From Pelobacter seleniigenes DSM 18267 (lineage in GTDB: Bacteria; Desulfobacterota; Desulfuromonadia; Desulfuromonadales; Geopsychrobacteraceae), in the NCBI RefSeq assembly GCF_000711225.1, contig NZ_JOMG01000001.1, positions 1 through 64,000 of the forward strand: DNA of 64,000 nucleotides, written 5' to 3'. Shown piece by piece: positions 1 to 64,000 of this stretch. The position numbers were made by a program, and so were the translations under genes. The stretch's first letter is position 1, and each line of letters begins with the position of its first letter. The notes beneath the pieces were generated by a model that made no database searches, was not told where the DNA came from, and was given only the letters and a program-made list of their open reading frames with translations.

Positions 1-639
1 GGTTTGCAGTCGTTGCTTAAGTAAAGGATCTCTGGCCTCCAACAACATTTCTTTTAGAAACAATAAAGCTGTTTTTGACCTCCCACCATAATAAGCGAGA
101 CGAGCGGCAAGTGTTTGTAAATAATTAGGACTACCAGAAAGGCTAGCAGCTTGCATTATATATTCAGAGGCCCTTGAGTAGTCTTTTAGAAAATAAAAAT
201 AATTAAATCCAACAAAATAAGGCAAACGCCAATCAAATTTTCGAGATTCCATTCCCTTTATCAACAAATCATTAGCTTGCTCAGGTTTATTAGCCTCCCA
301 TGCAAGAAGTCCTTCAGCTAAGAAATACGGGTCGACAAAATATGGATCAAGATCTGTGACAACACTAAGTCCGCTGACAACATAAGCCCAATCATGGTCA
401 GCCATTTGTTTACCAGAGATATTTCGCCCTCCAATAAATGTTGATATCTTTAAAAATAAAAAATCCGACAAAGGCCCCTTATAACCTAGAGCCAACATTC
501 GACTAAATTTAGAAGGAATAACATATGGGGCAGGAGCAGAGTCGCGGACATGCTTGCGATTTTCCCATACACCACGACAAAAAAAGCAATAACTAACTAT
601 AAAAAATAAAAGAAAGAGAATACGAATGATACGTTGCAT
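1..639 (-). CDS. TPR-like repeat protein, partial (C-terminus off the window)
   Basis: Open reading frame running off the left edge; 213 residues are visible. It starts with a hydrophobic signal or anchor segment (MQRIIRILFLLFFIVSYCFF) followed by a soluble part with helical repeats (for example around YFLAEGLLAWEANKPEQAN and RASEYIMQAASLSGSPNYL) that look like tetratricopeptide repeats. Its ATG at 639 overlaps the stop of the upstream ABC permease in a TGATG junction, so it is translationally coupled to it. Base composition is AT-rich like the two genes before it. Probably a periplasm-facing partner of the ABC transporter or of the polysaccharide ligase; the substrate is unknown. Confidence 0.75.
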   Translation of the reverse strand, partial: MQRIIRILFLLFFIVSYCFFCRGVWENRKHVRDSAPAPYVIPSKFSRMLALGYKGPLSDFLFLKISTFIGGRNISGKQMADHDWAYVVSGLSVVTDLDPYFVDPYFLAEGLLAWEANKPEQANDLLIKGMESRKFDWRLPYFVGFNYFYFLKDYSRASEYIMQAASLSGSPNYLQTLAARLAYYGGRSKTALLFLKEMLLEARDPLLKQRLQT

Positions 640-1454
640 CAATTAAATTCTCGATGTGAAAAAACATATGAAGATAAAATTAAAAGAATAATAATATAAG
701 TCAAAGAATAACCAAGGGAAATGGATATTCTCTCAATAGATACAGGTAAACCATGGGCAGCTTCAAGAGTAAAATCAAAAACAGAAAAGTTCGGTATGAC
801 ATACGAAAATACTTGTAAAAATAACTTTAATGTTTCTGATATTATTTTTTCTTGTGCTGCAGCCGCTGATTTAACATAAAAAACAACTTCCTCGATTGTT
901 ACACCAACAACATAACTACTAATAGAAAATATCAAGGTAATTAAAGATCCACTAGAAATTGTGCTAAAAAAAACTACAATAGCAGATAAAACAGAAAATT
1001 TAATTAAATTAAAAAAACATGCTAAATAAAAAAGCCCCCAAGAAAAACCTATAAAATAATCAGGATACATTGTCAGCAACAGGCCAACTGTAAATGTTGA
1101 AATTATTACTAAAAAACTCAAACAAGCAGTTACAAAAAAAACGATGCCTAAATATTTCCCCACAATATACTGAGCCCGAGAAATAGGTTTAGAAAATACC
1201 AAATGAATAGTTTTCCGATCAATGTCTTTTGCCATCAGATTGACAGCAACAAAAAAAACTAACAACAATCCAGCACAGGACAAGGCTGCCAAATTCATAT
1301 CAATAGTGACCTTACCAACATCACGCATAAAAAATCCGGCAACAGAAATATTCAATCCAAAGAGAAATAGCGAAACGAGAGCAATTCCAAACAAAGAACG
1401 ATTCCGAATCCCTTCTTTAAAAGTGATAATCGCCAAGGCCATAACAGATTTCAT
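639..1454 (-). CDS. ABC-2 type transporter permease
   Basis: 271 residues with about six predicted membrane segments (for instance residues 20-42, 53-73, 100-127, 140-165, 168-190 and 245-266) and little soluble sequence, the layout of ABC-2 family export permeases. The loop near residues 74-95 (AKDIDRKTIHLVFSKPISRAQYIVGKYLG) is typical of this family. Start ATG overlaps the ATPase stop by 4 bases, so the two subunits are made together. Membrane half of the exporter; the substrate cannot be read from the sequence, though the neighbouring ligase suggests a glycan or lipid-linked product. AT-rich compared with the genes beyond 5 kb. Confidence 0.85.
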   Translation of the reverse strand: MKSVMALAIITFKEGIRNRSLFGIALVSLFLFGLNISVAGFFMRDVGKVTIDMNLAALSCAGLLLVFFVAVNLMAKDIDRKTIHLVFSKPISRAQYIVGKYLGIVFFVTACLSFLVIISTFTVGLLLTMYPDYFIGFSWGLFYLACFFNLIKFSVLSAIVVFFSTISSGSLITLIFSISSYVVGVTIEEVVFYVKSAAAAQEKIISETLKLFLQVFSYVIPNFSVFDFTLEAAHGLPVSIERISISLGYSLTYIIILLILSSYVFSHREFN

Positions 1455-2377
1455 ATCTTTTGCCCTTCAATTAGTTGAAGAAACAAGTCTTCTAACGTTC
1501 GCCAAGAATTCCTGCTTCCAAGAACCTTAACCTGTTTTCTTTCAAGAAGTGAGTTAACCTGGAAATAAATGTCTTCATTAATAGCCAACATTGTAGTACC
1601 GGCTTCATTACATATATCCACACCCAATGCTCTTATCTCATTCTGCTGTATCTGAGAAAGAGGCTCAACAAAAAGAAAAATGCTATTACCCAGGGCTAAA
1701 GATAAGTCATTTTTATTTAACTGCGAGATCAGGCGCCCTCTATGCAATAGTCCGATTCGATCACACAATCTTTCGACATCATTCAAGATGTGAGAGCAAA
1801 AAAATATCGTTTTCCCATTCTTCTTAAGTTCCATGATTAGATCAAAAACTAATTTCCGGCCTATTGGGTCAAGTCCTGACATTGGTTCATCAAAAATAAC
1901 GACAGAAGGATTATGCAAAAGGGCAAAACAGATAGCAGCCCGTTGCAGCATCCCCTTTGAAAAAGTCTTTAGAGGGCGCGTTTGTGATTCGAAAATATTT
2001 AACTTCTCCATCAATACTTGGCTACGCCTCAAAACCTCTCTTGAGGACATACCAGAGACACGTCCACAAAAGACAAGAAGCTCCCTAAGCGTTAAGTGAT
2101 CATAAAGGTATGGATTTTCTGGCAGATATCCAATCTCCTTGAGAGCTACGTTTTCCCCTAATTTTTCACCTCTATAATAAATATGTCCAGACTCTGGACG
2201 TACTAAGCCTAATAACATACGAATAGTTGAACTCTTTCCTGCCCCATTAGGCCCGATCAGACCGAAAACTTCCCCTTGAGATATCTCGAAGCTCACACCA
2301 TTGACAGCAGAAACTTTCTTTTTAAATAATCCCGGATTATACGTTTTTGTAATATTATGAACTTCTATTTCAGTCAT
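1451..2377 (-). CDS. ABC transporter ATP-binding protein
   Basis: 308 residues from the ATG at 2377, which has AGGA upstream; the in-frame TTG three bases earlier is less likely. Walker A GPNGAGKSS near residue 42, signature FSKGMLQRA near 141, Walker B VVIFDEPMSGLDP near 159, and the switch histidine in FFCSH. The C-terminal ~85 residues after the nucleotide-binding domain form the extra domain often seen in ABC-2 ATPases. The start lies inside the end of the polysaccharide-ligase gene (8-base overlap) and the stop overlaps the permease start. Powers the permease encoded directly downstream. Confidence 0.92.
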   Translation of the reverse strand: MTEIEVHNITKTYNPGLFKKKVSAVNGVSFEISQGEVFGLIGPNGAGKSSTIRMLLGLVRPESGHIYYRGEKLGENVALKEIGYLPENPYLYDHLTLRELLVFCGRVSGMSSREVLRRSQVLMEKLNIFESQTRPLKTFSKGMLQRAAICFALLHNPSVVIFDEPMSGLDPIGRKLVFDLIMELKKNGKTIFFCSHILNDVERLCDRIGLLHRGRLISQLNKNDLSLALGNSIFLFVEPLSQIQQNEIRALGVDICNEAGTTMLAINEDIYFQVNSLLERKQVKVLGSRNSWRTLEDLFLQLIEGQKI

Positions 2378-4213
2378 CAAGAATTCCTGTCATTTCTTTT
2401 AAACTAAAATCAACTTTTTGAGGATAGAAGGAACTAATTGGGCGGCCAGTTTCACGAGAGGCAACAAGAACATTAAGATAATGTAGAAAATCCCAATATT
2501 TTTGCTCTAGTGGCATCAAATGAATAGCTTGCTTAATTGCAAATCTTGATTCATCTTCGCGATTCAATTTGAGATATAAATGAGCTAAATCAAACCAATA
2601 CCAACGCATTCCTTTTAGCTCACAAAGCCGCTCGTAATAAGGGATCAATTTCTCGACCATCACCAGATCGTTATTTTTTAAGCTTTCCCGAGCATACCGA
2701 TTCAAAGAGCCTGACAATACACGATATTCACTATAAGGATCAGCTGCTAACTGCGCAAACTCCCCAAAGGTATTTTCTAGGCCTACAGAGGTAATTAGTT
2801 GCTTTTTAAATTTCTCGATTTTTAATTCTTGTATGAAAAATATACCTATTATAATAAGACTCCCAACAGAAAGGCACAAGATAAACCCTCTCAAAGCAGG
2901 AGAAATGTCTATTCTTTTTAAAGGATATTGAGAAAGAAGACCTCCCAATAACGTAAAAAATAAAAATAGAAGCGGGGGAGACCGCAGTGTCCATGAAAAC
3001 ATAGATTGGATAATAAAAGGAAGCAACCATAAATGACTATATAAAAATATAGGTGAACACTGAGTCTTGTTAGTAAAAAGTATTTTAAATAGTTTAACGA
3101 AAAAAATAATTAAAAGTATTAGCAAAATAAAAAAAACAAAAATTCCACCCTCACAAGACAACTGCAGAAACTCATTATGTGCCCAAGAAGAACTTCCCAT
3201 AGCCTCATACTGAACAAAACCAAGCAATGAATAAGACTTTGGTCCATAGGAATTCATAAGAAATTTATAATTACCTAAGCCAATCCCAGTTATTAAATTA
3301 TCAACAAACATTAAAACTGCTGATGTCCAAAAAACAAATCTAGCCTCAATACTGACGCCAGTGATATTAAGGGCTCTATTCAGAGCACCCGAAGAAAAGA
3401 AAAATATTAAGATTTGTGCAATAAAAAATGAAAAAATAACAAAAAATGAAATTTTAAAAAATTCTTTCTTTTTTTTAAAATCCCTACAAAGATATTTACC
3501 TTTAGAAACCATCCAAAGTAAATATATAAGAACAAAAAACAGAGATAAAAATCCGGACCGAGACCCAGTCAAAAAAAAGACAACAGATACAAGAACCAAA
3601 GGTATAAAACGAAAAATTTTCGTCTTTTTAATAGAGAGGTCATGCGCAGAGTGAATATATTTCCAGAAAAATGCCAATATTGAGACAGTCAAAAAAACGG
3701 CATACAAGTTAGGCTGACCATATACTCCACCAACTCTAAAAGAAGAGTCCGGCGGAAGCAAATACGGTATAAGCATGGTTTTACTTTTTCCAAATAAAGA
3801 ATAAGAAAAAAATTCATACAGACCTAGAACCGCCGAAAAAACAGACCCGATAAGAATTAAATCAATTAAATAGTTATAGACTTTTATATTTTTATAAAAT
3901 TTTCTGACTACCAACGATAAATAGACAAGAAACGAAAGAAAAATCAAAGATTGAAGAAAAGACCAAAATGGGTAAATTGAAATTTTTGAAAAAGATATAA
4001 ATACTAAAAACAGCAGAAAAAAAAGAATAAAAAAATATGATAAAAAAAGTCTTTATAAAAAATTTGATTAAAAATAAGGTAAAAAGAAATAAAGATAATG
4101 ATAAAGAATAACTTTCCAACTTTATCAATGTCTGCAAAAAATGGAATAGTTATAAATTGAGAAATAATAACAGCTAGAAAAATACCGTAGTTTTTAATAC
4201 TTTCTTTTTTCAT
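2370..4213 (-). CDS. O-antigen ligase/polymerase (Wzy_C) family membrane protein, frameshifted in a T8 run
   Basis: Two overlapping frames together make one protein of about 614 residues. The 5' frame begins at ATG 4213 and runs through a membrane segment into a run of eight T (A8 at 4017-4024 on the plus strand), then hits a stop at 4004. Adding one T continues as LLFLVFISFSKISIYPFWSF and joins exactly onto the long downstream frame (3947 to 2370). That part has many membrane segments, a large periplasmic loop with the family signature WAHNEFLQLSCEGG, and a C-terminal soluble helical region. Family members join glycans to lipid A or to proteins, including type IV pilins (PglL/TfpO group). 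Very AT-rich: bases 3421-3480 contain only five G/C. Whether the break is real, phase-variable or a read error cannot be told here. Confidence 0.8.
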
Positions 4214-4223
4214 AAATTTTAAT

Positions 4224-4251
4224 AAAAAGCCCCTCAAGTGAGGGGCTTTTT
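4224..4251. terminator. Rho-independent terminator after spc
   Basis: Stem GCCCCTC/GAGGGGC with four-base loop, flanked by A5 and T5, so it can work in both directions. It ends the pilA-spc transcript; the ligase gene begins 11 bases beyond it, suggesting either readthrough or a separate promoter for the AT-rich cassette. Confidence 0.9.
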
Positions 4252-4266
4252 ATTTCACCTAAAAAT

Positions 4267-4653
4267 CTACATATCCCAGGAAGTAGACCAATCAGAAGCA
4301 GAATTTGCGGTAGTGGGCAGCTCGTTCAGTATTGTTGAAGTAGCTGCTCCAGTCTCATATTTCATGAAATAAATATTATTGAGATTTTGTGCAGTACCAT
4401 ATCCAAGATTCCCACCCGGATGAACAGTGCCGATAGCATACCACTGAGCAGTAACGGTATCAGTCCCATCCGTTACATAACGAGCGACGACTTTTGGGGA
4501 CAAACCAATAATAAGTTGAGGGTTTGTACTAGCCCCGGCAGTGCTACCGAGCGTTAATTGTCCTCCTGAAGAGGTTACATCACCAGCAGCAAAAACACCG
4601 CTTACCGGCAAGACAAGAAACAAACAAAAAGTTAAAACTACTATTTTTTTCAT
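4267..4653 (-). CDS. spc: Secreted pilin-partner protein (Spc / PilA-C type)
   Basis: 128 residues with a clear signal peptide (MKKIVVLTFCLFLVLPVSGVFA, cut before AGD). The remainder is a small beta-rich domain. It lies 33 bases after pilA with a good AAGGAG site. In Geobacter the short PilA-N is encoded with a second gene, called pilA-C or spc, supplying the globular head missing from the short pilin; length, signal peptide and position all match that arrangement, though the sequence is divergent. Expected role: stabilising PilA, or pairing with it in the pilus. The assignment rests mainly on synteny. Confidence 0.75.
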   Translation of the reverse strand: MKKIVVLTFCLFLVLPVSGVFAAGDVTSSGGQLTLGSTAGASTNPQLIIGLSPKVVARYVTDGTDTVTAQWYAIGTVHPGGNLGYGTAQNLNNIYFMKYETGAATSTILNELPTTANSASDWSTSWDM

Positions 4654-4686
4654 ATGGATCTCCTTGAGAAAAGGCTTTTCTATTGC

Positions 4687-4899
4687 TTAATAAGGATAAT
4701 AGTACTCATCTGTATAGTAACCTTCTAATGAGGTTTTGATCGTCTTCAAATCACTTTGCGATGCAGAGTTAAATGCTTTCTGACGATAACTTGCAAACTG
4801 CGGGATAGCAATTGCAGCCAGAATACCGATGATCGCGACAACGATCAACAGTTCGATCAGGGTAAAACCCTTTTCGTTCTTACGGAATTTTTTCAACAT
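4687..4899 (-). CDS. pilA: Type IV major pilin, short electron-conducting type (PilA-N)
   Basis: 70-residue prepilin. Class III leader MLKKFRKNEKG, cleavage before F1, E5 present, and the hydrophobic N-terminal helix nearly identical to Geobacter PilA. The mature form is only 59 residues, so it lacks the usual globular domain. It has ten aromatics (F1, F24, Y27, F32, Y50, Y51, Y55, Y56, Y57, Y59), about 17 percent, with the longest aromatic-free stretch 22 residues. The C-terminus is extremely tyrosine-rich (EGYYTDEYYYPY). Start supported by AAAGGAG. Preceded by a sigma-54 promoter and by pilR; followed by spc. Expected in the pseudopilus/pilus fibre assembled by PilB and PilC. Confidence 0.96.
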   Translation of the reverse strand: MLKKFRKNEKGFTLIELLIVVAIIGILAAIAIPQFASYRQKAFNSASQSDLKTIKTSLEGYYTDEYYYPY

Positions 4900-5226
4900 A
4901 GATGAATCTCCTTTTCCGTTGTTTGGATTTTGAGCAGAATGCTCTTCAATTTACAATTTTTCATTTACCACAACTAAGACATAAGCAATGACTATACCAA
5001 ACTCATTTTTAAATTATTTTTTTTGCCATGCCTCATCAGAAATAGTCCCAAAGCGGTGCATCCTTAAAATTAACCATTGCTAAGTATATGAAATTGAAAG
5101 ACACCTGTGGAACTCAATCATCATCACCCTCTACACCATTTGACAATTTTGCATCTCAAGTTTCTCTATAAACCTGAAAGAGGATCAATTTATTGTTGCT
5201 TATCAGCTCAGAAGTGACAATTTTTG
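4900..5226 (-). promoter_or_regulatory. pilA upstream control region with possible PilR sites
   Basis: Gene-free 327 bases between pilR and pilA. Besides the -24/-12 element described separately, it holds a GTGTC (minus strand, 5100-5104), about 128 bases before the predicted start of transcription, resembling the TGTC-type PilR motif reported in Pseudomonas; TGACAATTTT at 5141 and again in an inverted repeat TGACAA-N3-TTGTCA at 5215-5229 overlapping the pilR stop. The repeat could be an enhancer site or part of pilR termination. Confidence 0.45.
4982..5000 (-). promoter_or_regulatory. Sigma-54 (-24/-12) promoter of pilA
   Basis: On the minus strand TTGGTATAGTCATTGCTT has GG and GC separated by exactly ten bases, as required for RpoN (consensus TGGCAC-N5-TTGCW). 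Transcription would begin near 4973, about 74 bases before the pilA ATG. PilR, encoded just upstream, is the expected activator. Confidence 0.8.
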
Positions 5227-6615
5227 TCAATCCTCCTGCCATGAATCGTCACTCACACCTAATTTATCCAAGCGATAACGAATAGACCTGAAACTGATTC
5301 CAAGCAACTCAGCCGCCTTTTTCTTGACTCCCCCGGATTTTTCCAATGCGGCCAAAAGCAATGACCGCTCCATATCTTCCAGCCATTTTTCAAGATTAAA
5401 ATTTTCTGGAATCTCACTCAGAACATCGATACGTTTTTTACTGAAGGTGCTGATTTGAGGAGGAAGAATGTCTGTGGTCAATTGTTCTGTTTCACCCAAA
5501 ACAATACAGCGCTCAACAAGATTTTCCAACTCGCGCACATTTCCGGGCCAATCATAATTGAGGAGAATCTGTAGTGCTTCTTTACTAATGGAATAGTGTT
5601 GTTTACCAGTTCGTTGCTGATAAAAATTGTCGATCAGCATGGGAATATCTTCTTTCCGATTCCGCAGAGGGGGCAATTCAACAGAAACAACATTCAACCG
5701 ATAAAAAAGATCTTCCCGGAAAGCACCAGCCTGAATCATTTCTGTCAAATCCTGGTTTGTTGCGGCTATAAGGCGGATATCAAGGGGCAAAGTCCTGGTT
5801 CCGCCCACTCGCCGAAACTCCCTTTCCTGTAACACCCGCAACAACTTGACCTGCATTCCCATGGGCAATTCGCCGATTTCATCAAGGAATAAAGTCCCTT
5901 GGTTGGCAGATTCAAACAGCCCTTCCTTTTTACGGTCGGCCCCGGTAAAGGCACCTTTTTCATGCCCAAACAACTCACTTTCCAATAAATTTTCCGGGAT
6001 GGCTCCGCAATTAATTGGTACAAAAGGGCTTTTTTTCCGTTCACTGTTCAGATGAAGCGCTTTGGCCACAAGCTCTTTGCCGGTTCCGCTTTCCCCTGTG
6101 ATTAAAACATTGGCCTGACTGGGAGCTATACGTTCCAGCAATGCGACAAGCTTCTTCATTGCAGGACTATCACCAATCAAACGCTGAAACGAAAACCTAA
6201 CCCCTAATTGCTGCTTTAGTTGAAAATTTTCAGCTTCCAACTGTCTGCGTTCAAGAGCGTTTTTGATTACCAGCCTGATTTCGTCATTCTTGAACGGCTT
6301 GGTAATATAATCATAGGCGCCAAGTTTCATGGCTTCGACAGCTTCTTCTGTTGAGGAGAATGCTGTAATCATCAACATTGGAGTTTTTATTTCTTGCTCA
6401 CGAACTTTACGTAGCAGACCAATGCCACCTAAACATGGCATTTTCATATCAGAAATAATCAAATCAAAATCGCTGGTCTGAATTAATCCTAGAGCTATTT
6501 GTCCGTTTGCCGCCTCTTCGACCTGGTAGCCCTCACGCTCAAGCAGTATCGCCAGCATTTCTCGCAGGCTCGACTCATCATCAACAATGAGTATTCTCTC
6601 TTTTCTCTTTTCCAT
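5227..6615 (-). CDS. pilR: Sigma-54 response regulator PilR
   Basis: 462 residues, full-length NtrC family. Receiver domain with phosphoacceptor D56 and K106; AAA+ domain with Walker A GESGTGKE (174-181), the sigma-54 contact loop GAFTGA (221-226) and Walker B TLFLDEIGE (241-249); C-terminal Fis-type helix-turn-helix (GVKKKAAELLGISFRSIRYRL). Follows pilS by 11 bases and directly precedes pilA. Phosphorylated by PilS it should activate the pilA promoter at 4982-5000 and probably the minor pilin promoter at 22919-22937. Confidence 0.97.
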   Translation of the reverse strand: MEKRKERILIVDDESSLREMLAILLEREGYQVEEAANGQIALGLIQTSDFDLIISDMKMPCLGGIGLLRKVREQEIKTPMLMITAFSSTEEAVEAMKLGAYDYITKPFKNDEIRLVIKNALERRQLEAENFQLKQQLGVRFSFQRLIGDSPAMKKLVALLERIAPSQANVLITGESGTGKELVAKALHLNSERKKSPFVPINCGAIPENLLESELFGHEKGAFTGADRKKEGLFESANQGTLFLDEIGELPMGMQVKLLRVLQEREFRRVGGTRTLPLDIRLIAATNQDLTEMIQAGAFREDLFYRLNVVSVELPPLRNRKEDIPMLIDNFYQQRTGKQHYSISKEALQILLNYDWPGNVRELENLVERCIVLGETEQLTTDILPPQISTFSKKRIDVLSEIPENFNLEKWLEDMERSLLLAALEKSGGVKKKAAELLGISFRSIRYRLDKLGVSDDSWQED

Positions 6616-6626
6616 TTTTATTTATC

Positions 6627-8258
6627 CTATCCCTCAAACTGCAGAACAAACCGAGCTCCACCCAGCTCACTACGCTCAACATGCACGGTACCTGCATGCA
6701 TTTCAATGATCGAATAAACTGCTGCCAGGCCAAGGCCGGTACCATGATCTTTGGTTGAAAAAAAGGGTTCAAAAATTTTCTCGGAGATACTGTCATCAAT
6801 ACCTGGGCCAGAATCCTCAATTATGATTTGGGTTCCCCCTTCCAAGCATGGATCAATCATCAATAACAAAAAACCTCGACCGTGCATTGCTTCAGCAGCA
6901 TTAATGGCTAAATTCCATAATACCTGGCAAAGCTGGCCCTTATCTAAAGAAAGAAATACTTCGCTATCCGGTTTGGTCAACCTGATTTCTATCCCGTCAA
7001 ACCTGTCATCGGACTTGAGCATCTGCTCTAACTCATCCAGCGTTTCAGAAATATTCGTCTTCTCTTTAACCGGAATATTCGGCCGAGCAAAAGTTAAAAA
7101 CTCGGTCAATAGATGGTTCAAACGATCTGCTTCTTTGACAACTATTTTCATCAAATGGAGATCGTCTTTTTTCACATGCTCAGCTTCCATCAACAGCTGA
7201 ACGGATCCACTTATTGATGCCAGCGGATTGCGAATCTCATGAGCCATTCCAGCTGCCAGTCGGCCTACCGCGGCCAAACGATCAGCCCGCATAAGATCTT
7301 CTTCTATTTTTTTAAACTGGGTTAAGTCCTGAAACGTGACCAACGTGCCTAAATTTTCTCCGCGAGGCCCTTTGGCAGTCGTTGTCGCATAACCAAGAAT
7401 CAAGTTTTGACCAAGTTTATTTTGAAAACGCCCCTCAGCACGCGAGAGGTTTTTTTCTTGAGGAGAGAACGTTCCTGCGAATTCAGGGAAAAAAAGTCCC
7501 GCATCTTGATCATACACGTCTTGCAAGGTAAAACCGGTGATATCCGTGGCAGCGCGATTAAATGAACGAATACGGCCCTGTGGATTGACCAACATCAGCC
7601 CACTACTAATGTGGGCCAGTATAGTTCGATTCATTTTTTCCAGTTCAGCATAGTCAATCGATTTCTTTTGCAACTGTGCTTCGCTCTTACGCCAACGTTC
7701 GGCCAGAGTTCCGCTTAATATGGCGGTTAGAAAAAAAGCGACGGAGTGGACAAACAGAACTGAAAAAAAGTTCCCATCGGGAACAGTGCGATAAAGGTTG
7801 AAATAGTGCAGATAATGAAAATACTGCAGGTCAAGAATACCGCCGAACAGGATCGTTGCACTGGCTGCAGCCAGCACTGTCAGCCGTCGGGAAAAAAGAA
7901 AACTGGCCCAAACAATAACCAGAAGATAAGCAAAAGAAAAAACACTTTCCACTCCGCCGGACATCAATATCAAGGCCGTCACGAAAAGTAGGTCCCAGAT
8001 AATCTGAACTTGTGCAAAAATAAAAGTTTTTGTTAGATTTTTAAGGATTATTGCCGAGACAAGAGCTTCTGCGTAAGAAACACCAATCAGTACGAACAAA
8101 GGTTGGATGATCCCGTGATCAACCGTACCCTTTAAATAAAAAACAGAAGCCCCACCAAGCAGAAACGTAATAACCGCAGTCCGACAAATCAAATACCATG
8201 TCAAGCTGCGGTTATCAGTCGTTTTCGGTGAAAATAGGAGCTGATCGGCTGGTTCCAT
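6627..8258 (-). CDS. pilS: Sensor histidine kinase PilS
   Basis: 543 residues. Six N-terminal membrane segments (about residues 22-185), a PAS domain (205-315), HisKA with phosphoacceptor H340 in MAHEIRNPLAS, and HATPase with N box (449-456), G1 DSGPGI and G2 GTGLGL. This is the PilS layout in which the membrane domain senses pilin subunits in the inner membrane. The ATG overlaps the pilC stop (TGATG), so it is coupled to pilC; pilR follows. Partner of PilR. Confidence 0.95.
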   Translation of the reverse strand: MEPADQLLFSPKTTDNRSLTWYLICRTAVITFLLGGASVFYLKGTVDHGIIQPLFVLIGVSYAEALVSAIILKNLTKTFIFAQVQIIWDLLFVTALILMSGGVESVFSFAYLLVIVWASFLFSRRLTVLAAASATILFGGILDLQYFHYLHYFNLYRTVPDGNFFSVLFVHSVAFFLTAILSGTLAERWRKSEAQLQKKSIDYAELEKMNRTILAHISSGLMLVNPQGRIRSFNRAATDITGFTLQDVYDQDAGLFFPEFAGTFSPQEKNLSRAEGRFQNKLGQNLILGYATTTAKGPRGENLGTLVTFQDLTQFKKIEEDLMRADRLAAVGRLAAGMAHEIRNPLASISGSVQLLMEAEHVKKDDLHLMKIVVKEADRLNHLLTEFLTFARPNIPVKEKTNISETLDELEQMLKSDDRFDGIEIRLTKPDSEVFLSLDKGQLCQVLWNLAINAAEAMHGRGFLLLMIDPCLEGGTQIIIEDSGPGIDDSISEKIFEPFFSTKDHGTGLGLAAVYSIIEMHAGTVHVERSELGGARFVLQFEG

Positions 8259-9475
8259 CAGCCGCCAACAGTTCCGGCAAGTTTAAAGATCGGCAGATAC
8301 ATTGCGATAACCAAACCACCGACGGTGGTCCCAAGGAACAGCATGAGCAAAGGCTCCATCATCGCAGTCAAATTATTCACGGCATCGTCAACTTCATCAT
8401 CATAAAAATCAGCTATTTTGCTAAGCATAGTGTCGAGCGCTCCGGCTTGTTCACCAACTTCGATCATCTGGCACACCATTGGCGGAAAAACACCCGACTC
8501 TTTCAGCGGTTCCGCAATGGTTTTTCCTTCGCTGATACTGGATCGAACTTTACCAATTGCTTTTTCAACCGTCCTATTTCCCGCTGTCTTCCTGACGATA
8601 TCCAGGCCATCAAGAATCGGCACCCCGCTGGAGATCATTGTTGCCAGAGTACGGGAAAACTTGGCGACAGCCACCTTTCTGATCAATATCCCGAACACGG
8701 GAAGCTTCAGAGCCCAGTTGTCAATTCTGTCGCGCCCCTTTTCCGTTGCATAAATTTTCTTGGCCGCAAAAATCAACACAACAATTGCCCCGACAATCAC
8801 CAAGATGTAATCTTGAATAAAGTTGCTTAGATTAATAACAATTTGGGTCGGTGCTGGTAATGCGCCGCCAAAGTCCTTGAACATTTTTTCAAATGCCGGA
8901 ATAACAAATATCAGAATGACGGCAATGACCACCAGAGCAATACCCACAATCGTGGCAGGATAGGTCATGGCGCTTTTGACTTGCTTGCGCAATTTGAGAG
9001 CTTTTTCAATATAAGCGGCAAGCCTGGATAAAATTGTATCCAGGATACCGCCTACCTCACCGGCGGCAACCAAGTTTACATATAACTCATTGAAAGCTTT
9101 GGGGTGTTTCTTCAGCGCATCCGCGAAGGTCGAGCCTGATTCAACGTCTTCTTTGACTTCGGTGAGCACTTCCTTAAAGGTTTTATTTTCCTGTTGCGAA
9201 GAAAGAATATCCAGACATTGGACCAACGGCAAGCCGGCATCGATCATGGTCGCAAATTGTCGGGTAAAAACAACTATATCTTTGGTGGTTATTTTAGGTT
9301 TAAGAAAACTGATATTAAGATCAGCGTTCATTCCTTTTCCGGCTTCTTTGATCTTTGTTGCCTGAATGCCCTGGCGCCGCAGATTAGCCGTTACAATGGA
9401 TTCACTGCCTGCCTCCATTGTCCCTTTGCTCGTTTTTCCATCTCTCGACCGACCGGTCCACGCGAACGTTGGCAT
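8258..9475 (-). CDS. pilC: Type IV pilus inner membrane platform protein PilC
   Basis: 405 residues, the usual length. Two GspF/T2SSF repeats (about 70-195 and 272-395), each followed by membrane segments (near 172-192, 222-242 and 377-397). N-terminal FAWTGRSRDGKTSKGTMEA is the family start. Strong site GGGGAGG before the ATG. It sits in the inner membrane and links the PilB/PilT motors to the pilin helix. Between pilT and pilS in one transcription unit. Confidence 0.97.
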   Translation of the reverse strand: MPTFAWTGRSRDGKTSKGTMEAGSESIVTANLRRQGIQATKIKEAGKGMNADLNISFLKPKITTKDIVVFTRQFATMIDAGLPLVQCLDILSSQQENKTFKEVLTEVKEDVESGSTFADALKKHPKAFNELYVNLVAAGEVGGILDTILSRLAAYIEKALKLRKQVKSAMTYPATIVGIALVVIAVILIFVIPAFEKMFKDFGGALPAPTQIVINLSNFIQDYILVIVGAIVVLIFAAKKIYATEKGRDRIDNWALKLPVFGILIRKVAVAKFSRTLATMISSGVPILDGLDIVRKTAGNRTVEKAIGKVRSSISEGKTIAEPLKESGVFPPMVCQMIEVGEQAGALDTMLSKIADFYDDEVDDAVNNLTAMMEPLLMLFLGTTVGGLVIAMYLPIFKLAGTVGG

Positions 9476-9621
9476 CGTCCTCCCCTTTCAATTTACATTT
9501 GTTCTGAGCATTTTAGCAGGTCATTTAAAAATCCATCCCGGCATACATCACCCACCGAGAAAACAGTGGTTGATGTTAATCCTTGTGTAATGGATTCAAC
9601 AAACCTGTCTTCAAAAATCGG

Positions 9622-10734
9622 TTAAATCGCTCTACCAGGATTGATATGCTTCTTCCGACTTAACACAGCATTCGGATTAGCGAACATCTGCTTTAACTCA
9701 TCCAGGTCATGGGAGCGCATCATGGCATCTTCCTGGCTGATCTCCCGCGCGTGAGCAAGCAGAAATAACGACTGATTCATCGTCTGCATCGCGAACTTAT
9801 CCTGCCCGATCTGCATTTGCGAGTAGATCTGGTGAATCTTATCTTCGCGGATCAGATTCCTGATCGCCGGATTTGGCACCATGACCTCCAACGCCATACA
9901 ACGCCCTTTGCCATTCGCTTTGGGCATGAGAGTCTGCGATAACACCCCCTCCAAAACGAACGACAATTGGGTTCTGACCTGGGACTGCTGGCTGGTCGGG
10001 AAGACATCAATAATCCGGTTCATGGTCTGCACACAGGAGTTGGTATGCAGGGTCGCAAAACAGAGGTGTCCCGTTTCGGCAATGGTCAGAGCGGCCTCAA
10101 TTGTTTCAATGTCCCTCAGCTCTCCAAGCAAAACGACATCCGGATCCTGGCGCAAAATATATTTCAACGCTTTTTTGAAGGATTGGGTGTCCGCGCCGAC
10201 TTCACGTTGATTGACCAGACATTTTTTATGCGGGTGGAGGTATTCGATGGGATCTTCAATGGTGATGATATGTTCACTGCGCTCGCGATTAATGGCATCG
10301 ATAATGGCCGCCAGTGTTGTCGATTTACCACTACCGGTCGGACCAGTGACCAGCACCAGTCCCCGTGGTTTTTTCGACAAAGCTTTGACAACCGGAGGTA
10401 ATCCCAATTCATCAAATCCCCTGATTTCAAAGGGAATCGCCCGAAAGGCTCCGGCAACGGCTCCGCGCTGAACAAAAAGATTTCCCCTGAAACGGGAAAG
10501 CCCTTTGACTCCGAAAGACAGATCCAGTTCGTTTTCTTCTTCAAATTTTCGTTTTTGCGCGTCAGTAAGGACACTGTAACAGAGCTGCTTGGTCTCGGCG
10601 GACGACAGACTCTGCCCGGGCAGTGGGGTCATTTTGCCGTCGATCCTGATTTGAGGAGGCGACCCGGTTGAGATGTGTAAATCTGAAGCCCCCTGTTCAA
10701 TCATGGTCTTCAGGAGTTGATGCATATTAGCCAT
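9622..10734 (-). CDS. pilT: Pilus retraction ATPase PilT
   Basis: 370 residues. N-terminal PAS-like part, Walker A GPTGSGKST (131-139), Asp box and Walker B region DPDVVLLGELRD, and the C-terminal AIRNLIREDK motif that marks retraction ATPases of the PilT group. Cytoplasmic hexamer driving depolymerisation of the pilus. Located between pilB (39-base gap) and pilC (146-base gap, in which I see nothing definite), as pilT4 in Geobacter. Confidence 0.96.
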   Translation of the reverse strand: MANMHQLLKTMIEQGASDLHISTGSPPQIRIDGKMTPLPGQSLSSAETKQLCYSVLTDAQKRKFEEENELDLSFGVKGLSRFRGNLFVQRGAVAGAFRAIPFEIRGFDELGLPPVVKALSKKPRGLVLVTGPTGSGKSTTLAAIIDAINRERSEHIITIEDPIEYLHPHKKCLVNQREVGADTQSFKKALKYILRQDPDVVLLGELRDIETIEAALTIAETGHLCFATLHTNSCVQTMNRIIDVFPTSQQSQVRTQLSFVLEGVLSQTLMPKANGKGRCMALEVMVPNPAIRNLIREDKIHQIYSQMQIGQDKFAMQTMNQSLFLLAHAREISQEDAMMRSHDLDELKQMFANPNAVLSRKKHINPGRAI

Positions 10735-10773
10735 TGTAGTCCTTCCCCCTTTTCATGCAAAAACAGAACAGAT

Positions 10774-12477
10774 TCAATCATCTGAAATGGTCGTACGCAA
10801 CACTTCTTCCAGGGTGGTCACCCCTTCCATCATTTTGGTCAAGGCGGCCTGACGCATGGTTTTAACTCCCAACCGCATCGACTCTTCCTTGATTTCAGCG
10901 GTATTGGCGCCTGACAGAACCATCTCTTTAATATCTTCAAACATCGGCATGACCTGATAGAAGCCGACCCGTCCCTTGTATCCGGTATCGTTGCAGACCG
11001 TACAGCCGCGCCCCTTGTAAGCGGTAAACTTGCCAACCTGATCCTCTGGCACACCTGCTGAGATCAGAGCTTCCGGCGAATGTTTATCCGGTTCTTTGCA
11101 TTCGCTACAGACCCGACGCCCAAGGCGCTGGGCTGAAATCAGGTTGACTGCAGAAGCAACCAGGAAGGGCTCAATACCCATATTCAACAACCGGTTAACC
11201 GTACTGGGTGCATCATTGGTGTGCAAAGTCGATAACACCATATGCCCGGTCAATGCCGCTTTGACTCCGATTTCAGCGGTTTCAAAATCCCGGATCTCTC
11301 CAATCATGATGATATCCGGATCCTGGCGCAAAAAAGCACGCAGGGCCGCAGCAAAGTTCAACCCAATCTCTTCATGCATTTGAACCTGGTTGATCCCGGC
11401 AAAGTTAAACTCAACGGGATCCTCGGCAGTCGAAATATTTTCGGTCGTTTTATTCAGTTCCGAGAGTGCCGAATACAGAGAAACCGTCTTGCCACTCCCT
11501 GTCGGGCCGGTCACCAGCACCATACCGAAGGGCTTATGAATCTCTTTTTTAAACCATTCGAGAGCTTTTTCTTCATAACCAAGCTTGGTCATATCCAGTT
11601 GCAGACTGCTTTTATCAAGCAACCGCAAGACGACCTTCTCACCAAAAAGTGTCGGCAGGCAGTTGACCCGATAATCCATCTCCTGGCCCCGTCCCAGCTT
11701 GATTTTAATCCGGCCGTCCTGAGGAAGGCGGCGTTCCGCGATATCGAGAGATGCCATGATTTTAAGGCGTGAGGTTATGGCGTTTTTTAACTTGCGTGGT
11801 GGCTTCATCACTTCATAAAGAACCCCGTCAATCCGATAACGCACGCGAAAAGCATGTTCGTAAGGTTCAATATGAATATCTGAAGCTTTCTTTTTGATGG
11901 CGTCTGTCAAAATCAGATTGACGAGTTTAACCACCGGGGCATCTTCACTGGCACGCTCCAGTTCGTTAACATCTTCAAAACCAACATCATCAACCAGTTC
12001 CAGATCGTCAAAATCTTCTAACCCTTCTAAGGCGTCAGCCATAGAAGAACTTTGGTCATAATACTTATCAATAGCATCTTTGATGGCAGCTTCTGCGGCG
12101 ACAACGACTTCGACATTGAAACCGGTCATAAACTTGATGTCATCAATGGCGAAAATATTGGACGGGTCGGCCATGGCGACAATCAAGGTCGCTCCGGCTC
12201 GATTGATAGGCACAAGTTGGTATTTTTGGGAAACTTCAGCAGGGATCAGGCTGACGACAGCTGGATCAACATCAAATTCGGCAAGGTTTATAGAAGGGAC
12301 ACCATAATGTTTCGATAAAAAAGAGGCCAGGTCATGTTCCTGGACATAACCCAGTTTGACCAGCGCTGCCCCCAACCGAATGCCTTCTCTCTTCTGCTCG
12401 GCAATCGCCTTCGCCAGTTGGTCGTCAGAGATAAGTTGGTTACGGACTAGAAGTTCTCCAAGGCGACTGACACTCAT
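10774..12477 (-). CDS. pilB: Pilus assembly ATPase PilB
   Basis: 567 residues. N-terminal MshEN/T2SSE-N domain (1-140), which in relatives binds cyclic di-GMP; Walker A GPTGSGKT (324-331), Walker B DPDIIMIGEIRD, and the zinc-binding tetracysteine (CSECKEP then CTVCNDTG) characteristic of GspE/PilB extension ATPases. Cytoplasmic hexamer powering pilus growth opposite PilT. A diguanylate cyclase encoded at 41361-42740 could feed this domain, but that link is only inference. Confidence 0.97.
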   Translation of the reverse strand: MSVSRLGELLVRNQLISDDQLAKAIAEQKREGIRLGAALVKLGYVQEHDLASFLSKHYGVPSINLAEFDVDPAVVSLIPAEVSQKYQLVPINRAGATLIVAMADPSNIFAIDDIKFMTGFNVEVVVAAEAAIKDAIDKYYDQSSSMADALEGLEDFDDLELVDDVGFEDVNELERASEDAPVVKLVNLILTDAIKKKASDIHIEPYEHAFRVRYRIDGVLYEVMKPPRKLKNAITSRLKIMASLDIAERRLPQDGRIKIKLGRGQEMDYRVNCLPTLFGEKVVLRLLDKSSLQLDMTKLGYEEKALEWFKKEIHKPFGMVLVTGPTGSGKTVSLYSALSELNKTTENISTAEDPVEFNFAGINQVQMHEEIGLNFAAALRAFLRQDPDIIMIGEIRDFETAEIGVKAALTGHMVLSTLHTNDAPSTVNRLLNMGIEPFLVASAVNLISAQRLGRRVCSECKEPDKHSPEALISAGVPEDQVGKFTAYKGRGCTVCNDTGYKGRVGFYQVMPMFEDIKEMVLSGANTAEIKEESMRLGVKTMRQAALTKMMEGVTTLEEVLRTTISDD

Positions 12478-12505
12478 CTATTTATCGATCCCTTCTCTTC
12501 ACATT

Positions 12506-13369
12506 TTACATATTAGTACGGCGCCGGATCAGAAAATCTCTCATAAATCCCGGAGACGGTTGAACGCCCGTCCAAAGAGCAAACGCATCTTCTCCTTGGG
12601 CGGCAAGCATACTCAGGCCATCGTCACACAGTAGATTTAAATCATGCGCTTTCTTAATAAGAGTCGTTTTAGAAAGCGAATATATCATATCGTATATGAA
12701 CGCGCTACCCTTAATACGCTCCAATGGTAAAAAATTTAGAGTTTCCCCGTACAAACCAACAGAGGTCGCATTGACAACTAAATCTGCATTGTCCAGGCCA
12801 TCTTGATAAGGTTGTTCGTCGTACCCGGTCGCGAAAAGCGCAACATCTGAGAAATGTCTGGCCAGTGTGGCAATAAGCTTTTCTGCCCGTTCGGGATGCC
12901 TGTTTGCAACCGTGATCGATTTAACCCCAGCAAAAGCCAACGCGACCAGAACCGCACGACAGGCGCCGCCAGCTCCGAGTATAAGCACCTGTTTCCCGGA
13001 TGGTTCAAAATCCATGTTGATTTTAAGGGAACGGATAAATCCGCTAGCATCCGTATTATAACCAACCAAAACACCATTTTCATTCACCACAGTATTCACG
13101 GCGCCGATCAATTTAGTTGCCGGATCAATCCGATCCAACAACGGAATGATTTGCTCTTTATGAGGAACCGTAACATTAACGCCGGCAATATTGAGAACCC
13201 GCAACGAGTCAACCGCTTTTGACAGCTGCTCCGGAAAAACATGGAACGGCACATAAACAGCATCGATATCGTAATGCCGGAAAGCATGATTTTGCATTGC
13301 CGGGGATAAAGAATGAGCGATCGGGTCGCCAAAGAGTCCGTAAACCTTGCTTTTTCCTGATAACAACAT
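12506..13369 (-). CDS. aroE: Shikimate dehydrogenase (NADP)
   Basis: 287 residues. Reduces 3-dehydroshikimate to shikimate in the chorismate pathway. Substrate-binding motifs HSLSPAMQN and NVTVPHKE (catalytic Lys and the later N/D pair), and nucleotide-binding GAGGACRAV near residue 131; C-terminal GEDAFALWTG motif present. Ends 28 bases before pilB and starts 7 bases after ribF, so a housekeeping pair is carried in the pilus operon, an arrangement also known in Geobacter. Confidence 0.96.
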   Translation of the reverse strand: MLLSGKSKVYGLFGDPIAHSLSPAMQNHAFRHYDIDAVYVPFHVFPEQLSKAVDSLRVLNIAGVNVTVPHKEQIIPLLDRIDPATKLIGAVNTVVNENGVLVGYNTDASGFIRSLKINMDFEPSGKQVLILGAGGACRAVLVALAFAGVKSITVANRHPERAEKLIATLARHFSDVALFATGYDEQPYQDGLDNADLVVNATSVGLYGETLNFLPLERIKGSAFIYDMIYSLSKTTLIKKAHDLNLLCDDGLSMLAAQGEDAFALWTGVQPSPGFMRDFLIRRRTNM

Positions 13370-13376
13370 ATAAAGC

Positions 13377-14339
13377 CTATCGTAGCGAAAGGTACTCCTG
13401 ATATTGAATTATCCGGGTTTCCTGGAGGATCTGGCGAGCGCACAACACATCGTCGGCGATGGCCTTTGACAAGGCGCCAAGATCAGCAAACTTTTTTTCA
13501 TCACGAAGCCGTTCGACAAAATACATCCGCATCCTTTGCCCGTACAAGTCTCCTGAAAAGTCCAGCAGATGCACTTCTATGGTTGACAAGCCGTCGGAAA
13601 ACGTCGGCCGATTTCCAAGATTTGCAACCGCACTGTACTCCTGTTGATCAAAACGAACCTTGACCGCATAGACCCCAGGAGCAGGAAGCAATTCCTTATC
13701 GGTTTCCAGATTTGCGGTTGGGAATCCCATTTTCCGCCCACGCTGGAAACCTGGCACAACTCGCCCCTCAAGATTATACTGTCGCCCTAATAGATTAACG
13801 ACTTCAGCAACCCGACCTTCGGTAATCAGATTGCGAATTCTGGTTGAACTGTAAGGTAATCCGTCGGCACCGACTGGCTGCATCACCTCAACCTTAAAAT
13901 TGTGATTTTCTCCATAGCGCTGCAAAAAGACTCCATCTCCCTCACGGTCTTTCCCAAAGGCATAATCATAACCCACGATAAGCTTGCAAACGTTGAGTCT
14001 CCCAACCAGAACATCATCAACAAACTGCTCAGGAGGCATTTTAGCAAATTCATGGGTAAAGGGAATATTCAGCAGATAATCAACATGGGAAGCCGCAATC
14101 AAGCGCTGCTTTTCGTCCTCGGTATTCAGCAATCGGGGAGCTTTATCAGGGGCAAGAAATTTCAGCGGATGAGGATTGAAGGTACAAACTACAGAAGGAC
14201 AACCCAATTGCCGAGCCGACTTGATCAAGCTGCGGAACAGCTCCCGATGACCAAGATGAACACCATCAAAGTTACCTAAGGTCAAGACACAAGGGCCAAA
14301 ATCATCCGGCAATTCGGATAAAGAACTCATGATAATCAT
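13377..14339 (-). CDS. ribF: Bifunctional riboflavin kinase / FAD synthetase
   Basis: 320 residues from the ATG at 14339, which aligns with the normal distance to the LTLGNFDGVHLGH nucleotidyltransferase motif; a TTG at 14351 and an ATG at 14330 are alternatives. N-terminal FAD synthetase domain with the later YSSTRIR motif, C-terminal riboflavin kinase domain with GRKMGFPTANL. Makes FMN and FAD. First gene of the long ribF-aroE-pilBTCSR run. Confidence 0.94.
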   Translation of the reverse strand: MIIMSSLSELPDDFGPCVLTLGNFDGVHLGHRELFRSLIKSARQLGCPSVVCTFNPHPLKFLAPDKAPRLLNTEDEKQRLIAASHVDYLLNIPFTHEFAKMPPEQFVDDVLVGRLNVCKLIVGYDYAFGKDREGDGVFLQRYGENHNFKVEVMQPVGADGLPYSSTRIRNLITEGRVAEVVNLLGRQYNLEGRVVPGFQRGRKMGFPTANLETDKELLPAPGVYAVKVRFDQQEYSAVANLGNRPTFSDGLSTIEVHLLDFSGDLYGQRMRMYFVERLRDEKKFADLGALSKAIADDVLCARQILQETRIIQYQEYLSLR

Positions 14340-14387
14340 ATTGTAAAACAACCCGTTAATAATAGAAGGAATAGTTTTGCGTTTCAG

Positions 14388-14417
14388 ATATTAGCGGGTC
14401 TATTCTTGAATAGACAA
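14388..14417 (-). promoter_or_regulatory. Putative sigma-70 promoter of ribF with embedded palindrome
   Basis: Minus strand: TTGTCT (14412-14417), 18-base spacer, TAATAT (14388-14393). A near-perfect palindrome GTCTATTCAAGAATAGAC (14398-14415) covers the -35 and spacer, the position of a repressor operator. Confidence 0.45.
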
Positions 14418-14530
14418 GCTTTTATTTGGAAGATGGGAAACGAAGGTCCGTCAAGAGAAGGCCTACAAAAGGTCAAACCTGGGCATAGCGCGAGGGGGCA
14501 AGAGCTTAACGCTAAGCGCTGGCCAATTAG

Positions 14531-14572
14531 AAAAAATCGAGGGATGAGAAGAGCGATCTTTTCATCCCTCGA
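14531..14572 (-). terminator. Terminator of the minor pilin/pilY1 operon
   Basis: Long stem of about 16 base pairs (outer arm TCGAGGGATGA/TCATCCCTCGA) with a four-base loop, followed on the minus strand by six T. Lies 11 bases after the pilY1 stop. Confidence 0.9.
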
Positions 14573-14582
14573 TCAGAATAAA

Positions 14583-17500
14583 TTATTCAACTTCCCAGGA
14601 AATCACACCACTTTTCGTCGCGCCTGGATTCTGTTGCTCGTAACCAAGGATACCTCCGGTGCTGGTCTGCAGGAACGCTTTACTCCCCTGACCACGACCA
14701 ACATGCAGGTTAGGTGTCAAGGTCATGCCTCTACCAATGGAGATATTTCGGGCAACTTCTTTGACAGTGGTTTCTTTTACAGAGTCCCCATCCCGATCTT
14801 CATTGATCGTCACATCGGTATAACCAAGAATCGAATTTTTATAAGCGGTCCCGGTCAGGAAATAAGGCGCATACAAGTTGCCCTGACCTTCGATCTCACA
14901 ATCATTTTCCGCCGGTATATAAGTGGTAAAAGTCAGCAATTCCCCCAGCAGGGAAGCTTGACCAAGGTTTCTTTCCCGAGCCGTGGTTAGATCAAAACGC
15001 CACCCCGGAACAAAATCGCTGTCCCCCGGCACTGACCTCATCTTGGTAAGCAATGAATTGAAATCTGTGAGGGTCGAGGTATTCAGATAATCGAGAAAGA
15101 CACTGTAACCGTCTTCAAAGACACGCGCCCTTGTCGTATCAAGTAAGGCGGTATTACTCACGGTACCCCAAGTATAGACCGGGCTTCCTGAACTCAGGTC
15201 AAAAGGCTCTTTGATTCCATAGTAAGATTGGACGTCATCAGCCGTTACTGCAGAACTAACGTCTTTTCGGTTAAAGAATCGTCCGGTTCCAAAGAAAACC
15301 CAGCGATCATAAACCCCGGCGATGTTTGTTTTTGAAAGACCGATGGCCGGGGCCGCGGTAATAGGCTGCCCGTCTTTGACGCTGTCCAGGTTGATCAGAG
15401 TCGAATCATTGCCCCAATGACTTGGAGTATCGTCATTGTCGAACACCAGCCTTCGCATTTTGCCGCCCCATCCACTGGCAAAATCGCCAGAGACGGTTCC
15501 AAAGTAGATGGCATCGGCTTTATAGTCTATATCGAAATCTGCCGTAACCAGATCCGACACAAATGCATTACTATCTACAGAGGCAAACGCCTTCGCGTTA
15601 ACAGCTCCAGTGACAACGGCACCACTTGAATCAATAACTTTCAGTGCCCCATTTTTTGCCAGTTCTTCCAAATCCACCAGATAAACCTTGGCAGATTGGT
15701 CACTGGTTGCATCAGAGAGAGCCTCTCCGCCAGCACCTCCAGTTGCGGAATCATAGGGACCCGAACCAATCGCCAGATACCAGGAATGGGCCGCTGAAGA
15801 CGGTGTAGTCAACAAATCTCCCCGATCTTCAAAAACTGCGACGGTTGGGTAAGATGTCGTAAAGCCCAGGTCAGGAAAAGACAATTCAGCCAAAAGCTTA
15901 GGGGGCTGTTCCGGGTCGGTGATATCCATAACCACATAAGCAGATCTCATGACCGGCTCCGCAGCGGAAGAAGCATCTGTCTTGGTGTTGTCGAAATTGG
16001 TATCAGCCGCCAAGGCGCCACCACCGAACCTCATCCCCACGACCATGACCGTGCCCCAGCCATGGGGGTGGGTGCCATCCGCATCATCGGCGGTAAATAT
16101 TTTGGCATCGAAAATCCGCGGCTTGAGGTCCATATAGGCGACATGTTTTTCAAGATCATAGCCCTGGTCTGTCAACCAATACAGATGAGGCAACAGGTTG
16201 AAAGGAACATAAGCCCAGAGTTCTTCTCCCAAAACCGGGGTATCAGAAGGATTACTGTAGGCATTGGTTTCACCAGGGTCATAAGCACGATAAAATCCTT
16301 TGGTCAGGCTGTCATAAAAACCACCGTTAAAGGCATGGAGCATACCATCGTTGGCGCCAACATAAACAACGTTGCGGCGTTTTTGATAACGCAGGTAAAA
16401 ATCCGTATAGCTCGAATCATAATAGAGCAGATCGTAATCTTCACTGGGTGTTCCAACAACCGTCGGCGTGGAATAAACGATATCCCCCAAACGCCAGGTT
16501 TCAACATTGTTGTCTGAATCCTGATTGAATTTTCTCGGTCGCATGGCCGGCAGGGTCAGAGTATGACCGGCAACAGTGATCGACTGTTCCCCCTGATCCT
16601 CTCCACGGATATAATTAATCACCCTCTGCCGCTGCTGAGTCTGAAAAGCCGTCAGGGCAGATGAATAATCCGTCAAATCATTGATTCTAATATCATTAAG
16701 GTCTTCAGGCAGAAGGGTAATATCGAACGGCGACATGCCGTGAACATACGGGAGAATGGTATTGTCCGAAGCAACGAAGGGCTTCATCTCACCGCTGTCG
16801 GCAATCATATCGTGATCGGCATCGATAAAGGTCATGATGTAACGTCGATCAGTCGCGGAAATATAGCTGCTACGATTAGTGAGGACATCAGCATCGGACA
16901 ATTCATTCAGCCACTGGCTTGAAGTCCAGACAAACATCAGCTCGTTAACATCCGTCGACACATCTGTAGCTGTCTCTTCATCCCCGATCAACTGACCGTC
17001 ACCATTGACATCAAGATACTTGTCAACAACGGTCTGGATTCCCCCATTGTTGGAATTTTCAGTAAAAATGACAATTTTATCTTCCGTCATATCCAAAATG
17101 CCGTTGCGGTTGGTGTCTTCCCGCATATTCCCATAGGCATCCACAAACAAACTATGGGTTTGCCCGGTCCAAACGACGCTATTCCCGGCGGAATCCGTTT
17201 GGGTGGTGTAGAAAAGTGATTGATAAATGGCCCCCTCTCCCGAACGGCTGCTTGAGATAACGGAAGCCGCAGTACCGGAAGAACTGCGGCGCAGTATATC
17301 CGCAAAGGAACGCCCCAGTTGCTGCTCCAGATAAAGGGGATTGGTGACATAAAAATAAGTATCTGGATCGCCGTCAGGAGCACCAGGACCCTCATCCCAC
17401 TCCTCCTGCAGATCCGGAGCATTGGCGGTCCCTCCTTTTTCTTCAAACCCACCCCATTTGGCGGCATACCACAACGGACTTTGCAGAATAGTGGCGGGAG

Positions 17501-20237
17501 TTCCGGATTGAGTAAAGGTCCTGGTACTGGTCAGCGGCAAAGCGACGTTATCATCCCAATCTCCGCCCGGCAGCACTCCAGGCGGGGTATCGAGGAAATA
17601 ATCCGGATCACTGCTTGCCCCGGTATCCGCATCCCGAACGACAAGGTAGGTCCCGTCATGGGTGGTCCCGGATATGACATACCCCATGTGTTGAATCATT
17701 CCCCCGGCCGCATATTCAGAGTTCACATTGATCGTCAGGGTACCGTCGTTATTGACAAAATATTCATAGATTGCGATGGCATCCATATCGTGGTCGGCAC
17801 CTTGTTCGACGTCTTCAAAGTTGATGCGAAACTTGCCATAGGTTGGAGTCTGCTCCTGCATAAACACATCGACAATAGTATTGGTTGGTTGAAAATCATC
17901 TTTTGAGGCACTGATGCTATTACCGCCAACGGATTTGGCAAAGGGAACTATCGTGATGTCAAATTCAGAGTTGCCGTCTGTATCTATTTCAATACGCGGT
18001 AAAGGCGAAGACAGAGCAACTGAGAATGTCGTGAGCCTGGCGGAAGGGGCTGCTGCATTAATTTCATTGGTTCGACCGAAATAAGCGACACTGGCCGGAT
18101 AATAGCTGCCCTGCTTGGTCGGTTCTTCTGGCGCAAGCCCACGAATATCGCCAAGAGAATCAACACTTTTCTCGGTTGGCGCGCCATCTTTATTAGATGC
18201 CGATTGTCCGATGAAATATTTGCCGCCGATAGCTTCTTCAAGGCTGATGAAGTCAGCCAGGTCTTCAGCGTCAAATCCACTGATATCACTGGAAAAGTTT
18301 GAAAAATAGGATCCAGGAACTGAATCTGAATCAAAGTTATTGTTCGGGTCACTCAGAACCAGCATAAACGGCTTGGCGCATTCGGCATAGGTTGCGTAAG
18401 GATCCTGCCAGGCCGGCTTGGGAAGTCCGAGTTCATTATCATCCAGACCGGAATCGGTACCATATTTAAAGGTGGTGGTTGGGCTCCCCTTCCCGGCAAA
18501 GTAGCGCAATGTTTCGAACATCATTTCGCCGATGGGATTTCCCCACATGCGACACTCACCCTCGGCAATAGGTCGGGTGGTGATCCATCCGCAGTTACTG
18601 TTATAACTGTGGGATCCATAATCAAAATCGACAATCCGCAGTTTATTAATGGTCGAAATAATGCCGTTAACACTGGTAAACTGTCCGGTATCAAGATTAA
18701 TCTCGTCAGTAATACTACCGATATTTTTACGTAAGACACCACCAGAGGTATTTTTGGTGTAGGAACCGGTCATTAGTCCGAAATACATCCGATCAGTCTC
18801 ACCGTGCTTCTGCAATAATCCAACCGGCTTCAACGTACCATCCGGGTACTGCTTGCAGTTGCTTTCCGGAAAAGCCGCATCACAGACAGTGACCCGCACC
18901 TCATAATCGGTAATGACGGAGGCTGCAACCGAACTCCGATCAACATCATAGACCGACTGGTTAAGATCTACAAAAGCAGAGGCAGGGACAATCTGCCAGG
19001 CATTGTCGCTGGCAGGCCCCTTCCAGTAAAGGGTATAGTTGTCGCTCCCCGTGGCTTCCTGATGATGAAACTCGACGATATGCTCACCTGCACTAAGATC
19101 AATTGAACCGTAGTAAGTTGAAACAGCTGTTGCGAAACTGGTTGAACCGTGCCCACCATACCAGCCTGCCACCGGGGTATCTCCGCCATCGACAAAAACC
19201 TCGACAGCATCATCTCCATTCACTGCAAAATAATAAGTTCCCTGTTTCCCTGTCGGGATGGAGATTTTGCCGTCAAAAACCGTCAGGTAATAATCGTCGT
19301 CTCCAAAAGGGTTGCCACTACCATTAATTTGCGAAACCTCTTGCGCACCCTGCAGATGGGCGGAAGTTGCAAATTCGTCAACCAAGGCTTTAAATTCAGC
19401 AGTATTTGCGGGGTGACCTGTATAGACCCCGCCACCGCTCAAATCTTCGAGACTATCGTCAGCCACTGGACGCTCTTTAGAGACCCACTCCCAAATCCGG
19501 TGGCTACTGTTGGGCATAACCCGTAGAACCGGAGGGCTGGAATTGCCGAGACTGGTACTTGCAAAGAGGTGCCTTTTGTTAACTGGTGGGGCATCTAGCG
19601 GGGTGAGATCTGTAATATTGTAGGCCGGCTCAATAAGATTGCCGTGGGAATCGTAATAACTACCGTATTCCTTCCCCCAGGTATGGGCATCCTGCGGGAT
19701 AAAAACCCGCTCCAGAACCGTTTCACTGGTCGAATCGACGACACGGTAACCACCAAACAGAACCTTGCGCAGGGTATCCATGCGCGACATGGTCAGATAG
19801 TTCAGGAAATCACCGCTCCAGGTCCTGGCCGAAACTGCGGTCGAAGAACTGTTGCAAACCTTATTAGCCGTCACTTTGACCGGATTGAACCGATCATTTG
19901 TACTGTCATACTCGTAACATTTGAACGAATCAAAATAGCCATAGTAATCGATGGCCGAAGCAGAATGATCGCTGCCATCCGCAGCAACATTATACCCTTT
20001 GTAACCAATGTCGAGAACGCCATCGCCATCGAGATCAGAAATATCATTATAGGCTTCATAATATAATTTATGATTTCTCGCCATGGTCAACATGACCAGA
20101 GGTGGCACCCCGGCATTGACGAACGGCGGCAGGAGGCTGTAATCATCAACAGTTTCAGCCCACACGGAGAACGGCCCCACGACTATCGCAGTCAATATGG
20201 ACGCAATTATAACCAGAATATATGGTCTCAGTTTCAT
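14583..20237 (-). CDS. pilY1: PilY1-type pilus tip/biogenesis protein with PA14 domain
   Basis: 1884 residues from the ATG at 20237 (AAGGGG nine bases upstream; the ATG at 20246 abuts that site). Signal peptide ends near SVWA. N-terminal part contains Asp-rich DLDGDGVLDIG and, at about 318-428, a PA14-like carbohydrate-binding domain (GTYYFAVNGDDAVEVFVDGG and GWYGGHGS). The C-terminal ~700 residues form the PilY1 beta-propeller (VVYVGANDGMLHAFNGG; YSTPTVVG), with a Ca-site-like DFDIDYKADAIYFG and EF-hand-like DADHDMIADSGE and DVNGDGQLIGDEE. Secreted to the pilus tip or outer surface; roles in family members include adhesion, retraction control and surface sensing. Last gene of the minor pilin operon. 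Confidence 0.93.
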   Translation of the reverse strand: MKLRPYILVIIASILTAIVVGPFSVWAETVDDYSLLPPFVNAGVPPLVMLTMARNHKLYYEAYNDISDLDGDGVLDIGYKGYNVAADGSDHSASAIDYYGYFDSFKCYEYDSTNDRFNPVKVTANKVCNSSSTAVSARTWSGDFLNYLTMSRMDTLRKVLFGGYRVVDSTSETVLERVFIPQDAHTWGKEYGSYYDSHGNLIEPAYNITDLTPLDAPPVNKRHLFASTSLGNSSPPVLRVMPNSSHRIWEWVSKERPVADDSLEDLSGGGVYTGHPANTAEFKALVDEFATSAHLQGAQEVSQINGSGNPFGDDDYYLTVFDGKISIPTGKQGTYYFAVNGDDAVEVFVDGGDTPVAGWYGGHGSTSFATAVSTYYGSIDLSAGEHIVEFHHQEATGSDNYTLYWKGPASDNAWQIVPASAFVDLNQSVYDVDRSSVAASVITDYEVRVTVCDAAFPESNCKQYPDGTLKPVGLLQKHGETDRMYFGLMTGSYTKNTSGGVLRKNIGSITDEINLDTGQFTSVNGIISTINKLRIVDFDYGSHSYNSNCGWITTRPIAEGECRMWGNPIGEMMFETLRYFAGKGSPTTTFKYGTDSGLDDNELGLPKPAWQDPYATYAECAKPFMLVLSDPNNNFDSDSVPGSYFSNFSSDISGFDAEDLADFISLEEAIGGKYFIGQSASNKDGAPTEKSVDSLGDIRGLAPEEPTKQGSYYPASVAYFGRTNEINAAAPSARLTTFSVALSSPLPRIEIDTDGNSEFDITIVPFAKSVGGNSISASKDDFQPTNTIVDVFMQEQTPTYGKFRINFEDVEQGADHDMDAIAIYEYFVNNDGTLTINVNSEYAAGGMIQHMGYVISGTTHDGTYLVVRDADTGASSDPDYFLDTPPGVLPGGDWDDNVALPLTSTRTFTQSGTPATILQSPLWYAAKWGGFEEKGGTANAPDLQEEWDEGPGAPDGDPDTYFYVTNPLYLEQQLGRSFADILRRSSSGTAASVISSSRSGEGAIYQSLFYTTQTDSAGNSVVWTGQTHSLFVDAYGNMREDTNRNGILDMTEDKIVIFTENSNNGGIQTVVDKYLDVNGDGQLIGDEETATDVSTDVNELMFVWTSSQWLNELSDADVLTNRSSYISATDRRYIMTFIDADHDMIADSGEMKPFVASDNTILPYVHGMSPFDITLLPEDLNDIRINDLTDYSSALTAFQTQQRQRVINYIRGEDQGEQSITVAGHTLTLPAMRPRKFNQDSDNNVETWRLGDIVYSTPTVVGTPSEDYDLLYYDSSYTDFYLRYQKRRNVVYVGANDGMLHAFNGGFYDSLTKGFYRAYDPGETNAYSNPSDTPVLGEELWAYVPFNLLPHLYWLTDQGYDLEKHVAYMDLKPRIFDAKIFTADDADGTHPHGWGTVMVVGMRFGGGALAADTNFDNTKTDASSAAEPVMRSAYVVMDITDPEQPPKLLAELSFPDLGFTTSYPTVAVFEDRGDLLTTPSSAAHSWYLAIGSGPYDSATGGAGGEALSDATSDQSAKVYLVDLEELAKNGALKVIDSSGAVVTGAVNAKAFASVDSNAFVSDLVTADFDIDYKADAIYFGTVSGDFASGWGGKMRRLVFDNDDTPSHWGNDSTLINLDSVKDGQPITAAPAIGLSKTNIAGVYDRWVFFGTGRFFNRKDVSSAVTADDVQSYYGIKEPFDLSSGSPVYTWGTVSNTALLDTTRARVFEDGYSVFLDYLNTSTLTDFNSLLTKMRSVPGDSDFVPGWRFDLTTARERNLGQASLLGELLTFTTYIPAENDCEIEGQGNLYAPYFLTGTAYKNSILGYTDVTINEDRDGDSVKETTVKEVARNISIGRGMTLTPNLHVGRGQGSKAFLQTSTGGILGYEQQNPGATKSGVISWEVE

Positions 20238-20250
20238 CTGACACATCCCC

Positions 20251-20571
20251 TTAAGGCTGAACCTTCAGTTCATAGATCCTGAAGCCCTGCACAAGCATGT
20301 TGACTTTCTGGGTCCGATAAATATTCTCTGGACGAATGGTGATTTCTTTGACCATGCCGCGTTGTTCTCTTTGCTGCCGGTAAAGTTTTGCGCTGGACAT
20401 GAAGGAATAAGAAATGCCGTCTACTTCTATCTTCTGAAACTTTCCTTCACTCCAGGGAGAACGCGTCACCTTTCCCTGAGTCCAATGCCCCCAGGGACCG
20501 CCAGCAGCGACTGCAAAAGGAACTCCGACAAACAGCATAAATCCCACTAAAACTAAAATTGTTTTTCTCAT
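20251..20571 (-). CDS. Small exported protein of the minor pilin operon, function unknown
   Basis: 106 residues, signal peptide MRKTILVLVGFMLFVGVPFAVA, then a basic, soluble ~84-residue domain (WGHWTQGKVTRSPWSEGKFQKIEV) without cysteines. Sits between pilX and pilY1 with short gaps (30 and 13 bases), so it is co-expressed with them. I do not recognise a named family. Its position suggests a periplasmic helper for PilY1 or the minor pilins, as an inference only. Confidence 0.8.
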   Translation of the reverse strand: MRKTILVLVGFMLFVGVPFAVAAGGPWGHWTQGKVTRSPWSEGKFQKIEVDGISYSFMSSAKLYRQQREQRGMVKEITIRPENIYRTQKVNMLVQGFRIYELKVQP

Positions 20572-20601
20572 TTCCTGGCCTTCCTCAATCGACCGAAGAT
20601 G

Positions 20602-21171
20602 TTAATTGACATGACGCCACCGGCCGCGAATCTGTTCCTCACTGTTATTCACGCCTTCGTGATGGGAACGTACATTGTAAATCTTCCAGGAACCTCGCCC
20701 TGCGGCCCCCTTCCCAATGCCCTCATAGCCAGCAGCCATCTGAATGGCGCCGCCAAAAGCTAGCATTCCCCGACCGCCTACCCGCAGATAGGTGTTTCCC
20801 TGCCCAAAGGGCAAACTAATATCGCGGTTTGTCGGACCGGGACTATCCGCAGTGGGATCATCCGGCAAGGGGCTATTATTCCAGAGGTCTTTATTGTAAA
20901 TCGTGACATTGTCGATGGTTTTCTCCGTACCGGATTCATTTTTCCATCCCCGGGCTTCGACAATCTCTTCAACTAACTCTTTACTGACTTCATTTCCAGC
21001 ATCGGCGGCATAAAATGTCTGGGTATTTAATTTTTCATTGCCCGCAATATACAACTGCAAGTCGGTATTTTTTAAGGCACTCAAACCAATAACAGTCAGC
21101 AAAACCAGCATCATAATAGCCATCATCAATGCAGCGCCGGACTCGTTCTGCAAACTCGAAAAGAATTTCAT
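20602..21171 (-). CDS. pilX: Minor pilin PilX
   Basis: 189 residues from ATG 21171, which has AAAGGA about nine bases upstream. N-terminus MKFFSSLQNESGAALMMAIMMLVLLTVIGLSAL is the PilX_N form: a pilin-like hydrophobic helix after a Gly-Ala junction rather than the classic G-FTLIE. A globular domain follows without a disulfide pair. Part of the priming complex with PilV, PilW and the FimT-type pseudopilin. Confidence 0.88.
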   Translation of the reverse strand: MKFFSSLQNESGAALMMAIMMLVLLTVIGLSALKNTDLQLYIAGNEKLNTQTFYAADAGNEVSKELVEEIVEARGWKNESGTEKTIDNVTIYNKDLWNNSPLPDDPTADSPGPTNRDISLPFGQGNTYLRVGGRGMLAFGGAIQMAAGYEGIGKGAAGRGSWKIYNVRSHHEGVNNSEEQIRGRWRHVN

Positions 21172-21186
21172 AATCAATCATCCTTT

Positions 21187-21567
21187 TTAGAGAACATTAG
21201 GCTTCAATAAAGTTATACGGGTCCGTTTCGAGGCAGCCCCCTGGTTATATTGCACGGCCAGAGCAATGGTCTTGGTTCCAGGCATTATCGAATCTTCAAC
21301 AACATTCCATGAATAGCTGTAGTTTCCCTCAGTAACAGGCCCATGATCACCGACAGCAAGATCAGGATGATCAAAGCTCAACCCTTGAAAAGTCTCGGCA
21401 ACATCCTGCCCGACAGCAACCGACTCCACAGCTGTTCGTGCCGAAAGGTTTCCGGAAACAGATGTCAGTTGCATCGTGGCAACAGCAAGAAGCCCGGCAG
21501 TAAAGATCGTGAGAGAGACAATAACCTCAATCAGGGAAAATCCCTTTTGGCTTTGTAACACATGCAT
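21187..21567 (-). CDS. pilV: Minor pilin PilV
   Basis: 126 residues from ATG 21567, which lies two bases after the pilW stop and has GGGG/TTGAG upstream. Leader MHVLQSQKG, cleavage before FSLIEVIVSLTIFTAGLLAVATMQL; E5 present. The sequence GLLAVATMQL is typical of PilV/GspI-type minor pilins. Short globular tail. Acts with PilW and PilX at the pilus tip. Confidence 0.9.
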   Translation of the reverse strand: MHVLQSQKGFSLIEVIVSLTIFTAGLLAVATMQLTSVSGNLSARTAVESVAVGQDVAETFQGLSFDHPDLAVGDHGPVTEGNYSYSWNVVEDSIMPGTKTIALAVQYNQGAASKRTRITLLKPNVL

Positions 21568-21569
21568 TC

Positions 21570-22367
21570 TCAAATCCCCATATTGCGGCAATTTACGGAA
21601 GTCACCAGCAGGCGCCTTCTTAACCCGTCATTGGAATGGACAACCCGATCCCCTACGACAAAGTCCAAGGTCGGCCCGCCCGTCCTATCCTGTCTTGAAG
21701 TTTCGACCAATAACCAAATTTTTACGGCTCTGATATCATCAAGGTCAGCCGCAATCCCAGTATCCACACCATTGATCAAATCATCCCCGTCGGAGTCGTC
21801 TGCAAGTGCTATAGTGCCGTCTCCGTCCGTATCTAGATCCCACCAATTTCCATTTGCACCAATGACTGCCCAGATGAGTCGATCATCCGTCAAATCTCCC
21901 GGGGTCCCATTGTCATCAACATCCAGTTGGCCATCGTTATCCGAGTCTATCGAATAAGCAAAGCCCAGTGCGGTCACATTTTCGGCTACAGTATTGGTGT
22001 TTCTACCAAGATGCCCGGAGCCGTTAATGGCATAGGTCACATTTTCGTCACCGCTCGCAATGGTTCCATTTCTATCCAAATCCATAGTGACCTGAAGAGA
22101 ACCTGTCCCGGCCTGCAAAAAGCCTGCAGATGCGATTTTATCCGGATCAAAACCGGCCATTTGAATATCGCGGGTCAGGGCATTCATGCCTGCCCTGACG
22201 TTCTGCTGTGCTTCCGTAACCAGGTTTTGCGTTTCGTAGGTTTTGGAATTATTTATATAAAGGGACATGATTCCAGTTCCAAGAATCCCGGCAACGGCAA
22301 CAGCAACCAATAACTCAACAAGCGTAAAGCCTGATTCAATCCAGAAATGGTTTTCGTTATGATTCAT
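21570..22367 (-). CDS. pilW: Minor pilin PilW
   Basis: 265 residues. Leader MNHNENHFWIESG, then FTLVELLVAVAVAGILGTGIMSLY with E5, and the conserved QQNVRAGMNALTRDIQMAGFDP of PilW/GspJ-type pilins. The globular domain includes Asp-rich, possibly Ca-binding stretches (DLDRNGTIASGDE; SIDSDNDGQLDVDDNG; DTDGDGTIALADDSDGDD), which are unusually many for PilW. Between fimT-type and pilV genes in the same operon. Confidence 0.92.
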   Translation of the reverse strand: MNHNENHFWIESGFTLVELLVAVAVAGILGTGIMSLYINNSKTYETQNLVTEAQQNVRAGMNALTRDIQMAGFDPDKIASAGFLQAGTGSLQVTMDLDRNGTIASGDENVTYAINGSGHLGRNTNTVAENVTALGFAYSIDSDNDGQLDVDDNGTPGDLTDDRLIWAVIGANGNWWDLDTDGDGTIALADDSDGDDLINGVDTGIAADLDDIRAVKIWLLVETSRQDRTGGPTLDFVVGDRVVHSNDGLRRRLLVTSVNCRNMGI

Positions 22368-22376
22368 AGCAGACCT

Positions 22377-22880
22377 TTATTCCAAAGAAATATTGCCGGC
22401 AACTGAAGTTGATAAAGCAAAAGAAGCTCCAGTGTTGATATCTTTTATGACGATCGTCCCCGCTCCCCCTGACGGCAAGCCATTGGGTGTGAACCCAGTT
22501 TCCGCACCCCCTCCAGGAAAAGTTGATGATGCAAATATCTGCTGCGGCCTCAGGGAGATATCCGCGATCACCTGTTCTCCTGAGTCCAAAATTTTATCAT
22601 TATTACTATCAACAAAAACCGTATACTTGTTGGTCCCGGACAGGGTAAAAATAATTGCCACAGGAAGGTTCTTTTTTGCCGCCTCAACCTTTGCCCGTTG
22701 AAAATATCCGTACAGTTCCTGTGCAGCAGCACGAAGCTCAGCCTGCTCAGTCGTGGGACGCAGATAAGGCACAGCAACAGCAGTCATGATTCCGAAAATA
22801 GCCAAAACTACGATTAGTTCCAGCAGAGTGACACCCTGGTTCTTCTTTCTTTTACACCGAGGCAATTTTGACAGGCCCAT
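22377..22880 (-). CDS. FimT/GspH-type minor pilin (pseudopilin)
   Basis: 167 residues. Leader ends at QG, then VTLLELIVVLAIFGIMTAVAVPYL with E5. The conserved AAAQELYGYFQRAKVEAAKKNLPVAI and VFVDSNNDKILDSGEQVI match the GspH/FimT domain (FimU role). First gene of the operon: strong site GGGAGGG, and a sigma-54 promoter about 40 bases before the ATG. Whether it is FimT or FimU cannot be settled by sight. Confidence 0.9.
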   Translation of the reverse strand: MGLSKLPRCKRKKNQGVTLLELIVVLAIFGIMTAVAVPYLRPTTEQAELRAAAQELYGYFQRAKVEAAKKNLPVAIIFTLSGTNKYTVFVDSNNDKILDSGEQVIADISLRPQQIFASSTFPGGGAETGFTPNGLPSGGAGTIVIKDINTGASFALSTSVAGNISLE

Positions 22881-22918
22881 ATAAAAATCCCTCCCAAATT
22901 GTATTTAAATCTTTCTAC

Positions 22919-22937
22919 TAAGCAAGACTTAAGCCAA
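22919..22937 (-). promoter_or_regulatory. Sigma-54 promoter of the minor pilin operon
   Basis: Minus strand TTGGCTTAAGTCTTGCTT: GG and GC separated by ten bases, closely resembling the pilA element (TTGGTATAGTCATTGCTT). Transcription would start near 22911, about 30 bases before the first gene. Confidence 0.8.
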
Positions 22938-22998
22938 CCGGAAAGAATCTGTTTTTCAGCCAGATAAGGAAGGAAAATAGGAAAAAAACAATAATCTA

Positions 22999-23036
22999 TG
23001 CAAAAAATGCATTCATAGTATCAGGCATTTTTTGCA
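22999..23036 (-). terminator. Perfect 12-bp inverted repeat overlapping the kinase stop (terminator and/or enhancer)
   Basis: TGCAAAAAATGC and GCATTTTTTGCA separated by 14 bases, with the kinase stop codon inside the first arm; on the minus strand T-rich sequence follows. It could end the kinase transcript. It also lies about 106 bases before the predicted sigma-54 start, the usual place for an activator site. Confidence 0.5.
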
Positions 23037-24547
23037 TCCTCGACACTTGTTATCAATGGAAAAATAATTGTAAACTTCGTCCCACAACCGACTTCTGAGT
23101 CAACAGTGATCCTGCCACCGGCTTCATCAACAAAGCGATGACAGACAGTTAAACCCAACCCGGTCCCTTGGCCAGGACTTTTGGTCGTAAAAAACGGGTC
23201 AAAGATTCGCCTTAAATCATCCTTGGAAATGCCTGCCCCGTTATCCTCAATCGTCACCCAGATATCGGTTCCATCTTCCCCCCCAGACAACTCCAGCACC
23301 CCACCAGTGTCACAGGCTTGCACCCCATTCAGGATAATGTTGACAAATACTTGTTTGATTTTTTGCCGGTTCACCGCCAATAAAGGCAATGCATCAGGCA
23401 ACCGATCAACGACCTCAATTCTGTCAAGCTGGCCCTGATGACGGAGTAGAGCCAGGCAAGCGCGCAATTCAACCGTAAAATCGATATGGTCTGAATGCTG
23501 ACTATTATCCGGCTTGGCAAAATCCAACAGCTCCCGAACCAAAAAATCGATCCGGGCGGTTTCATTTAGAGAGCGTTCAATGATCTCTTTTTCAGCTGTT
23601 CCTTGACGCTGCTGTTTCAGAAGTTCCAGATAACCGATAATAGCTGCCAGAGGATTTCCTAATTCGTGTGCCAACCCAGCAGCCAACTGTCCGATTGAGG
23701 ACATTTTTTCACTACGGATCAGTTCTTCCCGCGCCTGCCCGAGTTGCTGGTTTGCTTTTTCCAAACCGGCAATATGCTCCCGGGTCTCCGCCTGACTCGA
23801 TTGAAGTGCGACCACCATATGGTTGTAAGCCTTAGCTATTTGTGAGATTTCATAAGGTCCTTCGGTCGGCAAACGAAGCTCAAGATCTCCTCTGCTCACC
23901 GCCTCCGTAGCCTGCAGCATCAACCGGGCCGGTTTAATAATATTCCGCTGGAAAAGGTAATAACCGGCCCCTATCAGGACAATTCCATATAAGGCAACGT
24001 ACACCATCAGAACCCGTGCCGAATCATAAAGATCGACATGGATATCTTTTAGGCTGAAATGCAGTTCCAACAGTCCGGAAAATTTGTTTTTATGGAATAA
24101 TGGCAGGGCAATCAATACCTTCGGAGCTCTATCAAAAAACAATCCAAATTGCTGTGTTGATACGAGTTCGATATCCCGTTTTTTCGAAAGTTTAGCCTCC
24201 TGTCGCCGAGCGGCACTGATCGCCAATATGGATTCAGGGTTATAATTGTCGATTGGCTTCAGATCATAATCGTAAAGCCACCAGGCTTCACATTTGCTTT
24301 CGGCACATGCTACGTTAATAAGATCCTGAAGCTCAGATAAATATCTTGGCTCAGCAGCTTGTACGATAAGTTTCCCCGCAGCTTGATCGAGAATACTGGT
24401 CAACGTATTTAAATTTCTGATCCGCTGTTGAATAAGTTTATCCCCAGTCCCGCGCAGCATAAGTAAGCCGCCCAGCGAAAGAGCCGCGGAGATCAGCAAA
24501 ATCAACGTCATAAGGATTTCAATCTTCAACCCCATTTTTCCGGCCAA
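23021..24547 (-). CDS. HAMP-containing sensor histidine kinase next to the minor pilin operon
   Basis: 508 residues from a TTG start at 24547, supported by GAGGGAG seven bases upstream (ATG at 24535 is the alternative). Two membrane segments (about 9-31 and 178-199) enclose a ~145-residue periplasmic sensor with two cysteines in ACAESKCEAWW; HAMP follows, then HisKA with LAHELGNPLAAI and HATPase (NIILNGVQA; DNGAGI; GTGLGL). NtrB/FixL-like kinase. No response regulator is beside it, so it is an orphan, possibly acting on an NtrC-type regulator such as PilR. Confidence 0.9.
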   Translation of the reverse strand: MAGKMGLKIEILMTLILLISAALSLGGLLMLRGTGDKLIQQRIRNLNTLTSILDQAAGKLIVQAAEPRYLSELQDLINVACAESKCEAWWLYDYDLKPIDNYNPESILAISAARRQEAKLSKKRDIELVSTQQFGLFFDRAPKVLIALPLFHKNKFSGLLELHFSLKDIHVDLYDSARVLMVYVALYGIVLIGAGYYLFQRNIIKPARLMLQATEAVSRGDLELRLPTEGPYEISQIAKAYNHMVVALQSSQAETREHIAGLEKANQQLGQAREELIRSEKMSSIGQLAAGLAHELGNPLAAIIGYLELLKQQRQGTAEKEIIERSLNETARIDFLVRELLDFAKPDNSQHSDHIDFTVELRACLALLRHQGQLDRIEVVDRLPDALPLLAVNRQKIKQVFVNIILNGVQACDTGGVLELSGGEDGTDIWVTIEDNGAGISKDDLRRIFDPFFTTKSPGQGTGLGLTVCHRFVDEAGGRITVDSEVGCGTKFTIIFPLITSVEDAKNA

Positions 24548-24620
24548 ACCGACACTCCCTCGGACAGTATTAAATTAGGAATCCAATATATCCGATTTTC
24601 AAAAAAATATAATTGATGAT

Positions 24621-24650
24621 TTGTCAAACCATGCCTGAATATTGGATAAT
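24621..24650 (+). promoter_or_regulatory. Putative sigma-70 promoter of the ferredoxin operon
   Basis: TTGTCA (24621-24626), 18-base spacer, GATAAT (24645-24650), 51 bases before the ferredoxin ATG. Confidence 0.45.
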
Positions 24651-24700
24651 GAACGCGGCCTTCAAAAGAAAAGATAACCAAACAATCAAAAGGAGAACAC

Positions 24701-24892
24701 ATGCCCCGAATCCCCTACCTGGATGCCGATGCCTGCATCGGTTGTGAAACCTGCACCCGTATTTGCCCAAAAGTCTTCCACATGGTCTCGGAACACAAAG
24801 CCGGCATTCATAATCCGTGCGGAGACAGCGAAGACAAAATCGAAGAAGCCATGGACAGCTGTCCGGTTGCCTGTATCACCTGGCAGGACTGA
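24701..24892 (+). CDS. Single-cluster [4Fe-4S] ferredoxin
   Basis: 63 residues. Cluster ligands in CIGCETCTRICP (CxxCxxCxxxCP, the last of which may go to a second site) and a distal CPVAC; only one complete cluster motif plus CP is present, as in Desulfovibrio ferredoxin I type proteins. Good AAAGGAG site. Small cytoplasmic electron carrier; first gene of a four-gene run with a lipoprotein, HD hydrolase and DedA protein, whose functional link is not obvious. Confidence 0.93.
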   Translation: MPRIPYLDADACIGCETCTRICPKVFHMVSEHKAGIHNPCGDSEDKIEEAMDSCPVACITWQD

Positions 24893-24911
24893 AAAGTTCT
24901 TGCAAATTTCC

Positions 24912-25469
24912 ATGCAACGATTTTTTTTATTCGCTATCATTCTTTGCATGTGCATGCTCGGCTGTCAAAAACCTTTGCCTCAGCAGGAGCTCACAAGCAA
25001 AACCGATGAACAGCTTTATATTGATGCCAAGCATGAGTTTGCCATCAATCACCCGCAAAACTGGCAAATCCGTTATATCCCGGTATCATCCCCGAAATAT
25101 CGGGAGAACAGGGTTGTGTGGAGCATCAGCTCGGAAGACAACTGCCCTGGAACGCTGTCAGTCGTCACTTTGCCCAAGCACAATAGCGAGGCAATAGCAC
25201 AGTGGTTAAAAACAGAGAGCGGTGTATTGCGCACGACAAAAGAACCGCAGATCATGGATTACAATCATCCTTTGGGCCCCGCGAAAGCCGTGATCTGGCA
25301 ACAAGGTTGTGAACAATATCAGGCAATTGCAATATCAGGGCAACATCATGATTTTGTAGTCACCCTGGAATATCCCACGGCGCAATGGCGCCTGATCGAT
25401 GCCAGCTTTCAAGATGCTGTTGACAGTTTGCAGGAAATCCTCAGCCTCGACCACGGAAAAGCACAATAA
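24912..25469 (+). CDS. Lipoprotein of unknown function
   Basis: 185 residues from ATG 24912. Signal peptide with lipobox MLGC (Cys near residue 18), so a lipid-anchored exported protein. The rest is a single soluble domain of mixed alpha/beta character, with HEFAINHPQNWQIRYIPVSS reminiscent of PsbP/DUF1795-like folds ('...F.i.yP.gW.v...'); that resemblance is weak. A longer in-frame start inside the ferredoxin gene is rejected because it would bury the signal peptide. 19 bases after the ferredoxin, 4 before the HD gene. Confidence 0.8.
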   Translation: MQRFFLFAIILCMCMLGCQKPLPQQELTSKTDEQLYIDAKHEFAINHPQNWQIRYIPVSSPKYRENRVVWSISSEDNCPGTLSVVTLPKHNSEAIAQWLKTESGVLRTTKEPQIMDYNHPLGPAKAVIWQQGCEQYQAIAISGQHHDFVVTLEYPTAQWRLIDASFQDAVDSLQEILSLDHGKAQ

Positions 25470-25473
25470 ACCT

Positions 25474-26055
25474 ATGACAACCGCCATCAAGCCGCCACTG
25501 ATTCTACAGAAATACTGCCAGGACAGTCCAAAAGCGTATCGTATTCTTCTCAGCCACAGCCGCCTGGTTTGTCGCAAAGCATTGCAAATTGCCCGTCGCT
25601 TGCAACGGCAAGGGCTTCAGATAGACCTTGGATTCATCGCTGAAGCCGCCATGTTGCACGATATCGGCATCGTCATGACCGATACACCGGAGCTCGGTTG
25701 TCACGGCAGCGGCCCTTATATTCAACACGGGGTCCGTGGCCGGGAAATCCTCGACAGCGAAGGCCTGCCCCGCCACGCCAGGGTCTGTGAACGCCACGTC
25801 GGCGTCGGCCTGAGTGTAGATGCGATTGTGAGTCAGAGCCTTCCGCTGCCGGCTCGGGACATGCGTCCCGAAACTCTTGAGGAAGAAATCATCTGCTACG
25901 CCGATCTGTTTTACAGCAAAGGTAAAAAAAACCGCGACCGCGAAAAATCGCCGGACGAAGTCCGCTGGAAGCTGTTAAAATACGGAAAAGACAACGCTCT
26001 TATTTTTGATCACTGGAGAAAGCGCTTCGAAACGGATCCAGGCGAACATGGATAA
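25474..26055 (+). CDS. HD-domain phosphohydrolase
   Basis: 193 residues from ATG 25474, just after the lipoprotein stop. HD motif LHDIGI with upstream His (LLSHSRLVC) and downstream metal-site residues (IQHGVRGREIL; CERHVGVG). Belongs to the HDIG-type family of putative metal-dependent phosphohydrolases; substrate unknown. Ends 8 bases inside the DedA gene, so coupled to it. Confidence 0.9.
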   Translation: MTTAIKPPLILQKYCQDSPKAYRILLSHSRLVCRKALQIARRLQRQGLQIDLGFIAEAAMLHDIGIVMTDTPELGCHGSGPYIQHGVRGREILDSEGLPRHARVCERHVGVGLSVDAIVSQSLPLPARDMRPETLEEEIICYADLFYSKGKKNRDREKSPDEVRWKLLKYGKDNALIFDHWRKRFETDPGEHG

Positions 26056-26650
26056 CTGGCTAGAACAGGTAACTGCTTTTCTGCCGGATGGCAATGGATA
26101 CTTCTGGGTGATCTTCCTGATCGCCTTCAGCGAATCATTGCCGCTGATCGGGCTGCTGGTTCCGGGCAGCACTCTCATCGTTCTCGCCGGCTTTCTGGTC
26201 GTGCATGGGAAAGCCAGCCTGCTCCCTCTTATTTCAGTTAGCGCGACCGGCGCATTACTGGGCGATATGCTCAGTTTTTGGTTGGGCCTCCGTTATGGTT
26301 CGATCTTCCTCCGCTTGCAGGTCTTTCAAAAACACCACAGGTTGGTCAGCCTGTCCGAATCATTTTTTGTTGACCATGGAGGCAAAAGTATCTTTTTCGC
26401 CCGTTTTCTCGGCCCGATCAGAGGAATCACTCCGTTTATCGCCGGGCTGTCAGGAATGACCCGTCGCCCATTCTTGATTTATGCGGTCATCAGCGCAATC
26501 TTGTGGGGTATCTGCTACCCGGGACTGGGTTTTTTCGGTGGCAGCAGCTGGCAAAATGCGCAAAGCCTGAGTGGTCGTTTCGGCCTGCTCATCCTGCTGC
26601 TTTTAGGTCTGACAGTTTTCCATTACTGGGTCAAAAAAAGAATAAAATAA
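26048..26650 (+). CDS. DedA family membrane protein
   Basis: 200 residues from ATG 26048. Family motifs FSESLPLIGLLVPGSTLIVLAG and FFARFLGPIRGITPFIAGLSGM, with about five membrane segments. DedA proteins act in membrane homeostasis and, for UptA-type members, in recycling of the undecaprenyl-phosphate carrier. Its ATG overlaps the HD gene end by 8 bases. Last gene of the plus-strand unit, convergent with acnB. Confidence 0.93.
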   Translation: MDNWLEQVTAFLPDGNGYFWVIFLIAFSESLPLIGLLVPGSTLIVLAGFLVVHGKASLLPLISVSATGALLGDMLSFWLGLRYGSIFLRLQVFQKHHRLVSLSESFFVDHGGKSIFFARFLGPIRGITPFIAGLSGMTRRPFLIYAVISAILWGICYPGLGFFGGSSWQNAQSLSGRFGLLILLLLGLTVFHYWVKKRIK

Positions 26651-26676
26651 AGCCCCCTTTCACTCTCCTCATAAAA

Positions 26677-26708
26677 AAAGAGCCATCCGGTCACCAGGAT
26701 GGCTCTTT
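26677..26708. terminator. Bidirectional terminator between dedA and acnB
   Basis: Stem AAAGAGCCATCC/GGATGGCTCTTT with an eight-base loop and A/T-rich flanks; serves both convergent genes. Confidence 0.92.
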
Positions 26709-26731
26709 GACAAGCTATTCAATATGCTTGA

Positions 26732-29266
26732 TCAGTGAGAGTATTCTTCCATCTGATCAAATTGCAGGTATTGGTAAATCCTTTCGACATTTGGAGCAAC
26801 CCGCTCTTTGTATACGGCAAAATACTCCTGAGGTGTCGGCAACTTACCCAAATTGGCAGTAACTGCACCAAGTTCGGCAGAACCGAGAAACACCTGAGCA
26901 CCGTTCCCCATCCGGTCGTCAAAATTCCGAGTACTTGTTGAATAAACATTGACTCCATCCGGAACCCGAGCCTGGTTCCCCATGCAGAGCGAGCAGCCAG
27001 CAATTTCAATCCGTGCCCCCTTGGCTCCGAAGAGAGCGAACACCGCCTCCTCCTTGAGCTTCGCCTGATCCATCCGCGTCGGCGGGCAAACCCAGGTTCT
27101 GACGACGGGATTATATTTTTCACCCCGCCAGATTTCCGCAGCGGCACGGAAATGACCGATATTGGTCATGCAGGACCCCAGGAACACATCCTGGATCTCG
27201 GTGCCGGCAACCTCGGACAACAGCTTGACATCATCCGGATCATTCGGACAGGCCAGGATCGGTTCGGTAATCTCAGCCAGATCGATTTCAATGACGGCAG
27301 CATATTCGGCATTTTTATCGGCTTCAAGCAGCTTGGGTTCTTTCAGCCAATCCTTGACCGCATCGATCCGTTTCCGCAGGGTTTCCGGATGCTGGTAGCC
27401 ATCGGCAATCATTTTCTCCATCAAGGCGATATTGGAGCGCAGATACTGACAGACACTCTCTTCCGAGAGTTGGATACATCCAGCAGCGGCAGATCGCTCT
27501 GCAGCGGCATCCGTCAACTCAAAAGCCTGCTCAACCGACAGATCAGGTAACCCTTCCATTTCCAGAATGCGTCCGTTGAAAATATTTTTCTTGTTCTTCT
27601 TGGGCACGGTCAGCAAACCATCCTTAATAGCCTGATAAGGAATGGCATTGACAACATCGCGCAAGGTAATACCTTCGTTCAATTCACCTTTGAAGCGAAC
27701 CAGGACCGATTCAGGCATATCCAGGGGCATAAAACCAAGCGCCCCGGCAAAAGCAACCAGACCGGAGCCGGCCGGGAAACTGATCCCAATCGGGAACCGG
27801 GTGTGGGAATCGCCGCCGGTGCCGACAGTATCAGGAACCAACAGACGATTCAGCCAGGAGTGAATAACGCCGTCCCCCGGTTTCAGCGCGACACCTTCGC
27901 GCTCGGAGATAAATTGCGGCAGAGTCTTGTGCATCTTGACATCGGCCGGCTTGGGATAAGCTGCGGTATGGCAAAACGACTGCATGAACATCGGTGACTG
28001 GAACTTAAGACAAGCCAGTTCCTTCAATTCATCCGCGGTCATCGGGCCGGTCGTATCCTGCGAACCAACCGTGGTCATCTTCGGTTCACAGGCAGTGCCC
28101 GGCAGAACGCCCTTGACACCACAGGCACGTCCCACCATTTTCTGGGCCAAAGAATAACCTTGCTCGGCTTTCGGAGTGGGGTTTTCAGGGACCGCAAACA
28201 GATCAATTTCTTTCAGTTCAAGAGCCACCCTGGCCTGGGTCGTTACCGAACGCCCAATAATCAGGGGAATCCGGCCACCGGCGCGGTATTCGTCAGGAAC
28301 CGTATTCGGTTTGATTTCAAAAGTGGTCAGAACCTCGCCAGCCTGGTTGGTCACCTCTCCTTTAACCGTATTGATGGTGACGATATCGCCCATATTCAGC
28401 TGAGTCACATCCATACGCAGGGGCAACGCTCCGGAGTCCTGAGCGGTATTGAAGAAAATAGGCGCAATAACCCCGCCAATAATAACCCCACCGCGGCGTT
28501 TATTGGGGACACAGGGGATATCCTCCCCAATATGCCAAAGGACACTGTTACAGGCAGACTTACGCGAGGAGCCGGTACCGACAACATCGCCGACAAAAGC
28601 GACCTGATGGCCTTCCTGACGCCACTTGGCGATCTCGCTGATACCACCGGGGAACCGCGTTTTCCCCATGGCCAGAGCGTGAAGTGGGATATCCGGTCGA
28701 CTCCAGGCATCTCCGGCCGGAGAGAAATCATCGGTATTAATTTCACCTTCAACCTTAAATACTTTGACAGTAATGGTCTCAGGGATTTGTGGTTTGTTGG
28801 TGAACCATTCTGCCGCAGCCCAAGACTCGACCACTTGTTTTGCCGCCGGATTAGCCTCTGCCATCTGAATGATTTGCTGAGCGGCGTCATAAACATAGGT
28901 CATGCCGGACAGGGCTTTGGCTGCGGCATCGGCCAAAGCGGGCATTGCCAACGCTTTTATGAGTGGCTGAACATTGTACCCGCCGATCATTGTGCCCAAA
29001 ATCTCAACCGCTTTGACGGCATCAATAATGGGAGACTGTTTTTCGCCCTTGATGATTGCATCAAGAAACGCAGCCTTCACTTCAGCAGCAGGGTCGACCC
29101 CGGGGGAGATTCGCTGCGTTAAAAGCTCGAGCAGAAATTCTTCTTTTCCAGCCGGTGGTGACTCCAGCAAGGCGCACAGCTCTACAGTCTGTTCAGGACT
29201 CAAAGGCAACGCTGGGATGCCTTGTGCATTACGCTCTTCCTGCTGCTTCAAATATTGTTCAATCAT
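26732..29266 (-). CDS. acnB: Aconitate hydratase B
   Basis: 844 residues, normal for AcnB. Citrate to isocitrate in the TCA cycle. N-terminal HEAT-like region, then the swivel domain (TDDFSPAGDAWSRPDIPLHAL) ahead of the catalytic domains, the order that distinguishes AcnB from AcnA. Cluster cysteines in LGSCMTNIG and GCSLCMGNQ; active-site FPIGISFPAGSGL. Start supported by GGAGGAG. Promoter and operator at 29354-29388. Cytoplasmic. Confidence 0.97.
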   Translation of the reverse strand: MIEQYLKQQEERNAQGIPALPLSPEQTVELCALLESPPAGKEEFLLELLTQRISPGVDPAAEVKAAFLDAIIKGEKQSPIIDAVKAVEILGTMIGGYNVQPLIKALAMPALADAAAKALSGMTYVYDAAQQIIQMAEANPAAKQVVESWAAAEWFTNKPQIPETITVKVFKVEGEINTDDFSPAGDAWSRPDIPLHALAMGKTRFPGGISEIAKWRQEGHQVAFVGDVVGTGSSRKSACNSVLWHIGEDIPCVPNKRRGGVIIGGVIAPIFFNTAQDSGALPLRMDVTQLNMGDIVTINTVKGEVTNQAGEVLTTFEIKPNTVPDEYRAGGRIPLIIGRSVTTQARVALELKEIDLFAVPENPTPKAEQGYSLAQKMVGRACGVKGVLPGTACEPKMTTVGSQDTTGPMTADELKELACLKFQSPMFMQSFCHTAAYPKPADVKMHKTLPQFISEREGVALKPGDGVIHSWLNRLLVPDTVGTGGDSHTRFPIGISFPAGSGLVAFAGALGFMPLDMPESVLVRFKGELNEGITLRDVVNAIPYQAIKDGLLTVPKKNKKNIFNGRILEMEGLPDLSVEQAFELTDAAAERSAAAGCIQLSEESVCQYLRSNIALMEKMIADGYQHPETLRKRIDAVKDWLKEPKLLEADKNAEYAAVIEIDLAEITEPILACPNDPDDVKLLSEVAGTEIQDVFLGSCMTNIGHFRAAAEIWRGEKYNPVVRTWVCPPTRMDQAKLKEEAVFALFGAKGARIEIAGCSLCMGNQARVPDGVNVYSTSTRNFDDRMGNGAQVFLGSAELGAVTANLGKLPTPQEYFAVYKERVAPNVERIYQYLQFDQMEEYSH

Positions 29267-29353
29267 TCACTCCTCCATTCATAAGGGCTTATTTTTCTTG
29301 TTTATTCAATGGACATTTCAAACGGGGAATCCCCCTGATCAGCAACAAAACAT

Positions 29354-29388
29354 TGCATACTGTATACGATTTTCCGCATCTCTGTCAA
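29354..29388 (-). promoter_or_regulatory. acnB promoter overlapped by palindromic operator
   Basis: Minus strand TTGACA (29383-29388), 16-base spacer, TATACA (29361-29366). The -10 lies within CGTATACAGTATGCA (29354-29368), matching 13 of 15 bases of the perfect palindrome TGTATACAGTATACA before icd. Placement implies repression. Confidence 0.6.
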
Positions 29389-29469
29389 TCGACAGTCATA
29401 CCACCGGTCGGATTTATAAGAGAACATGCAGGGATCAGGTCCGAAGTGGTTCTGGGGCGGCATTAAACA

Positions 29470-29492
29470 GCTGTGTCTTTTTCTGTCACAGC
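29470..29492. repeat. Inverted repeat GCTGTG..CACAGC, related to one at 57785
   Basis: GCTGTGTC-N7-GTCACAGC (one mismatch). The core TGTG-x-CTTTTTCTGTCACA recurs at 57786-57804. Lies about 100 bases before the acnB promoter and 53 bases before a possible small plus-strand ORF. Confidence 0.5.
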
Positions 29493-29615
29493 CGCGGGGA
29501 TAATGAAAGAGTCCCCACAAAACTTAATAGGCAGGAGAAAAGAGATGTTTGAAATATTGTTCTTGATCAGCCTGGTTTTAATCTGCAGCAGTCAGTTCTT
29601 ACCGCCAAAAAAAAA

Positions 29616-29656
29616 TTCGGCACCTTCCCCCTTGCGAAACAGGAGAAGGTGCCGAA
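29616..29656 (-). terminator. Terminator of the FKBP gene
   Basis: Stem TTCGGCACCTTC/GAAGGTGCCGAA followed on the minus strand by nine T; starts seven bases after the stop codon. Confidence 0.92.
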
Positions 29657-29663
29657 GCAATTA

Positions 29664-30347
29664 TCAAAGAACCTTGAGCAATTCAACCTCAAAAATCAAA
29701 GCTGAATTTGGCGGAATAACCGGAGGCGCTCCGCGCTCGGCATAAGCCAACTCCGGAGGAATGACCAACTGCCATTTGTCACCTTCCTTCATCAGCTGAA
29801 GCGCTTCGGTCCAACCGGCAATAACACCCTTGACCGGGAAGCTGACCGGCTCACCGCGATCATAAGAGCTGTCAAACTGAGTACCGTCAATCAAAGTGCC
29901 GCGATAATGGACCTTGACGGTTGAGTCAGCCGTCGGAGTTGCTCCCTTGCCGGCTTCAATCACTTTGTACTGCAAACCACTATCCAGGGTAACAACACCT
30001 TTTTTCTTGGCATTTTCAGCAAGAAAGGTTTTTGCCGCGGCAAGATTTTCACTGGCTTGACGGGTCTGCTCAGCAACCTGCTTCTGCTGCATTTCCTGCT
30101 GGAATGCGGTTAGAACCTGAGACATCTCCTCCTGGCTCAGAGCTGTTTCTGCGCCGCTGAAAGCAGCTTTCAAGCCAGCCGCGACCTGGTCAGGATCAAC
30201 ATCAAGTTTTTGCTGCTTCATATTCAGACCGATATTCATCCCGATCGCATAGCCGATTTTTTCCTTGGGTGTCGGAAATTTGTCTTCAGCATAGGCGCCA
30301 CCGGCAACAAGTACCAATACCAGCCCAAAGCCAATAATTTTTTTCAT
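29664..30347 (-). CDS. Exported FKBP-type peptidyl-prolyl isomerase
   Basis: 227 residues from ATG 30347, where a signal peptide begins (MKKIIGFGLVLVLVAGGAYA); longer in-frame starts would pass through the upstream terminator. N-terminal dimerisation helices (about 25-120) as in FkpA/Mip, then an FKBP domain with VKVHYRGTLIDGTQFDSSYDRG, GVIAGWTEAL and PPELAYAERGAPPVIPPNS. Periplasmic folding helper. Flanked by terminators on both sides, so transcribed alone. Confidence 0.93.
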   Translation of the reverse strand: MKKIIGFGLVLVLVAGGAYAEDKFPTPKEKIGYAIGMNIGLNMKQQKLDVDPDQVAAGLKAAFSGAETALSQEEMSQVLTAFQQEMQQKQVAEQTRQASENLAAAKTFLAENAKKKGVVTLDSGLQYKVIEAGKGATPTADSTVKVHYRGTLIDGTQFDSSYDRGEPVSFPVKGVIAGWTEALQLMKEGDKWQLVIPPELAYAERGAPPVIPPNSALIFEVELLKVL

Positions 30348-30380
30348 CAGATTCTCCGTGACAATAGTTATCGTTAAAAA

Positions 30381-30414
30381 AAATGAGGCTCGGCAGTACA
30401 ACCGAGCCTCATTT
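30381..30414 (-). terminator. Terminator of the kor operon
   Basis: Stem AAATGAGGCTCGG/CCGAGCCTCATTT with eight-base loop, followed on the minus strand by T-rich sequence; 21 bases after korC. Confidence 0.92.
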
Positions 30415-30435
30415 AAGATAACACATGATGTTAAG

Positions 30436-30987
30436 CTAGTCAGCCAACAATTCTTTGACTTTTTCAAACCCAAGGTTGTAGGCCTTCCGGTTCAGGTCTT
30501 TGAACGCTTCAGGAACACGCCGCAAAACCGCTTCTTCACCGGATTCACGATTCACGACATCAGTCAGCGCAATCATTGCGCCTAAAGCAATGACGTTCGC
30601 GACAATTGCTCTGCCGACATCTTCTTTGGCAGTACGCATAATCGGCATGTCATAGACCTTGAAATCGCCATGCGGAGGATTTTTGACAAAGTCGGTGTCT
30701 ACCAGCAGCAACCCACCGGGTTTGATGCCAACCGCATATTTGTCAGCAGCTTCCTGGGTCATGGCCAGACAGGCGTCAACGACAGTCGCTTTCGGATAGT
30801 CGATGGGCGAGTTGCCGATGATAACTTCCGATTTGGAAGCTCCTCCACGCGCCTCAGGGCCATAGCTCTGAGACTGGACTGCGTGTTTGCCTTCAATGAT
30901 TGATGCAGCTTCCGCCAAAATAATCCCGGCGGTAATCAGTCCCTGACCACCCGCTCCGGAAAACCGAATTTCATATCTTTCTGCCAT
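30436..30987 (-). CDS. korC: 2-oxoacid:ferredoxin oxidoreductase gamma subunit
   Basis: 183 residues. Family motif FSGAGGQGLITAGIILAEA at the N-terminus and QSYGPEARGGASKSEVIIG, typical of the gamma subunit (PF01558). Last of korD-A-B-C. Together the four subunits oxidise 2-oxoglutarate to succinyl-CoA with reduction of ferredoxin; the substrate is inferred from linkage to icd and mdh. Confidence 0.94.
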   Translation of the reverse strand: MAERYEIRFSGAGGQGLITAGIILAEAASIIEGKHAVQSQSYGPEARGGASKSEVIIGNSPIDYPKATVVDACLAMTQEAADKYAVGIKPGGLLLVDTDFVKNPPHGDFKVYDMPIMRTAKEDVGRAIVANVIALGAMIALTDVVNRESGEEAVLRRVPEAFKDLNRKAYNLGFEKVKELLAD

Positions 30988-31011
30988 GATTCTCGTCTCC
31001 TTTTGATGGGA

Positions 31012-31827
31012 TCAGGCGCCCTGTGCGCGGGCAATGACTTTTGCATATTGTTCACAGTATTCCGGCTTATCTTCTTTATAGAGAACCCCGGTCAACACCT
31101 TACCTTCCAATTGCTCAGCCGTCATTTTTGCAGCAGCAGCAACCGGAACAGCCATTTCCTTGAGACGTTTCATCATATCAACAACGCTACGGAATTTATT
31201 GCGCCGGCCATAGGTGGTCGGGCAGTCATCAAGAACCTCAATGACCGCCATACCTTTATGCTTGATCCCTTCGGCGATCAGTTTATCGATCTGGGTCGCA
31301 TGAAACGCTGTCGTCCGGGCAACAAAAGTTGCTCCGGCGCCGATGGCCAGTTTACTGAGGTCAAACACCGGATCAGGGTTGCCGTAGGGAGTGGTGGACG
31401 CCTTGTCACCGGTCGGGGTACATGGAGAAAACTGACCGCCCGTCATTCCATAGATATAGTTATTCATCAGGACGTAGGTCATATCGATATTCCGCCGGCA
31501 AGCGTGGATAAAATGGTTTCCGCCGATAGCGGTCCCATCGCCATCCCCACCGCAACAAATAACGGTCATTTCAGGTTTGGCCATTTTAACGCCAGTTGCG
31601 AACGCTGCAGCACGCCCGTGAGCAGTGTGCAGAGTACAAAAATCCATGTAACCGGGAAGACGGCTGGCACAACCGATACCGGAAACAATAGCGGTATTGT
31701 TTTTCTCCAGGCCGCAAGCATCCATAGCCCGGATCAGCCCTTTCATAACGATGCCATGGCCACACCCCGGGCACCAGATATGGGGCAATTTGCCGGGACG
31801 GATTGATTTTTCATAATCGTAAGCCAT
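31012..31827 (-). CDS. korB: 2-oxoacid:ferredoxin oxidoreductase beta subunit
   Basis: 271 residues. Thiamine-diphosphate site: WCPGCGHG at the start and GDGDGTAIGGNHFIHACRRNIDMTYVLMNN, with conserved cysteines for a [4Fe-4S] cluster. The ATG directly follows the korA stop (no gap). Cytoplasmic catalytic subunit working with KorA, KorC and KorD. Confidence 0.95.
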   Translation of the reverse strand: MAYDYEKSIRPGKLPHIWCPGCGHGIVMKGLIRAMDACGLEKNNTAIVSGIGCASRLPGYMDFCTLHTAHGRAAAFATGVKMAKPEMTVICCGGDGDGTAIGGNHFIHACRRNIDMTYVLMNNYIYGMTGGQFSPCTPTGDKASTTPYGNPDPVFDLSKLAIGAGATFVARTTAFHATQIDKLIAEGIKHKGMAVIEVLDDCPTTYGRRNKFRSVVDMMKRLKEMAVPVAAAAKMTAEQLEGKVLTGVLYKEDKPEYCEQYAKVIARAQGA

Positions 31828-32967
31828 TTAAAGCACCTCCTTAACCTGAGCAATGATTTGTGCCGGGGTGAGGGGATCACCGTCAACACGATTGACACCT
31901 GCAAGCTTGCAATCATTCTTGACAATCCGCTCAACCTCCAAAATCATCTGCCCCAGATTCATTTCGGGAACGACTATTGCCTTGACTTGTTTGCCGAGTT
32001 CAGCAACCCGCTTCTCCGGGAAAGGCCACAGGGTAATCGGCCGGAACAAACCGGCTTTAATTCCTGCGGCGCGCATTTCGTTGACAGCGTAACGGGCTGA
32101 CCGGGCAGTTGAGCCGTAGGCCAGAATCAGGACCTCGGCATCGGCACAGAGATATTCTTCATTGGATTCGATATCGGCCCGGGCTTCCGGTTTCTCAACC
32201 TTGGAGAGCTGACGCCGCTCTTCAGCATCAACCAAATCCGCCTTGGTGGTCGGAAAACCATCTGCAGCCTTGTTCAGGCCAGTCACATGAAAGCGATATT
32301 CGGAGCCGAATGCAGCCAGCGGCGGAACATCGGTTTCAGAAGCATCGAAAGGTTTGTAATCCTCTGGCGCACAAGTCGGTTTGGCCCGATCAATGACCTC
32401 CAGTTCGCCCGGCTCCGGGAACTCGATCCGTTCCCGCATATGCCCGACAATTTCATCATACAGGACCTGAACCGGCATCCGATATTTTTCGGCAAGATTA
32501 AACGCACGTACTGTTTCGGTGAAAATCTCCTGGCAGGACGCAGGCGCCAGCGCAATAGCCGCATGATCACCGTGCGTTCCCCAGCGGGCCTGCATGACAT
32601 CCGATTGGCCCGGACCGGTCGGCATACCGGTAGAAGGACCACCGCGCATGACGTTGACGATAACGCAGGGAACCTCGGCGATACAGGCATAGCCGATAAG
32701 CTCCTGCTTTAAAGAGACACCGGGTCCTGAGGTTGCGGTCAGGGCTTTCGCACCGGTCAAAGATGCACCGATGACCGACGCTATAGCTCCGATCTCGTCT
32801 TCCATCTGAATAAAATGCCCACCGACTTTCGGCAGCTCAGTAGACAAAACTTCTGCGACTTCCGTTGAAGGTGTAATGGGGTAGCCACCGAAAAACTTAC
32901 AGCCCGCATAGACTGCGCCTTGGGCACAGGCCTCATTACCCTGTAATAAAGCTATTTTTTTAGCCAC
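31828..32967 (-). CDS. korA: 2-oxoacid:ferredoxin oxidoreductase alpha subunit
   Basis: 379 residues. N-terminal pyrimidine-binding domain with LLQGNEACAQGAVYAGCKFFGGYPITPSTEVAE and TATSGPGVSLKQELIGYA; the C-terminal transketolase-like domain ends the protein. It has the compact form (no fused gamma domain) of KorA/OorA rather than the fused PorGABD type. Between korD and korB. Confidence 0.95.
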   Translation of the reverse strand: MAKKIALLQGNEACAQGAVYAGCKFFGGYPITPSTEVAEVLSTELPKVGGHFIQMEDEIGAIASVIGASLTGAKALTATSGPGVSLKQELIGYACIAEVPCVIVNVMRGGPSTGMPTGPGQSDVMQARWGTHGDHAAIALAPASCQEIFTETVRAFNLAEKYRMPVQVLYDEIVGHMRERIEFPEPGELEVIDRAKPTCAPEDYKPFDASETDVPPLAAFGSEYRFHVTGLNKAADGFPTTKADLVDAEERRQLSKVEKPEARADIESNEEYLCADAEVLILAYGSTARSARYAVNEMRAAGIKAGLFRPITLWPFPEKRVAELGKQVKAIVVPEMNLGQMILEVERIVKNDCKLAGVNRVDGDPLTPAQIIAQVKEVL

Positions 32968-32987
32968 GAACTGACCTCCTCTAGCAA

Positions 32988-33182
32988 TTACAGCTTATGA
33001 ACTTTAATGGCAAAATCAGGGCAACGCAGCTCACACTGATTACAAGCGATACATGCATCAGCATTAGCAACCTTGACAACAAATGCGTCCATCTCAAGCA
33101 CTTTGGTGGGGCAGAATTCAACACAAATGCTGCACCCCTTACAGTACCTTTCGATGATTTCAATTTCCGCTTTCGCGCTCAT
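32988..33182 (-). CDS. korD: 2-oxoacid:ferredoxin oxidoreductase delta (ferredoxin) subunit
   Basis: 64 residues from ATG 33182, which has AAGGAG upstream; an ATG at 33206 precedes that site and is rejected. Two complete cluster motifs, CKGCSICVEFCP and CIACNQCELRCP, for two [4Fe-4S] clusters. First gene of the kor operon; passes electrons from KorB to free ferredoxin. Confidence 0.94.
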   Translation of the reverse strand: MSAKAEIEIIERYCKGCSICVEFCPTKVLEMDAFVVKVANADACIACNQCELRCPDFAIKVHKL

Positions 33183-33608
33183 CAGAATCTTTCTCCTTTT
33201 AAACATGCAATGACTAAAAAATTAAAAATCTGCCCGTCCAAAACGGCGGAATGCTATCATATACAGCTATTTTAAGCCAATTTATTTTCGCATCCAGCCG
33301 GCAAAATCAACCTGGGAATAACAGTGTTTCCACAGAGCGGCAAATCATCCAGACATTCAAATTATTAAATTTCCTCACCTAATAAGAAGGGCAGTTAAGA
33401 GACTGCCCTTCAAGTCACAATACAAATAACCTTGCCCTAGCAAGACCATCCCAAATTAAAAAGACGGAGCAACTCGGTCCGCCGATGCCCAGAGATAGAG
33501 ATCCAAGCAGCGGCGGACAAAGCCCAACTGTCCCGTAAGTCATAGCAACTGATTACCGGGTACCGCAAGATCATTCATCTAACCGGTACCCCCAACATTA
33601 TCCATTTT
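33183..33608 (-). other. Gene-free stretch between mdh and korD with two hairpins
   Basis: Contains inverted repeat GGGTACCG/CGGTACCC (33558-33565 and 33584-33591), just after mdh, and AAGGGCAGT/ACTGCCCTT (33387-33410). Neither has a convincing T-run on the minus strand, so they may be weak terminators or processing sites. An AT-rich part near 33240-33290 probably holds the kor promoter (TTGGCT then TGTATATGATA), not firmly assigned. Confidence 0.4.
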
Positions 33609-34595
<987 letters not shown>

Positions 34596-34643
34596 TTAGG
34601 CCCGGAGCAACCTGCTCCGAGCCGACAAATTTATACCTGGTTG

Positions 34644-36863
34644 TTACATGCTATCTATGATTGCGTTAAATGTTGCACTCGGCCGCATAGCCTGGCTGGC
34701 TTTAACCGGATCCGGGCGGAAATACCCACCCACATCGACCGGTGACCCTTGAGCGGAGAGCAACTCCTGGTCAATTTTTGCAGAATTTTTGGTCAGTGCT
34801 TTTGCCACCGACTCAAAACGGGACTTAAGCGCGACATCGTCATTCTGTTCAGCCAGAGCCTGAGCCCAGTACAAAGCAAGATAAAAACTGCTCCCACGGT
34901 TATCGATTTCGTTAACCTTACGGGAAGGCAGTTTCTGGTTCTCCAGATATTTACCGATCCCCTGATCAAGCGTCTTGGCCAAAACAGCAGCTTTGGAATT
35001 ACCGGTGTTCGTGGCAATCATCTCAAAGGAAGGAACCAGAGCGCAATATTCGCCCAGCGAATCCCAGCGCAGGTGGCCCTCTTTAAGAAACTGCTGAACA
35101 TGCTTGGGAGCAGATCCACCGGCGCCGGTTTCAAACAATCCACCACCCGCCAACAATGGTACGATTGAGAGCATCCGGGCACTTGTCCCTAACTCTAGAA
35201 TCGGGAACAGGTCGGTAAGATAGTCCCGCAATACGTTACCGGTCGCGGCAATGGTGTTCTCCCCTTTACGAACTCTTTGTAAAGAGAACTTCATGGCCTC
35301 AACCGGCGGCAGGATCTGGATATCCAGGCCTTCAGGAGAAAACTCGGGCAGGTATTTATTGACTTTTTTAATAATTTCAGCATCGTGGCCGCGATTTTCA
35401 TCAAGCCAGAAAACCACGGGCTCACCGGAAGCCTTGGCCCGGTTGACAGCCAGCTTGACCCAATCCTTGATCGGAATATCTTTGGCTTGGCAAGCACGAT
35501 AGATATCCCCTTTTTCGACCTTTTGTTCAAGCAAGGTCACACCTGCGGAATTGACAATCCGGATAACCCCATCGGCCTTGGCTTCAAAAGTCTTGTCATG
35601 AGAGCCGTATTCCTCGGCCTTTTGTGCCATCAAGCCGACATTGGCAACACTACCCATGGTCGAGGGATCAAACTGCCCGTTGCGTTTGGCATCCTCGATG
35701 ATTTCCCGATACATGGTTGCATAGCAACGATCCGGAACCATGGCAATGGTATCCTGAAGCTCATCCTGAAGATTCCACATTTTACCACCGTCGCGCACCA
35801 CATTCGGCATGGAGGCATCAACGATGACATCATTAGGAACATGTAGATTGGTAATATTATTACGTGAATCGACCATGGCAAGAGCAGCCTGCTCAGCATA
35901 ACAGGCATTGATATCGGCTTCGATTTCGGCTTTTTTTGCGGCAGGAAGTTTGTCCAGTTTGGCAAGGATGTCGCCAAGTCCATAATTAGGATTAGCGCCT
36001 ATTTCCTTGAGTGTTGAGGCGTGTTTTTCAAGGGCATCCTTGAAATAAACCGACACACAATGCCCGAACATGATCGGATCGGAAACCTTCATCATAGTCG
36101 CTTTGAGGTGCAACGACAGCAAGACTCCCTTTTCTTTTGCCTCAGCGGCCGTCTCAGCGTAAAATTTTCGCAATGCGGCTACATTCATGACCGAACAGTC
36201 AAGGACCTCCCCTGCCAGCAGGTCGAGTTTATCTTTAAGAACCTCTACCCCTTCAGACCCGACGAATTCAATTCTGACAGTATCGGCCTTATCCATGGTG
36301 ACGGATTTTTCTGAAGCATAGAAATCACCCTCCTCCATGTGCGCGACGCGGCACTGAGAAACCTCGGGCCAAGCCTTCATCATTTTGTGTGGGTTTTTCT
36401 GTGCGAACGCCTTAACGGAAGCAGCAGCCCGGCGATCGGAGTTCCCCTCCCGCAGCACCGGATTGACAGCGGAACCGAGAACCTTCGCAAAACGGGTCTG
36501 CAAAGCTTTCTCTTCAGCGGTTGTGGCCTCTTCGGGATAATTGGGGATGTCGTAACCTTTGCTTTGCAATTCCTTGATAGCAGCTTGCAACTGGGGAATG
36601 GAGGCACTGATATTCGGCAGCTTAATGACATTCGCCTCCGGCTTCTTCACCAACTCACCAAGTTCAGCAAGGTTATCCGCGATTTTTTGTTCAGGGGTCA
36701 GTTTGTCGGGGAAATTGGCAATGATTCTGCCAGCGAGAGAGATATCTTTGGTTTCAACTTCAATATCAGCGTCTTTGGTAAAAGCTTTAACAACGGGAAG
36801 AAACGCATAGGTAGCTAACGCAGGAGCTTCATCAATTTCTGACCAAATAATCTTAGATGCCAT
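34644..36863 (-). CDS. icd: Isocitrate dehydrogenase (NADP), monomeric type
   Basis: 739 residues, the length of the monomeric IDH family (IDH-II), which shares little sequence with the common ~420-residue dimeric enzyme. Starts [29 protein letters not shown] and contains the family stretches [25 protein letters not shown] and [30 protein letters not shown]. Oxidises isocitrate to 2-oxoglutarate, feeding KorDABC encoded downstream and providing NADPH. Preceded by a leader of about 150 bases with operator and hairpin. Confidence 0.97.
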
Positions 36864-36948
36864 CTTCTTTTCTTCTCCTTAAGGGATAAACTTTCTCCAT
36901 GAAATTTAAATCAAGCCGTTTTCTCTTCGGTTATGAAAACAAAAGGCA

Positions 36949-36971
36949 GCGGAAAGAACCACCCTTTCCGC
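36949..36971 (-). other. Leader hairpin before icd
   Basis: GCGGAAAG/CTTTCCGC with seven-base loop in the presumed icd 5' leader, about 85 bases before the ATG, followed on the minus strand by a T-rich segment. May be an mRNA stability element or a weak attenuator. Confidence 0.35.
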
Positions 36972-37016
36972 AAAACAAAAACCATGTTCTACAAAAAATC
37001 GCAGGTCTACATTTCC

Positions 37017-37050
37017 TGTATACAGTATACAAACCCCCAGGGACTGTCAA
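37017..37050 (-). promoter_or_regulatory. icd promoter with perfect 15-bp palindromic operator
   Basis: TGTATACAGTATACA at 37017-37031 is a perfect palindrome around a central base. On the minus strand TTGACA (37045-37050) lies 13 bases before it, so the operator occupies the -10 region, as at acnB. The rest of the 36864-37232 gap is AT-rich with no gene. Confidence 0.6.
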
Positions 37051-37232
37051 GAATCTTTGCATCCTGAGATAAAAAATCCCAGAAAGGGGGGCCAAACCTT
37101 AAGTATTTATTTTAGTGATATTTTTTTTGAAAATAACCAAAGAAATATCTACCCGGAAAAGCCTTTAATTTGAAAAAACTTTTATTTCAAAAATGAAGCA
37201 TACTTTCAAAAAGGGGCAGAAATCCGGCTAGA

Positions 37233-37988
37233 TCAGAATAAATTTAGAGCCCGTGCCTCCTGTCGAGCAGCGTCGATTTCTTCTTTTGTTTTATCCCGTG
37301 GAATCGTTAGGTCCTGGCCAACAAAAATTTCCTTGGGATCTTTAATTTGGTCACGATTTGCTTTGTAAATCAATGGCCAGAGCAATGGGTCATCATAAAC
37401 CTCGGGTTTGGCAGCAATCGTTGCCAAGGTCTCACCAACTTGCACTTCCACTTCATCCAACAGCTCAGGCTTTTCCGGAACTGGTTCAGGCTCTTTTTTC
37501 TTCTCAACGATCGCGGTCTTGAGCTTTTCTTTACGTGCTTCGGCCTCTTTGCGTTTGCGCTCTTCAATTTCCTGCTGTTTTTTAAGAGCTAGTTCCTGCG
37601 CTATGCGCCGTTGCCGCTCTTCTTCAAGCTGCCGTTCACGCTCAATCTGTTCAAGACGTTTCTGTTCGGCAATCCGCGTCTGTTCTTGGGTTAATTTTTT
37701 TTTGATGTCAATAGTCAAGCTCAACGCTTCTGCAGAATAGCGCTGAGCCAAATCCAGCGTTCTTTGCGCTCGTCGATAATCCTTGTCTTTCAGTTGCTGT
37801 TCAGCCGCCTGCAGAGCACTGCTGGCCAGTTGATACTCTCCAGGCGCATACTCAGCTGCACCTGAAGCATAGGCATGGGCAACAATGCTCCTGACATCTT
37901 CAAGCCTGTCAAGCGGAGGTCTTGCACAACCTCCGATGACAAGCATGATCAACATAAATATCGGCAACAGAGGTTTTAACATCTGCAT
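37233..37988 (-). CDS. LysM-domain lipoprotein with coiled coil
   Basis: 251 residues. Lipobox IGGC (Cys near 21); a helical domain like DUF4398 (APGEYQLASSALQAAEQQLKDKDYRRAQRTLDLA); a long charged coiled coil (about 95-170, rich in E, R, K, Q); C-terminal LysM domain (VQVGETLATIAAKPEVYDDPLLWPLIYKANRDQI). Lipid-anchored cell-wall binding protein, probably periplasmic face of the outer membrane. Follows aspS by 33 bases. Confidence 0.88.
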   Translation of the reverse strand: MQMLKPLLPIFMLIMLVIGGCARPPLDRLEDVRSIVAHAYASGAAEYAPGEYQLASSALQAAEQQLKDKDYRRAQRTLDLAQRYSAEALSLTIDIKKKLTQEQTRIAEQKRLEQIERERQLEEERQRRIAQELALKKQQEIEERKRKEAEARKEKLKTAIVEKKKEPEPVPEKPELLDEVEVQVGETLATIAAKPEVYDDPLLWPLIYKANRDQIKDPKEIFVGQDLTIPRDKTKEEIDAARQEARALNLF

Positions 37989-38021
37989 GTCATCTCTGTC
38001 CTGGCATCCGAGCTTTAGGAT

Positions 38022-39812
38022 TCATCCGTTCTGCTTGGTACGCAGGCGAATCCCCAATTCGCGAAGCTGTTTCTCCGCAACCTCATTGGGCGCATCTGAT
38101 AACAGACAGGTTGCCTTCTGGGTTTTGGGAAACGCGATAACATCGCGAATAGAATCGGCGCCGGTCAGGATCATCATCAGCCGATCCAGACCAAAGGCGA
38201 TCCCGCCATGCGGTGGAGCTCCAAAGCTCAAGGCATCCAGCAGGAACCCGAATTTTTCCCGGGCCTCTTCTTCACCGATCCCCAGCAGGTCAAACATTCT
38301 CGACTGCACTGCCTGATCATGGATCCTGACACTCCCCCCGCCAACTTCCGACCCGTTAAGGACCAGATCATAAGCTTGCGCACGGGCTTTGCCCGGATCG
38401 CTGTCAAGCAGCGGGATATCCTCTTCAAGCGGCGCAGTAAAAGGATGGTGAACGGCAACATGACGTTGCTCTTCAGCATCCCATTCAAGAAGCGGAAAAT
38501 CGGTTATCCAGACAAATTTATAATCTTCCTTGCTGGCCAGGCCGAGTTTCTGCCCCAGATGTCCACGCAACCGGCCAAGGGCCTCGTTGGCAATTGCTGG
38601 AGTATCGGCCATGAACAACAACAGGTCACCGACTTCGGCTTCCAGCGCAGCGTTCAAAGAGGCAAGCTCTTCGACGGTAAAAAATTTAGCAATCGGTGAC
38701 TGCCAGCCATCCTCGGTCACTTTGACCCAGGCCAAGCCTTTAGCGCCATAGATCTTAGCGAAATCGGTCAGGTCATCGAGTTCTTTCCGGGAGAATCGTG
38801 CACACCCTTTGGCATTAAGCGCTTTAACCAGCCCCTGGTTGGCGGCGACATCGGCAAAAACCTTAAACTGTGAACCGGCAACCTGTGCCGTGATATCCAC
38901 CAATTCGAGCCCGAAGCGCAAATCCGGGTTATCGACTCCGAAACGGTGCAGTGCTTCAGCATAAGACAACCGTGCGATCGGCAGGCTGACCTTGACGCCA
39001 ATAGCGGCTTGGAAAATTTCAGACACCATGCCTTCCATGACAGTCATCACATCGTCGCGCTTGACAAAGCTCATCTCGCAATCAATCTGAGTAAATTCAG
39101 GCTGGCGGTCCGCCCGAAGATCTTCGTCGCGAAAACATTTGACGATCTGAAAATAACGGTCAAAACCCGCCACCATCAACAGCTGCTTAAACAGCTGAGG
39201 AGACTGGGGCAGAGCGTAAAATTTTCCAAGATTGACTCGACTCGGCACCAGATAATCACGAGCTCCTTCAGGAGTACTCTTGGTCAGAACCGGCGTTTCA
39301 ATTTCGAGGAAACCTTGACCGTCAAGATAATTGCGAACGGTTTTGGCAACCAGGTGGCGCATCATCAGGTTGTTCTGCAACGCTGGTCGGCGCAAATCCA
39401 AAAAGCGATATTTCAAACGAATAATCTCTGCAACATCAGTATATTCGTCGAGCATAAAAGGCGGGGTCTCAGAACGATTGAGAATTAACAGTTCGGTAAT
39501 CTCAATTTCGACCTCTCCAGTTTTCATCTTGGGGTTGACCGTGCCTTCCGGCCGCGGTGAAACTTTCCCACGAGCGGCAATGACAAACTCGTTACGAACC
39601 TGCTCGGCTTTTTCATGGGAAGCGGAGTCCCGATCAGGGTCGAGGGCAAGCTGAACTATGCCCGTCCGATCACGCAGATCAATGAAGATCAAACCGCCAT
39701 GATCGCGACGCCGTTGCACCCATCCCATGACACAAACATCCTGGCCGACATGTTCAGCCGTCAGTTCACCACAACGATGAGATCTTTTCCAGTCACCAAG
39801 TTTATCGTTCAA
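38022..39812 (-). CDS. aspS: Aspartyl-tRNA synthetase
   Basis: 596 residues, bacterial type with the ~120-residue GAD insertion. N-terminal anticodon OB fold ([28 protein letters not shown]), class II motif 2 [23 protein letters not shown], and motif 3 [12 protein letters not shown]. Charges tRNA-Asp; whether it also charges tRNA-Asn cannot be told without knowing about gatCAB. Downstream of hisS, a frequent pairing. Confidence 0.97.
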
Positions 39813-39907
39813 AATGTTCCTCCGAACCTAAGTATATGTGCTTTTTTAAAGCACGCTAAAAAATTATATGAACCGCTATCGACAGTGGTCAAGAATGAAG
39901 TCTGTAA

Positions 39908-41161
39908 CTAGCTGTTTTTTTCCACCAACAGGTCGACCAGCCCGGCTAAGGAGACCGGAGTCTGTGTCCCATCCGCCATATTTTTAAGTTGAGCCTGCCC
40001 GGAGGCAATTTCTTCATCTCCGAGTACCAGGGAATACCTGGCATTCAACTTATTCGCTCTGCGCAACTGTGCTTTAAGGCTCTTGCTCTGATAATCCATC
40101 TCGGCGCGCACCCCGGCTGCCTGCAATTGCGACATCAACACAAAAGCCGGATCGACCGCGGCATCGCCAAGGGCGGCAATAAAAACAACCGGAACTCGTG
40201 GTGCAATTTTCTCGCTCCCCTTAAGCAGGACCAGGCGCTCAAGACCAATGGCAAAACCGATCCCCGGCAAAGCCGGGCCGCCAAGCCCTTCGACCAGGCC
40301 GTCATAACGTCCCCCTGCAGCAACGGCATTCTGGGAGCCCAACTGGTCGGTCACCAGTTCAAAGGTCGTACGGACATAATAGTCAAGCCCACGCACCATC
40401 CGGGAATTGACTTCAAAAGGAATCTCCAGAGCAACAAGATGTTTTTGCACCTGCGAAAAATGTGTTTCACAATCCGCACAGAGATGTTCGATCATTGCTG
40501 GCGCATCCGTAGTCGCTTCCCGACAACCGGGAACTTTACAATCCAGCACCCGCAGAGGATTAACCAGGTAACGCCTTTGACATTCCGGACACAGCGCGGC
40601 CAGTCGCGACTCCAGGTAAGCCACCAGTATCTCCCGGTAAGCGGGCCTGCACTGCGGGCAACCCAGGGAATTGATCTGCAGAGAAACACTGTCAATTCCG
40701 ATAGACCTGAAATAGTGATGCAGCATTGCCAGAACCTGAGTGTCTATTTTGGGGTCTTCAACACCCAAAACCTCGGCGCCCAGTTGATGGAACTGGCGAT
40801 AGCGCCCCTTTTGCGGACGCTCATAACGGAACATCGGCCCCAGATAATAAAGCTTGGTGACCGAATCCTGATTATAAAGCCGATTCTGAATCAGAGCACG
40901 CATCACCGGCGCCGTGCCCTCGGGGCGTAGGGTCATGGAGTTCTGGCTTTTGTCGGCAAAGGTGTACATTTCCTTTTCAACAATATCCGTTGTCTCCCCG
41001 ATTGAACGGCAAAACAGTTCGGTTTTTTCGGGAACCGGAGTCCGAATCTCCGAAAATCCGTAAATTTCAAATATTTCACGGGCACTCTGCTCAAGAAATT
41101 GCCATGTTTCAACCTCTCCCGGCAGAATGTCATTCATTCCTTTGATAGCAGAAATAGTCAA
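39908..41161 (-). CDS. hisS: Histidyl-tRNA synthetase
   Basis: 417 residues, class II. Starts at TTG (TTG-ACT-ATT) with AAGGA about eight bases upstream, giving the standard N-terminus MTISAIKGMNDILP; no ATG fits. Motif 2 MFRYERPQKGRYRQFHQ, His-binding signature LVRGLDYYVRTTFE-like stretch RGLDYYVRTTFELV, and GGRYDGL. C-terminal anticodon domain present. Followed by aspS after 95 bases. Confidence 0.96.
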   Translation of the reverse strand: MTISAIKGMNDILPGEVETWQFLEQSAREIFEIYGFSEIRTPVPEKTELFCRSIGETTDIVEKEMYTFADKSQNSMTLRPEGTAPVMRALIQNRLYNQDSVTKLYYLGPMFRYERPQKGRYRQFHQLGAEVLGVEDPKIDTQVLAMLHHYFRSIGIDSVSLQINSLGCPQCRPAYREILVAYLESRLAALCPECQRRYLVNPLRVLDCKVPGCREATTDAPAMIEHLCADCETHFSQVQKHLVALEIPFEVNSRMVRGLDYYVRTTFELVTDQLGSQNAVAAGGRYDGLVEGLGGPALPGIGFAIGLERLVLLKGSEKIAPRVPVVFIAALGDAAVDPAFVLMSQLQAAGVRAEMDYQSKSLKAQLRRANKLNARYSLVLGDEEIASGQAQLKNMADGTQTPVSLAGLVDLLVEKNS

Positions 41162-41360
41162 AATAATATCCTTGTGTTGTTCTTAAAGAAAAATGTCTGT
41201 CAAATGCAAAATGCCAAGCGGACTACACAAGCTTGGAAAGATACCTTATTTTAAGGCGTGCGGAAAGAGGTCTTGCAGAAATTTGTGCTTTTTTCTTCAG
41301 CGATGAGGGCCCAAATCCCCCCGAGATTGGTGGGGTGAAACCAGTGGCAAAGCAACAAGG

Positions 41361-42740
41361 TCAATTTCTATCCGGGATATCGGCAACACTGCAGATTATG
41401 TTGCGCATACTCTTACCGGCGTACATAGCCCGGTCAGCCAGATTCAGCAATAACTCGTGGTCCGTCGCGTCAGAAGGGAATGTCGCAAACCCTGCTGTCA
41501 CCGTGACGAAACTGCGCAGGCCACGATCTTCAAGAAAGGCATGGTTTTCGATCGCTTTACGCACACGCTCAGCGACAATCCGTGCGGTTCCCGCATCAGC
41601 TTCGACCAGAATGGCGGCGAACTCATCTCCGCCAAAGCGAAAAAGCGTATCTGCTTCCCTGACACAGTCGTGCAACAATGTTCCGACTTCTTTCAAGGCG
41701 GCACTGCCGGCAAGATGACCATGCTGATCATTGATCTCTTTAAAACGATCCAGGTCGAGAAACAAGAGGGAGAACTCCAGCCCATAGCGCTGGGACCTCC
41801 TGATTTCCTGATTCAAAGCAACCTGCAAATAGCGATGATTATAGAGCCCGGTCAAATCGTCGGTATACATTAACTGTTGTGCACTTTGGTAGCGACAGGA
41901 GTTGGCAAAACCGAGGACGATCTGGTCGCACAAATAACGCAGATCTGCTTCGGTGAGGCTTTTATCAAAAGCGGCAGGTTGACCGCACAAAGCAATGACC
42001 GCCTTCAGCTGCCCATCATCCCGCAACGGCAGAAGCCATAACTCTTCCAAGCTCCAGTTTCCCATGGGGGCATGTTGCGTGAACTCCCTGGAAGGTTGAA
42101 AAAAGGAACGCTGTTCAGTAATTTCAGGTAGCAATGCCTCTATGGCGCGCAGTGTTTCCAGCTCAGCGGTATTTCGCAAATCAATCACCGCAGGAATATT
42201 ACCTGGATTGATCCTGACTGCACAGCCAACAGTCGCTCCGGTTTCACGCATCAGAATATCCAGGGATTGCGACAACAAATCTTCCAGAGCGATCAAAGAT
42301 GAAAGGGTCTGCGCATTCTGAAATAATTGCACCTGCCGACGCAATTGATCATTTTCCGTTAGCAGCCGGCGCTGCTCAAGACAGGTTTCGACCAGATGCC
42401 GCAGCTCTTCCGGATTAAACGGTTTAACCAGATAGTCGCGCGCTCCGTTTTTCAGCGCATCAATCGCCGATTCAAGGCTGGCATGACCGGTCACCAGAAT
42501 GACATCCGGAGGATTAGGCAGGGTTCGTGCGTAGCGCAGGATATCCAAGCCGTCCTTTCCCGGCATGACCATATCGGTCAGAATCAGGTCGAACTGTTCC
42601 TGGCGGATTTTCCTGATTGCTTCATCGCCGCCGGAGCAAACAGTAACGCGGTAATCTCCATCCAGCAGGATATCGCGATACAATTTTCTAAAAAAAAGCT
42701 CGTCGTCGACAATCAGAATATTCGATTGGACCGAAATCAT
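41361..42740 (-). CDS. Response regulator diguanylate cyclase (REC-GAF-GGDEF)
   Basis: 459 residues from ATG 42740 (AGGAG upstream; longer starts run into comEC). Receiver with D56 and K106, a GAF-like middle (about 150-285), then GGDEF with intact FGGDEF and the product-inhibition site RxxD (READ) five residues before it. Makes cyclic di-GMP when phosphorylated. Cognate kinase not in the neighbourhood. 49 bases after comEC. Cyclic di-GMP could act on PilB's MshEN domain (inference). Confidence 0.93.
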   Translation of the reverse strand: MISVQSNILIVDDELFFRKLYRDILLDGDYRVTVCSGGDEAIRKIRQEQFDLILTDMVMPGKDGLDILRYARTLPNPPDVILVTGHASLESAIDALKNGARDYLVKPFNPEELRHLVETCLEQRRLLTENDQLRRQVQLFQNAQTLSSLIALEDLLSQSLDILMRETGATVGCAVRINPGNIPAVIDLRNTAELETLRAIEALLPEITEQRSFFQPSREFTQHAPMGNWSLEELWLLPLRDDGQLKAVIALCGQPAAFDKSLTEADLRYLCDQIVLGFANSCRYQSAQQLMYTDDLTGLYNHRYLQVALNQEIRRSQRYGLEFSLLFLDLDRFKEINDQHGHLAGSAALKEVGTLLHDCVREADTLFRFGGDEFAAILVEADAGTARIVAERVRKAIENHAFLEDRGLRSFVTVTAGFATFPSDATDHELLLNLADRAMYAGKSMRNIICSVADIPDRN

Positions 42741-42789
42741 AAGTCTCCTATAATAATAAGAGTTTTTTATCAGCAATTCATTCCGATTG

Positions 42790-45162
42790 TCAACGGAAAA
42801 GCCCATTCTCCCAGAGGCTGAAATGCCACCCATCAGAGGCAAAAGAAGCCCGAACCGTCCCCTGTAAATCAGTTCTGAACAGAGGAATCCCCTCCTCTTC
42901 CAAATAGTTCACCAAAGACTGTGCGGGAAGATGATAGCTATTTCGAAACCCCGCCGAAACGAAGCAAGCGGCTGGCCGAAAGCGGGCAATCAATTGCCGG
43001 GTCGCGGAGTGCCTGCTGCCATGGTGAGGAAGCTTCAACAGCGATACCGGCCCGAATTCTTCCTGCAAGAGAATCCCAACCCCTTTTGCTTCCAGATCGC
43101 CGGTCAATAAAAGTCCATTATCGGGATTCAACCCGCAGAAAACAACCAGTGACGAATCATTTTCCGAGAGCCGACCGATCGCCGGCGAAAAAACTCGCAA
43201 GGGCGTCCCCAGCCCAAAAGGCAACTCTGACCAACCCGACTCAGCAACACGGAACACCCCACCGTTGCGCTGCACCGCAGCAGCAAAAGCTGCATTCAGG
43301 TTTGCCAAGGGCTTGGCGGCCCACACTTCACCGACCTTGAAATGGTCAAGAACAAACTCCAGTCCTTTGCGATGATCAGGATGATCATGGGTTAAGACAA
43401 TCGCATCCAGCCGATTAACACCAAGTTCTGCCAAAGCCGGCGCCACCAGCCGTTCGCCAACATCAAACCGCTCACTGTACAACCCGCCGCCATCAATCAG
43501 CACGGTCTGACCATGATCGTTCTGAAGCAGCAGAGATTCACCTTGCCCGACACTGAACATAGTGATGGTTAATGGAGCCGCACTGCCGCCCCTTTGAACC
43601 AGCCAAAGCCCCATTGCAAAAGAGAGCAGAGCGACCGATAGCAGCAGTGTTTTTCGGGCAGGCTGTGTAGCCACGCTACAGAGCGCAGCCACCAGCAGGC
43701 CAATACTCAAATACTGCAAACGAGAAAGGAAAACCATATGGCTGCCCAATCCCGGCAGAGCGATCAACCACTCTGAAAAACGGACCAGCACATTAAGAAT
43801 AAAACCGTCAAAAATAAATAACTGCTCGGCAACGGGTTGGCAAAAGGGCAGCACCGCCATCCCCAGCAATCCGATGGGAAGAGCGAGCAATGCAACCATG
43901 GGAACGGCAACCAGATTGGCCGGGAGGCCTGCCGGAGCCAAAAGGTGAAAATTGAGCAAAACCAGGGGCAAGGTTGCAAGGGTCGCAGCACCCGTCACCA
44001 TAAGCAGTTGCACAGGATAGCGCAGAAGGACAGACCGTCCTTTGCAGAGCTTAGAAAACCGAGGATGCCAGAAGACAATTCCGGCGGCGCCGGCAAAAGA
44101 CAATTGCCAACCGGCTTGCCACAGCAGTAGCGGGTTCAACAACAATGACAAAAATGCCAACGAAACCAGCAACTGCAATGCGTTGATATGATAGCGCATG
44201 GACAAAAACGTTGCGCCCAGCACGACCAGAGCGAAAGCCCGGCGAGTTGCCACCGCATCCCCGGTCAACATAAGATAGCCAAACAAAATCGGTACCAGAA
44301 AATAAGGCAGAACCCGCTGTGGAGGACGCCAGGAAAGAAGTCGGGGGGACGAGTGGTAAAGGCGCGAGAAAAGGGAAAACAAGCCCCAGCCGATCAATCC
44401 CAGGTGCAACCCCGAAATGGCGAAGAGATGACTGATCCCGGCGCTGGCCAGGACATCACGCTCCTGGTCGGGCATCACCCGCCCTTCCCCAAGGACAAGA
44501 GAGCGCACCAGAGCGGCATCAGCGGTCGGCATGATTGAGGTGATGAGCGTAGCCACCCTGCCCTTCCAAGCGTAGAGACACCGTAGCAATGAGTTTGTTT
44601 TGTTCCCAAGGACTTCGATTTCATCGGTATGTTTTATCCAGGCAGTCATGGCAATCCCCTGCCCAGCCAATTGTCGTGGCCAGTTGAATTCTCCGGGAGT
44701 ACCAAATAGACGCGGCTTCCGCAGCCGACTGCGTAGTCGGATCTCATCGCCGGGCAGCAGGAAAATGTTTCCCGCACCTATATACAGGCGGATCTGAAAG
44801 GGTGCTGACAACGGAAGGGCTTCGTCTCGCAGCGACACCCCGGTCACCCTCAAATCCGCCCGGGTTCGGCCGTCAGCAAGAGATTCGACCTGAGTCACAG
44901 TCGCGGTCACCACGACCCGTTTATTCAGAGCCTCAATCTCATCGACATCCTGCCGGTCTGGAAAGGCAAGTGGATAACGTAAATTGGCAAGTAGGAAGAA
45001 TAGAAAAAACAGAACAAGCGGATGAGAATTCCCGCGTTTCCAGGTCAGATAGGGGACCGCCACCAGCAGCACCAGCCCGCCAAACGGTAGGCCGAATGTC
45101 CCCAACGGAGCTAGGGCAAGCCCGAAAACAGTCGCGACAAAGGCAATATTCAACAGCTGCAT
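42790..45162 (-). CDS. comEC: ComEC/Rec2 DNA uptake channel
   Basis: 790 residues. N-terminal membrane segments and DUF4131 region, the competence domain (VRSLVLGEGRVMPDQERDVLASAGISHLFAISGLHLGLI) with multiple membrane helices, and a C-terminal metallo-beta-lactamase domain (SVGQGESLLLQ; LTHDHPDHRKGL; LPHHGSRHSA). Inner membrane channel for single-stranded DNA in transformation. Together with the type IV pilus genes here it makes natural competence possible, though no ComEA or DprA lies in the window. Confidence 0.94.
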   Translation of the reverse strand: MQLLNIAFVATVFGLALAPLGTFGLPFGGLVLLVAVPYLTWKRGNSHPLVLFFLFFLLANLRYPLAFPDRQDVDEIEALNKRVVVTATVTQVESLADGRTRADLRVTGVSLRDEALPLSAPFQIRLYIGAGNIFLLPGDEIRLRSRLRKPRLFGTPGEFNWPRQLAGQGIAMTAWIKHTDEIEVLGNKTNSLLRCLYAWKGRVATLITSIMPTADAALVRSLVLGEGRVMPDQERDVLASAGISHLFAISGLHLGLIGWGLFSLFSRLYHSSPRLLSWRPPQRVLPYFLVPILFGYLMLTGDAVATRRAFALVVLGATFLSMRYHINALQLLVSLAFLSLLLNPLLLWQAGWQLSFAGAAGIVFWHPRFSKLCKGRSVLLRYPVQLLMVTGAATLATLPLVLLNFHLLAPAGLPANLVAVPMVALLALPIGLLGMAVLPFCQPVAEQLFIFDGFILNVLVRFSEWLIALPGLGSHMVFLSRLQYLSIGLLVAALCSVATQPARKTLLLSVALLSFAMGLWLVQRGGSAAPLTITMFSVGQGESLLLQNDHGQTVLIDGGGLYSERFDVGERLVAPALAELGVNRLDAIVLTHDHPDHRKGLEFVLDHFKVGEVWAAKPLANLNAAFAAAVQRNGGVFRVAESGWSELPFGLGTPLRVFSPAIGRLSENDSSLVVFCGLNPDNGLLLTGDLEAKGVGILLQEEFGPVSLLKLPHHGSRHSATRQLIARFRPAACFVSAGFRNSYHLPAQSLVNYLEEEGIPLFRTDLQGTVRASFASDGWHFSLWENGLFR

Positions 45163-45298
45163 CCCCCCTTTTCATGCAGCTTCAACCGTCTGTTGACCCG
45201 GCGTAGTTAGCTCAGCAGGCTACGATTCATCAGCCTGTCAAGTGTGCGGATACCACTCAGAAACAAGGACGGTTTTCTGAATTAATTGATGTAATGAA

Positions 45299-45325
45299 GC
45301 CGGGAAAAGGAACACTTTTCCCGGC
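45299..45325 (-). terminator. Terminator of fbp
   Basis: Stem GCCGGGAAAAG/CTTTTCCCGGC with five-base loop, 45 bases after the fbp stop. The T-run is poor, but the stem is strong. Confidence 0.7.
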
Positions 45326-45370
45326 CATACTTGAAAAACGGCCGAACGGTCCGTTCAACAGCCACCTGGA

Positions 45371-46369
45371 TCAGGCGGGCTGAGGTTCTTTGGATGTCAC
45401 CTTTTTGGGCACTCCTGGACTGTTTTCAATTTCGTGCTTACGAATAAACTCCTCAGCCATGGCGACATCTTTTTTACAACCGATAAATACTGGCGAACGC
45501 TCGTGAATTTGCTCGGCCTGCAGGTCGAGAATTCGCTGGCGACCGTTGGATGCGGCGCCACCGGCCTGTTCGATCAGGAACGCCATTGGATTGAGCTCAA
45601 ACAACAGGCGCAATTTGCCTTTGGGTTGATTTTTGAGATGAGGATAAAAGAAAATGCCTTTCCCTTTTAGCAGCACCTGGTTGATATCAGGGACAAAGCC
45701 GCCACTGTAACGCAACTTGACGCCTCTTTTTTCCAGAGTGGAGACAAAGGCTTCGACACCACTGGTATACAGATTCCTCATACCGCCGGGAGCATAAAGA
45801 TTTCCTTCGGGCTCTATGGTGATATTCTCACGCAGCAGGGTATATTCCATGAGGTTGTTCATGCCAAACTCATGCACACCTTTACCGACACTGTAAACCA
45901 GCGTCGTCCGCGGTCCATACAGGATATACATCGCTGCAGCCTGGTTACGACCGGGCTGCAGCAAATCGCAGCCCTCATAAATCGAAACAATTGTGCCGAC
46001 AGCGAGATTGACATCAACCAGGGAGGAGCCGTCCAAGGGATCGAAGGCAACCGAATATTTGCCTTCACAGTCAGGAGAGATGGGAATGATTTCATCCATT
46101 TCTTCCGACATCATGTTAGCGACAACACGTGAATGATCCAGGCGTTTACGCAGGATACGGTCGGCAAGAACATCCAGAGCCAGCTGCTCTTCACCATAAA
46201 GATTTGACGTCCCCGCCACCCCAAGATCGCCGGTTCTAATGGAATTGATGATATATTTGGAAGCTTCTGCGATCTCGCAAATCAGGTGGGTCAGACTCTC
46301 ATGTACATAGTTTTCACGCAGGTGTCGCCGCAAATCAACTTGAAACTTTGTCTTTCCAGGTTCGCTCAT
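45371..46369 (-). CDS. fbp: Fructose-1,6-bisphosphatase, class I
   Basis: 332 residues. Metal and substrate motif VAFDPLDGSSLVDVN, NYSGGFVPDIN-like RYSGGFVPDINQVLLKGKGIFFYP, and GGAASNGRQRILDL. Dephosphorylates fructose-1,6-bisphosphate for gluconeogenesis, as expected in an acetate or organic-acid user. GAGGGAG ten bases before the ATG. Confidence 0.96.
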   Translation of the reverse strand: MSEPGKTKFQVDLRRHLRENYVHESLTHLICEIAEASKYIINSIRTGDLGVAGTSNLYGEEQLALDVLADRILRKRLDHSRVVANMMSEEMDEIIPISPDCEGKYSVAFDPLDGSSLVDVNLAVGTIVSIYEGCDLLQPGRNQAAAMYILYGPRTTLVYSVGKGVHEFGMNNLMEYTLLRENITIEPEGNLYAPGGMRNLYTSGVEAFVSTLEKRGVKLRYSGGFVPDINQVLLKGKGIFFYPHLKNQPKGKLRLLFELNPMAFLIEQAGGAASNGRQRILDLQAEQIHERSPVFIGCKKDVAMAEEFIRKHEIENSPGVPKKVTSKEPQPA

Positions 46370-46756
46370 CGGACAGAAATCTCCCTCAATGTTTTATATC
46401 CCAAGATAGATGGCGCCACAAATGACCGCCCTATGGCGATACTTTAATTTTCGGGACCTTGTAACCAGCTTCAGGCCTTCGCGCCCCCCCTAACACCACC
46501 AAGCCTCAGCTATTCACAATTGTGCTTAGCCAACCAATGCTTTATACAGAATCATGATAAAAATAAATTCTTTCGACAGGTGACAGTCTAGCCCAGATTA
46601 AAAGGCACGGCAACCGTCGAATCATCTTCCGCTCATAAAAATCTTACACCACCCTAACAATAGAAAATTACGTCAAATATTTCATTTTCAAATGGCCAAC
46701 AAACCTCCATCCGCCCACCCTTGCGCATGCCAAAGCGGAATGACCGAATGAAACTA
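46370..46756. other. Gene-free stretch between fbp and the EI24 gene
   Basis: 387 bases, AT-rich in the 46540-46680 part. I see no convincing ORF, RNA gene, or strong hairpin. It should contain the fbp promoter, but no clear -35/-10 pair can be chosen. Confidence 0.5.
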
Positions 46757-47557
46757 TTAGCGCGTCTGCGAGAAGCGTGATTCTTCCTCCCCTGGGAAAT
46801 CGCACCAAAGCAGGGTGGCACCAACTACGGCCAGAGGGATACAAAAGAACTGCAAAAAAGGAATAGCCAGCAGGCAAAACACGCTGCAGGCAAAACCTCC
46901 CATCAACATGGGATGTCTAAAAACATAGCGTCGCTGATCTGCAAAGCTGAGTTGCTTGCGCATCAAAACAAAGGCCATATATTCCACGGCCAGAAAAAAC
47001 AGGGTCAACAAGGGCGCCAGGACAGCATAAATCAGCGAGCCGATCCCAGGGATGAAGTTGAGCAGGAACAGCAGCAGCATACAGCCAAGGAACAGAGCCA
47101 TTTTCTTCAATTCAGCGATAAAGGCCGACCCTGATTCGACCAGAAAACGCCGCACACTGAATCCTTCCTGAGGGGGTTCCCCCAGCACCAGATTCTCGGT
47201 CCGCTCCGACAACAGTTCGTTAAAAGGAGATGCGATCAGGTTGCCGACGACGGTAAAAGAGAAAAAAACCATCACCGTCGTTAACAACAAAGCGACCACC
47301 CAGGCCAGATAATACAGAATCATTCCGTACCAGACCTCGGTCTGGGGCGCATAAGTCTGCAGCACCTGCTGGAAAAGATCGAGGCCGTAATAGACGGCAC
47401 TTGAAAAAACCAGCAGGTTGATGAAAAAAGGAATGACCAAAAATCTTATTAAGCCGGGTTTGCGCATAAACAGTCTGGCCGCTTTGGCCGGATAACCGAA
47501 GCCACGGGTAAAACCGGCGACCGGCTTGACAACTGCAGTACCAACCTGCCTGATCAT
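46757..47557 (-). CDS. EI24-domain (CysZ-like) membrane protein
   Basis: 266 residues with about four to six membrane segments (near 40-62, 75-110, 150-175, 180-205, 225-250). Hydrophilic N-terminus FTRGFGYPAKAARLFMRKPGLIRFLVIPFFINLLVF is typical of the EI24 family, which includes the sulfate transporter CysZ. No sulfate-assimilation genes are nearby, so substrate unknown. Its start overlaps the end of the epimerase gene by 4 bases. Confidence 0.85.
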   Translation of the reverse strand: MIRQVGTAVVKPVAGFTRGFGYPAKAARLFMRKPGLIRFLVIPFFINLLVFSSAVYYGLDLFQQVLQTYAPQTEVWYGMILYYLAWVVALLLTTVMVFFSFTVVGNLIASPFNELLSERTENLVLGEPPQEGFSVRRFLVESGSAFIAELKKMALFLGCMLLLFLLNFIPGIGSLIYAVLAPLLTLFFLAVEYMAFVLMRKQLSFADQRRYVFRHPMLMGGFACSVFCLLAIPFLQFFCIPLAVVGATLLWCDFPGEEESRFSQTR

Positions 47558-48435
47558 AAGTCGACCTCACAGGCCGGTAATCCGCTCGCAAGGTCCGGAT
47601 AGGCCAGCTCAATCTGCAGTTCGGCCAACATTTTACGGTTTGACATCCGGCGGGATTCCTTCAGAAAAGAGAGGGTGAGCGGATTCATCACCCGCTCAGC
47701 TTCAGCCATAGTCAATTGCTCCGGCACCGGGAACCCGAAAGTCTCGGCAACCTGGGTAAAATACTCGCTCATGCTGCTTGGATGTCCGTCACAGACATTA
47801 AAAACATCCCCCTGCTTCCCACGCTCCATGGCGGCCAGACAGATCCGGACAAGATCAAGACTATGGATACGATTGGTCAGTGGAGACTCTTCCGGGCGCA
47901 AAACCTGATGGCCTTTCTGCAACTGGGCAAAAGGGAGGCGCCCGGGACCGTAAATCCCGGTCACCCGCAAAATAACCAATTCGAAACCGAGCCTGGAAGC
48001 GGCCTCGCCAAGCTGGGTTTCTGCACTCACCCGGCGTTTTGCCCGGCTGGTCAACGGATTAAGCGGAGTTTCTTCAGTGACCAGTTGTCCGCCGCAATCT
48101 CCATAAACTCCGCTGGTACTGATATAGACCAGCTTGCTGGGACAGTTATCGACAGACAAACGACGACAAAAATTAACCATGCGGTAATCGCTGCTCCCCC
48201 CACCCTGGGGAGGCAAAAAATAAAAGATCCCATGTCCGTGCACGAGAAGTTCAGGAACCTCATCCTGGTAGTCAAAATTAGCCACAATAGGGCGGATGCC
48301 CTCTTGCTCAAGGGCAGCCCCCCTTTCTGCAAAATGTGCGGTCGCTTGAACCCGATGACCGGCACTGATCAACTCACGCGCCACTCTCAGGCCGATATCA
48401 CCGCAGCCAACAATCGTATAATTTGGCAAAATCAT
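47554..48435 (-). CDS. NAD-dependent epimerase/dehydratase-like SDR protein
   Basis: 293 residues. Rossmann motif TIVGCGDIGLRVARELISAGH at the N-terminus, later YISTSGVYGD (in place of the usual YxxxK helix, with the catalytic Tyr/Lys pair not obvious) and LRVTGIYGPGRLPF. Resembles YeeZ/extended atypical SDRs. Role unknown. Coupled to the EI24 gene; 75 bases after pepN. Confidence 0.85.
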   Translation of the reverse strand: MILPNYTIVGCGDIGLRVARELISAGHRVQATAHFAERGAALEQEGIRPIVANFDYQDEVPELLVHGHGIFYFLPPQGGGSSDYRMVNFCRRLSVDNCPSKLVYISTSGVYGDCGGQLVTEETPLNPLTSRAKRRVSAETQLGEAASRLGFELVILRVTGIYGPGRLPFAQLQKGHQVLRPEESPLTNRIHSLDLVRICLAAMERGKQGDVFNVCDGHPSSMSEYFTQVAETFGFPVPEQLTMAEAERVMNPLTLSFLKESRRMSNRKMLAELQIELAYPDLASGLPACEVDL

Positions 48436-48510
48436 TGTTCCTCACCTCGAAAGATACCTCAAGAGCGCAGCCGAAGGACGCCTTAACAAAAAATTTCAAG
48501 TTCGCCAGCG

Positions 48511-51156
48511 TTACAGGCTCTTGTTAACGATTTCATAGAGATCCCGTGATAAACGCGACTTTTGCATGATCTCAAGTTCCTTCTTCATCGCTTGACGACG
48601 GATCGGTTCAAGCCGCTGCCAGCGGGTAAAAGGACCGGCCAGGCGGGCCGACAGCTGGGCATTGTTCTGATCCAGCAGCAAAATCCGCTCCCGCAGCAGC
48701 TGATAACCGCTACCGTCCGGCTGGTGAAAGGCAAGCATATTCTGTGCAAACGCCCCCAGCAAAGAACGAACCCGGTTCGGGTTGGCAGGGTTGAATTTCG
48801 GATGCCCCAAAAGTCGCTTTACCTCTGCAAAGGTCTGTTCCCGAGGGGCCAGCGCCTGCAGGCTGAACCATTTGTCGACCAGCAGAGGATGCGCTTGCCA
48901 TTGACGATAAAAATCATCTAGCAGTTCATCGCGTTCATCGATATCCGTATTGATCAGAGCGGTAAAAGCAGCCAACCGATCGGTCATATTACGGGCTTCA
49001 TGATATTGGACCAGGCCCAGAGCGATTTTTTCCGGGCTGGGCAGCTGCAACAGTTGAGTCAGGCAGAAATTGGCCAACGCGCGCCTGCCGACGGATTCGG
49101 GGGCAAGGCGATATCCTCTACCCGGGTCAGCCGCCTCAGCATAGCGCTCCTTGAGCAGGTCTTCGTTTGCACCGACCAGGGCACGATAGGCAGCCATCCT
49201 CACCCCATGGATTTGCTGCGGATCGAATTCGTCCAGCTGGTCGGCCAGATACTGTTCGCTCGGCAGAGTCAGTAATTGCGTCAAAAAGCTGCGATCAGTC
49301 GACCGGTCAGCCAGCGCCCTTCGCCAGGCTTCCATAAAAACAGGGCTCAAAGAAAAATCCCGGCCGGGTGCAAGCTCACGATAATTACGGAGCAGTTCAC
49401 TGACCGCCAATTTCTGCCCGGCCTCCCAGCGATTAAAAGGATCGCTGTCATGAACCAGCTGAAAAGCCAGGTCTTCCGCATCAACAACGGTCGTCATTTG
49501 CACCGGAGCTGAGAACCCGCGCAATAACGAGACAACCGGTCGACATGGAATATCCTGGAAACAGTATTCCTGGGTGGATTCCTGCAGTTCAAGAACCCGA
49601 GTCCCGTCACCAGCGGCAGGTTCGCCTTCCAGCCGCAGCGGGAGGTCATTGCCGGACTCGTCGAGCAGTCCAACGGCCAGGGGGATGAGAAAGGGTTCCT
49701 TATCCGGCTGTCCCGGTGTTGCCGGGCAACTTTGCGAGACCCGTAGCCGGAAAGTCCGGGCAAGGGGGTCATAATCCTGTTCAAAATGAATTTTTGGTGT
49801 CCCGGACTGCCGATACCAACGCTTGAAGGTTGACAGATCGGTTTTTCCGGCCTCCTCCATGACAGCGACAAAATCGTCACAAGTGGCGGCCTGCCCGTCA
49901 TACCTCTCCAGATAAAGTCTCACCCCGGCAATGAAACGTTCCCGCCCGAGCAGGGTCGCCATCATCCGGATGACTTCGGCCCCCTTATTATAAACCGTAG
50001 CGGTATAAAAATTATTGATTTCCACATAGGAGGAAGGCCGCACCGGATGAGCCATGGGGCCGGCATCTTCAGGAAACTGGAATTGCCGCAGCACCCTGAC
50101 GTCATCAATCCTCTTAACGGCAGCCGAATTCAGATCGGCGGAAAACTGCTGATCACGAAAAACCGTTAACCCTTCCTTCAAGCTCAGCTGGAACCAGTCC
50201 CGACACGTCACACGATTCCCGGTCCAGTTATGAAAATACTCATGCCCGATGACGGATTCAACACCCAGATAATCGCTATCCGTTGCCGTATCCGGATGAG
50301 CCAGAACATATTTGGAATTAAAGACGTTCAACCCTTTATTTTCCATGGCCCCCATATTGAAGTCGTCAACGGCAACAATCATGTAACGATTGAGATCATA
50401 TTCCAGACCATAGACCTCTTCATCCCAACGCATCGCTTGTTGCAGCGACCGCATGGCATGCTCACAGTAGTTCTGGTTACGGGCCTCAACGTAAATCTGC
50501 AACAGGACGTCACGCCCGGAACCGGTCTGATAATGATCCTCCAGACAGACCAGGTCTCCGGCCACCAGGGCAAAAAGGTAACTTGGCTTGCGAAAGGGAT
50601 CGTCCCAGACAGCAAAATGGCGCTCGTTACCAAGCTTGCCCTGCTCGACCAGGTTCCCATTGCTGAGCAGAACCGGGTAACGCTGATCAGCCTCGACCCT
50701 CACCCGAAAGCGGGCCAGGACATCGGGGCGATCAGGATAATAGGTTATCTTACGAAAACCCTGCGCCTCACACTGGGTGCAAAAGTTGCCATTGGAAAGG
50801 TAAAGGCCTTCGAGGGAGGTATTATGAACCGGGTCGATTTGAGTTTTGACCTCAAGCACAAACCGGTTCGGGACCACCGGGATATCCAACCCTTCATCAG
50901 TCATGACGTACTCGCCAGCGGCAAGGGGCTCGCCATCTATGGCAACAGCTAACAATTGCAGCGCCTCCCCATGCAGAGACAATGGCTCCAACCGCCCCTC
51001 CCGGTCAGGGTTGAGATAAAATTGAATTTTTGAGGAAACCAGGGTTGCGGATTCGTGCATATCGAAATCAAGTTCGATCTTTTCGACCAGAAAGGCCGGC
51101 GACCGGTAGTCGTGCAGATATATTGTCGCAGGAGAATTTTCATCAATTTTCATCAT
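48511..51156 (-). CDS. pepN: Aminopeptidase N (M1 family)
   Basis: 881 residues. Exopeptidase motif GAMENKGLN and zinc site HEYFHNWTGNRV followed 18 residues on by the Glu ligand in LKEGLTVF. The C-terminal DUF3458 (Ig-like and ARM) region matches the E. coli PepN class rather than the shorter M1 enzymes. Cytoplasmic peptide turnover. The ATG at 51153 is an equally possible start. Confidence 0.96.
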   Translation of the reverse strand: MMKIDENSPATIYLHDYRSPAFLVEKIELDFDMHESATLVSSKIQFYLNPDREGRLEPLSLHGEALQLLAVAIDGEPLAAGEYVMTDEGLDIPVVPNRFVLEVKTQIDPVHNTSLEGLYLSNGNFCTQCEAQGFRKITYYPDRPDVLARFRVRVEADQRYPVLLSNGNLVEQGKLGNERHFAVWDDPFRKPSYLFALVAGDLVCLEDHYQTGSGRDVLLQIYVEARNQNYCEHAMRSLQQAMRWDEEVYGLEYDLNRYMIVAVDDFNMGAMENKGLNVFNSKYVLAHPDTATDSDYLGVESVIGHEYFHNWTGNRVTCRDWFQLSLKEGLTVFRDQQFSADLNSAAVKRIDDVRVLRQFQFPEDAGPMAHPVRPSSYVEINNFYTATVYNKGAEVIRMMATLLGRERFIAGVRLYLERYDGQAATCDDFVAVMEEAGKTDLSTFKRWYRQSGTPKIHFEQDYDPLARTFRLRVSQSCPATPGQPDKEPFLIPLAVGLLDESGNDLPLRLEGEPAAGDGTRVLELQESTQEYCFQDIPCRPVVSLLRGFSAPVQMTTVVDAEDLAFQLVHDSDPFNRWEAGQKLAVSELLRNYRELAPGRDFSLSPVFMEAWRRALADRSTDRSFLTQLLTLPSEQYLADQLDEFDPQQIHGVRMAAYRALVGANEDLLKERYAEAADPGRGYRLAPESVGRRALANFCLTQLLQLPSPEKIALGLVQYHEARNMTDRLAAFTALINTDIDERDELLDDFYRQWQAHPLLVDKWFSLQALAPREQTFAEVKRLLGHPKFNPANPNRVRSLLGAFAQNMLAFHQPDGSGYQLLRERILLLDQNNAQLSARLAGPFTRWQRLEPIRRQAMKKELEIMQKSRLSRDLYEIVNKSL

Positions 51157-51268
51157 ATTTAAGTCCCATTTTGAAGTTTATTCATGACTCGGCAGTCCCA
51201 TCAACCCAGCACCGAGAGTGAAACAATAGCATGATTTATAAAGAGCAGAAAGGCGAGGAGGGACAAAA

Positions 51269-51295
51269 AAAAAGCGGCCTGCATGACCGCTTTTT
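51269..51295 (-). terminator. Terminator of the Lar-like gene
   Basis: Stem AAAGCGG/CCGCTTT extended by A/T pairs, with a T-rich tail on the minus strand; about 35 bases after the stop of the small zinc-ribbon gene. Confidence 0.85.
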
Positions 51296-51330
51296 CACAT
51301 ATTTGAACTGTATCAACAATTAAAGCTGGA

Positions 51331-51537
51331 TCAAAGAGCGTAAGCTTCCAAGGCCTGCTCTTCATTCCAACGATCGATCGCATCTTCCATGGAGTCGGCA
51401 ACAGCCATTTTTTCGCAATTGTCTTTGGAACAATAGATTCCCCAATGACTGGACGGTGCGAAACTGCTCGGCCCGAAAATTTTTGCCTGTCCACCACAGC
51501 GGCATGGAACAGCCACGTGCTGATGATATGCTCCCAT
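51331..51537 (-). CDS. Small Lar-like zinc-ribbon protein
   Basis: 68 residues. PCRCGGQAKIFG, then WGIYCSKDNCEKMAVADSMEDAIDRWNEEQ: two Cys pairs followed by the AIxxWN ending that marks the Lar (restriction alleviation) zinc-finger family. Phage and plasmid Lar proteins blunt type I restriction, but many chromosomal relatives have no known role and this call is by pattern only. Strong AAGGAG site and own terminator. Confidence 0.75.
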   Translation of the reverse strand: MGAYHQHVAVPCRCGGQAKIFGPSSFAPSSHWGIYCSKDNCEKMAVADSMEDAIDRWNEEQALEAYAL

Positions 51538-51895
51538 AATCTGCTCTCCTTTCAGGAATAAATAAAAAACATGCAGCGTTCAAGAGTACCCTACATGATA
51601 TATATTTCCTTATCTTACACCGAAGGAGATCAAGTCAATCTTTTTCTGGGAAGAAAACCTATATAAAACAATGGTTTACGGATAATAAAACAGGCACTTT
51701 ACCCCTCCAGCCAAAAGCCGGGAGAAAAGCTCAACAATTTCAAAGAAATGGCACGAAAATTCAGAACGCCAGCGGCTCATCAAAACAGCCTTCCCGCTTG
51801 ACAAAACTTATTTTTTTTCCAAAACAAAATTTTATACTGCTGTTACTCTACTTGTGGCAGCGCTCAAGAGACCGCCTTAACGGCCGCGCAGACGA
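51538..51895. other. Gene-free stretch between dcd and the Lar-like gene
   Basis: About 360 bases, AT-rich, no ORF with a ribosome site. Holds the candidate promoter at 51609-51638 and the 3' side of dcd; no strong hairpin seen. Confidence 0.5.
51609..51638 (-). promoter_or_regulatory. Putative promoter of the Lar-like gene
   Basis: Minus strand TTGACT (51633-51638), 18-base spacer, GATAAG (51609-51614), about 70 bases before the ATG. Confidence 0.35.
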
Positions 51896-52420
51896 TCATT
51901 TTTCAAGATAATCCCGGTACAGCAGACTGGGCTGGATCCCCGAATTATTCTGGTATTTTCCACTGCTATAGTTGGCGTACGCTCCTTCAATGGAATGATA
52001 ATAGATCTGACAGATCTGCACTCCGGCATAAATCCGGATCGGTTGTACGCAAAAAATCTCCAAGGTCCAAAACCCCCTGAACCCCACATCTCCAAACCCT
52101 GCGGTGACATGCACAAAAAGCCCCAAGCGACCTACCGAAGAACGTCCTTCCAACATGGGAACCAATCCTGAAGTCTCCGTGTACTCAACCGTTCTCCCCA
52201 GATAAAGCCGGTGCGGCTCAAGGACCAGCCCTTCGGCAGGAATCCTGATTGAGTGGTGAAGGTTATTCTTCTTCATATCAAGAACCGGCTCGTCATAAAC
52301 GAGAAGCTCATCATGCAGGGCCAGATTATAACTGTTCGGGTTCAATCGGGAAGGATCGTAGGGGTCAATCACGATATCCCCGCCGATTCTTTTTTCAATT
52401 TCCTGGCCGGATAAAATCAT
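51896..52420 (-). CDS. dcd: dCTP deaminase
   Basis: 174 residues. Conserved NPNSYNLALHDEL, the phosphate-binding and catalytic stretch GRSSVGRLGLFVHVTAGFGDVGFRGFWTLE (catalytic Glu at its end) and C-terminal YSSGKYQNNSGIQPS. Converts dCTP to dUTP for dTMP synthesis; some family members also hydrolyse dUTP to dUMP, which cannot be judged by eye. Shorter than the E. coli enzyme (193). Confidence 0.94.
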   Translation of the reverse strand: MILSGQEIEKRIGGDIVIDPYDPSRLNPNSYNLALHDELLVYDEPVLDMKKNNLHHSIRIPAEGLVLEPHRLYLGRTVEYTETSGLVPMLEGRSSVGRLGLFVHVTAGFGDVGFRGFWTLEIFCVQPIRIYAGVQICQIYYHSIEGAYANYSSGKYQNNSGIQPSLLYRDYLEK

Positions 52421-52498
52421 GGGTCTGGTTCCTTTACAGACAAGTTGCTGACGACAAGAGACTCACTCGGCAAAAAAGCCGGCAAGCAACCGACCAGC

Positions 52499-52684
52499 TC
52501 AGTTTTCCAAAAAGCCGATAGCCCCTTGGGGACAGGCTGGAATGCAGATGCCGTCCAGATCACATTTAGCTTCATCAAGAACAGCTTTGCCATCGTGCAG
52601 GACTATCGCCTTTTCCGGACAGGCCTTGATACATTCGGAACTGCCGCAACAAACCATTGAATCGATTATGATACGCATCTTCAC
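52499..52684 (-). CDS. Ferredoxin with two incomplete cluster motifs
   Basis: 61 residues from a GTG at 52684 with GGAG six bases upstream (ATG 52678 is the alternative). Two ferredoxin repeats: CCGSSECIKACP and CDLDGICIPACP. Aligned with CxxCxxCxxxCP, the second ligand is Ser in the first motif and Asp in the second. Asp at this place is known to bind a [4Fe-4S] or to leave a [3Fe-4S] cluster; Ser is rarer. Probably an electron carrier with altered potential. 78 bases upstream of dcd. Confidence 0.8.
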   Translation of the reverse strand: MKMRIIIDSMVCCGSSECIKACPEKAIVLHDGKAVLDEAKCDLDGICIPACPQGAIGFLEN

Positions 52685-52921
52685 AGAAATCTCCATTGTC
52701 AAAAGGTTGCAGACGCGCATGTTAGAGAATCACGGCAAATCAGGTCAAGAACAATAGCTGCATAAGAATCTTTGCGGCCCCTGCCCGCCAACCAGCAGGG
52801 ATCGAGCTTGGCGGTGCTGCCGACCGGAAAAGCCTGTCAGGTCATTGAAAGCAACGGCAAGCAAAAAAAGCGGCCTGAATGACGCAATTTCTGGTCAAGA
52901 AATAATTGTTATGCTATGTAT

Positions 52922-53239
52922 TTACTCGCGTTCGGTTCCACAAGACCAGCAGGCACCAAAATGGGGCAGACAATGCTCTCCGCAGTGCGGGCAGACCCAG
53001 GGTTCGCCGTTAGTATTATCGTTTTTCAACCAACCGGTGAGTAACAGCTTGGCTCGAGGATACGTTTCATCATCGATAACCCAGAGTTCCGGAGAACATT
53101 CGTTAAATGGAATCTCGCCTAACGCTGAGGACAGCTGATCGTTCCGCAAAATGCACGCAATACCTTCGCCAGCAAGAATCTCTTTAAGCAGCCCTGCCTG
53201 CAATCGATCCCAGAAACTGAATACGTGTAACTTTTTCAT
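52922..53239 (-). CDS. DUF2007-type protein with C-terminal zinc ribbon
   Basis: 105 residues from ATG 53239. N-terminal ~70 residues (HVFSFWDRLQAGLLKEILAGEGIACILRND and WVIDDETYPRAKLLLTGWL) fit the DUF2007 'putative signal transducing protein' fold. The tail CPHCGEHCLPHFGACWSCG is a CxxC/CxxC zinc ribbon. Function unknown; stands alone, divergent from the DHOD-like gene. Confidence 0.8.
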   Translation of the reverse strand: MKKLHVFSFWDRLQAGLLKEILAGEGIACILRNDQLSSALGEIPFNECSPELWVIDDETYPRAKLLLTGWLKNDNTNGEPWVCPHCGEHCLPHFGACWSCGTERE

Positions 53240-53335
53240 AGTGGGCAAAGTATAACATTCCTATCCTGTTACGGGTTTTTATTTATCGTTTCGAGTATTG
53301 TCCAAGTTGACAACAAGGCCATAAGGAGAAATCAC

Positions 53336-54394
53336 ATGATTGATATTTCAACAAGCTATATGGGAATTCCCCTCAAATCCCCGATTATTGTTGCCAGCAG
53401 TAGCAAAACGGGATCTCTTTCCGGGATTCGCGACTGCGCTGAAGCCGGTGCCGGTGCCATCATTCTGAAGTCTCTCTTTGAAGAGCAGATCATCGCGGAA
53501 ACCAACCAGCTCAGCAGTCATGCTGAAGAATATTCCGGTTACGGAGAGGCCTACCAGTACCTGCAGGGATACGGTGCGGAGCTTGGCCCCCGGCAATACC
53601 TGGAGCTGCTTAAAGAAGCCAAAAATGCGGTCAATGTGCCAATCATTGCCAGCCTTAACTGTGTTTCCGGGGAAAGCTGGGCCGGATATGCCAAAAAACT
53701 CGAAGCCGCCGGAGCGGATGGTATCGAACTTAATGCCAGTCTGATGCCGACCGATCCGCAACAACCGGGTCTGGACATCGTCGACAGCTATCTTAAAATC
53801 CTCTATCAGGTCAAACAGCAGGTCAGCATTCCGGTCGCTATGAAGGTTGGTCCCTATTTCACCAACTTTGCCAATTTTGCCGACCGGCTGACCCGGGATC
53901 GTGCAGAAGCTCCGGCTTACAGCGTCGGTTGGCTTGGCAAGGACAAAGAACCTGGCGACATCATCTGGAAAGGTGCTGACGGCCTGGTCCTGTTCAACCG
54001 GTTCTACAAGCTCGATATCGATATTGAGAACAAAAAGCTGGTCCCCGGCAACCCCTACAGCAAACCGAGCGAAATCAGTGAAGTTCTACGCTGGCTGTCG
54101 ATTCTGGCCGGCAAAACCGGTTGCGATCTGGCGGCATCCACCGGAATTCATCAGAGTGAAGATGCCATTAAAGCGCTGCTCGCCGGTGCGAAAGTGGTCC
54201 AGCTCTGCTCAACCCTGTTTATTAATGGAACCGGGCAGATCAAGGTGATCGAACAAGGACTGCGCGACTGGATGCAGCGGCAGGGTTATGAAAAACTCTG
54301 TGACTTCCGCGGGCTGCTGAGTCAGGCGAAGAGCTCCACCCCCAAAGATCACGAACGTTTACAGTACATCAAACTGTTTGTCGGGATGGAATAA
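53336..54394 (+). CDS. Dihydroorotate dehydrogenase-like flavoprotein
   Basis: 352 residues, TIM-barrel FMN fold of the DHOD superfamily: MDISTSYMG-like start IDISTSYMGIPLKSPIIVASSS, SLNC near 110, IELNAS, AMKVGPYFTNFANF, and C-terminal FMN phosphate site TGIHQSEDAIKALLAGAKVVQLCSTL. The group (annotated DHOD-like) lacks the partner PyrK and is distinct from true PyrD; its reaction is not established. AAGGAG before the ATG. Confidence 0.85.
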   Translation: MIDISTSYMGIPLKSPIIVASSSKTGSLSGIRDCAEAGAGAIILKSLFEEQIIAETNQLSSHAEEYSGYGEAYQYLQGYGAELGPRQYLELLKEAKNAVNVPIIASLNCVSGESWAGYAKKLEAAGADGIELNASLMPTDPQQPGLDIVDSYLKILYQVKQQVSIPVAMKVGPYFTNFANFADRLTRDRAEAPAYSVGWLGKDKEPGDIIWKGADGLVLFNRFYKLDIDIENKKLVPGNPYSKPSEISEVLRWLSILAGKTGCDLAASTGIHQSEDAIKALLAGAKVVQLCSTLFINGTGQIKVIEQGLRDWMQRQGYEKLCDFRGLLSQAKSSTPKDHERLQYIKLFVGME

Positions 54395-54599
54395 ACAGGC
54401 AACAATCGTCAAAGTTCTCAAATTGGCAACGAGTAGTTTTTCGATGTGACACGGAAATCAAGGGCGAATGCGGAGGCGTAGTTCTTTACGCCGCACAAAT
54501 AAGCCCGCAGATTGACACTGCTAGAACGGAAAAGAGCCGTTTCCGGATGAAAACCAGTTAGCGTTGCGAGAACGCGCAGAATAAAGGAATGGTCTGGCT
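54395..54599 (+). other. Intergenic hairpins before ilvA
   Basis: Contains hairpin TGCGG-x-GGCGTA/TACGCCGCA (about 54468-54498), likely ending the DHOD-like gene, and CGGAAA/TTTCCG (about 54528-54546). No leader peptide or T-box features recognised. Confidence 0.35.
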
Positions 54600-56108
54600 A
54601 TGCAGGAAATGATCCGTCACATCCTTACCTCAAGGGTCTATGAAGCGGCAGTGGAAACCCCATTGGAGGAAGCCACCGAATTGTCCCGCGAACTGCAGAA
54701 TCGCATCCTTTTGAAACGGGAAGACCTGCAGCCAGTGTTTTCCTTCAAGCTGCGCGGCGCCTACAACAAAATTGCCCAGTTATCCAAGGAAGAACAGGCC
54801 CGCGGCGTGATTGCCGCTTCTGCCGGCAACCATGCCCAAGGTGTTGCTTTTTCAGCGCAAAAACTCGGCCTGAAGGCACTTATCGTGATGCCCGCGACCA
54901 CGCCGCAAATCAAAATCGACGCGGTCAAATCCTATGGTGCAGAAGTTGTGCTTTACGGTGACAATTATTCCGAGGCCGCTGAGCGCTGCGCGCAAATATT
55001 GGACGAAACCGGGATGACCTATATCCACCCGTTTGACGACAAACAGGTCATTGCCGGACAGGGCACCATCGCTTATGAATTGTTGCGGCAAAGCCCGGAG
55101 AAAATGGACGCCGTCTTCGTTCCCGTCGGCGGCGGCGGCCTCATTTCCGGAATCGGCGCCTATTTAAAAGCCCTCTCCCCCGAGACCAGAATCATCGGTG
55201 TCGAACCTGTCGACAGCGATGCCATGTATCAATCGCTCAGTGCCGGCAAGCGGATCACTCTACAATCGGTGGGCATATTTGCCGATGGCGTTGCCGTCCG
55301 TCAGGTCGGCAAGCTGACCTATGAGTTATGCCGTAAATATGTCGATGACATCATCAGGGTCAGCACCGATGAACTGTGTGGTGCGATCAAATCGATTTAC
55401 CAGGCCACCCGCTCGATCGTTGAACCCGCCGGGGCGTTGGGCGTCGCCGGGCTGAAACAGTATGTCAAAAACAACTCCGTCAACGGACAAACCCTGGTCG
55501 CTATTAACTCCGGTGCCAATATGAATTTCGAGCGCCTGCGTTATGTCTCGGAGCGTACCATGACCGGCGCCGGGAAAGAATCCCTCCTTGCCGTCACCAT
55601 TCCAGAACAGCCGGGTGCGCTGCGTTATTTCTGCAACAATATTCTGCATACCCTGAATATTACCGAATTCAACTACCGTCTGGCTGACCGGACTCGGGCT
55701 CAACTGTTCATGGGAGTCTCCGTTGGTGCCGATGAAACAAAAAAACAATTTATCGAACGGCTCAATAAAGAAGGCTATCAGACCATTGACCTGACCGACA
55801 ATGAATTGGCCAAAACGCACCTTCGCTACATGATCGGCGGTCGTTCCGCAGAAGCGAACCGGGAACGGCTGTTCCGGTTCTGGTTTCCGGAGAGGCCGGG
55901 AGCACTGTCCCGCTTTCTGGCAGACATGGGTGCAGACTGGAATATTTCGTTGTTTCATTACCGCAGCCAAGGCGGTGAGTTCGGCCGGGTTCTCATCGGG
56001 CTCGAGATACCCGACAACCACGAAGCAGCCTTACAACAGTTTCTCAATCGGCTCGGCTACCACTTTGTAGAAGAGAGCAACGATCCGGCCTATAAATTGT
56101 TTTTATAA
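54600..56108 (+). CDS. ilvA: Threonine ammonia-lyase, biosynthetic
   Basis: 502 residues, similar to the E. coli allosteric enzyme (514). PLP lysine in FSFKLRGAYNKI (near residue 50), ASAGNHAQGVA and the glycine loop VPVGGGGLISG. The C-terminal ~180 residues carry two ACT-like repeats (LLAVTIPEQPGALRYFCN and RLFRFWFPERPGALSRFLA) for isoleucine/valine control. Makes 2-oxobutyrate for isoleucine. Stands alone, convergent with a LysR gene. Geobacter relatives can also use citramalate, so this may be one of two routes. Confidence 0.95.
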   Translation: MQEMIRHILTSRVYEAAVETPLEEATELSRELQNRILLKREDLQPVFSFKLRGAYNKIAQLSKEEQARGVIAASAGNHAQGVAFSAQKLGLKALIVMPATTPQIKIDAVKSYGAEVVLYGDNYSEAAERCAQILDETGMTYIHPFDDKQVIAGQGTIAYELLRQSPEKMDAVFVPVGGGGLISGIGAYLKALSPETRIIGVEPVDSDAMYQSLSAGKRITLQSVGIFADGVAVRQVGKLTYELCRKYVDDIIRVSTDELCGAIKSIYQATRSIVEPAGALGVAGLKQYVKNNSVNGQTLVAINSGANMNFERLRYVSERTMTGAGKESLLAVTIPEQPGALRYFCNNILHTLNITEFNYRLADRTRAQLFMGVSVGADETKKQFIERLNKEGYQTIDLTDNELAKTHLRYMIGGRSAEANRERLFRFWFPERPGALSRFLADMGADWNISLFHYRSQGGEFGRVLIGLEIPDNHEAALQQFLNRLGYHFVEESNDPAYKLFL

Positions 56109-56271
56109 AAGCCCTTGCCGCTGCGCCGCTTTGTTTTGTACGGTTGCTTAGCCGCGATATTTTGCCTTCGGCAGAGTCTATTGTGGTCCGTTGATCTGTT
56201 TCAAACCCTGTCGGTCGGTGCCCCCTTTCCCCCCCTGATTATGACTCAATCCAGCTTTAAAAAGCCGTCGG

Positions 56272-57177
56272 CTAAAGATTTTCAAACAGATTCTGCTCCA
56301 GGTACTTCTCCTTCAAAAAATCGACGAAACAACGTAATTTGAGGGGGACATATTTATTAACGGGATAGATGGCGTTGATCGGTGTCGACCAGGGGAGATA
56401 ATCGTTCAGAACCGTTTCCAGCAGGCCGGTTTCCAACTCCTTTAAAACCATCCAACTTGGCACCATCGCCAACCCGGTGCCCGCAACAATCACGTCACGA
56501 ATGCCATCGGTGTTATCAGACTGACAGTTTCCTTTGACATGCACGGCCAATTCCTGATTGTTCTTCTTAAACCGCCAGATATGCCCCCCCTCCTGGATAG
56601 TATAAACCAGGCAATTGTGTTTCCTGAGCTCGTGGGGATGCTGGGGGTAGCCATAGCGACTGAAGTAGCCGGGCGCCCCCACAATAACCAACGGTGCATT
56701 GCCAAGCCGCCGGGCAACCAGGGTCGAGTCCGCCAAGGCTCCAATGCGGATGGCAACATCGATCCTCGCCCCGATCAGGTCAACGAAATGATCGCTTAAA
56801 GACAGGTCCAGCTGAATCTGCGGATAGCGCTCAAGGAATTCCGACAGGTAGGGAGCAAGATGCAACCGCCCGAAAGCAACGGAAGCACTGATCCGCAATC
56901 TGCCCCGAGGATTTGTGGCAAAGGATTGCACTTCCTCTTCGGCATCAGCCACCTGCTTCAGGATATTGAGGCAATGCTCGTAATAACTTTGCCCTGCTTC
57001 AGTCAGGGTCAGGTGCCTGCTCGTCCGGTTCAACAACCGTGAACCCAACCGGTCCTCAAGAGCGGCAATCTGCTTACTAATTTTTGGCTGCCCGGTATTC
57101 ATCTCTCGCGCTACCGCAGAAAAACTGCCCGTTACAACGACCCGGGTAAATATTTCCATTGCTTCAAAGGGATTCAT
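56272..57177 (-). CDS. LysR family transcriptional regulator
   Basis: 301 residues from ATG 57177; a longer start at 57219 gives an untypical 14-residue extension. N-terminal HTH (FTRVVVTGSFSAVAREMNTGQPKISKQIAALEDRLGSRLLNRTSRHLTLTEAG) and a LysR substrate domain with GRLRISASVAFG and DVAIRIGALADSTLVARRLG, the CrgA/DmlR-like subgroup. Convergent with ilvA and divergent from the small exported protein gene (about 148 bases between starts), which may be its target. Confidence 0.93.
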   Translation of the reverse strand: MNPFEAMEIFTRVVVTGSFSAVAREMNTGQPKISKQIAALEDRLGSRLLNRTSRHLTLTEAGQSYYEHCLNILKQVADAEEEVQSFATNPRGRLRISASVAFGRLHLAPYLSEFLERYPQIQLDLSLSDHFVDLIGARIDVAIRIGALADSTLVARRLGNAPLVIVGAPGYFSRYGYPQHPHELRKHNCLVYTIQEGGHIWRFKKNNQELAVHVKGNCQSDNTDGIRDVIVAGTGLAMVPSWMVLKELETGLLETVLNDYLPWSTPINAIYPVNKYVPLKLRCFVDFLKEKYLEQNLFENL

Positions 57178-57324
57178 CGATAGTCCAATCCATTCCAGGA
57201 AGGAATATATAGAATGCAAAATAGCACAGTTTTAATTGGCCATGGAATACATTACTGTTTTAGTTACTTAAACAATTCGTCTGCGTCCCAGGCGATGACG
57301 CCTGGCCAGAAAAGGAGATAACAT

Positions 57325-57567
57325 ATGAAAACGAAATCTTTGATATTAGCCGTTGCGGGTATTTTTGCTCTTTCTTCTATCGCCTTCGCCGGAGCACAAT
57401 TCACCAACAATAGTTCAGCTGTCGGTATCCACAAAGTTGGTGCAAAAACTACCGACCGGGACACGGGTAACCTGAAAGTCGACAGCTACGCCGAACACAA
57501 CATGAACAGTCACTCCCAGCTGAGCGATCGAGAACTGGGCATTGGCAATTACAATGAAAGAGGTTAG
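57325..57567 (+). CDS. Small exported protein of unknown function
   Basis: 80 residues with signal peptide MKTKSLILAVAGIFALSSIAFA, leaving a ~58-residue polar, Asn/Ser/His-containing peptide with no cysteine or hydrophobic segment (KVGAKTTDRDTGNLKVDSYAEHNMNSHSQLSDRELGIGNYNERG). Textbook AAAGGAG site and its own strong terminator support it as a real, probably well expressed gene. I recognise no family. Divergent LysR gene suggests regulated expression. Confidence 0.8.
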   Translation: MKTKSLILAVAGIFALSSIAFAGAQFTNNSSAVGIHKVGAKTTDRDTGNLKVDSYAEHNMNSHSQLSDRELGIGNYNERG

Positions 57568-57630
57568 ATAGCTCAAACGTACACCAGAACAATAACGAAA
57601 TAGTCCTCATTGTTCTGTTCACATCACACT

Positions 57631-57657
57631 AAGGGGGGTTCGAAAGAGCCCCCCTTT
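57631..57657 (+). terminator. Terminator of the small exported protein gene
   Basis: AAGGGGGG and CCCCCCTT arms around a ten-base loop, then CTTTGTTG; 64 bases after the stop. Confidence 0.85.
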
Positions 57658-57660
57658 CCT

Positions 57661-57976
57661 TTGTTGACAAATCATTGATGACCCGTACCAAGGGATCAAA
57701 AGCTGGCTGATAATCTTTTTTATGTTGAGTTCATGCGTCACCCGAGACGGCATCAAAAAAAAGCTCTGTAAATACCGCCAGGATTGTGACTTTTTCTGTC
57801 ACAAGGGCGTGGCAACATAGCACTCAGATCAAACCAGCCAGGGCCACAACCATGGATTGACTGAAAACCTTATGAACAGCCTGCAATCCAGGAACTCGGG
57901 TACTCTTGGACTAAAAACGCTGTCCAGCTGGATAAAGCCATGTCCACGGTTGGAGCATTGATAAAAAGGGGACATC
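57661..57976 (+). other. Gene-free leader region of the radical-SAM pair
   Basis: About 315 bases. Contains the inverted repeat at 57785-57805 and no ORF with a ribosome site. No known riboswitch pattern (GEMM, cobalamin, SAM) recognised. AAGGGG at the end serves the radical-SAM ATG. Confidence 0.45.
57785..57805. repeat. Perfect inverted repeat TTGTGAC-N7-GTCACAA
   Basis: Seven-base arms around TTTTTCT. Shares its core with the repeat at 29470-29492. Could be an operator for a dimeric regulator (CRP/FNR-like half sites but wrong spacing) about 172 bases before the radical-SAM gene. Confidence 0.5.
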
Positions 57977-59293
57977 ATGTTGGCAAAATCGTCTCGTTCA
58001 TATCGCCCCTTGCCTGCGTTGGTCATGCCCCCCGACCTGCAGACCAGATTGGCTATTTTAAGTGGTGCCGCCAAATATGATGCATCCTGCGCATCCTGCG
58101 GCAGTACCCGTAGCGGAAAAGGCCCGGGGGCAACGCATATCAGTGGAATCTGCCATTCCTGGGCAGCCGACGGGCGCTGCATTTCCCTGCTTAAAGTCCT
58201 GCTCAGCAATGCCTGCCGGTATGATTGTGCCTATTGTGCCAACCGACGCTCCAATGACCACCGCAGGGTCAGCTTTTCCGCGGAAGAACTGGCCGGTTTG
58301 ACCATGGAATTTTATCGGCGCAATTATATTGAGGGGCTATTTCTCAGTTCAGCGGTTTTTTCAGACCCTGATACAACCATGCTCGAATTGTTGCGCACTC
58401 TGAAAATATTGCGTCATCAGTATCGATTCCACGGTTATATTCACCTGAAAGTCATTCCTGGTTGTAGCCGCGAGTTGGTTCATGCCGGAACCCTGCTCGC
58501 CGACCGACTCAGTGCAAACATCGAATTGCCGAGCAAAAAAAGCCTCCAGTTGCTGGCACCGGAAAAAGAACAACAGCAGATTCTGGAGGTCTTTCATCAG
58601 GCGCAGGGCAGCTACCTTAAGCATCAACCCCAAACTAAGAAGGCCAAGACCAACCCGCCAGGAATCGGCATGAGCACACAAATGATCATCGGCGCAACCC
58701 CCGAAGATGATCGGACTATTTTACGCCAAGTGGGCCAACTGTATCGTCTTCCTCAGCTCCAGCGGGTCTACTATTCGGCCTATATCCCGGTCAACAGTGA
58801 CAAGCGCCTCCCAGTGATTGGCAACAGCCCACCACTAAAACGGGAACACCGGCTATATCAGGCGGATTGGCTGCTGCGCTATTATCAGTTCGATGTCGAT
58901 GAAATACTCGCTCCGCAACAACTCTTCCTTGACGCAGAGCTTGACCCGAAGGCGGCCTGGGCCCTTCGCCACCTCGAGCATTTTCCGATCAACGTCAACC
59001 GCGCCAGCAAAGAGGAGTTACTGCGGGTACCGGGGCTTGGCGTTCGCTCCTGCACTAAAATCCTCCGTGCCAGGCGCCAGACAACCCTGCACCTGGACGA
59101 CCTGAAAAAGCTCGGCGTGGTGATGAAGCGAGCGCGCTATTTTCTCCATGACGGGAATAGCATGCCAGCGGCTTTCAGGTCCGAAGAAGCTTTGCGCTGC
59201 GCCCTCGTGCCACAGGCAGAACGGCAGCTGAGTCTGGATTTCAACACACCTCCCCTTGCTGCCGATACTTCGGCCCTTTCGGGTGAGTTATGA
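57977..59293 (+). CDS. Radical SAM protein, putative DNA modification/repair (TIGR03916 type)
   Basis: 438 residues. Radical SAM cluster motif CRYDCAYC (CxxxCxxC) in LLSNACRYDCAYCANRRSND, preceded by further cysteines in CASCGSTR and GICHSWAADGRC. The C-terminal part holds a helix-hairpin-helix DNA-binding element (INVNRASKEELLRVPGLGVRSCTKILRAR) and LKKLGVVMKRARYFL, the end typical of the radical SAM family that accompanies uracil-DNA-glycosylase-linked proteins. Stop overlaps the next gene (ATGA). Reaction unknown; a nucleic acid substrate is likely. Confidence 0.9.
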   Translation: MLAKSSRSYRPLPALVMPPDLQTRLAILSGAAKYDASCASCGSTRSGKGPGATHISGICHSWAADGRCISLLKVLLSNACRYDCAYCANRRSNDHRRVSFSAEELAGLTMEFYRRNYIEGLFLSSAVFSDPDTTMLELLRTLKILRHQYRFHGYIHLKVIPGCSRELVHAGTLLADRLSANIELPSKKSLQLLAPEKEQQQILEVFHQAQGSYLKHQPQTKKAKTNPPGIGMSTQMIIGATPEDDRTILRQVGQLYRLPQLQRVYYSAYIPVNSDKRLPVIGNSPPLKREHRLYQADWLLRYYQFDVDEILAPQQLFLDAELDPKAAWALRHLEHFPINVNRASKEELLRVPGLGVRSCTKILRARRQTTLHLDDLKKLGVVMKRARYFLHDGNSMPAAFRSEEALRCALVPQAERQLSLDFNTPPLAADTSALSGEL

Positions 59294-60048
59294 TTTTAAG
59301 TTATGATGGCAGCCTGCCCGGTTTTCTCTGTATACTCGGCCACGCGTTGAAAACTTATCCGCAATGGAGTGAGGTCAGAAACCTTGCCGAGTCGCCCCTG
59401 TCCAGTCTCTTTGGCCAGGAACAGGAGATCGCCACAGATTATGACTTTGCGGATAAAGTGGTCAGTGGTCTTGGTAAAAAATTAGGAAAACAGTTTCCCA
59501 ATAAGCTCGCTTACGCATTTTCCAGTGAATGGCAAGGCATCGAAGCGGATCTGATCAAGATCACCGGGCGGGCTCTGAAAAGAGGCAGACCCTGTCTTGA
59601 TCAACTGAGCGACCCGCTGGTACAGCGCTTTCAGAGCGCGGCCTTCAGGACGGCCAGGGAGAAACACCGCCTGCTCGGGCTGTTGCGCTTTTCCCGCCTG
59701 CAAGATGATTGTTTTCTGGCACAGGTCAAACCTCAAGCCAACGTCGTACCGTTTCTGGGCGCCCATTTCGCCAGACGTTTCAGCGATCAGCGCTGGGGCA
59801 TTGTTGATACCAAGCGCCGGATTGCACTCTTCGGAGCGGGTCCGGAATGGAGCCTGGAAAGCCAGGTCGAGATTGCAGCGGACCTCAGTTTCCATCACAG
59901 TGAAACCGCCATTGTTAACCTGTGGAAGTCATTCTACAAACATATCAGCAACCCGGACCGCTACAACCCTCAATTGCGCCGGCAATTCATGCCCAAAAGA
60001 TACTGGTCCAACCTGACCGAAATGCAACCGGAAGAGCCAATGAAGTAA
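59290..60048 (+). CDS. DUF4130 / TIGR03915-type putative DNA metabolism protein
   Basis: 252 residues. Begins ILSYDGSLPGFLCILGHAL and ends with the conserved EIAADLSFHHSETAIVNLWKSFYKHIS...NPQLRRQFMPKRYWSNLTE pattern; central REKHRLLGLLRFSRLQDDCFLAQVKP. In many bacteria this domain is fused to a uracil-DNA glycosylase domain; here it stands alone, with no glycosylase in the window. Its ATG overlaps the radical SAM stop, so the two are made together and probably work together. Confidence 0.9.
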   Translation: MILSYDGSLPGFLCILGHALKTYPQWSEVRNLAESPLSSLFGQEQEIATDYDFADKVVSGLGKKLGKQFPNKLAYAFSSEWQGIEADLIKITGRALKRGRPCLDQLSDPLVQRFQSAAFRTAREKHRLLGLLRFSRLQDDCFLAQVKPQANVVPFLGAHFARRFSDQRWGIVDTKRRIALFGAGPEWSLESQVEIAADLSFHHSETAIVNLWKSFYKHISNPDRYNPQLRRQFMPKRYWSNLTEMQPEEPMK

Positions 60049-60056
60049 GAATCGCC

Positions 60057-60830
60057 TTAGCGCCCCTTCCAGTTTGGAGAGCGTTTTTCCAAAAAGGCCC
60101 GCACCCCCTCTTCGGCATCCTCGGTAGCACAGAGCGTTGCAAACAGATCGTCCATACTATCAAGCCCCTGATGATAAGGGACGTCCTGCAACCGTTTGAG
60201 CCCCTCTTTACCGATCCGCAGCGCCGTTGGACTTTTACTGACCAATTTTTCAGCCAATCGAAGCGTTTCTGCCGCCAACTGATCATCGGCAACCACCTTG
60301 TTCACCAGCCCAAGTTTTTCAGCTTCGGCCGCATCAATCATATCCCCGGTCAACACCATTTCCATGGTCTTTTTACGGCCGATAATTTTTGCCATCGGTG
60401 CGGCCGGCCCGAGGCAGATCAACCCGACATTGATTGCCGTCGTTCCGAAAATCGCAGTTCGACTCGCCACGGTGAGATCGCAGGCAAATGCCAGTCCGGC
60501 ACCGTTCGCCAGAGCATAACCCTGCACCGCAGCGATGGTCGGTTTATTCAGCCGGGCCAGGGTGTGGTAAAAGGCGTCGATACCATACAGAAACTCTCGA
60601 TATTGCTGATGACTCTTATCCCGAAACTGGTCCAGGGAAATACCGGTGCAAAAATGCTCGCCAGCAGCCTCAATCACGATGACCCGGACCTGGGCATCTT
60701 CTTCAAAAGACCACAGCGCCTGGTCAAGCTGGTTGGCAAATTCGGGGGTAAAGGTATTTTTCTGCTCCGGACGGTTCAGTCTGATAAAACCGATGGAATT
60801 GTCCTTACGTGTCAAAATAACCTGGCTCAT
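60057..60830 (-). CDS. Enoyl-CoA hydratase/isomerase family protein
   Basis: 257 residues from ATG 60830, four bases after AGGAG (ATG 60833 is too close; longer starts lack support). Crotonase fold: IRLNRPEQKNTFTPEF, oxyanion-hole segment HFCTGISLDQF and KPTIAAVQGYALANGAGLAFACDL. The usual catalytic Glu pair is not clear: the second position lies in INVGLICLGPAAP, without Glu, so the reaction may be other than hydration. No fatty-acid genes nearby. Convergent with the DUF4130 gene (8-base gap). Confidence 0.88.
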   Translation of the reverse strand: MSQVILTRKDNSIGFIRLNRPEQKNTFTPEFANQLDQALWSFEEDAQVRVIVIEAAGEHFCTGISLDQFRDKSHQQYREFLYGIDAFYHTLARLNKPTIAAVQGYALANGAGLAFACDLTVASRTAIFGTTAINVGLICLGPAAPMAKIIGRKKTMEMVLTGDMIDAAEAEKLGLVNKVVADDQLAAETLRLAEKLVSKSPTALRIGKEGLKRLQDVPYHQGLDSMDDLFATLCATEDAEEGVRAFLEKRSPNWKGR

Positions 60831-61144
60831 CATATCTCCTTTGCATTCTAGCCAACTGCCTGCAGGCAGCCGGGAAGCCCGTAACGGGCGATCCTGATCG
60901 ATGATCCGGATAAGTAGCGGAAGCCATTGAGGGGGCTTTCCTGACCATATGTTAGGTGCACTCCCATTAACATAGCATGGAAAAACCGCGGCCATCCCAT
61001 AAGATAAAACACCGTTCTCCCTACTTTAGTGCATCTCACATTGAATTGAGAAATTAATTTTTATAATAAATTTCCTTCTTGCTATTGCTAAAAAGAATAA
61101 GATATATTTTTCTGAATATATTGGATTTCCAAGGAGAAAAGGTC
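60831..61144 (+). other. Gene-free stretch before the FmdB-type gene
   Basis: About 314 bases; GC-rich first half with small repeats, then an AT-rich half with the candidate promoter at 61040-61067. No ORF with a ribosome site. Confidence 0.45.
61040..61067 (+). promoter_or_regulatory. Putative promoter of the FmdB-selenoprotein unit
   Basis: ATTGAA, 16-base spacer, TATAAT (61062-61067). The -10 is a perfect consensus; the -35 is weak. Confidence 0.4.
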
Positions 61145-61321
61145 GTGCCGATCTACGAATACCATTGTCGCCTCTGCAACCGTACCTTCGAAAAGATTCA
61201 ACGGCTGAAACAGCCGGAAGCACTTTGCCCCCACTGTGGACAGCCAGCCGAAAAAAAGGTCTCTCGTCCGGTGGTGGCTGCTGGAAGCTGCCAGCCTCTG
61301 CCAGGCAGCGGCTTTACCTGA
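61145..61321 (+). CDS. FmdB-type zinc-ribbon protein
   Basis: 58 residues from GTG 61145 with AAGGAG seven bases upstream. MPIYEYHCRLCNRTFEKIQRLKQPEALCPHCGQPAEKKVS is the FmdB/CxxC_CxxC_SSSS family: CxxC, FE, CPxCG. Family members were first named as regulators of formamidase, but their real role is uncertain; a zinc ribbon is sure. Followed after 99 bases by the selenoprotein gene. Confidence 0.9.
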   Translation: MPIYEYHCRLCNRTFEKIQRLKQPEALCPHCGQPAEKKVSRPVVAAGSCQPLPGSGFT

Positions 61322-61420
61322 GGATGATACCTAGCGGGCGGCGTGACCGTTCGTCATCTTTTTACAGACTAGGTCTGAACTTATTGACATGTCACTATCC
61401 AAAAAGTAAGGAGCGGGATT

Positions 61421-61708
61421 ATGCTGACAATGACCGACAAAGCGCGGGATAAATTCAAAGAATTGCTGGCTGATCATCCGGGCAAACACCTCCGGGTTAT
61501 CTTTGAAGGCTTTGGCTGAGGCGGGCCCAAACTGGGCTTGGCTCTGGATGAGCTGAAAAAAGATGAACAGGTTGTCCTGATCAACGAAATCGAACTGATT
61601 ATCGATGCGAGTGTTCTTCCCTATACCAAAGGGAATGAAATCGATTATATCAGCAACCCCTATGGACAGGGCTTTTCCATCGCTCCGGCCATTGGAGGAT
61701 GTTGCTAA
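61421..61708 (+). CDS. HesB/IscA-like selenoprotein (UGA-encoded Sec33)
   Basis: 95 residues when the in-frame TGA at 61517-61519 is read as selenocysteine. ATG with AAGGAG upstream. Sequence around the site is FEGFG-U-GGPKLGLALDELK, the conserved pattern of the HesB-like (seleno)protein family (TIGR01911), where Sec replaces the first conserved Cys of the A-type Fe-S carrier fold. The reading frame continues uninterrupted with normal codon use to TAA and ends GGCC, the expected C-terminal Cys pair. A hairpin follows the TGA. Probably an Fe-S cluster or redox carrier. Requires selA, selB, selC and selD elsewhere in the genome. Confidence 0.92.
61517..61555 (+). promoter_or_regulatory. UGA codon and candidate SECIS hairpin
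   Basis: TGA at 61517-61519, then GCCCA/TGGGC (61525-61537) with a three-base loop and weaker outer pairing (GAGGC with GGCTC), the position expected for a bacterial SECIS just downstream of UGA. Folding was judged by eye. Confidence 0.65.
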
Positions 61709-61729
61709 AAACAAAAGAATCTGTGACAA

Positions 61730-61761
61730 AATAAGCCTGAAGCAAACGCTTCAGGCTTATT
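61730..61761. terminator. Terminator of the selenoprotein gene
   Basis: AATAAGCCTGAAGC/GCTTCAGGCTTATT with a four-base loop (AAAC), followed by TTTATTT; 21 bases after the stop. Can also stop minus-strand transcripts from cyd. Confidence 0.92.
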
Positions 61762-61902
61762 TTTATTTCAGGAAAACAACTGCCCGAGCCGAAGCAATAT
61801 CGTCCAACAACAACGAGGCATGATCATATCCTGATCGTCCAGGAAAAGATCTTTTGCCACCCGCTGTTGAATTCGGCTCCGGCGGGTTGCCTTAATGATC
61901 AA

Positions 61903-61986
61903 TCAAAGCAAATCCCAACTTCCCAGCAACTTAACTGCGGCATAATAGGATACTCCGATAAGTGCAAGCCAAACTAACATCAACAT
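61903..61986 (-). CDS. 27-residue membrane peptide after cydB (CydX-like)
   Basis: ATG at 61986 with a strong AGGAGG site, 12 bases after the cydB stop. Peptide MLMLVWLALIGVSYYAAVKL plus LGSWDLL: one membrane helix (about 2-20) and a short polar tail. Small single-helix subunits (CydX in E. coli, CydS, CydH elsewhere) follow cydAB and stabilise the bd oxidase. Sequence similarity to those is low, so identity rests on place, size and topology. Too short for ordinary gene finding. Confidence 0.75.
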   Translation of the reverse strand: MLMLVWLALIGVSYYAAVKLLGSWDLL

Positions 61987-61998
61987 AATTTCCTCCTG

Positions 61999-63129
61999 TT
62001 AATAGCTTTTTTTGTCTGCGGCCAGTTCGTCGATAGTCAGTTTTTTGCTGTCCATCTGCCGCCACACCCAAACAATATATGCCAGCACAAAGGGGACGGT
62101 CAGAGCGACATAGGACATCATCGTCAAGGTGTAATGACTGCTTGACGCATTGTAAATGGTCAGGCTGCTGGCGATATCAGCCTTGGACGGATAGAAAGAG
62201 GTGTTGTTGTATCCGGCGACAAAAAAGATCGCCAGACAGGTTAACACTGTACCTAAACCAGCTGGCCAGATGCCTCTGACAGAGGCGGTAAAACGATTGA
62301 CGACAACCCCGAGCACAACCAGGACCAGTCCGGCCAGCAGCAAAATCAGGTTTAAAGGCATCTGCAGCAGGTTGCCGAGGTATTTATTGGCCTCAAGGGA
62401 GACAGTGCCATCCACCGGGTTGACGGCATAGCCATCCATCAGCAGCAGACTGACCAGAACGTAAAGCAAAAACGGCAGGGCGCAGAGCAGGTTATTAAAA
62501 GATGACTTTTTCAGGCGCGCCACCAGCCCGTCATGATCCAAGCTGTTGGCAAGATAAAGCGCCCCCAGGGTACGGGCCAGGAAAACCAGGAAGACACCGA
62601 AGCTTAAGTTAAACAGGCTGAAGGCCGCTTCCAGTCCCCGCAGAGGATGGGTCCATTTCACCAGATTGAATTCGTTCAGGGTGAAATTGGAGCCGGTGAA
62701 AAAAGTCCCGACCGCGGCACCGATCAACAGCACACCGACTGATCCGTTAATGAACATAAAAACTTCATAGGTCTTTTGGCCAAGAAAGTTGCCGGGCTTA
62801 CGGCGGTATTCATAGCTGACCGCCTGAACGATAAAAGTAAAAAGAATCAGGATCCAGACCCAGTACGCACCGCCAAAACTGGTGGCATAAAAAAGTGGGA
62901 AGGAGGCATAAAAAGCGCCACCGAACAGGACCAGGGTCGTGAAGGTCAATTCCCATTTCCGGCCAAGGGAGTTCACCATCAGGGTTTTCTCGTCTTCGCT
63001 GCCGGGAATCGTCAGCAGCAGGGTCTGTCCGCCCTGAACAAAGGTTAGAAAAACGAACAACGAACCGACTACCGATACAATAAGCCACCAGAATTGTTGT
63101 AAGGTTGACCAGTCTAAGCTGCCGAACAT
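61999..63129 (-). CDS. cydB: Cytochrome bd ubiquinol oxidase subunit II
   Basis: 376 residues with about eight to nine membrane segments. N-terminus LDWSTLQQFWWLIVSVVGSLFVFLTFVQGGQTLL, GRKWELTFTTLVLFGGAFYASFPLFYATSFGGAYWVW and C-terminal YNTSFYPS fit CydB of the class found in deltaproteobacteria, where the usual start F.LP..WF is changed. Two bases after cydA. Inner membrane quinol oxidase for microaerobic respiration or oxygen removal. Confidence 0.93.
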   Translation of the reverse strand: MFGSLDWSTLQQFWWLIVSVVGSLFVFLTFVQGGQTLLLTIPGSEDEKTLMVNSLGRKWELTFTTLVLFGGAFYASFPLFYATSFGGAYWVWILILFTFIVQAVSYEYRRKPGNFLGQKTYEVFMFINGSVGVLLIGAAVGTFFTGSNFTLNEFNLVKWTHPLRGLEAAFSLFNLSFGVFLVFLARTLGALYLANSLDHDGLVARLKKSSFNNLLCALPFLLYVLVSLLLMDGYAVNPVDGTVSLEANKYLGNLLQMPLNLILLLAGLVLVVLGVVVNRFTASVRGIWPAGLGTVLTCLAIFFVAGYNNTSFYPSKADIASSLTIYNASSSHYTLTMMSYVALTVPFVLAYIVWVWRQMDSKKLTIDELAADKKSY

Positions 63130-63131
63130 AG

Positions 63132-64000
63132 TTATTCTCCTTCCGGTCCGATGGAAATCTGTTTGGTCATGATCTTGAGCTCAGCGATCAACAGAGCCGT
63201 AAACAGAATCAGGAACATGAAAAAGCTGGTCATTACGGTACCCGTATCAAGATTTGAACGGGCGATCGTCACCGGCAACATATCTTGAATAGCCCAAGGC
63301 TGGCGGCCGACCTCGGATACGATCCATCCCGCCTGAGAGGCGATCCAGGCCAAAAACAGCGAGATAAAGCCAAGCTTGAGCACAAAGGTTTTGTTTTCCA
63401 GCTGACGCTTCTCCAACAGATAGATGTAGACCAGAAACAGCAGAATAAAGAAGGTCCCCAGGCCAACCATGATCCGGAAAGCATAAAAAGTCAAAGCCAC
63501 CGGCGGGACCGCTTCATCGGCGGAGTTCAGATACCCATAACCGAGAAAATCCCGGTTGGCATCAAACAACGATAACGCCTGACCGGCCTGGACCTGGTCA
63601 TCGGCAGCCTTGGCCTTTTTGTAATCGGCCAGGCCCGCCACTGCAAGCTTGCCGCGTTTGATTTTTTCTTCGATGCTGGTTATGCCATGCTCTGCATTAC
63701 CAAATACCAGATCGTTAATACCGGGGACAAATCCCTCAAAGCTGCGATGGGCCAGCAGGGTCAGCATGCCGGGGATTTCAATTTTAAAGGAGAAGGCATC
63801 CTGGTCGTCACCCGGCTCTTTATCTGAATTGACTATCCCGATGGCCGTCAGCCCGGTTGGCTCATGACCATCGTACAAGGCTTCCATTGCAGCCAATTTC
63901 ATCGGCTGGGTGCGCACCGTCAAAAAGGCATGCTCGTCTCCGGTGAAAGCAACAAAGATGGAACTCAGCAGACCAAACACACAAGCCACGGCGATGGACC
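63132..64000 (-). CDS. cydA: Cytochrome bd ubiquinol oxidase subunit I, partial (N-terminus off the window)
   Basis: C-terminal ~289 residues; the frame stays open to the right edge. Visible: QPMKLAAMEALYDG (Gln/Met region near heme b558 and the Q loop), a moderately short Q-loop, and GWIVSEVGRQPWAIQDMLP, the hallmark GRQPW of CydA; three to four membrane segments. Works with CydB. In E. coli numbering the visible part starts after the heme-ligand His19, so that residue cannot be checked. Confidence 0.93.
   Translation of the reverse strand, partial: SIAVACVFGLLSSIFVAFTGDEHAFLTVRTQPMKLAAMEALYDGHEPTGLTAIGIVNSDKEPGDDQDAFSFKIEIPGMLTLLAHRSFEGFVPGINDLVFGNAEHGITSIEEKIKRGKLAVAGLADYKKAKAADDQVQAGQALSLFDANRDFLGYGYLNSADEAVPPVALTFYAFRIMVGLGTFFILLFLVYIYLLEKRQLENKTFVLKLGFISLFLAWIASQAGWIVSEVGRQPWAIQDMLPVTIARSNLDTGTVMTSFFMFLILFTALLIAELKIMTKQISIGPEGE

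Follow-up and report, generated by a model that had tools for sequence, protein, structure and literature searches.

The window (the whole stretch of DNA analyzed here, 64,000 nucleotides) very probably carries a small two-gene unit in which both products contain selenocysteine (Sec): a HesB-like protein, HesB-U, and an FmdB-type zinc-ribbon protein encoded just upstream of it, FmdB-U. As the best explanation of the evidence as a whole, SelB and Sec-tRNA would decode codon 33 of HesB-U and the penultimate codon of FmdB-U, both UGA, with each UGA directed by its own bacterial SECIS hairpin (Table 1). We infer Sec insertion in both proteins from the sequence of the genes, their conservation, a covarying RNA structure and the presence of the machinery in the genome. 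The two genes would probably be co-transcribed, and FmdB-U is the more novel of the pair.

Table 1. Positions of the predicted two-gene unit and its signals in the window.
Feature	Position	Strand	Description or basis
Promoter-like site overlapping the AT-rich operator-like stretch of related operons	61079..61108	+	Weak: 2 found vs. 1.2 by chance
Ribosome-binding site of FmdB-U, AGGAGA	61132..61137	+	Sequence
FmdB-type zinc-ribbon selenoprotein gene (FmdB-U), predicted	61145..61327	+	GTG start; 60 aa with two CxxC motifs, ending ...GSCQPLPGSGFT-U-G
Predicted Sec codon UGA of FmdB-U, stop by standard code	61319..61321	+	Kept in 53/53 orthologues fetched in the order
Predicted true stop of FmdB-U, second codon past its Sec codon	61325..61327	+	Sequence, translation
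Candidate SECIS of FmdB-U, GCGGGCGG-CGUGA-CCGUUCGU, wholly past its stop	61334..61354	+	-10.0 kcal/mol isolated; passes published bSECIS model
Ribosome-binding site of HesB-U, AAGGAG	61408..61413	+	Sequence
hesB-like selenoprotein gene (HesB-U), predicted	61421..61708	+	95 aa, Sec codon 33, C-terminal Cys94-Cys95
Predicted Sec codon UGA of HesB-U	61517..61519	+	Conserved TGA, confirmed at this codon in 42 distinct segments
Likely SECIS core of HesB-U, GGCUC-UGGAU-GAGCU, apical GG	61540..61554	+	UGGA loop conserved; fits the model in PMC13188914
Probable terminator after HesB-U, inverted repeat then T run	61730..61761	+	By eye

FmdB-U and its conserved C-terminal TGA

The FmdB-U gene of the window ends GSGFT-TGA-GGA-TGA, and its product matches TIGR02605 with 57.1 bits (cut-off 31.3) and PF09723 with 53 bits (cut-off 34). 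An FmdB gene lies directly upstream of HesB-U in 17 of the 30 loci read, the window's own genome included. All 17 of these genes read GFT-TGA, continued by GGN in 16 and by GCC in one, and then by a stop. The gene of L007, from a bin named Deltaproteobacteria, has the ending GFT-TGA-GGC-TAG.

A profile of the 17 genes was searched over the 136 genomes of the order and gave 53 close matches, one per genome, in 53 genomes of 13 families, which split by score from remoter FmdB paralogues. These 53 loci were picked by profile score alone and all of them were fetched. The TGA is kept in 53/53, followed by a tail of one or two codons and a stop. The tails read G (31), A (10), RA (6), AV (2), and AF, K, GP and NP (one each).

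A wider FmdB profile search covered 395 genomes of the phylum (matches in 155) and 297 genomes of the phylum of an Acidobacteria bin (matches in 105). Altogether 197 FmdB loci were read: 53 from the order, 103 from elsewhere in the phylum and 41 mostly from Acidobacteria. The 103 comprise 23 loci among the matches listed and 80 that were fetched, leaving out matches that end before position 57, six of the listed ones that run past it and those outside the matches listed. The 41 comprise the best 30 from the 105 genomes with a match (16/30 members) and 11 others (3/11 members). L222 and L113-L118, being repeats, were excluded. Membership was decided by three features of the frame and nothing else: a TGA, a second stop no more than 7 codons on, and a length of up to 82 residues. 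Neither the TGA nor the near second stop therefore counts as evidence outside the order. By this rule the 195 classified loci fall into 153 members (53 in the order, 81 in the phylum, 19 mostly Acidobacteria) and 42 non-members, counts in which the query enriches members and which do not give per-genome frequencies. The other two loci either did not match the pattern or had identical downstream sequence. L149 passes the rule and is probably not a member (it ends CTTC-TGA with a five-codon tail and a weak hairpin); L154 (GFT-TGA-GGT-TAA) and L253 were excluded by length, and L154 may be a member.

The tail is one residue long in 99 of the 153 members, two in 44 and three to seven in 10. The residue after the TGA is Gly or Ala in 122/153, and its codon varies synonymously (GGC 25, GGT 13, GGA 11, GGG 10; GCC 27, GCG 17, GCT 10, GCA 9). 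As their second stop, 69 members have TGA, 54 TAA and 30 TAG. All 153 keep the two CxxC motifs of the ribbon intact, and 34/34 diverse members matched TIGR02605 at E up to 1. A Cys lies at most 16 residues before the presumed Sec (U) in 151/153, the nearest one standing 5-11 residues before it in 149/153. In FmdB-U, a zinc ribbon at the N-terminus would be joined by a linker rich in Ser and Gly to a presumably mobile C-terminal tail, which would contain a Cys and then a Sec; usually one or two residues would follow the Sec. Among variants, L127 and L131 have the longer tail U-G-T-S-G-C-stop, with the downstream hairpin overlapping the end of the frame, and L184 ends U-C-stop, its predicted Sec adjoining the terminal Cys.

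For FmdB-U, the usual test by Sec/Cys pairs gave no homologue with Cys in a matching GF[TSG]-C context among the FmdB loci read (0/42 non-members end [FY][TSGR]-C). Of the non-members, 22 end in TGA, two of these with a second stop within 7 codons, and 13/42 end in CxxC plus one to three residues. Paralogues ending CxxC-x4-5-CxxC plus one to three residues (L129, L152, L155, L162, L174, L182, L189, L201, L208, L209, L211, L212 and L258) sometimes share a genome with FmdB-U (G180, G250, G309). Such CxxC-ending paralogues might be the Cys counterpart of FmdB-U, or a separate group.

Selenoproteins of the FmdB family have been described before. The GOS survey reported a putative regulatory protein of the FmdB family with two sequences and a CxxU or UxxU motif (PMC2398784), and the motif is elsewhere given as UxxU or U/CxxU (PMC13188914, PMC9312934). 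FmdB-U resembles the GOS protein in being an FmdB/TIGR02605 protein with a predicted Sec, and differs from it in that 0/153 members have a Cys or Sec three residues before U. An inventory of 2026 covers 119 families of prokaryotic selenoproteins, and its Table 1 gives FmdB only as UxxU (PMC13188914). An FmdB selenoprotein with a C-terminal Sec was not found in that 119-family table or in the open-access literature searched, but could exist. Judged by their names, KCU-star, UXX-star and SaoC in the same table share with FmdB-U a Sec closely before the stop, and the names also set them apart from FmdB-U, which is an FmdB zinc ribbon. Models of these three were not among the 25 most-matched of the 85 NCBIfam families found with 34 FmdB-U members, nor among the 12 families matched by the FmdB-U of the window. 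NF041197, considered because of its name in that inventory, "dual CXXC motif small protein," gave no match to the FmdB of the window at E thresholds of 0.1 and 1, and was likewise not among the 25 most-matched of the 85 families over the 34 members.

Selenoproteins are usually found through Cys homologues aligned to the UGA or through a notable truncation (PMC13188914). Since FmdB-U mostly loses one or two residues and no like-for-like Cys homologue was found, its Sec would be nearly invisible to these methods. The family may have been missed because its SECIS lies mostly past the true stop and annotation usually drops only those one or two residues. By these comparisons, FmdB-U would constitute a so far unlisted, widespread selenoprotein family.

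The FmdB-U hairpin and the Sec machinery

In the 17 loci next to HesB-U, the TGA of FmdB-U is followed by a hairpin whose stem sequence differs from locus to locus. Over the order, the loop of the best-scoring hairpin lies 18-24 nt from the first base of the TGA in 52/53 loci. In L090 another pairing scores higher, and in L055 and L075 the best stem is short or off the common loop. We tested covariation on 44 of the 53 order loci (41 distinct arm pairs, six positions), anchoring the alignment on the loop CGUGN alone and not on pairing. The arms paired in 96.7% of cells, compared to a mean of 61.6% and a maximum of 72.8% in 1000 partner shuffles and 27-48% with slid partners, and single stem positions showed as many as six pair types. 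The small AGU[UC]N loop class of the order (7 loci) did not exceed its shuffle maximum (94.4 vs. 94.4). Among the 100 members outside the order, pairing was above the shuffle maximum for loops CGUGN (18 loci, 90.7% vs. 65.7), AGUUN (16 loci, 88.9% vs. 71.1), CGGGN (17 loci, 74.0% vs. 66.7) and GGUC (32 loci, 66.7% vs. 59.3). For hairpins that lie past the stop, such as that of the window, the covariation cannot be due to protein coding; in members with longer tails, the last part of the frame and the hairpin can overlap.

A strong hairpin was found in 145/153 members compared to 7/42 non-members, and none in the remaining 8 members. G-U or G-G stands near the loop in 150/153 members vs. 14/42 non-members, and the loop centre of the 145 strong hairpins lies on average 23.9 nt (sd 1.6) from the first base of the TGA. 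The published bSECIS model (loop of 3-9 nt with an early G, stem of at least 4 bp, 16-37 nt from the UGA, energy of -7.5 or lower, isolated hairpin) was passed by 99/153 members, 6/42 non-members and 80/1530 shuffles. The 54 members that failed this strict test did so mostly on the energy limit.

These data bear on the strongest rival reading, in which HesB-U would be the sole selenoprotein and FmdB would end at its first TGA, with the second stop as a back-up and the hairpin as a terminator or processing signal. FmdB proteins would usually lose just one or two residues by ending there, and the hairpin of the window, followed by CATCTTTTTA, is scored terminator-like by the scanner. However, a T run follows only 11 of the 145 strong hairpins, so the hairpin is no terminator as a rule. 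The first stop is TGA in every one of the order loci, whereas the second, over all members, is mixed among the three stops, and a safety stop accounts neither for the prevalence of Gly or Ala with free third bases after the TGA nor for the narrow distance of a loop that nearly always carries G-U or G-G. We therefore regard this rival as improbable, and prefer Sec insertion in both proteins.

The search for selA, selB, selD and the tRNA-Sec gene (selC) that the sequence-only reading had proposed found all four in the window's genome. The proteins score 592, 352 and 370 bits for selA, selB and selD, all above the cut-offs, and their genes are clustered at G000:C1:135539-139838, about 74 kb downstream of HesB-U on the same contig; tRNA-Sec scores 70 bits and has the anticodon TCA. 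The genome's own selD match (L048, G000:C1:135539-136465) contains one in-frame TGA, as in the selenoprotein form of SelD. The presence of selB was rejected as a test of FmdB-U: the gene was found in 115/136 genomes of the order and 353/395 of the phylum, and within the order it is nearly as common without FmdB-U (68/83) as with it (47/53). Five FmdB-U genomes (G015, G056, G074, G092 and G106) have neither selA nor selB at the thresholds used. Missing contigs are likely in G056, G074 and G106, as the same genomes also keep HesB-U with its TGA. G015 (99% complete) and G092 (84%, about 570 contigs) have FmdB-U with no selA or selB match, and G015 is the hardest case against the Sec reading.

DNA alone formally does not name the residue at a UGA, and a reassigned tRNA could read both codons as Cys or Trp. 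Nothing else supports such a tRNA, and we consider it highly improbable: TGA also serves as the true second stop of FmdB-U members, the window's included, the genome has complete Sec genes and a Sec-type tRNA, and SECIS-like hairpins accompany both HesB-U and FmdB-U.

HesB-U, a predicted selenoprotein of a known kind

The sequence-only reading had singled out HesB-U as a selenoprotein gene hidden by an in-frame TGA, and we confirm its observation, coordinates and reading. The translated frame of 95 residues has its sole TGA at codon 33 in the setting GFG-U-GGPKLGLALDE, stays open beyond it and ends GGCC, with the described Cys pair; the ribosome site is also in place. Conservation of the frame goes beyond chance: a search of the order gave 63 matches in 57/136 genomes, 55 with exactly one TGA and 8 with none. 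TGA occupies the Sec codon in 30/30 loci read among the matches listed, and the position was confirmed in 42 distinct segments, one of them from outside the order. The 8 TGA-free matches include two partial ones; six were fetched and two were readable by pattern, and both of these remoter homologues have Cys in the place of Sec (L267, GLGCSGP; L268, GGGCSGF). Two objections that the earlier reading had raised against itself do not hold: the TGA conserved in the order, together with the Cys homologues, excludes a single sequencing error at the Sec codon as well as a lost gene, and the homologues do not end there, since 55/63 matches run on through the TGA. Tandem HesB-U gene pairs occur in L105 and L106 (genomes G107 and G108), with one TGA per copy; both copies of G107 were read and have it at the Sec position.

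Assignment to the HesB/IscA-like family is supported. HesB-U passes Pfam Fe-S_biosyn (PF01521; 27.9 vs. a cut-off of 26.3 bits) and its predicted fold is IscA-like. Its best family matches, NF038090 IscA_HesB_Se (63.3 bits, E 2e-17) and TIGR01911 HesB_rel_seleno (50.8 bits, E 1.9e-13), stay below the curated cut-offs of 85 and 66.35, so we call the protein HesB-like and not a certified member of either model. As in the HesB-like selenoproteins of these models, the predicted Sec stands where the A-type fold has its first conserved Cys, and HesB-U carries the U-x-GP motif listed for them (PMC13188914). The AlphaFold model, built from 19 sequences, has a pLDDT of 87 and gave nine PDB hits at E <=0.001 (IscA, SufA, DsrR and others; TM 0.63-0.76 by query length), with IscA and SufA as the closest structures. 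Residues 93-95 are unreliably placed, so the model does not give the geometry of Sec33 relative to Cys94-Cys95. From the fold, HesB-U may be an A-type Fe-S carrier.

That the family is a known one, as the earlier reading also held, is borne out. HesB-like selenoproteins were in print by 2006 and occur in Deltaproteobacteria (Table 3, PMC1794560), NCBIfam contains models for them, and a Methanococcus maripaludis homologue was found by mutagenesis and its Sec demonstrated by 75Se labelling (PMC11097638). HesB-U alone is therefore not new, and sequence and model support placing it in a known class of selenoproteins whose predicted fold is like that of IscA. What distinguishes it from the family as known is its place directly after a second predicted Sec gene in the 17/30 loci described above, its own included. 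The notion that HesB-U is a decayed or truncated A-type protein with the TGA as true stop, which its scores under the two curated cut-offs might suggest, is highly improbable, as most matches run through a single TGA, the GGP, LGL and L residues beyond it are invariant in 19 aligned sequences, and a homologue has been 75Se-labelled (PMC11097638).

The sequence-only reading had further pointed to a hairpin after the TGA. The most stable hairpin there (61517-61560, -18.2 kcal/mol, z -2.9) is real and beats shuffles (89.9% paired vs. a maximum of 88.1%). Nonetheless, the bacterial SECIS model calls for a G at loop position one or two and a distance of 16-37 nt to the UGA (PMC13188914), and the window's loop AAC has no apical G; we set this hairpin aside as the SECIS. 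The likelier candidate, by sequence, is the hairpin at 61540-61554, with a GG loop 25 nt from the TGA. Its UGGA loop is kept in 42/42 distinct HesB-U segments, and its arms are 98.4% paired compared to a mean of 93.1% and a maximum of 96.0% with shuffled partners, a narrow margin owing to the coding sequence. Of the terminator proposed behind the gene, we recovered a 14-bp inverted repeat with a T run, which is absent from the list of the consensus scanner.

Genomic context and possible function

An AT-rich stretch like TATATATGAATATTAT recurs, by eye, at 61079-61125 of the window and in the upstream regions of L017-L046 and L102-L112. In the order, many HesB-U and FmdB-U genes have this stretch across their likely promoter, and it looks like a shared operator. 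A search of the window against Rfam gave no gathering-level match; the lax threshold yielded only Thr_leader and FuFi-1 below gathering level, which we took as chance or terminator resemblance. On the minus strand, cydB and cydA (cytochrome bd oxidase; 61999-63998) face HesB-U, and a cydB-type frame recurs facing HesB-U in 13 loci, the window's own included. At 57977-60048, a radical SAM protein (TIGR03916) adjoins a putative DNA-repair protein (TIGR03915).

Across phyla, the neighbors of FmdB-U vary and we did not find a constant genomic partner. In another family of the phylum (L270, G442), a HesB-like gene with GYG-U-GGP immediately precedes FmdB-U, so that the gene order is reversed. Other genes near FmdB-U include hydroxylamine reductase (hybrid cluster protein) in 8 loci that form a single BLAST cluster (NCBIfam confirmed one piece), a thioredoxin recognized by its motif in 5/62 long loci (confirmed in two), and a NifU/IscU-like scaffold in one locus. 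These neighbors hint loosely at thiol, Fe-S or nitrosative chemistry.

Mammalian thioredoxin reductase ends in the tail GCUG. FmdB-U is like it in having a penultimate Sec followed by Gly at the C-terminus, and unlike it in the type of SECIS and in the enzyme. By this analogy, the Cys and Sec of the FmdB-U tail would most likely form a reactive selenenylsulfide or a metal site, and the tail would serve redox chemistry or the handling of Fe-S clusters or metals. A more far-reaching joint reading, which we offer as speculative and rather unlikely as a whole, takes FmdB-U as a large unrecognized family in at least two phyla, with a SECIS that is typically 3' untranslated, and adds a Sec-to-Sec relay with HesB-U in the relatives of the window. 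In such a relay, the Sec-Cys-Cys site of HesB-U would carry a cluster, metal or persulfide that the Cys/Sec tail of FmdB-U would load, reduce or remove.

Should Sec insertion into FmdB-U be confirmed, many bacteria would have a selenoprotein in what is annotated simply as a zinc ribbon of the FmdB family, a small and common protein. Its SECIS would be a widespread exception to the statement that bacterial SECIS elements sit in the coding region. The question of what HesB-like selenoproteins do would, in addition, gain a selenium-bearing genetic partner.
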